From Cyclobacteriaceae bacterium (GTDB lineage Bacteria; Bacteroidota; Bacteroidia; Cytophagales; Cyclobacteriaceae): 22,224 bases of DNA. Position numbers and translations under genes: made by a program. This document shows positions 1 to 22,224 of the stretch, in pieces (within the stretch, counting starts at the first letter, position 1; every line of letters begins with the position of its first letter). Below the pieces are notes generated by a model. The model was not told where the DNA came from, did no database searches, and worked only from the letters and a program-made list of their open reading frames with translations. The stretch is from assembly GCA_025455445.1 (NCBI GenBank), contig JALOMN010000006.1, positions 1 to 22,224 of the forward strand. Reading direction: 5' to 3'.

Positions 1-104
1 CCTTCCTCATATTTTTCAAAATCCGGAAGAGTCAAGGACATTTGGTGGATTTCAATCGTTAATTCCTTGGCTAGTTGCCAGACTTCTAATTTTTGATAAC
101 TCAT
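1..104 (-). CDS. Four-helix-bundle (S23/IVP family) protein, N-terminal part, cut by window edge
   Basis: Reading the minus strand from the ATG at 104-102 gives 34 complete residues beginning MSYQKLEVWQLAKELTIEI and continuing through LPDFEKYEEG to the window edge. The [LV]-E-V-W start followed by an A-K-E-L helix is the usual opening of the family first found encoded in intervening sequences of bacterial 23S rRNA (Pfam 23S_rRNA_IVP), which forms four-helix bundles and pentamers. Its molecular role is unknown. The LPxFExYEEG turn belongs to a different subgroup from the second copy at 7909-8313. It is divergent from rnhB. Directly upstream lies a degenerate heptamer array (115-142). Only the first quarter to third of the gene is visible, so integrity cannot be judged. 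The family call rests on recognised sequence pattern, not on a search. Confidence 0.75.
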   Translation of the reverse strand, partial: MSYQKLEVWQLAKELTIEIHQMSLTLPDFEKYEE

Positions 105-114
105 ATGTTTATTC

Positions 115-142
115 TGCTATCCAGAATCAAGAATCTGGAATC
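115..142. repeat. Degenerate tandem heptamer array upstream of the S23/IVP gene
   Basis: Four 7-nt units in register end at 121, 128, 135 and 142. On the plus strand three fit NNGAATC (CAGAATC, AAGAATC, TGGAATC), and the first is a looser TGCTATC. Read on the minus strand, the direction of the S23/IVP gene, the unit is GATTCNN. The array ends 10 nt before that gene's start codon. It also makes a partial palindrome (CCAGA ... TCTGG, 121-138). The same period and placement recur at the second S23/IVP gene, with a different unit sequence. Confidence 0.6.
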
Positions 143-196
143 ATTTCTTTAGTCTCCAATGTAGAAAAAATCATTCAGAGTGAATTAACTTGCATT

Positions 197-796
197 ATGT
201 TAAAGTCATCTTTCACCTCAGATTTAGTAGAAGCAGGCTGCGATGAAGTGGGTCGGGGTTGTCTCGCAGGGCCGGTAGTGGCTGCAGCAGTGATTCTTCC
301 TAAAAAGTATACACATAATTTGCTTAACGACTCAAAGCAATTAAGCAAGGCAGATCGTTTGGTTTTACAGGAAGATATAATACGTGATGCCATCGCGTGG
401 GCCATTGCCGAAGTGAGTCATGAGGTCATTGACGAAATCAATATTTTAAACGCCTCTTTTAAAGCAATGCACCTGGCGCTGGATAAACTTGAAGTGCAGC
501 CAGAGTTTTTATTAATCGATGGAAACCGGTTTAAATCTTACCGAAAAATAAACCACACGTGTGTGGTAAAGGGCGATGCTACTTATCTTTCGATTGCAGC
601 AGCATCGGTGTTGGCAAAGAATTACCGCGATGAGTTGATGACAAAATTATCGGAACAATTTCCCGGCTATGGGTGGCATACCAATGTAGGTTATCCCACC
701 ATTCAGCATCGCGAAGCAATAAAGAGACTAGGTGTTACTCTTTATCATAGAAAATCTTTTCAGCTTCTGCCAATACAAACTGAGCTCTTTAAGTAA
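197..796 (+). CDS. rnhB: Ribonuclease HII
   Basis: RNase HII nicks RNA-DNA hybrids on the 5' side of ribonucleotides, starting removal of misincorporated ribonucleotides and other RNA in DNA. The 199-aa protein is of usual length. It carries the N-terminal DEVGRG motif (residues 16-21), with D16 and E17 as metal ligands. D108 lies in LLIDGN, and D127 in the GDATYLSIAAASVLAK block typical of type 2 enzymes. Together these give the D-E-D-D active site. The ATG at 197 is the natural start; no strong Shine-Dalgarno sequence precedes it, as expected in Bacteroidota. It is followed after 10 nt by the DUF3667 gene on the same strand, so the two may be co-transcribed. The call is firm. Confidence 0.96.
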   Translation: MLKSSFTSDLVEAGCDEVGRGCLAGPVVAAAVILPKKYTHNLLNDSKQLSKADRLVLQEDIIRDAIAWAIAEVSHEVIDEINILNASFKAMHLALDKLEVQPEFLLIDGNRFKSYRKINHTCVVKGDATYLSIAAASVLAKNYRDELMTKLSEQFPGYGWHTNVGYPTIQHREAIKRLGVTLYHRKSFQLLPIQTELFK

Positions 797-806
797 CTTT
801 AGGCTA

Positions 807-1694
807 ATGAAGAGGCAAATTTTTAAAAAGAGACCTGACGATTTTGACTACCATCAATTAAGGTCGTGTAAAAACTGTTTAAATTCTTTTACAGGAAGAT
901 ATTGTAATGCATGTGGAGAGAAAGTGATTGAACTAGAAGATAGATCTTTTAAAAGATTGGCAGAAAGCGTTTTAAATGCATTTACATTTCTGGATGGAAA
1001 ATTCTTGAAAAGCTTTAAGTTGATAATATTATCACCTGGTAAGTTATCAGCTAACGTCAGAGAAGGTATACAGGTGCCCTACATGAAATTGGTGGGTTTA
1101 TTCTTCGTGGCCAATTTCTTTTACTTTTTATTTCCGGTATTCGATACATTCAATTCTAAGCTGTATACACAATTTTATCAGCAGGGGTATAGTGACATTG
1201 TGCAAAGTGTAGTTCGCGATTATATTAAGGCTAATAATATCGATTTTGAAAAATTTACAACGGAGTATAATGCGCAATCCGGTAACCTTGCCAAATTGTT
1301 AATTATCATTCTTGTTGGTATTTATACAATTCCACTTTCAATAATAAATTTTTCCAGGAAGAATCTCTTTTTTGACCACCTGCAGCTCTCGTTTGAATTT
1401 CATGCTTTTTTATTATTGATCAACAGTGTGATATTACCTCATATACTTTTATTTATTATACGACTTGTGTCGATGTGGTTTGGGGTAGATTGGAGTTCGT
1501 TGCTTTCAGATGAAGTGTATTCAAAATTAAGCCTTGTATTGTTCTTCTATTTTTTTGTAAGGGCTCAGCGAACTTACTATAAGCAAAACTGGTTATTAGC
1601 CGGAGTTAAGGGTGCAATACTAACTTACCTGGTGGTTATTTCATTGATGGTATATCGCTTTATTCTTTTCTTTATCACGTTTTGGACAATGTAA
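807..1694 (+). CDS. DUF3667 family zinc-ribbon membrane protein
   Basis: This 295-aa protein starts with a zinc-ribbon-like C-x2-C...C-x2-C motif (Cys21, Cys24, Cys33, Cys36 in CKNC...CNACGEK). A conserved-looking stretch follows (FTFLDGKFLKSFK, LSPGKL, REGIQVPYMKL), then about five hydrophobic segments near residues 94-113, 165-183, 202-222, 244-258 and 272-292. This matches the DUF3667 family of Bacteroidota, whose function is unknown to me. The ATG at 807 is preferred over the in-frame upstream ATG at 732, because 732 lies inside rnhB and would add 25 residues before the family's usual start. The gene sits 10 nt after rnhB and 4 nt before the NRDE gene, so an operon is likely. It presumably sits in the inner membrane with the ribbon in the cytoplasm (inference). 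Confidence 0.8.
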   Translation: MKRQIFKKRPDDFDYHQLRSCKNCLNSFTGRYCNACGEKVIELEDRSFKRLAESVLNAFTFLDGKFLKSFKLIILSPGKLSANVREGIQVPYMKLVGLFFVANFFYFLFPVFDTFNSKLYTQFYQQGYSDIVQSVVRDYIKANNIDFEKFTTEYNAQSGNLAKLLIIILVGIYTIPLSIINFSRKNLFFDHLQLSFEFHAFLLLINSVILPHILLFIIRLVSMWFGVDWSSLLSDEVYSKLSLVLFFYFFVRAQRTYYKQNWLLAGVKGAILTYLVVISLMVYRFILFFITFWTM

Positions 1695-1698
1695 TTTC

Positions 1699-2463
1699 AT
1701 GTGCCTGATTTTTATTTCCATAAATCATCACCCAACATATAAATTGATAATCGCTGCCAACCGCGATGAATTTTATAGTCGTAAAACTGCTTCCGCAGAA
1801 TTTTGGAACGATTATCCGGATATTTTAGGCGGTCGCGATCTGGAAGCTGCCGGCACCTGGATGGCCATGAATAAAAATGGAAAGATTAGTCTGGTTACTA
1901 ATTATCGCGATCCCGCTAACATTAATCCTAAAGCACCTTCGCGCGGACAACTTGTTTCTGATTACTTAACGAATGGTGCTGCACCAAACGATTATCTCGA
2001 ACAACTCGCACCTAAAGCTGCTTTGTATAATGGCTATAATTTATTGGTCGGTTATCCTGATGAACTTTGGTATCATTCAAATTATGGCAATGAGATTCAA
2101 AGACTTTCTTCAGGTGTATATGGGTTAAGTAATCATTTGCTGGATACACCCTGGCCCAAGGTGACGCGCGGAAAAGAAAAATTTAACGAAGCTATATCGG
2201 GTGATTCAATCGGACCTGAAAATTTATTCCAGCTGTTGTATGACGAACAGCGTGCGAGCGATCAACAATTACCCGATACCGGCATTGGCCTGGAGCGGGA
2301 AAGAGCGTTATCATCCATGTTTATCAAAACAAGTGGTTATGGCACGCGTTGTTCAACGGTAATCACCATTTCACAAAACAATGAAGTTACCTTTGCCGAA
2401 AGAGTGTATGATCTTGATACCTTTGCGCACCAAACCAACCGGTTTGATTTTGTAATTCAGTAA
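1699..2463 (+). CDS. NRDE family protein (TANGO2 homologue)
   Basis: The 254-aa protein begins MCLIFIS and carries the family-naming NRDE motif at residues 21-24 (IIAANRDEF), followed by the expected A-x-F-W and GGRDLEAAGTW blocks. Cys2 directly after the initiator Met and the overall pattern fit the Ntn-hydrolase-like fold of the NRDE/TANGO2 family. Eukaryotic members have been linked to heme trafficking; bacterial roles are not settled, so no substrate is assigned. It starts 4 nt after the DUF3667 stop, and its TAA overlaps the ATG of the next gene by one base, pointing to translational coupling within an rnhB-DUF3667-NRDE-hydrolase operon. It is complete and normal in length. Confidence 0.88.
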   Translation: MCLIFISINHHPTYKLIIAANRDEFYSRKTASAEFWNDYPDILGGRDLEAAGTWMAMNKNGKISLVTNYRDPANINPKAPSRGQLVSDYLTNGAAPNDYLEQLAPKAALYNGYNLLVGYPDELWYHSNYGNEIQRLSSGVYGLSNHLLDTPWPKVTRGKEKFNEAISGDSIGPENLFQLLYDEQRASDQQLPDTGIGLERERALSSMFIKTSGYGTRCSTVITISQNNEVTFAERVYDLDTFAHQTNRFDFVIQ

Positions 2464-3350
2464 TGACCAAACATAAGCACACTAAAAAGCCCGTACCGGT
2501 GCCACTTCCACTTCGCATCATGCGCTGGGTATTTCCTAAAATTGAAAAAGTATCTACCACACTTGCACTTCATTATCTGGAGAAAGTTTTTTTTACACCG
2601 CTTCGGTTTAAAACACCTGAAAAGGAACTAGAAGCGGAAGCCTCGGCACAGATGTTTTCGGTGATGTGCAATGATAGAAAAGTACAATGCTATCAATGGG
2701 GTAATGAATCAAAACCATACGTGCTGGTAGTACATGGATGGGCTGGCAGAGCTACGCAGTTCAGAAAATTTATTCCATTCTTTAATGAAAATGGTTATCG
2801 TATCATCGGATTTGATGGTCCGGCACATGGTAAATCGGAAGGCAAACAAACTTCTATTGCAGAGTTTGCTGCAGTGATCCATCAAATCGCAATCAGAAAA
2901 GGGTATCCACAAGCAATCATTGCACATTCATTTGGTGGTGGTGCTTCTTTATACGCTATTGCCAATGGATTTCCGGTAAAGAAACTGATAAACATAGCGA
3001 GTCCGTCTGTGGCGGATCGCATCATTCAATCTTTTCTTAAAGCGATTGGTGGTTCGTGGAAAACAGGGCTGGCGTTCAAAGAATTTATCGCGAAGAAACA
3101 TGGAAAGCCTTTTGAGGCATTCACAGCCATGGAGTTGATAAAGTCAGTTCCTTCAGATTTTAAATTTATGATTGTTCAGGATGAAGACGATAAAGACGTT
3201 GAGATGGTGCATGCTGAAGAATTGCTGAAAGTGTATCCGCAAGCAAAACTATTAAAGACTTCAGGCCTGGGGCATAACAGGATTTTGCGGGATGAACATG
3301 TGATTGGCACCTGTCTGGCCTTTATTCGTGAAAATCTAGATGGCCTGTAA
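2463..3350 (+). CDS. Alpha/beta hydrolase fold protein
   Basis: The 295-aa protein has the alpha/beta-hydrolase core: an HGW oxyanion-hole region (VVHGWAGRATQF, near residue 91), the GFDGPAHGKSEG segment, and a nucleophile elbow AHSFGGG with Ser156. A candidate acid lies in the QDEDDKDV stretch, and the catalytic His in GLGHNRI near the C-terminus. The first 60 or so residues form a basic, proline-rich and amphipathic leader without a clear signal peptide, so it is probably cytoplasmic or membrane-associated. The substrate cannot be read from sequence; esterase, lipase-like or lactonase activity are all possible. The start overlaps the preceding stop (TAATG), indicating coupling to the NRDE gene. 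It is followed by a gap of 176 nt. Confidence 0.85.
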   Translation: MTKHKHTKKPVPVPLPLRIMRWVFPKIEKVSTTLALHYLEKVFFTPLRFKTPEKELEAEASAQMFSVMCNDRKVQCYQWGNESKPYVLVVHGWAGRATQFRKFIPFFNENGYRIIGFDGPAHGKSEGKQTSIAEFAAVIHQIAIRKGYPQAIIAHSFGGGASLYAIANGFPVKKLINIASPSVADRIIQSFLKAIGGSWKTGLAFKEFIAKKHGKPFEAFTAMELIKSVPSDFKFMIVQDEDDKDVEMVHAEELLKVYPQAKLLKTSGLGHNRILRDEHVIGTCLAFIRENLDGL

Positions 3351-3526
3351 CATGTTGTAATGGTGTGCGTCTGAGTAAAAGTTGCCAATATCTTACCGAT
3401 TTGAACCGTTTTACATAATTTTTCATCAATTTGTCACGTTTTTGAAACCAAAACCGGATTCTTAAGTTGAAGTGATAGGAAACTTTCGTTCGAACTCCCA
3501 CATCTAATTGTTTTAAACAGCCTCGC

Positions 3527-4249
3527 ATGTCAAACATTATCAAAACCACCCATATTTCCAGAATGTATAAAATGGGTAATAACATCGTAAATGCATTACA
3601 GGATATTTCAATCACAATAGAGAGAGGTGAGTATGTTGCCTTTATGGGGCCTTCTGGTTCCGGAAAATCTACCTTAATGAATATTGTTGGTTGTTTGGAT
3701 ACACCCTCTAGTGGTGAATACTGGCTCAATGGTCAGTTAGTGAGTGACATGACAGAAAATGAGTTGGCGGCTGTGCGCAATAAAGAGATTGGCTTCGTAT
3801 TTCAAACGTTCAATTTATTGCCTCGTGCCACTGCGTTGGAAAATGTTGCCCTTCCATTGATTTATGCCGGCTATAGCCGAAGTGAACGCGAAGAAATGGC
3901 TATGACTGCACTCGAAAATGTAAACCTGGGAGATCGTCACCATCACAGACCCAATGAACTATCAGGTGGTCAGCGTCAGCGCGTGGCAATTGCCAGGGCG
4001 CTTGTAAATAAGCCTTCTATCATTTTGGCTGATGAACCTACCGGTAACCTCGACTCAAAAACATCGCATGACATCATGAACCTCTTTCATGAGTTACATG
4101 AGAAAGGCAACACGATCATCATGGTGACACACGAAGACGACATTGCACATTATGCACATCGCATCATTCGATTAAAGGATGGTTTAATTGAATGGGATAA
4201 GGCAAATGAAAAGGTAACGCGTCCGCAGCCTGTAGCATTTGCTAATTAA
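3527..4249 (+). CDS. ABC transporter ATP-binding protein, LolD/MacB type
   Basis: The 240-aa protein is a full ABC ATPase of the LolD/MacB/FtsE-like group. It has Walker [10 protein letters not shown] (41-49), the Q-loop in [10 protein letters not shown], signature LSGGQ (145-149), Walker B IILADE (165-170) with the PTGNLD D-loop, and H-loop His202. The phrase [16 protein letters not shown] and the PTGNLDS block are typical of ATPases that power MacB/LolCE-type FtsX-fold permeases, which work as mechanotransmitters rather than classic importers. No permease gene lies on either side, so the partner must be encoded elsewhere. It is flanked by gaps of 176 and 118 nt and so probably forms its own transcription unit. 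Family assignment is firm; the transported or mobilised substrate is unknown. Confidence 0.9.
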
Positions 4250-4367
4250 CTACCAATTCTTTTTTAAAACATTTTGCCTGTAAACGAGTTCTGATTCAGC
4301 GAATCCTGACTTCAAGATAGATTTTGGATTCTTTGGCAATGCCATGCATTTAGCAGAATTTTGAACT

Positions 4368-4916
4368 ATGAAGATATATACAAAAACAGGTGATGAAGGA
4401 ATGACCTCTCTGTTTGGAGGTAAACGTGTTTCAAAATCTGAACTTCGCATTGACTCGTACGGTACAATAGATGAATTGAATTCATGGATTGGTGTATTGC
4501 GCGATCAGGAAGTAAATCAGAAAAGAAAGTTATTGCTTGCTGAAATTCAGGATAGATTATTTACGATAGGGTCCATACTGGCCACCGAACCTGATAATAC
4601 TAAAGTTAAGATTCCTTCCCTTGCGGAATCAGATGTGGAGTTTCTTGAAAAGCAGATGGACGAAATGGATGCCTTGTTGCAACCTATGCGTTTCTTTGTT
4701 TTACCGGGAGGTCACTTATCTGTATCGTGGGGTCACGTTGCACGAACTGTGTGTCGCAGATCCGAAAGATTAGTAATTGCATTGCACCAACTCGAGCAGG
4801 TTGATCCGCTGGTCATAAAATATCTCAATCGCCTTTCTGATTATCTTTTTGTTTTGTGTCGCATGATGACGCAAGAATTAGGAGTGGAAGAAACTCCCTG
4901 GAAACCGAGGATGTAA
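4368..4916 (+). CDS. Cob(I)alamin adenosyltransferase, PduO/MMAB type
   Basis: The 182-aa protein transfers the adenosyl group of ATP to cob(I)alamin to make adenosylcobalamin. It begins MKIYTKTGDEGMTSLFGGKR, the ATP-binding N-terminus of the PduO family, followed by RIDSYGTIDELNSWIG. The helix with FFVLPGGHLSVSWGHVARTVCRRSERL matches the typical LPGG...ARTVCRRAER block. Length is usual for the single-domain form. Adenosylcobalamin enzymes such as methylmalonyl-CoA mutase are common in Bacteroidota, so a salvage role is likely. It stands alone between two gaps. The ATG at 4368 gives the canonical N-terminus. No cobalamin riboswitch is evident in the 118 nt upstream. Confidence 0.93.
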   Translation: MKIYTKTGDEGMTSLFGGKRVSKSELRIDSYGTIDELNSWIGVLRDQEVNQKRKLLLAEIQDRLFTIGSILATEPDNTKVKIPSLAESDVEFLEKQMDEMDALLQPMRFFVLPGGHLSVSWGHVARTVCRRSERLVIALHQLEQVDPLVIKYLNRLSDYLFVLCRMMTQELGVEETPWKPRM

Positions 4917-4951
4917 TCTCATTTTTTTTCTGCCATTCAAATAATCTTTAC

Positions 4952-4991
4952 CTAACACGCGTTAGTCGTTTGGCTTATTCTATTAAATTTG
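4952..4991 (+). promoter_or_regulatory. Putative ilvE promoter with adjacent inverted repeat
   Basis: TAAATTTG at 4984-4991 fits the Bacteroidota -7 consensus TAnnTTTG exactly, 19 nt before the ilvE ATG. No TTTG lies at the usual 17-23 nt upstream; the nearest is only 11 nt away. The inverted repeat CTAAC-acgc-GTTAG (4952-4965) sits where the -33 region would be and could be an operator or activator site. Evidence is pattern only. Confidence 0.45.
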
Positions 4992-5010
4992 CACTATTAA
5001 ATTTTTAGCC

Positions 5011-6078
5011 ATGATCGACACGATGAAGATTGCTATTCAACAAGTTAACAAAACAAGAGTTTCTGAAATTGATTTTGCAAACCTTGCTTTTGGTAAAGTA
5101 TATACTGACCATATGTTTATGGCTGATTACAGAGAAGGCACATGGAAAAATTTCAGAATTGTGCCTTATGGTTACATGCCGGTAAGTCCTGCCACACCTG
5201 CTATTCATTATGGTCAATCTATTTTTGAAGGAATGAAAGCATACGCTTCCGCGGATGGCAACGAAGCATTGGTGTTCAGGCCAATGGATAATTGGAAGCG
5301 AATGAATATTTCTGCCGAGCGCATGTGCATGCCGCAGATTCCGGAAGAGCTATTCATGGAGAGTCTGAATACTTTAATTGATTTAGATAGAGCCTGGGTG
5401 CCGAATGTGGAGGGAAGTTCATTATACATCCGTCCGTTTATGTTTTCGGCAGATGAATACATAGGAATTCGTCCTTCACTTGATTTTACATTCATGATTA
5501 TTCTCAGTCCGGTTGGGCCATATTATGCTACACCGGTGAAAGTAAAAATAGAAACTCACTACACCCGCGCAGTGCAAGGTGGAACCGGCTATGCAAAGGC
5601 GGGAGGAAATTATGGTGGTGCAATCTATCCTGCAAAACTGGCGCAAGACAAGGGCTATCATCAGCTCTTATGGACCGATGGTAAAAATCATGAATACATT
5701 GAAGAGAGTGGCACGATGAACGTGATGTTTGTGATAGACGATGTGCTGGTTACTCCGGCATTGAGTGATTCCATTCTGGCAGGTATCACACGACAGAGTG
5801 TGCTTGACCTCGCACGCCATTGGGGAATGAAAACGGAAGAGCGAAAAGTGTCTGTAAAAGAATTGGTTTCGGCTTTGGAGCAAGGTCGTGTGCAGGAGGC
5901 ATTTGGTGCAGGCACAGCAGCTACCATTGCGCATATTGAATTGATTGGTCATGATGGAAAGGACTATAAATTACCACCGGTGAGTGAACGAAAATTTTCA
6001 CCGCGGGCATTTCAGGAATTGGAAAATGTAAAACACGGTAAAAGTCCGGATTTGTTTGGATGGATTCATCGTATTTGA
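5011..6078 (+). CDS. ilvE: Branched-chain amino acid aminotransferase
   Basis: This PLP enzyme interconverts leucine, isoleucine and valine with their 2-oxo acids, the last step of their synthesis and first of their breakdown. The 355-aa length and the N-terminus (VNKTRVSEIDFANLAFGKVYTDHMF) match the longer bacterial/eukaryote-like BCAT branch. The PLP lysine is Lys196 in YAKAGGNYGG. Other markers are GQSIFEGMKAY, LYIRPFMF, EESGTMNVMFV and FGAGTAATIAHI (phosphate-binding end of the cofactor site). The ATG at 5011 (MIDTMKIAI) is preferred over the inner ATG at 5023. It is monocistronic: its own TAnnTTTG element lies upstream and a strong terminator follows. No leader peptide with runs of branched-chain codons is seen. 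Confidence 0.95.
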   Translation: MIDTMKIAIQQVNKTRVSEIDFANLAFGKVYTDHMFMADYREGTWKNFRIVPYGYMPVSPATPAIHYGQSIFEGMKAYASADGNEALVFRPMDNWKRMNISAERMCMPQIPEELFMESLNTLIDLDRAWVPNVEGSSLYIRPFMFSADEYIGIRPSLDFTFMIILSPVGPYYATPVKVKIETHYTRAVQGGTGYAKAGGNYGGAIYPAKLAQDKGYHQLLWTDGKNHEYIEESGTMNVMFVIDDVLVTPALSDSILAGITRQSVLDLARHWGMKTEERKVSVKELVSALEQGRVQEAFGAGTAATIAHIELIGHDGKDYKLPPVSERKFSPRAFQELENVKHGKSPDLFGWIHRI

Positions 6079-6090
6079 TCATCAGAAAAT

Positions 6091-6119
6091 AAAAAGCGGG
6101 CGCAACACCCGCTTTTTTC
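6091..6119 (+). terminator. Rho-independent terminator of ilvE
   Basis: An A-run followed by GCGGG-cgcaaca-CCCGC and six T residues forms a compact hairpin with extended A-T pairing, 12 nt after the ilvE stop. It could work in both directions because of the matching A and T runs, but no minus-strand gene arrives here. Confidence 0.9.
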
Positions 6120-6179
6120 TTTTACATAATCCGGAAGAATGAGCACAGTTGTGTAATTTGGATAAGAATAGACTATGTA

Positions 6180-6683
6180 ATGAAATTCATCTTTTTATTT
6201 TTTAGCGTACTTATTATTTCATTTTCGGTGCACGCGCAAAAGCAGCTCGTGTTGATGAAAGGTGAGAGAGTAGTAGCACGCTTCACCGAAGGTGAATACC
6301 TTAAATGCAAGTTGAAGAATAAGCAAAAGAAGGAAGGTCGCATTATTGAACTCACCGACACACATGTTTATACTTCCAATGATTCACTCACCATTTTGTC
6401 AATTGAATCACTTTACATGAAAGGCAAACGTAAAATCAATGCTACGCAGGGTGTAGGTGGTTTATTATTTATAGCAGGCATCGGGTATTTTGCAATAGAC
6501 CAGCTTAATACGCTTATCGTGCCCGGGCAAAGCGGTGTGGACGAACAGGTAGCAATTACTTCATTGGTGCTTACTGCGGCAGGTGCTGCAATGATCTTTA
6601 TTCACAGTCCGTATAAAAAAGTGTATGGACACACACTGCAGACAATTGATTATAATTCGAGGTATTATCAATTCAATAAATAG
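6180..6683 (+). CDS. Hypothetical exported/membrane protein
   Basis: I do not recognise this 167-aa protein. It starts with a clear signal peptide (MKFIFLFFSVLIISFSVHAQ, likely cleaved after A19), the common Bacteroidota form ending in AQ. A basic, beta-rich middle follows (GEYLKCKLKNKQKKEGRIIEL, then TDTHVYTSNDSLTILSIESLYMKGKRK), resembling a small SH3/PRC-like barrel that often reads as a 'property' domain. Two hydrophobic segments come near residues 90-108 and 127-144, then a short polar tail. The layout suggests an inner-membrane or envelope protein with its barrel outside the cytoplasm. It sits between the ilvE terminator and prfB, 66 nt before the prfB start. Function is unknown. Confidence 0.75.
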   Translation: MKFIFLFFSVLIISFSVHAQKQLVLMKGERVVARFTEGEYLKCKLKNKQKKEGRIIELTDTHVYTSNDSLTILSIESLYMKGKRKINATQGVGGLLFIAGIGYFAIDQLNTLIVPGQSGVDEQVAITSLVLTAAGAAMIFIHSPYKKVYGHTLQTIDYNSRYYQFNK

Positions 6684-6698
6684 AAAATCGATTAGTCG

Positions 6699-6730
6699 TT
6701 TTATATAATAGCGTGAACCTATTACCTTCG
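6699..6730 (+). promoter_or_regulatory. Putative prfB promoter
   Basis: TACCTTCG (6723-6730) matches TAnnTTTG at seven of eight positions, with TTTT at 6699-6702 as a weak -33 box 20 nt upstream. It lies 19 nt before the prfB ATG. Pattern evidence only. Confidence 0.4.
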
Positions 6731-6749
6731 TGGCAGAATATCTAAAAAC

Positions 6750-7848
6750 ATGACCACAGAACAATTAAAGGATTTGAAAGTCCGTGTTGCCGCCCTCAGG
6801 CGGTATCTTTGACTACGATAACAAAATCGTAGAAATACAAGACGAAGAGCGTATTACCCATCAGGCAGATTTCTGGAACAAACCCAAAGAAGCGGAACTA
6901 ATACTAAAGGAAATTCGCACTAAAAAAGTGTGGACCGATGCTTTTGACCAGGTGAATAAGCAAGTGGAAGATCTTGAAGTACTTAATGAATTTCATGATG
7001 CAGGCGAGATAGGGGATGAAGAATTGGAAAGAGATTATCTAAAAACTGCAAAATCAGTTGAAGAACTCGAGTTTAAAAAGATGCTCAGCAAAGAGGAGGA
7101 TCAGCTCAGTGCGGTGATGGAAATAAATCCGGGAGCCGGAGGAACTGAGAGCAACGACTGGGCAGATATGCTCAACCGCATGTATATTATGTGGGGCGAG
7201 AAAAGTGGATACAAAGTTTCACAAATAGATTATCAGGCAGGTGAAGTGGCAGGTATAAAATCGGCTACGCTGGAGATTGAAGGGCCATTTGCGTACGGAA
7301 AGCTTAAGTCAGAAATTGGTGTTCATCGCCTGGTTCGTATTTCACCATTTGATTCCAATCAACGAAGACATACTTCTTTTGCTTCGGTATTTGTGTATCC
7401 GAAAGTAGATGATTCCATTCAGATTGAAGTCAATCCTGCTGATGTTGAAATTCAAACATCACGCTCAGGCGGTGCAGGCGGACAGAACGTAAACAAGGTG
7501 GAAACAAAAGTGCAATTAACACACAAGCCCTCCGGCATTGTGATAGTGTGCCAGGTAGAACGTTCACAACATGCCAACCGCGAGCGTGCCATGCAGATGT
7601 TGAAATCAAAATTGTATCAGGTTGAAATGGAAAAACGAAATGCAGCGCGTGATAAGGTGGAGGCTGGTAAAATGAAAATTGATTTTGGTTCGCAGATAAG
7701 AAACTACGTGTTACATCCTTACAAACTGGTGAAAGATGCTCGCACCGGGGTGGAAAGACATGATGCCCAAAATGTGCTCGATGGCGACCTGGATGATTTC
7801 ATCAAAGCATATTTGTTGGAAGATCAGGAATCGGCAACCAAGCAGTAA
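6750..7848 (+). CDS. prfB: Peptide chain release factor 2, with programmed +1 frameshift
   Basis: RF2 recognises UGA and UAA stops and triggers peptide release. Translation starts at ATG 6750, reads 20 codons ([20 protein letters not shown]), then meets an in-frame TGA at 6810-6812. Slipping +1 on CTT (skipping T6810) continues in the frame from 6811 to the stop at 7848, giving 365 aa, the same length as E. coli RF2. The site AGG CGG TAT CTT TGA C keeps the classic layout: an SD-like AGG, the slippery CTT and a TGA-C stop. Codon-recognition motif SPF is at residues 198-200 and the catalytic GGQ at 243-245, preceded by Ala. RF2 level thus sets its own synthesis. The stop codon overlaps the start of a heptamer array. 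Confidence 0.97.
6798..6813 (+). promoter_or_regulatory. prfB +1 programmed frameshift site
   Basis: AGGCGGTATCTTTGAC contains an internal SD-like AGG, then CTT-TGA-C. The ribosome pauses at the poorly terminated UGA and slips forward one base when RF2 is scarce. This is an in-frame stop by design, not a broken gene: both flanking frames are conserved RF2 sequence. Confidence 0.95.
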
Positions 7849-7888
7849 TCGGTGGTCGGTAATCAGTATTCAGTAATCGGTATTAGGA
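7847..7888 (+). repeat. Degenerate heptamer array, left flank of S23/IVP cassette
   Basis: Six 7-nt units in perfect register begin inside the prfB TAA. Units include AATCGGT, GGTCGGT, AATCAGT and ATTCAGT; the consensus is AWTCRGT, and the last unit (ATTAGGA) is decayed. The array ends 20 nt before the S23/IVP start codon at 7909. A 15-nt stretch (CGGTAATCAGTATTC, 7858-7872) recurs inverted in the right-hand array at 8321-8348. Confidence 0.75.
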
Positions 7889-7908
7889 ATGTTTAAATCC
7901 TAACTTAT

Positions 7909-8313
7909 ATGGAATACGTAGAAAGCTATACAAATCTGGAAGTTTATAATCTGGAAGTTTATAAAGCGGCAAGGCAACTGGCTAAGGAGATATTTTCCAT
8001 TACTAAGGATTTTCCACGCGATGAAATGTTTTCGCTCACAGATCAGATAAGAAGATCATCACGTTCAATAGGTGCACAAATCGCTGAGGCTTGGGCAAAA
8101 AGATTATATGAAAAGCATTTTGTAAGTAAGCTGACTGATGCCGATGGTGAACAGCAAGAAACCCAACATTGGATTGAAACAGCAAACGACTGCGGATACT
8201 TAACTACTGAATCTACCGCCAACCTTTTACAACAATGCAGTTCGATTGGTAGAATGTTAAACTCCATGATTAAAAAATCGGATTCCTTTTGTAAACCGCT
8301 AAACAAAAAATAA
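7909..8313 (+). CDS. Four-helix-bundle (S23/IVP family) protein
   Basis: The 134-aa protein shows the family pattern: NLEVYKAARQLAKEIF (helix 1), FPRDEMFSLTDQIRRSSRSIGAQIAEAW (turn and helix 2), RLYEKHFVSKLTDADGEQQETQHWIETA (helix 3), and CGYL followed by a last helix to residue 125. It belongs to the IAEAW / SKLTDADGE subgroup. Relatives are encoded in 23S rRNA intervening sequences and as free genes in Bacteroidota; their biochemical role is unknown. It is a single-gene cassette set between prfB and the MFS gene and enclosed by opposed heptamer arrays. Near the N-terminus the 15-nt unit aatctggaagtttat occurs twice in tandem, so LEVYN is duplicated. The ATG at 7909 is the only reasonable start. 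The C-terminal tail is Lys-rich. Confidence 0.88.
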   Translation: MEYVESYTNLEVYNLEVYKAARQLAKEIFSITKDFPRDEMFSLTDQIRRSSRSIGAQIAEAWAKRLYEKHFVSKLTDADGEQQETQHWIETANDCGYLTTESTANLLQQCSSIGRMLNSMIKKSDSFCKPLNKK

Positions 8314-8320
8314 CGCTCTA

Positions 8321-8348
8321 ACCGAATACTGATTACCGAATACCAATT
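8321..8348 (-). repeat. Degenerate heptamer array, right flank of S23/IVP cassette (inverted)
   Basis: Four 7-nt units (plus strand ACCGAAT, ACTGATT, ACCGAAT, ACCAATT; minus-strand consensus AWTCRGT) start 8 nt after the S23/IVP stop. The last base, T8348, is the first base of the TTG start codon of the MFS gene. Orientation is opposite to the array at 7847-7888, so the two could pair. Confidence 0.75.
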
Positions 8349-9514
8349 TGAATAAAACCTACACCTCATCTTTCTGGTTACTCTGCCTGAGTTCGCTTTT
8401 GTTTTTTGCGAGCTTCAATATGATCATTCCTGAACTGCCGGAATATCTTACACACTTAGGTGGCGCGGAATACAAAGGGTTAATCATTTCATTATTCACA
8501 ATTACGGCCATGCTCTCAAGGCCTTTCAGCGGCAAACTGGCCGATACTATCGGTCGTGTGCCGGTAATGATTTTTGGAGCAGTAGTATGTTTTATTTGCA
8601 GCTTATTATATCCGATAGTCGCTTCGTTATTTCCATTTTTCCTGTTGCGATTTGTGCACGGTTTTTCTACAGGCTTTACACCTACCGGCAACACGGCTTA
8701 TTTATCAGATATTGTTCCGGCACATAAACGAGGCGAAGCAATGGGTTTGCTTGGCACAGCAGGAGCAGTAGGCATGGCAGCCGGGCCTGCATTAGGTGGA
8801 ACACTCGCTAACCAGTTTGGGCTAAATACCATGTTTTATTGTTCTTCTTTATCTGCATTGATTTCTATTTTGATTTTGCTAAGGACAAAAGAAACATTGC
8901 ACTCCAGAGAAAAATTTTCTTTTTCACTTTTAAGAATTACTAAAGCGGACTTGTTCGAACCTCGAGTACTGGTGCCCGCATTTATTATGGTGCTTGCTTC
9001 GTTTGCGTATGGTTCGGTATTTACCATCATCCCTGACTTTGGGCAGTTTGTGGGTATAAAAAATAAAGGTTTGCTATTTACATTTCTTACAGTTGGTTCG
9101 CTTTTGATCCGTTTACTTGCAGGCAAGGCCTCCGATCGATATGGTAGAGCACCCGTGCTCATGGCAAGTACATCCTTAATTGTAATTTCGATGATAGTTA
9201 TTGGCACAGCAGAAACTACGCTTCAACTAATTGTTGGCGTTAGTTTATACGGACTCGCCCAGGGCTCCACGTCACCGACATTACTCGCATGGGCCACTGA
9301 TTTAAGCGATGATCGGTTTAAGGGAAGAGGTCTGGCATCACTTTATATATCGATGGAATTAGGCATTGGTTTAGGCGCTTTTATTTCAGGTTGGCTTTAT
9401 GGTAATGATTCAACGAAATTTTTATTGGTATTCCTGACCAGTGCACTGTTAAGCGCAATTGCTTTTTTGTACTTACTTTTATTCAACCGTCAGCAGCGTT
9501 TAATTTTAAAATAG
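8348..9514 (+). CDS. MFS family transporter
   Basis: The 388-aa protein has about twelve hydrophobic segments and the MFS loop 2-3 motif (RPFSGKLADTIGRVPVM, close to GxLaDrxGRkxxl). A degenerate copy between helices 8 and 9 reads RLLAGKASDRYGRAPVLM. The sequence LLGTAGAVGMAAGPALGG in helix 5 is typical of drug:H+ antiporter or sugar-efflux-like members. Substrate cannot be told. Translation most likely starts at the TTG at 8348: helix 1 begins about eight residues later, the next in-frame ATG (codon 25) would cut helix 1, and an in-frame TGA lies just upstream. The TTG sits on the edge of the heptamer array, which may have replaced the original start region. The lysoplasmalogenase gene follows after 35 nt. 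Confidence 0.88.
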   Translation: MNKTYTSSFWLLCLSSLLFFASFNMIIPELPEYLTHLGGAEYKGLIISLFTITAMLSRPFSGKLADTIGRVPVMIFGAVVCFICSLLYPIVASLFPFFLLRFVHGFSTGFTPTGNTAYLSDIVPAHKRGEAMGLLGTAGAVGMAAGPALGGTLANQFGLNTMFYCSSLSALISILILLRTKETLHSREKFSFSLLRITKADLFEPRVLVPAFIMVLASFAYGSVFTIIPDFGQFVGIKNKGLLFTFLTVGSLLIRLLAGKASDRYGRAPVLMASTSLIVISMIVIGTAETTLQLIVGVSLYGLAQGSTSPTLLAWATDLSDDRFKGRGLASLYISMELGIGLGAFISGWLYGNDSTKFLLVFLTSALLSAIAFLYLLLFNRQQRLILK

Positions 9515-9549
9515 ATTATTGTTTACTCAAACCTAATATCCTTCAGGTG

Positions 9550-10218
9550 ATGAAAAAGATATGGCTTTTCCTTTTTGTTGCAGTGAGCGTAGCAGAGTTA
9601 ACTGCTGTAACCTTTCACTTCCAGGATGTGCATTCAGTAGTTAAGCCACTGATTATGCCCTTGCTGGTTGCATATTTTGTTTCATCAGTATCTGCACGTA
9701 ATTATATTTTTCTTGCTGCCCTGGTGTTTTGTTGGGCGGGCGATGTGTTATTAATGTTTCAGGGTGAATTGTATTTCATTTTTGGTCTGGCAGCATTTCT
9801 TACAGGCCACTTGCTATATACGATTAGTTACAAACAATTGAGAAATAAAGCGGGTAACAACGAACTAATGCCCACACAACGAATTCGTTTTTCCTTGCCA
9901 ATAGTTTTGGCGGGTACCGGACTGGTAACCATATTATTTCCGCACCTCGGGGGCATGAAAATTCCTGTGATGTTATATGCGTTGGTGATAACCGTAATGG
10001 CTATGTTCGCTTTATTCAGGTATGGATTTACTTCGCAAAAGAGTTTTGTGTTGATATTTTCCGGAGCATTGTTCTTTATGCTTTCTGATTCTTTGCTTGC
10101 GATCAATAAGTTTATGGAGCCTTTCACACTCGCCTCTCTTGCGATTATGACAACTTATATTCTTGCTCAATATCTGATTGTTGAGGGCGCAATAGCCCAT
10201 GAAAAGCAACGAAATTAA
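9550..10218 (+). CDS. Lysoplasmalogenase, YhhN/TMEM86 family
   Basis: The 222-aa polytopic membrane protein has about eight hydrophobic segments. It carries the family's acidic membrane motifs: FCWAGDVLLMF near residue 60, FLTGHLLYTISY near 80, and GALFFMLSDSLLAINKF near 175. The two Asp-bearing blocks (GD and SDS) match the YhhN/TMEM86 family, whose characterised members cleave the vinyl-ether bond of lysoplasmalogens; activity in this organism is inferred. ATG 9550 is chosen over the GTG directly before it (9547). It shares a strand with the MFS gene 35 nt upstream and ends by overlapping the convergent ribH by 4 nt, with no terminator between them. Confidence 0.85.
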   Translation: MKKIWLFLFVAVSVAELTAVTFHFQDVHSVVKPLIMPLLVAYFVSSVSARNYIFLAALVFCWAGDVLLMFQGELYFIFGLAAFLTGHLLYTISYKQLRNKAGNNELMPTQRIRFSLPIVLAGTGLVTILFPHLGGMKIPVMLYALVITVMAMFALFRYGFTSQKSFVLIFSGALFFMLSDSLLAINKFMEPFTLASLAIMTTYILAQYLIVEGAIAHEKQRN

Positions 10219-10688
10219 TTCTGTAATTCAATCATCTTTATTACAGTAAGCGCTGCTTCTTCGCCTTTGTTGCCATGCTTTCCGCCTGCTCTGTCCATTG
10301 CTTGCTTTTTGTTCAGCGTGGTTAATACACCAAACGCAACTGGTTTGTTAGACTTAAGATTTACTTTCATAATACCATAGGCTACCGCCTGGCATATGTA
10401 ATCGAAATGAGCGGTTTCTCCCTGTATTACGCATCCCAGGCAGATCACTGCATCTACTTCTTTTTGATCCACCATCCATTGAGCTGCTAAAGGAAGTTCA
10501 AAACTACCGGGCACACTTTTACGGATGATATTTTTACTTTTTACTCCTGCTTTAATGAGCGATTGATAGGATCCCTGGTAAAGCGGTTCTGTAATTTCTT
10601 CATTCCATTCGGCCACTACAATGGCAAATGTTTTTTTACTTAAATCAATTTTGCTTTTACCGGTAACGGTTTTTAAAATTCCTGCCAT
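10215..10688 (-). CDS. ribH: 6,7-dimethyl-8-ribityllumazine synthase
   Basis: This enzyme condenses 5-amino-6-ribitylaminouracil with 3,4-dihydroxy-2-butanone 4-phosphate in the penultimate step of riboflavin synthesis. It often assembles as pentamers or 60-mer capsids. The 157-aa protein carries the substrate-binding VPGSFELP block, GCVIQGETAHFDYI with the catalytic His, and a C-terminal NKGEEAALTVIKMIEL helix (family: GNKG.EAA). It lies downstream of the TPR gene on the same strand, with a terminator-like hairpin between them, so it may be transcribed from its own weak promoter or by read-through. No FMN riboswitch is seen in the short leader. Confidence 0.95.
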   Translation of the reverse strand: MAGILKTVTGKSKIDLSKKTFAIVVAEWNEEITEPLYQGSYQSLIKAGVKSKNIIRKSVPGSFELPLAAQWMVDQKEVDAVICLGCVIQGETAHFDYICQAVAYGIMKVNLKSNKPVAFGVLTTLNKKQAMDRAGGKHGNKGEEAALTVIKMIELQN

Positions 10689-10703
10689 GACTTTTCAGAT
10701 AAT

Positions 10704-10730
10704 AAAAAAGGGATAGTGTAGCTATCCCTT
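10704..10730 (-). terminator. Rho-independent terminator after the TPR gene
   Basis: On the minus strand AAGGGATAG-ctaca-CTATCCCTT is followed by more T residues. It sits 21 nt past the TPR gene stop and before ribH. Stem of 9 bp with a 5-nt loop. Confidence 0.8.
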
Positions 10731-10750
10731 CAAAGTTATTTCAAATTATT

Positions 10751-11437
10751 TTATGAATTAGCTTCCAAACGCGCTTTATATTTTTTTGCATTTTGGATTT
10801 CACTTGAGTCCCAGAATTTTTCAATGATAGTGGTGTATGCATCAATTGCTTTTTGATTCTGATTTAACTTTTCATAAGCAAGTGCAGCCTTCATTAAATA
10901 GGATGGTGTAAATTCTTTATTAGGCTTATAGCCCGCTGCTTTGGTATAATATTTCGCAGCGTCTTCAAAATTATTTTGCTCCATATACGCATCACCAATC
11001 AAGCTATACGCACGAGCCTGCACTAATAAATCGTTTGACTTAAAATCTTCCAGATGAAAAATAGCCAGTGGGTATTTTCCTTGCTTCAGGTAAGTAGCGC
11101 CAGCATAGAAATTGGCAAGGTTGCCGGCATCGGTACTTGAATAGTCTTCAATGATTTGCAAAAAGCCTAAGATATTACCGTCTCCATTCAATGCCAGGTT
11201 TAAGCTATCGGATTCAAAGTAGCGGATAGCCTGAAACATCTCCTTCTGAGCAATCGTATCCTGATTGCCATTGTAATAGCGATATCCGAAATATCCACCA
11301 ATCACTAGCAGTATGATTGTTACAATGCCTATTGCTGTTTTTGGATTTTGTTCAAGCCAGCCTTCTGCGCTAACCAACTTTTCCTGAATTACTTCGGGGT
11401 TCTCCAATAAATCTTTGTTTTCTTCCTTTTTTGCCAT
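10751..11437 (-). CDS. TPR-containing single-pass membrane protein
   Basis: The 228-aa protein has a charged N-terminus (MAKKEENKDLLENPE), one transmembrane helix at about residues 34-53 (TAIGIVTIILLVIGGYFGYR), and then helical repeats. At least two clear TPR-like units occur (LLVQARAYSLIGDAYMEQNNFEDAAKYYTKAAGYKP and YLMKAALAYEKLNQNQKAIDAYTTIIEKF). The layout is like the YfgM/Tol-Pal-type TPR proteins that sit at the periplasmic face of the inner membrane and act as chaperone or assembly partners, but no specific role can be assigned. In Bacteroidota such a gene commonly lies near recF and ribH, as here. It has its own downstream terminator, and the pdhA terminator lies just upstream. Confidence 0.85.
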   Translation of the reverse strand: MAKKEENKDLLENPEVIQEKLVSAEGWLEQNPKTAIGIVTIILLVIGGYFGYRYYNGNQDTIAQKEMFQAIRYFESDSLNLALNGDGNILGFLQIIEDYSSTDAGNLANFYAGATYLKQGKYPLAIFHLEDFKSNDLLVQARAYSLIGDAYMEQNNFEDAAKYYTKAAGYKPNKEFTPSYLMKAALAYEKLNQNQKAIDAYTTIIEKFWDSSEIQNAKKYKARLEANS

Positions 11438-11449
11438 GTGTTTATAAAT

Positions 11450-11477
11450 AAAAAGTCCCGCACTAAAGCGGGACGCA
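11450..11477 (-). terminator. Rho-independent terminator of pdhA
   Basis: On the minus strand GTCCCGC-tttagt-GCGGGAC is followed by TTTTTATTT. It begins 37 nt after the pdhA stop and ends about 12 nt before the TPR gene start. Confidence 0.88.
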
Positions 11478-11513
11478 AAACTAAGAATTCAGTCTTATTA
11501 ATCAAATGGTAAC

Positions 11514-12548
11514 TCAATCCATGATAAAGGGATAATTCGGCTCTGCGTAAATATCGCGCATGGCCTCCTCCACATCTGGGAATTTTGATTCTTCTGCGAA
11601 TTTTACACTTTCTTCCACTTGCGCGTTAACCTTTGCTTCGATGGCAGCTAAATCCGCTTCGGTTGCCATTTTCTTATCAAGTATAGTTGCACGCACTTGT
11701 TCTATCGGATCGCGCTGTTTGTATTGTTCCACTTCTTCTTTACTGCGGTATTTCTGCGGATCCGACATGGAATGCCCTTTAAATCGATAAGTACGAAATT
11801 CCAGTAAGGTTGGTCCTTCACCAGCGCGGGCTCTTTCTGCGGCACGCGCAACCGATTCGTGTACGGCCTCTACATTCATTGCATCAACCGGCTCGGAAGG
11901 CATGTCATACGCTTCTGCAAGGGTATAAAGTTCATGCACGTTTGAGGTGCGTTGTACGGAAGTACCCATTGCATATCCATTGTTTTCAATCACAAAAATC
12001 ACCGGTATTTTCCAAATCATTGCCTGGTTGAGGGCTTCATGAAAGGCACCTTGACGAACAGCACCATCACCCATGTAGCATATACATAGATTGCCGGTTT
12101 TATTATATTTTTCGGCAAAACCAATTCCAGCACCTAGCGGAATCTGAGCCCCCACAATTCCATGGCCTCCAAAGAAATGATTCTCTTTATCAAAAATGTG
12201 CATCGAGCCGCCTTTTCCTTTAGAGCAGCCGGTTTCTTTTCCATAAAGTTCTGCCATTACTGCATTGGGGCTCGTGCCAAGCGCCAATGGATGGGCGTGG
12301 TCGCGGTAAGCAGTGATATACTTATCACCCCGCCTTAGGGCAGAAATTGCACCAGCAGCGCATGCTTCCTGGCCTATATATAAATGACAAAAGCCACGGA
12401 TTTTTTGCATTCCATAAAGCTGGCCTGCTTTTTCTTCGAACTTTCTCATCAACAGCATGCTCTCAAACCAAAACATGTAGGTTTCTTTTGAGTAGGCAAC
12501 TTTATCTTTTTTTGCTGAGGTGCTCTTTGATTGTGTGGTGGTAGCCAT
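11514..12548 (-). CDS. pdhA: Pyruvate dehydrogenase E1 component, alpha subunit
   Basis: E1-alpha binds thiamine diphosphate and, with E1-beta, decarboxylates pyruvate in the pyruvate dehydrogenase complex. The protein has RDHAHPLALG, KGKGGSMH and GGHGIVGAQIPLGAGIGFA. The ThDP motif runs from GDGAVRQGAFHEALN to the ENNGYAMGT end, and the E1-alpha regulatory-loop block reads YRFKGHSMSDPQKYR. The start is set at the Met of MATTTQSKST (12548), giving 344 aa; an 18-residue longer form from 12602 is possible but has no family support and reaches into the recF promoter region. No pdhB or E2 gene is adjacent, so the beta subunit is encoded elsewhere. A strong terminator follows. Confidence 0.94.
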   Translation of the reverse strand: MATTTQSKSTSAKKDKVAYSKETYMFWFESMLLMRKFEEKAGQLYGMQKIRGFCHLYIGQEACAAGAISALRRGDKYITAYRDHAHPLALGTSPNAVMAELYGKETGCSKGKGGSMHIFDKENHFFGGHGIVGAQIPLGAGIGFAEKYNKTGNLCICYMGDGAVRQGAFHEALNQAMIWKIPVIFVIENNGYAMGTSVQRTSNVHELYTLAEAYDMPSEPVDAMNVEAVHESVARAAERARAGEGPTLLEFRTYRFKGHSMSDPQKYRSKEEVEQYKQRDPIEQVRATILDKKMATEADLAAIEAKVNAQVEESVKFAEESKFPDVEEAMRDIYAEPNYPFIMD

Positions 12549-12647
12549 AATTGCTAATTTTGAATCAATAGTGAGGTGCGAAAATACGCTAGCCATCATC
12601 AATTGACAAATAGAGAGGGGTTGTTTATAATTTTCAATTATTATTAG

Positions 12648-13772
12648 GTGTTTCTCAAAGCTTTAAGACTTTATAATTTTAAAAATTACCGAGAGGTTGA
12701 TTTCATTCCAGACCCTAAACTGAACTGCTTTCTGGGTAAAAATGGAAGTGGCAAAACCAATTTGCTCGATGCCATCCATTACCTGGCGTTTACAAAAAGT
12801 GCCATTAACCCTGCCGATGCCCAAAATATCCGCTCAGGCGAAATGCAATTTATGATTAAGGGATTTTTTTCTGTGGCTGGCAAAGAGAAAGAAGTGATGT
12901 GCAGTTTCCAGTCGGGGCTGAAAAAGGTAGTTAAAGAAGACAATCAGGATTATGTAAAATTTTCAAATCATGTGGGTAAATATCCGGTGGTGCTCATCAC
13001 CCCTCAGGATATTGAGTTAATATGGGGTGGAGGAGAACTGAGGCGGAAATTTTTTGATACCCTTCTGAGTCAGATTGATGCGCATTATCTGGAAAATCTG
13101 ATCTCCTATAATCATCATTTAAAGCAGCGCAATAGCGCGCTTCGCAGGTTTGCAGAAACCGGTAGCACCGATTATCAACTGCTTGAGAGCTATGATGTCA
13201 TCCTGGCAAAGACTGGAACCTATATTCATTCCAGGCGCACTGAGTTAATGAAAGAGTTCATCCCACTCTTTAAATTACATTATCGCTTGATTGCTCCCGA
13301 ATCGGCAGAGTCGGTGGATATACAATACCGTTCAGAGCTTGATAGGCAGCCTTTGTTGAACCTACTTAAGAATAGTATACATCGTGACATTTTATTGCAA
13401 AGAACCTCTGTGGGTGTGCACCGCGATGAATTCTCCTTTGTGATGGATGGAAATGAGCTAAACAAGGTGGGTTCACAAGGTCAGCAAAAGTCATTCTTGA
13501 TTAGTCTCAAACTCTGTGAATTTGAGGTGATAGCAAAAGAAAAGGCCATAAAACCTATTCTGCTTTTAGATGATATTTTTGATAAGCTGGATGATATACG
13601 GATAGGCCATTTAATGAAATTAGTTGCAGAAGGAAGATTCGGGCAGATATTTATCACCGATGCCCGTGAGGATAGAAGTATGCAGATTTTACATGAATCT
13701 AACCTGGCAGCCAAGGTATTTTTTGTGGAAAATGGTAACTTAAAAACCAATGGCGAAAACTCCGGGCGATAA
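12648..13772 (+). CDS. recF: DNA replication and repair protein RecF
   Basis: RecF is an SMC-like ATPase that binds gapped DNA and, with RecO and RecR, loads RecA at single-strand gaps. The 374-aa protein has Walker A GKNGSGKTN (30-38) after LRLYNFKNY, the ABC signature SQGQQKS, and Walker B PILLLDDIFDKLD near residue 305, followed by a D-loop. Translation starts at GTG 12648, which gives the canonical N-terminus; no ATG serves. It is divergent from pdhA across about 100 nt. In this region TAATTTTC (12629-12636) is a 7/8 match to the -7 consensus, with TTG at 12604-12606 as a possible -33 box. The 3' end overlaps the DUF721 gene by 23 nt. Confidence 0.95.
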   Translation: MFLKALRLYNFKNYREVDFIPDPKLNCFLGKNGSGKTNLLDAIHYLAFTKSAINPADAQNIRSGEMQFMIKGFFSVAGKEKEVMCSFQSGLKKVVKEDNQDYVKFSNHVGKYPVVLITPQDIELIWGGGELRRKFFDTLLSQIDAHYLENLISYNHHLKQRNSALRRFAETGSTDYQLLESYDVILAKTGTYIHSRRTELMKEFIPLFKLHYRLIAPESAESVDIQYRSELDRQPLLNLLKNSIHRDILLQRTSVGVHRDEFSFVMDGNELNKVGSQGQQKSFLISLKLCEFEVIAKEKAIKPILLLDDIFDKLDDIRIGHLMKLVAEGRFGQIFITDAREDRSMQILHESNLAAKVFFVENGNLKTNGENSGR

Positions 13773-14049
13773 CACTCAACATATTGGGCAAGCAATACAG
13801 GAATTGCTGAAAAGTTACCACATCAAATCAAAATTTGACGAGGCTAATCTGGTGTCATCCTGGGAAGAAATGGTTGGTAAACCTGTTGCCAAACGCACAA
13901 AAAAGGTGTTTCTAAAAAATAAAGTCCTGTTTGTTGAGCTCGACAGCCCGTCCATGAAGCATGATCTTAATCTGCACAAAATCCAGATTATTGAATTATT
14001 CCAAAAGAAATTCGGAATAGAGGTAATTAAAGAGATTGTAATTATGTGA
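13750..14049 (+). CDS. DUF721 / DciA-like protein
   Basis: The 99-aa protein matches the DUF721 pattern: an N-terminal helix (IGQAIQELLKSYHIKSKFDEANLVSSWEEMVG), then KPVAKRTKKVFLKNKVLFVELDSPSMKHDLNLHKIQIIELFQKKFG, ending in a short beta strand. The W-E-E-M-V-G and VFLKNKVLFVELDSP blocks are the usual hallmarks. Some members (DciA) help load the replicative helicase in bacteria lacking DnaC, and neighbours of recF in Bacteroidota often belong here; the role in this organism is inferred. It overlaps recF by 23 nt in a different frame, so its translation is probably coupled. It is complete and typical in length for the short Bacteroidota form. Confidence 0.85.
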   Translation: MAKTPGDNTQHIGQAIQELLKSYHIKSKFDEANLVSSWEEMVGKPVAKRTKKVFLKNKVLFVELDSPSMKHDLNLHKIQIIELFQKKFGIEVIKEIVIM

Positions 14050-14087
14050 GATTCTATAATCGGGAAACTCAAATGATTTCCATATAA

Positions 14088-14131
14088 AAACCAGTTCTGG
14101 TTTGTCTAAACCGAAAAACCGTATAATTTTG
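14088..14131 (+). promoter_or_regulatory. Promoter of the tRNA cluster with inverted repeat at the -33 box
   Basis: TTTG (14101-14104) and TAATTTTG (14124-14131) are separated by exactly 19 nt, a full match to the Bacteroidota promoter consensus. A perfect 7-bp inverted repeat, AAACCAG-TT-CTGGTTT (14088-14103), runs into the -33 box. It could be an operator, or part of a weak hairpin at the end of the recF-DUF721 transcript. The predicted start lies about 75 nt before tRNA-Tyr. Confidence 0.8.
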
Positions 14132-14213
14132 CACTCCTATTTTTTGAAAGAGCCAAAAGTTGAACAAATAATAGCTGGCTCAAACGTTCTTTTAAAAGAT
14201 TAAAAAAGTAGAA

Positions 14214-14296
14214 GGGGAGATACTCAAGCGGCCAACGAGGACAGACTGTAAATCTGTTGACTTATGTCTTCACAGGTTCGAATCCTGTTCTCCCCA
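14214..14296 (+). tRNA. tRNA-Tyr(GTA)
   Basis: Class II tRNA with a 7-bp acceptor stem (GGGGAGA/TCTCCCC), anticodon stem ACAGA/TCTGT with loop CTGTAAA giving GTA, a long variable arm as required for bacterial tRNA-Tyr, and T-arm ACAGG-TTCGAAT-CCTGT. Discriminator is A; the 3' CCA is not encoded. Confidence 0.97.
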
Positions 14297-14303
14297 CGAT
14301 ACA

Positions 14304-14333
14304 ATTTCAAATCTGAAATTTCGAATTTGAAAT
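14304..14333. repeat. Heptamer array / palindrome in the Tyr-Gly tRNA spacer
   Basis: Four units in 7-nt register (14305-14332): TTTCAAA, TCTGAAA, TTTCGAA and TTTGAAA. The ends form a perfect 9-bp inverted repeat (ATTTCAAAT at 14304-14312, ATTTGAAAT at 14325-14333), so the spacer could fold into a hairpin that may guide tRNA processing. The 11-mer GAATTTGAAAT also occurs in the next spacer. Confidence 0.6.
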
Positions 14334-14339
14334 AGGTAA

Positions 14340-14412
14340 GCGGGAGTAGCTCAGTTGGTAGAGCGATAGCCTTCCAAGCTATAGGTCGCGAGTTCGAGCC
14401 TCGTTTCCCGCT
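14340..14412 (+). tRNA. tRNA-Gly(TCC)
   Basis: Acceptor GCGGGAG/TTCCCGC with one G-T pair, anticodon stem ATAGC/GCTAT with loop CTTCCAA giving TCC, and a T-loop starting TTCGAG. 73 nt, discriminator T, no encoded CCA. Confidence 0.96.
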
Positions 14413-14418
14413 CACAAT

Positions 14419-14522
14419 GAATTTAAAATTCAAAATTCCAGGTTTAACTGGAATGTTGAATATGAGTTTAGCGTGTGGAGGATAACCAAATTTTGAATTT
14501 GGAATTTGAAATGTTGAATTAA
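14419..14522. repeat. Two heptamer arrays in the Gly-Thr tRNA spacer
   Basis: Block one (14419-14460) reads as six 7-nt units, among them GAATTTA, AAATTCA, AAATTCC and TGTTGAA. It contains the inverted repeat ATTCCAG-gtttaa-CTGGAAT. Block two (14488-14522) reads as five units, including GAATTTG twice in a row and AAATGTT, and contains the palindrome CCAAATT-ttg-AATTTGG. The units are AT-rich, so the 7-nt register is suggestive rather than proven. Confidence 0.5.
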
Positions 14523-14525
14523 TTG

Positions 14526-14597
<72 letters not shown>

Positions 14598-14985
14598 CAA
14601 TAGAAAGGAGCGTTTACGGACAAATCTTTCTGTTTGGATGTTGATGTAGAGCATGGCGCGAGGCGCGCCAAGGTCGAGAGTTCCCTGTCTGCCGAAGCAT
14701 TGTGAAGGCAGGAATTCTCTTCAACAGCTCTTGAGATAATATACAGTGATTATTCTGGTATCGATCGGAGTAATTTTAGGACTTTGAAATATTGATTTTG
14801 AATGAATTATCTGAATACGGATGGGTAGCGACCATATTGATTTAAGTATCAGATTTCATCGAATAACCCTTATTCGACAGGCTTAACATGTTTGGGGTGT
14901 ATAGTGCTTCTTAGTAAGAGAAGCTTTGATTAGTAACTTATTTAATTAATTATACACTTTTAAACTTTAACCGGGATTTTCAAAT
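14598..14985 (+). other. tRNA-Thr to tuf gap: tRNA relic plus structured tuf leader
   Basis: These 388 nt hold no convincing gene. Besides the tRNA-Thr relic, they contain a possible decayed heptamer stretch (14780-14807, units like GACTTTG, AAATATT, GATTTTG). They also hold a perfect inverted repeat TCGAATAA-CCC-TTATTCGA (14859-14877) and a weaker stem GCTTCT...AGAAGC (14906-14924). The last two lie within 130 nt of the tuf start and may shape the 5' leader. No exact TAnnTTTG promoter with a well-placed -33 box was found, so tuf may be read from the tRNA promoter. Confidence 0.6.
14637..14729 (+). pseudogene. Degenerate tRNA-Thr copy carrying two palindromic inserts
   Basis: Compared with tRNA-Thr at 14526: the 5' part is rearranged (GATGTTG, then ATGTAGAGCA, with the D-arm partly missing). 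The 17-nt anticodon arm is replaced by a 17-nt palindrome (14654-14670, TGGCGCG-AGG-CGCGCCA). The 13-mer AGGTCGAGAGTTC is identical. The T-loop is then split by 29 nt (14684-14712) carrying CTGCC...GGCAG, after which 18 nt (AATTCTCTTCAACAGCTC, 14713-14730) are again identical. It cannot fold as a working tRNA: there is no proper D-arm, no U33, and the T-loop is broken. Confidence 0.85.
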
Positions 14986-16173
14986 ATGGCAAAGGAAAAT
15001 TTTGACCGCTCGAAACCTCACGTAAACATTGGTACTATTGGTCACGTAGATCATGGTAAAACAACTCTTACGGCTGCAATCACTCAGGTTCTTTCTAAGA
15101 AAGGCCTTGCTGCAGTTCGCGACTTCTCTTCAATCGACAATGCTCCTGAAGAAAAAGAAAGAGGTATTACAATCAACACCTCACACGTTGAGTATGCAAC
15201 TGACAAGAGACACTACGCACACGTAGACTGTCCTGGTCACGCTGACTATGTGAAGAACATGGTTACAGGTGCTGCTCAGATGGACGGAGCTATTCTGGTA
15301 GTAGCTGCAACTGACGGACCTATGCCGCAAACCCGCGAGCACATTCTTTTGGCTCGTCAGGTAGGTGTACCTGCTCTGGTAGTGTTCATGAACAAAGTTG
15401 ACTTGGTAGACGATGTAGAATTGCTTGACCTTGTTGAAATGGAAATTCGTGAATTGATGACTTATTACAACTTCCCTGGCGATACCATGCCTGTTATCAG
15501 AGGATCTGCTCTGGGCGCATTGAATGGCGAACCAAAGTGGGTTGCTAAAGTAGAAGAATTGATGGATGCGGTAGATAATTTCATTCCAATCCCAGTTCGT
15601 CTTGTTGATAAAGATTTCTTGATGCCTGTTGAAGACGTGTTCTCAATCACAGGTCGTGGTACGGTTGCTACTGGCCGTATTGAGCGTGGAATTATTAAGA
15701 CTGGTGACCCAGTACAAATTCTTGGAATGGGTGCCGAGAACTTAACTTCTACCATCACAGGTGTAGAAATGTTCCGCAAAATTCTTGACAGAGGTGAAGC
15801 TGGTGACAACGTAGGTTTGTTGCTCCGTGGTATTGAAAAGACCGATATCTGCCGTGGTATGGTTATTTGCAAGCCCGGTTCTGTTACTCCGCACGCTAAA
15901 TTCAAGGCAGAGGTTTACGTACTTTCTAAGGAAGAAGGTGGCCGCCACACTCCTTTCTTTAACAAGTACCGCCCTCAGTTCTATTTCCGCACTACAGACG
16001 TTACTGGTGAAGTAAAACTTCCTGCCGGTGTAGAAATGGTTATGCCTGGTGATAACATCTCTATTGAAGTTGAGTTGATCAACAAGATTGCGATGGAGAA
16101 AGGTCTTCGTTTCGCTATCCGCGAAGGTGGCCGTACGGTAGGATCAGGTCAGGTAACTGAAATCCTTGACTAA
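14986..16173 (+). CDS. tuf: Elongation factor Tu
   Basis: EF-Tu is the GTPase that brings aminoacyl-tRNA to the ribosomal A site. The 395-aa protein has G1 GHVDHGKT (19-26), the switch [10 protein letters not shown] block (59-67), G3 DCPGH (81-85), G4 NKVD (136-139) and the SAL-like G5 (SALGAL). The C-terminal domain II-III sequences ([34 protein letters not shown]) complete it. It lies downstream of tRNA-Tyr, -Gly and -Thr, the usual Bacteroidota order, and is followed by a strong terminator. Codon use is visibly biased (GGT, GCT, CGT), as expected for a highly expressed gene. Confidence 0.98.
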
Positions 16174-16231
16174 GTTCAGAATTGCCCTTAATACATTAAG
16201 ATTTTAAGGGTAATTAACTGATAATCAAATA

Positions 16232-16272
16232 AAAAGCGTTTCTGAGATTTTTCTTAGAAACGCTTTTGTTTT
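16232..16272 (+). terminator. tuf terminator with 16-bp stem
   Basis: AAAAGCGTTTCTGAGA pairs with TCTTAGAAACGCTTTT across a TTTT loop (16232-16267), with a single G-T pair. GTTTTC continues the T-rich tail. The 3' arm carries the TTTG of the next promoter. Confidence 0.9.
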
Positions 16273-16295
16273 CTATGCCTCTTATTCTACCTTTG
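16265..16295 (+). promoter_or_regulatory. Promoter for tRNA-Trp-secE-nusG-rpl-rpoB
   Basis: TTTG (16265-16268) and TACCTTTG (16288-16295) with exactly 19 nt between them: a full match to TTTG-N19-TAnnTTTG. The -33 box lies inside the tuf terminator stem. The predicted start is about 16302, giving a leader of some 56 nt before tRNA-Trp. Confidence 0.82.
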
Positions 16296-16357
16296 CAGTC
16301 CTTTTGAATTGAGGGTATCGGGTGCAGTTTAAAAGGTCGAGCTGAGAAAACAGTTAT

Positions 16358-16430
16358 ACGGGTGTAGCTCAATTGGTAGAGTAGCGGTCTCCAAAACCGT
16401 TGGCTGGGAGTTCGAGTCTCTCCACCCGTG
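16358..16430 (+). tRNA. tRNA-Trp(CCA)
   Basis: Acceptor ACGGGTG/CACCCGT, anticodon stem GCGGT/ACCGT with loop CTCCAAA giving CCA, and a standard T-loop TTCGAGT. 73 nt, discriminator G, as usual for bacterial tRNA-Trp. It lies 15 nt before secE and must be cut out of the mRNA leader. Confidence 0.97.
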
Positions 16431-16445
16431 CAAAGCTAAAGACGA

Positions 16446-16631
16446 ATGGAAAAGGTAAAGACATATATTTTAGATTCCATTGACGAGATACGTAATAAAG
16501 TGTCTTGGCCAAAGTTCAGTGAACTTCAAAGTAGTGCCATTCTTGTGTTGGTAGCTTCTTTGATTTTTGCAATTGTTATTGGCGTAGTGGACCTCGGGTT
16601 TAAGGAAGCTTTGACTTGGTTTTATAAGTAA
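16446..16631 (+). CDS. secE: Preprotein translocase subunit SecE
   Basis: The short 61-aa form of SecE, the clamp of the SecYEG channel. It has an amphipathic N-terminal helix with the conserved EIRNKVSWPKFSELQSSAILVL segment (the K-V-x-W-P hallmark), then one transmembrane helix (about residues 28-50). It lies between tRNA-Trp and nusG, the near-universal bacterial order. The length is normal for single-helix SecE in Bacteroidota. Confidence 0.95.
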   Translation: MEKVKTYILDSIDEIRNKVSWPKFSELQSSAILVLVASLIFAIVIGVVDLGFKEALTWFYK

Positions 16632-16649
16632 AATAACGAGATAATCCGG

Positions 16650-17210
16650 ATGGGCGAGTTAAAGTGGTATGTCTTAAGAGTTATCAGCGGCCAGGAGAAG
16701 AAAGTTAAATCTTATCTGGAAACTGAGATTGAAAGGTCAAAACTCACTGAGTTTATACCTCAGGTGCTTATTCCATCGGAGAAGGTATATGAAATGAGGG
16801 GAGGAAAAAAGCGCGTAAGAGAGAGAAATTTCTTTCCTGGTTATGTGCTGGTTTCTGCGGATTTGTCAAATGGTGAAGCTTACCACACAGTGAACAACAT
16901 TCCGGGCGTGCTTGGATTTTTAGGCAACAGTGGTTCAAGCGCAACTAACAAAGAACCGGTTGCTTTAAGACAATCGGAAGTAAATAGAATACTTGGTAAG
17001 GTTGATGAGATAGACCAGTTCGAAGAAAAACTAGAAACTCCTTTTATTAAAGGAGAATCTGTTAAGGTAATGGATGGTCCGTTCAGCGGCTTTACAGGGT
17101 CAGTAGAAGAAATTTTTGAAGACAAAAAGAAATTGAATGTAATGGTGAAGATTTTCGGCCGGAATACACCAGTCGAACTCAGTTACATGCAAGTAGAAAA
17201 GTTAGAATAA
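16650..17210 (+). CDS. nusG: Transcription termination/antitermination protein NusG
   Basis: NusG binds RNA polymerase near the clamp, suppresses pausing and links it to Rho or the ribosome. The 186-aa protein has the NGN domain ([39 protein letters not shown]) and a C-terminal KOW domain ([40 protein letters not shown]). An Asn/Ser-rich linker lies near residues 92-100. It starts 18 nt after secE and ends 7 nt before rplK. Confidence 0.96.
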
Positions 17211-17217
17211 TAATACA

Positions 17218-17661
17218 ATGGCAAAGGAAGTAACAGGTTATTTGAAACTGCAGGTTAAAGGAGGTCAGGCAAACCCCGCTCCTCCAATTGGTCCGGCATT
17301 GGGTTCAAAAGGTTTGAACATCATGGACTTCTGCAAACAGTTCAACGCACGCACTCAAGATAAGCAAGGCCAGGTGTTGCCGGTGCTCCTCACCATCTAT
17401 AATGACAAGTCTTTTGACTTTGTTATTAAGACTCCTCCTGCTGCAATCCTGATTATGGATGCAATCAAAATCCAGAAAGGCTCTAAAGAACCTAACCGCC
17501 TTAAGGTTGGCTCAATAAGCTGGGATCAAATCAAAAAAATCGCAGAAACTAAAATGCCTGATTTAAACGCATTCAAAGTTGAGTCTGCTATGAAAATGGT
17601 TGCTGGCACTGCACGTAGCATGGGAGTAACAGTAAGTGGAACCGCCCCTTGGGATAAATAA
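17218..17661 (+). CDS. rplK: 50S ribosomal protein L11
   Basis: L11 forms the GTPase-associated centre with 23S rRNA and the L10-L7/L12 stalk. The 147-aa protein has the typical [35 protein letters not shown]-terminus and the RNA-binding C-terminal domain ending in [10 protein letters not shown]. It begins 7 nt after nusG, so no space exists for the L1-binding leader used in E. coli to control L11-L1; feedback would have to act elsewhere. Confidence 0.97.
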
Positions 17662-17670
17662 TACAAGACA

Positions 17671-18369
17671 ATGGCAAAGTTGACAAAAAACAGAAAAGCA
17701 GTTCTTACCAAGTATGATTCTGAAAAGGAATATTCATTGGAAGATGCTGCCAAGGTGTTGAAAGACATCACCTTCACCAAGTTTGATGCTTCGGTTGATA
17801 TAGATATTCGCTTGGGGGTAGATCCTAAGAAATCAGATCAGATGGTAAGAGGTGTAGTATCTCTGCCGCATGGTTTGGGTAAAGTTGTGCGTGTATTGGT
17901 TCTTTGCACACCTGATAAAGCTCAGGATGCAAAAGATGCAGGTGCAGAGCATGTTGGCTTAGATGATTACATTCAGAAGATAGAAGGTGGATGGACGGAT
18001 ATTGATGTAATTATTACCATGCCTACGGTAATGGCAAAAGTAGGTAAGCTTGGTAAGGTATTAGGACCTCGCGGTTTAATGCCCAACCCGAAGTCAGGAA
18101 CTGTAACACTCGATGTTGGTAAAGCGGTGAAAGAGGTGAAAGCAGGTAAGGTTGACTTCAAAATTGACAAACAAGGAATTATTCACGCCAGCATTGGTAA
18201 GGCTTCCTTCAGCCCGGAAAAAATAAAAGAAAACGCAGCTGAACTTATCAACACGGTGGTTAAGTTAAAACCCGCTTCATCGAAAGGTACATATATTCAA
18301 AATATCAGCCTTTCTTCAACGATGAGTCCGGGTATTATAGTGGATAAGGGTTCAATTGCAGGTCTTTAA
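17671..18369 (+). CDS. rplA: 50S ribosomal protein L1
   Basis: L1 forms the mobile L1 stalk that helps E-site tRNA release, and is a translational repressor in many bacteria. The 232-aa protein has the [46 protein letters not shown] and [19 protein letters not shown] blocks. It begins 9 nt after rplK and ends 10 nt before rplJ. Length is normal. Confidence 0.97.
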
Positions 18370-18379
18370 TATTTAAGAA

Positions 18380-18907
18380 ATGACCAGAGAAGAAAAAGGA
18401 CAGATTATCGATGCGTTGGCTGAGAAGTTTTCCCAGCACGAGCATTTCTATATTACCGATGCATCAGGCTTGACGGTTGCGCAGATCAATGCATTTCGCA
18501 GGCTTTGTTTTAATGCGGGTATCGAGTACGGTGTCTATAAAAACACACTTATTCGCAAAGCATTAGAGAAGCAGGAAGGTAATTATGAAGAATTATTTAA
18601 GGCCCTTCATGGCTTTTCAGGCGTATTGTTTTCCAAAGAAGTTGGAAACCTGCCTGCAAAGGTTATTAAGGAATACAGAAACAAGCTTAAGGGCAAACCT
18701 GGTTTTAAAGCTGCTTCCATTCAGTCCACTCTGTTTGTCGGAGAGGAACATCTAGACACGCTTGTTGAGTTGAAATCTAAAAATGAACTCATTGGCGAAA
18801 TCATTTCATTGCTGCAATCACCTGCCAAGAATGTATTGTCTGCTTTATTAAGCGGCAAACAAACAGTGGCTGGCCTGGTAAAGGCACTGGAAGAAAGAAA
18901 ACAATAA
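18380..18907 (+). CDS. rplJ: 50S ribosomal protein L10
   Basis: L10 anchors L7/L12 dimers on the ribosome. The 175-aa protein has the N-terminal TREEKGQIIDALAEKF, FYITDASGLTVAQINAFRRLC and YKNTLIRKALE blocks. A C-terminal helix (LLQSPAKNVLSALLSGKQTVAGLVKALEERK) is the L7/L12 docking site. The gap to rplA is only 10 nt, so the long L10 leader that mediates autoregulation in E. coli is absent at this position. Confidence 0.96.
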   Translation: MTREEKGQIIDALAEKFSQHEHFYITDASGLTVAQINAFRRLCFNAGIEYGVYKNTLIRKALEKQEGNYEELFKALHGFSGVLFSKEVGNLPAKVIKEYRNKLKGKPGFKAASIQSTLFVGEEHLDTLVELKSKNELIGEIISLLQSPAKNVLSALLSGKQTVAGLVKALEERKQ

Positions 18908-18937
18908 TTAACGAACTAAAAATTAACACTTACAATC

Positions 18938-19315
18938 ATGGCTGACGTAAAATCACTTGGCGATCAACTGGTAGAACTTACCGTTAAAGAAGTAAATGAA
19001 TTAGCTTCTTACTTAAAAGAAACATATGGTATCGAGCCCGCTGCGGCTGCTGTAGTTGCTGGCCCTGCTGCCGGTGCTGCTGCTGGTCCTGCTGCTGCTG
19101 AAAAAACCAATTTTGATGTAGTATTAAAGGCTGCTGGTCCTAACAAACTTCAAATCGTGAAGCTTGTTAAAGAATTAACTGGTCTTGGCTTAAAAGAAGC
19201 TAAAGATGTAGTTGATGGTGCTCCTAAAACAATCAAAGAAGGCTTACCTAAAGACGAAGCTGAAAGTCTAAAGAAGCAACTGGTAGAGGCTGGTGCCGAA
19301 ATCGAGTTGAAGTAA
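18938..19315 (+). CDS. rplL: 50S ribosomal protein L7/L12
   Basis: L7/L12 is the multi-copy acidic stalk protein that recruits translation GTPases. The 125-aa protein has the N-terminal dimerisation domain ([25 protein letters not shown]), an Ala/Gly/Pro-rich hinge (about residues 34-53) and the C-terminal domain ([44 protein letters not shown]...). It starts 30 nt after rplJ. It is followed by a 170-nt structured gap before rpoB, where expression could be reset. Confidence 0.98.
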
Positions 19316-19325
19316 TTCTTCTTGA

Positions 19326-19390
19326 AGACGCAGGGTGCCGTCTCACACAGAAATCAGGCTCCATTCCCTCCCGAAACCTTCGGGATGGGA
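19326..19390 (+). promoter_or_regulatory. Two hairpins in the rplL-rpoB gap, possible attenuator or processing site
   Basis: Hairpin one is AGACG...CGTCT (19326-19343). Hairpin two is CCCGAA-acc-TTCGGG (19370-19384), extended by T-A and, past a one-base bulge, TCCC/GGGA (19365-19390). The following stretch (tctatctctatttatg) is only moderately T-rich, so it would be a partial terminator at best. The E. coli rplL-rpoB gap also holds an attenuator and an RNase III site, a fair analogy but not evidence for this sequence. Confidence 0.5.
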
Positions 19391-19485
19391 CTGGGGTCTA
19401 TCTCTATTTATGCTAACATAAGCATGAGCACCCTAAAATTGGTTTAGAATTAAGTCTAGTCCAGGAAATTAAAACACAAAGTACC

Positions 19486-22224
19486 TTGACAAAGAAGACA
19501 GTAAACAACAGGATTGATTTCTCATCAGTAGAGAAAGTATTGGAATACCCAGATTTTCTGGATATCCAGGTTCAATCATTCAAGGATTTTCTACAAATCG
19601 AAACTCCTGCAGAGAAACGCCAAAACGAAGGACTCTTCAAAGTATTTGCAGAGAACTTTCCGATTTCAGATTCGCGCGAAAATTTCGTGCTCGAGTTTGT
19701 GGATTACACCATTGATCCGCCTAAGTACAGTGTAGATGAGTGCATCGACAGAGGATTAACTTTCTCTGTGCCTCTAAAGGCAAAGTTGCGCCTTACCTGT
19801 AATGATGAAGACAATGAGGATTTTGAAACCATCGAACAAGAAGTGTTCCTGGGCAATATTCCTTACATGACCGAAAAGGGTTCTTTTGTAATTAATGGCG
19901 CTGAGCGTGTAATCGTTTCTCAACTTCACCGTTCACCAGGTGTGTTTTTTGCCATGAGTAAACACACCAATGGTACAAAGCTATATTCTGCCAGAATCAT
20001 TCCATTCAAAGGATCCTGGATTGAATTTGCTACCGATGTAAACTCGGTGATGTATGCATACATTGATCGTAAGAAAAAATTCCCCGTAACAACCCTGTTA
20101 CGCGCCATCGGTTATGGCACAGATAAAGATATACTCGATCTCTTCGGTTTATCTGAAGAAATTGAAGCAAATAAAAATACATTAAAGAAAACTGTAGGCC
20201 GCAAGTTGGCTGCACGTGTTTTAAAAACGTGGACCGAAGACTTCGTGGATGAAGATACAGGCGAGGTTGTATCAATTGATCGCAACGAGGTATTGTTGGA
20301 ACGCGATCATGTGCTAACACCCGAAGATGTTGATACCATTCTTGAATCAGGCGTGAAGTCAATCATTCTGCATCGCGAAGATGTGAACGTTTCAGACTTT
20401 CACATTATTTTTAATACCCTGGCAAAGGATAATTCAAACTCTGAAAAAGAAGCCGTTGAACAAATCTATCGTCAGTTAAGAAATACAGAAGCACCTGATG
20501 AGCAAACTGCTCGCGACATCATTCAAAGTTTATTCTTTAGTGAAAAACGTTATGATTTAGGTGAGGTAGGGCGCTATAGAATTAACAAAAAGCTCGGTTT
20601 AGATTTAAGTTTTGATCAGCGTGTGTTAACCACGGAGGATATTATCCTTATTGTGAAATACCTGATTGGTCTAATCAACTCTAAGGCAGTTGTCGATGAT
20701 ATCGATCACCTGAGCAACAGACGTGTAAGAACAGTAGGCGAGCAATTATATTCTCAGTTTGGTGTGGGTTTGGCGCGTATGGCAAGAACCATCAAAGAAA
20801 GAATGAACGTTCGCGATAATGAAGATTTCAAGCCGGTTGATTTGATCAATGCGCGCACGTTGTCTTCTGTTATCAATTCGTTCTTCGGAACAAACCAGCT
20901 TTCTCAGTTCATGGATCAAACCAATCCATTAGCAGAGATTACACATAAGCGCAGAATGTCGGCACTCGGGCCAGGCGGTCTCTCCAGAGAGCGCGCAGGT
21001 TTTGAAGTGCGAGATGTTCACTATACACACTATGGTCGCTTATGTACTATTGAAACTCCGGAAGGACCGAACATCGGTTTGATCTCTTCACTTTGTGTTC
21101 ATGCAAAAGTGAATAAGATGGGCTTTATTGAAACTCCATACCGCAAGGTAGAGCAAGGTAAAGTAAAAGGTAAAGATGTAATATTCCTTACCGCAGAAGA
21201 AGAGGATACTCACAACATCGCACAGGCGAATGTGAAAATAAAGAGCAATGGAGAGCTTGATGAGGAAAAAGTAAAGGCACGATTTGAGGGAGATTTCCCG
21301 GTGGTGGAACCAAAAGATATCCGCTACATGGATATTGCACCTAATCAGATTGTATCTATTGCTGCTTCATTGATTCCATTCTTAGAACATGATGATGCAA
21401 ACCGCGCCCTGATGGGTTCAAACATGCAACGTCAGGCCGTGCCTTTAATGAGACCGGAAGCACCAATTGTAGGTACAGGTTTGGAAGGCAGAATCGCAAT
21501 TGACTCACGCACATTAATTCTTTCTGAAGGCAATGGCGTAGTGGAGTATGTTGATTCAAAGAAAATTCTGGTTAGGTATGAGGTATCAGAAGAGCAACAA
21601 TTAGTGCGCTTTGATGATGACCTGAGAACGTATAGCCTGATTAAGTTCAGAAGAACAAACCAGGATACCTGTATTAACTTAACGCCACTTGTGCGCAAAG
21701 GTGATAAGGTTACAAAAGGACAACCACTTTGCCAGGGTTATGGAACGGCAAATGGAGAACTGGCACTTGGCCGCAACCTGTTGGTTGCATACATGCCATG
21801 GCAGGGATATAACTTCGAGGATGCAATTGTAATTTCAGAGCGCGTTGTTCGCGATGATATTTATACTTCTATCCACATCGAAGAATTTGAACTCGAAGTG
21901 CGTGATACTAAACGTGGAGAAGAAGAATTAACTTCAGAAATTCCAAACGTAAGTGAAGAAGCTGTAAAGCATCTTGATGAAAATGGTATCATTCGCGTAG
22001 GCGCTGAAGTAAAAGAAGGTGATATTCTTATTGGTAAGATTACCCCTAAGGGTGAAACCGATCCTACTCCTGAAGAAAAACTCTTAAGAGCGATCTTCGG
22101 TGATAAGGCTGGTGATGTGAAAGACGCATCTATGAAGGCACCTCCATCATTGAAAGGTGTTGTAATTGATACCAAGCTTTTCTCAAGACCTAAACGTGAT
22201 AAGGATTTACGATCTAAATCAAAG
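19486..22224 (+). CDS. rpoB: DNA-directed RNA polymerase subunit beta, N-terminal 913 codons
   Basis: The beta subunit of RNA polymerase, open at the right edge. Reading from TTG 19486 gives [28 protein letters not shown] and 913 codons without a stop. Markers include the beta fork and rifampicin pocket: [40 protein letters not shown] from residue 466, then [29 protein letters not shown] and [23 protein letters not shown]. The three classic rifampicin-resistance sites hold the susceptible residues (D477, H487, S492, equivalent to E. coli D516, H526, S531). TTG is chosen because no in-frame ATG or GTG upstream is usable and the N-terminus fits relatives; AGGAAA lies about 18 nt before it. rpoC is expected to follow. 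Confidence 0.96.

Follow-up and report, generated by a model that had tools for sequence, protein, structure and literature searches.

We know of no function, catalytic or other, for the S23/IVP proteins, a widespread family with solved structures. In REPIN-RAYT systems a gene is flanked by inverted repeats and orphan hairpins of the same family are dispersed in the genome, RAYT being a nuclease which acts on a fixed palindrome. Avd of the diversity-generating retroelements (DGRs) is a pentameric ring, and the fold of TRAP is unrelated to that of S23. TRAP has eleven subunits and binds 11 (G/U)AG repeats in RNA (PMC4027176, accessible part). For the Coxiella intervening sequence (IVS), the accessible part of PMC4990558 reports a 28-bp terminal stem, cleavage of the IVS by RNase III in vitro and, depending on the strain, two or three heptamers upstream of S23. 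Dispersed heptamers include GGGAATC in Xanthomonas, GGGGA(C/T)T in Nostoc and TAACTGA in Beggiatoaceae and Bacteroidetes (PMC4692102 and PMC4679880, accessible parts), and 70 convergent pairs of heptamer arrays are reported for X. campestris (PMC4692102). According to the same part of PMC4692102, the excess of bacterial 7-nt tandem repeats has been noted for years and has no established cause. The term "four helix" is absent from the texts of PMC4692102 and PMC4679880, and "S23" from that of PMC4679880. In the accessible parts of the open-licence PMC literature no general link between S23 and heptamer arrays was found, the Coxiella IVS being a single case.

The window, the whole stretch of 22,224 nucleotides analysed here, carries an S23/IVP gene bracketed by heptamer arrays between prfB and an MFS transporter gene. 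Its features are the following.

6784..7848, plus strand: prfB (release factor 2), the upstream neighbour (open reading frame; TIGR00020, E 6.7e-142)
7846..7887, plus strand: left heptamer array, six units, consensus TAWTCRG (sequence repeats)
7856..7871, plus strand: left half of a 16-nt exact inverted match
7909..8313, plus strand: S23/IVP four-helix-bundle gene, 134 aa (PF05635, TIGR02436, AlphaFold2 model, PDB matches)
8321..8348, minus strand: right heptamer array, four inverted units (sequence repeats)
8324..8339, minus strand: right half of the 16-nt exact inverted match
8348..9514, plus strand: MFS transporter gene with TTG start, the downstream neighbour (open reading frame)
3..104, minus strand: second S23 gene, incomplete at the window end (PF05635 match below cut-off)
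119..142, no strand assigned: heptamer run directly upstream of the second S23 gene (period-7 score)

The left array starts on the prfB TAA, the stop codon (7846-7848) being its first three bases, and its units read in order TAATCGG, TGGTCGG, TAATCAG, TATTCAG, TAATCGG and TATTAGG. Those of the right array are ACCGAAT, ACTGATT, ACCGAAT and ACCAATT, and its last base is the first T of the MFS TTG. The gap of 499 nt between prfB and MFS is made up of most of the six heptamers, the S23/IVP gene and the four inverted heptamers. A preliminary description of this DNA had reported six left and four opposed right heptamers around the gene, from the prfB stop to the MFS start, as a cassette with opposed ends and no transposase inside; the sequence bears this out. 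The inverted match between the arrays, counted there as 15 nt, exists with a longest exact length of 16 nt (7856-7871 with 8324-8339), and an exact inverted match of 15 nt at a distance of 100-600 nt was seen in one of 50 Markov-resampled windows. The left array has the top period-7 score of the window (12.5), the top scores of 100 Markov windows having a mean of 7.8, a 95th percentile of 9.5 and a maximum of 12.

The run at 119-142 scores 9.5, which equals the 95th percentile of these whole-window maxima. The second S23 gene, of which only 34 residues lie in the window, matches PF05635 over 30 residues (E 1.3e-4, 22.6 bits against a 33.8-bit cut-off). The MFS gene has MFS-type NCBIfam matches, all 25 listed being below their curated cut-offs. 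Rfam matches nothing in the window but four tRNAs, and between tRNA genes, at 14298-14525, there are heptamer runs that have no S23. The ends of the cassette pair when its RNA is folded computationally, and the whole fold has a z of -1.1, 15 of 100 shuffles being as good.

The S23 protein of the window matches PF05635 (E 1.5e-33, 115.6 bits, cut-off 33.8) and TIGR02436 (E 9.1e-33, 112.7 bits, cut-off 24). It was modelled with AlphaFold2 as a monomer (mean pLDDT 92.2) and has the four-helix-bundle fold, the best PDB matches being 2gsc (target-normalised TM 0.90-0.93) and 2rld (target-normalised TM 0.81-0.87), which have five chains each. dN/dS was tried for 13 S23 pairs, three of which had saturated dS and gave no ratio; it is 0.02-0.22 in the other ten, so the protein is maintained and the S23 genes tested are under purifying selection. 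One query (L035) gave no S23 match in 50,697 phage records.

A search of 58 genomes with the MFS protein returned 30 loci, 21 of them with both prfB and MFS (this genome, G000, counted). The junction is full in three genomes (G000, G009 and G013), decayed in two (G008 and G032, with a decayed S23 and heptamers), scarred in two (a 30-nt heptamer scar in G018, a 54-nt array of a different heptamer in G024) and without cassette in 14, in which -1 to 95 nt separate prfB from MFS. The preliminary description had proposed to look for an empty site in relatives, and both cassette-free and decayed junctions were found; insertion or loss of the cassette has taken place here. The prfB+MFS tree places all occupied and scarred genomes in a single clade (nine genomes, support 0.82) that also contains the cassette-free G034 and G022, and these two group with G000 at a support of 0.98. 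Either a single gain followed by loss or two gains would fit this history. G013 and G024 are sisters on the same tree, with a 3-kb stretch on the prfB side 97.2% identical and the flanks on both sides nearly so, and between the same boundaries G013 has the S23 cassette and G024 a short array of another family.

The reading which we favour, at a probability of roughly 0.6, is that an S23 unit bracketed by inverted 7/8-nt arrays entered this junction and was then inherited, decayed or lost, with an S23 ring that would bind the arrays and RNase III that would excise the unit from RNA. Entry would have been in sense orientation, in the ancestor of part of the genus.

Units of this kind, an S23/IVP gene between inverted arrays of degenerate 7-nt (sometimes 8-nt) repeats, are a widespread class. 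The related-genome set holds 136 S23 genes, this genome included, from the higher-scoring part of the list; the named-locus set holds the best 80 of at least 583 confirmed candidates, found with one S23 subgroup and spanning many phyla, one locus being labelled archaeal; the plasmid set is 12 of 39 plasmid records examined, a thirteenth (H3) not being counted. Only genes with flanks of at least 100 nt were counted, which removed 3 of 136 and 9 of 80 and left 133 and 71. Arrays were called at a period-7/8 score threshold of 9, with Markov-resampled flanks as control. With close relatives uncollapsed, arrays on at least one side are present at 85 of the 133 related-genome genes (both sides 34, one side 51, none 48; resampled 4/133), at 62 of the 71 named loci from the best 80 (both 40, one 22, none 9; resampled 1/71) and at all 12 plasmid copies (both 10, one 2; resampled 1/12). 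The 7-nt periodicity which the preliminary description had wanted compared with controls is far above chance at S23 flanks. Within 150-nt flanks of the related-genome set, period 7 reaches score 9 in 55 of 135 upstream and 50 of 134 downstream, period 8 does so in 6 and 10, and none of the periods 4-6 and 9-13 does so in more than 2. Period 14, which is twice 7, gives 43 and 41. Period-7 arrays cover 20% of the sequence up to 50 nt from S23 and 0.3-1.4% of that more than 300 nt away; periods 5, 6 and 9-11 cover less than 0.7% at all distances.

The heptamer sequence itself differs among S23 loci, also within one genome. A single heptamer recognised everywhere was rejected, and no fixed terminal sequence common to the S23 copies of one genome was found, the heptamers being locus-specific. 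Of the consensus heptamer proposed earlier as the cassette end, what holds is the period and the inversion, which are conserved, and not the sequence. Compared with the reverse complement of its own right flank, the left flank scores on average 31.0 in 133 genes, permuted pairs scoring 16.55 (sd 0.34), and 38.0 against 16.25 (sd 0.62) in the 71 named loci (best 80 of at least 583). Fifteen groups of S23 genes share both neighbours (85 of 136 genes, the largest group with 16 genomes); within them own left-right pairs score 29.3 and cross pairs 22.8, own exceeding cross in 64 of 85 genes (p 2.4e-8, rows not independent), from which it follows that the left-right match has been renewed since the sites diverged. 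Left and right arrays co-evolve.

The 7-nt arrays share a weak core, AG/CT: with S23 collapsed at 60% identity, 77% of the 60 units upstream contain AG, where 57% would be expected, and 73% of the 49 units downstream contain CT, where 54% would be expected. Among the 8-nt arrays (9 per side) neither AG nor CT is enriched among the top dinucleotides. Upstream arrays have G>C in 92 of 112 and downstream arrays C>G in 87 of 102; aligned unit profiles, with close relatives uncollapsed, hold 3.49 and 2.85 bits against 2.49 (sd 0.14) and 2.31 (sd 0.09) in column-shuffled controls, and the upstream profile contains AG. Arrays are direct and not inverted at a few loci (L177, L249 and L252). That the S23 subfamily sets the unit length was rejected, the signal of the full tree (14 changes against 21.0) being gone after collapse at 60% identity (7/8 unit length, 13 changes against 14.3; 171 of 1000 shuffles); this weakens a strict fit of one repeat per subunit.

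Not every array has an S23 gene beside it. Within 1.2 Mb of G024, score 12 is reached by 23 arrays of period 7/8; 4 of these lie within 150 nt of one of the four S23 genes there and 19 are not beside S23. At three orphan loci inverted arrays form a solo hairpin, and 13 of the 19 orphans are by eye of the ATTCAAR type, the heptamer of the S23 cassette L057 of the same genome. Arrays in G024 also bracket what we take, from their sequences, to be a VapBC-like pair and a Sir2-like gene. Two-unit ATTCAAR counts genome-wide are 77 in G024, 74 in G013, 55 in G025, 42 in G011, 29 in G010, 18 in G035, 16 in G029 and 0-9 in the other genomes of the genus. The eight carriers of an L057-type S23 have more of them (p 8e-5, uncorrected for kinship or for the 13 groups tested; three other S23 groups gave uncorrected p of 0.002-0.024), and G025 is not among these carriers. 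TAATTCA has 62 hits in G054, with a matching S23, and 71 in G050, matching none of its three S23 genes; a strict master-satellite rule, which would assign every abundant heptamer family an S23 of its own, does not hold for TAATTCA in G050.

Such orphans speak for neutral slippage, by which 7-base repeats would expand in tolerant intergenic DNA and S23 would be a bystander in such spots, an explanation mentioned for bacterial heptamers in the accessible part of PMC4692102. It agrees with array changes largely of whole units: at ten sites common to G013 and G024 the length differences between arrays are mostly multiples of 7 nt. Per gap, however, arrays are in excess beside S23. Among the named loci (best 80 of at least 583) they are found in 92 of 122 gaps beside S23, and the remaining gaps of these loci have them in 24 of 120 cases, the latter figure meaning that S23-bearing neighbourhoods are rich in heptamers in general; in G024 they are found in 3 of 6 and 19 of 616 gaps, respectively. 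The corresponding control in the related-genome set has 11 gaps only, two of them with arrays, which is too few to use. The preliminary description would have been contradicted by heptamers as frequent away from S23 as beside it: in absolute number arrays without S23 are indeed common (19 of 23 in G024), and the rate per gap is far higher beside S23. Slippage alone, moreover, gives no locus-specific inverted matching of left and right, and the G-rich upstream and C-rich downstream polarity follows the orientation of S23. We regard slippage as unlikely to be the explanation.

Where neighbours are concerned, S23 is co-oriented with both at 158 of 186 loci (107/121 and 51/65 in two sets, close relatives uncollapsed) and antisense between two co-directional neighbours at 6 and 1. 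In G024 635 of 874 adjacent gene pairs are co-directional, so that random orientation of S23 would give about one third. On cyanobacterial plasmids S23 lies twice between cas6 and cas4, with different heptamers, once between cas10 and cmr3 and, antisense, between the ribonucleotide reductase genes nrdB and nrdA; an earlier paper noted 18 S23 genes located in cas loci, in many cases together with Cas4 or Cas6 (PMC3936711, accessible part). Of the cas6-cas4 junctions read, two of seven have S23 and five do not. The cas6|cas4 flanks on plasmids of Anabaena sp. 90 and Dolichospermum UHCC 0315A are 98.7% (318 nt) and 99.7% (334 nt) identical, and an S23 cassette lies between them in only one of the two, its place being taken in the other by an unrelated hairpin repeat.

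Recent jumps of near-identical cassettes were rejected, since among 13 listed close S23 pairs (at least 78% nucleotide identity) flanks are similar in 11 and unrelated in two, one of the latter within a single genome (L145/L149, 80.9%). The two S23 copies of Calothrix brevissima are no sign of movement, as they have neighbouring genes in common. Of the two possibilities named in the preliminary description, a mobile or a domesticated cassette, the second fits better than active mobility, because 85 of 136 S23 genes occupy a site at which another genome has one as well, and purifying selection acts on the pairs tested.

The same purifying selection, together with the co-orientation and with neighbour pairs common to up to 16 genomes, would be expected of an operon regulatory element, with arrays acting as attenuator- or insulator-like RNA and S23 as a regulator of the host operon, no element being involved. 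The neighbours are, however, unrelated to each other (prfB/MFS, cas6/cas4, cas10/cmr3, nrdB/nrdA), and the unit is missing from the same junctions in relatives, which makes this very unlikely in our judgement.

We give a similarly slim chance to a retroelement derivative, in which S23 would be an Avd-like accessory protein and the cassette would move via RNA with a reverse transcriptase acting in trans. The S23 model does match Avd, more weakly than the structures named above, both alone (4dwl) and in the DGR reverse-transcriptase RNP (8ub8), and the sense-strand bias of S23 is strong. The protein of the window is, however, below the NCBIfam cut-off for the DGR Avd equivalog (44.2 against 80 bits), and a reverse transcriptase family match is present in only 13 of 39 genomes, with none in G000 (78% complete) or in the array-rich G013 (92% complete); a resident reverse transcriptase as driver is not supported by this distribution. 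Least probable of all is an ordinary miniature transposon with the arrays as terminal inverted repeats for a transposase elsewhere in the genome, which would account for the inverted ends, for sites that are filled in one genome and empty in another and for the orphan hairpins, but whose sequence-specific transposase would not tolerate ends that vary among loci of one genome and drift at a fixed locus. By eye no target-site duplication is evident at the prfB-MFS and cas6-cas4 junctions, whose ancestral spacers are too short and diverged for a firm judgement.

In the favoured reading, the unit bracketed by inverted arrays, the arrays gain and lose whole units, and left and right stay inverted copies of each other: the sequence drifts, and period and symmetry persist. 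The S23 ring, a pentamer in solved relatives, would most likely bind the arrays in single-stranded form, each subunit taking up about one repeat, probably on its own transcript, much as TRAP winds RNA round its ring. We infer this binding from the relationship to Avd, the constancy of the period, the AG core and TRAP as an analogue. The two arrays would pair in the polycistronic RNA, and RNase III may then cut the unit out, as is reported for the Coxiella IVS (PMC4990558, accessible part). Arrays without S23 would then have arisen by deletion, or would be copies which the same process maintains. We have counted against the model the S23 genes without an array at threshold (48 of 133 related-genome genes, 9 of 71 named loci from the best 80 of at least 583), the direct arrays, the lack of AG or CT enrichment in 8-nt arrays, the unit length which does not track the subfamily, the cassette RNA which is not unusually stable (z -1.1), the arrays without S23 and TAATTCA in G050.

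A wider proposal, which we put forward tentatively and consider rather doubtful, would make S23/IVP proteins the agents behind bacterial heptamers, as rings which take one repeat per subunit and build, match and disperse arrays, which would serve for entry into operon junctions, orphans being left behind. S23 cassettes are a candidate explanation for the abundant seven-letter repeats of bacteria; one gene family associated with arrays in many phyla makes the cause of the heptamer excess directly testable, and the tie to arrays gives a family without, to our knowledge, any assigned function a testable substrate. If the wider proposal is true, this would be a phylum-spanning class of elements whose ends are defined by a period of 7-8 nt and left-right symmetry instead of sequence; ends conserved in this manner would be unusual among mobile elements.

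Compared with the known systems, the S23 gene flanked by inverted repeats is like REPIN-RAYT, and dispersed orphans of the family of a resident S23 may add to the likeness, as ATTCAAR in carriers of the L057-type S23 would indicate and TAATTCA in G050 would not; but here the repeat sequence is free to vary and the period is fixed. Avd has the same fold as S23 (4dwl and 8ub8 matches), and differs in that S23 is below the Avd cut-off and no reverse transcriptase was found in G000 (78% complete). The likeness of TRAP to a putative S23 ring is one of analogy. With the dispersed heptamers published so far (PMC4692102 and PMC4679880, accessible parts) our arrays share the 7-nt tandem arrangement and the mostly intergenic position. 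The S23-coding IVS of 23S rRNA in Coxiella (428 nt) and Leptospira likewise have S23 between complementary ends (PMC4990558, accessible part), a feature shared by the cassette of the window, which lies between prfB and MFS and not inside a 23S rRNA gene. The unit described here is found between protein genes, with heptamer arrays at both ends, and the S23 genes of this class that were tested are under purifying selection, unlike the Coxiella reading frame, which the same part of PMC4990558 reports as decaying. By analogy it would work like an S23-coding IVS, while departing from the location inside 23S rRNA by which these are defined.

The S23 gene lying between the inverted heptamer arrays at the prfB-MFS junction carries at window 7933-7964 an exact tandem duplication of 15 nt, by which the residues NLEVY are repeated in frame. 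This duplication is missing from the S23 protein of all the relatives aligned (11 of 11).

The window begins inside a second S23 gene, and the two features found at this end are:

3-104, minus strand, second S23 gene, cut by the window start
119-142, period-7 run, directly upstream of the second S23 gene

When the genome was searched for the S23 family, this second gene was not among the matches.

At window 14298-14525, heptamers of the AATTTGR / ATTCAAR type form runs, without S23, in the spacers that separate tRNA-Tyr, tRNA-Gly and tRNA-Thr. To the eye, the sequence 3' of tRNA-Thr (approximately 14599-14720) resembles a second, broken copy of this tRNA, and it appears to close once more with the letters of the tRNA 3' end.

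In the related genome G024, AAAGCGG-type arrays (loci L373 and L374, 917278-918285) flank what, judging by its sequence, is probably a VapBC-like pair, with an identical hairpin loop on both sides, and inverted heptamer arrays are found on both sides of a presumably Sir2-like gene (722236-723000). At locus L372 of the sister genome G013, the place of the VapBC-like pair is taken by a single hairpin of this kind and by other heptamers.

Arrays of 9-nt period are found at two named loci, L223 and L224, the latter combining period 7 in the left array with period 9 in the right one. The cas6-cas4 junction, which harbours S23 in Anabaena sp. 90, is occupied in Dolichospermum (L375, 1337-1583) by an unrelated hairpin repeat starting with GTAGGTTGGGTTG.
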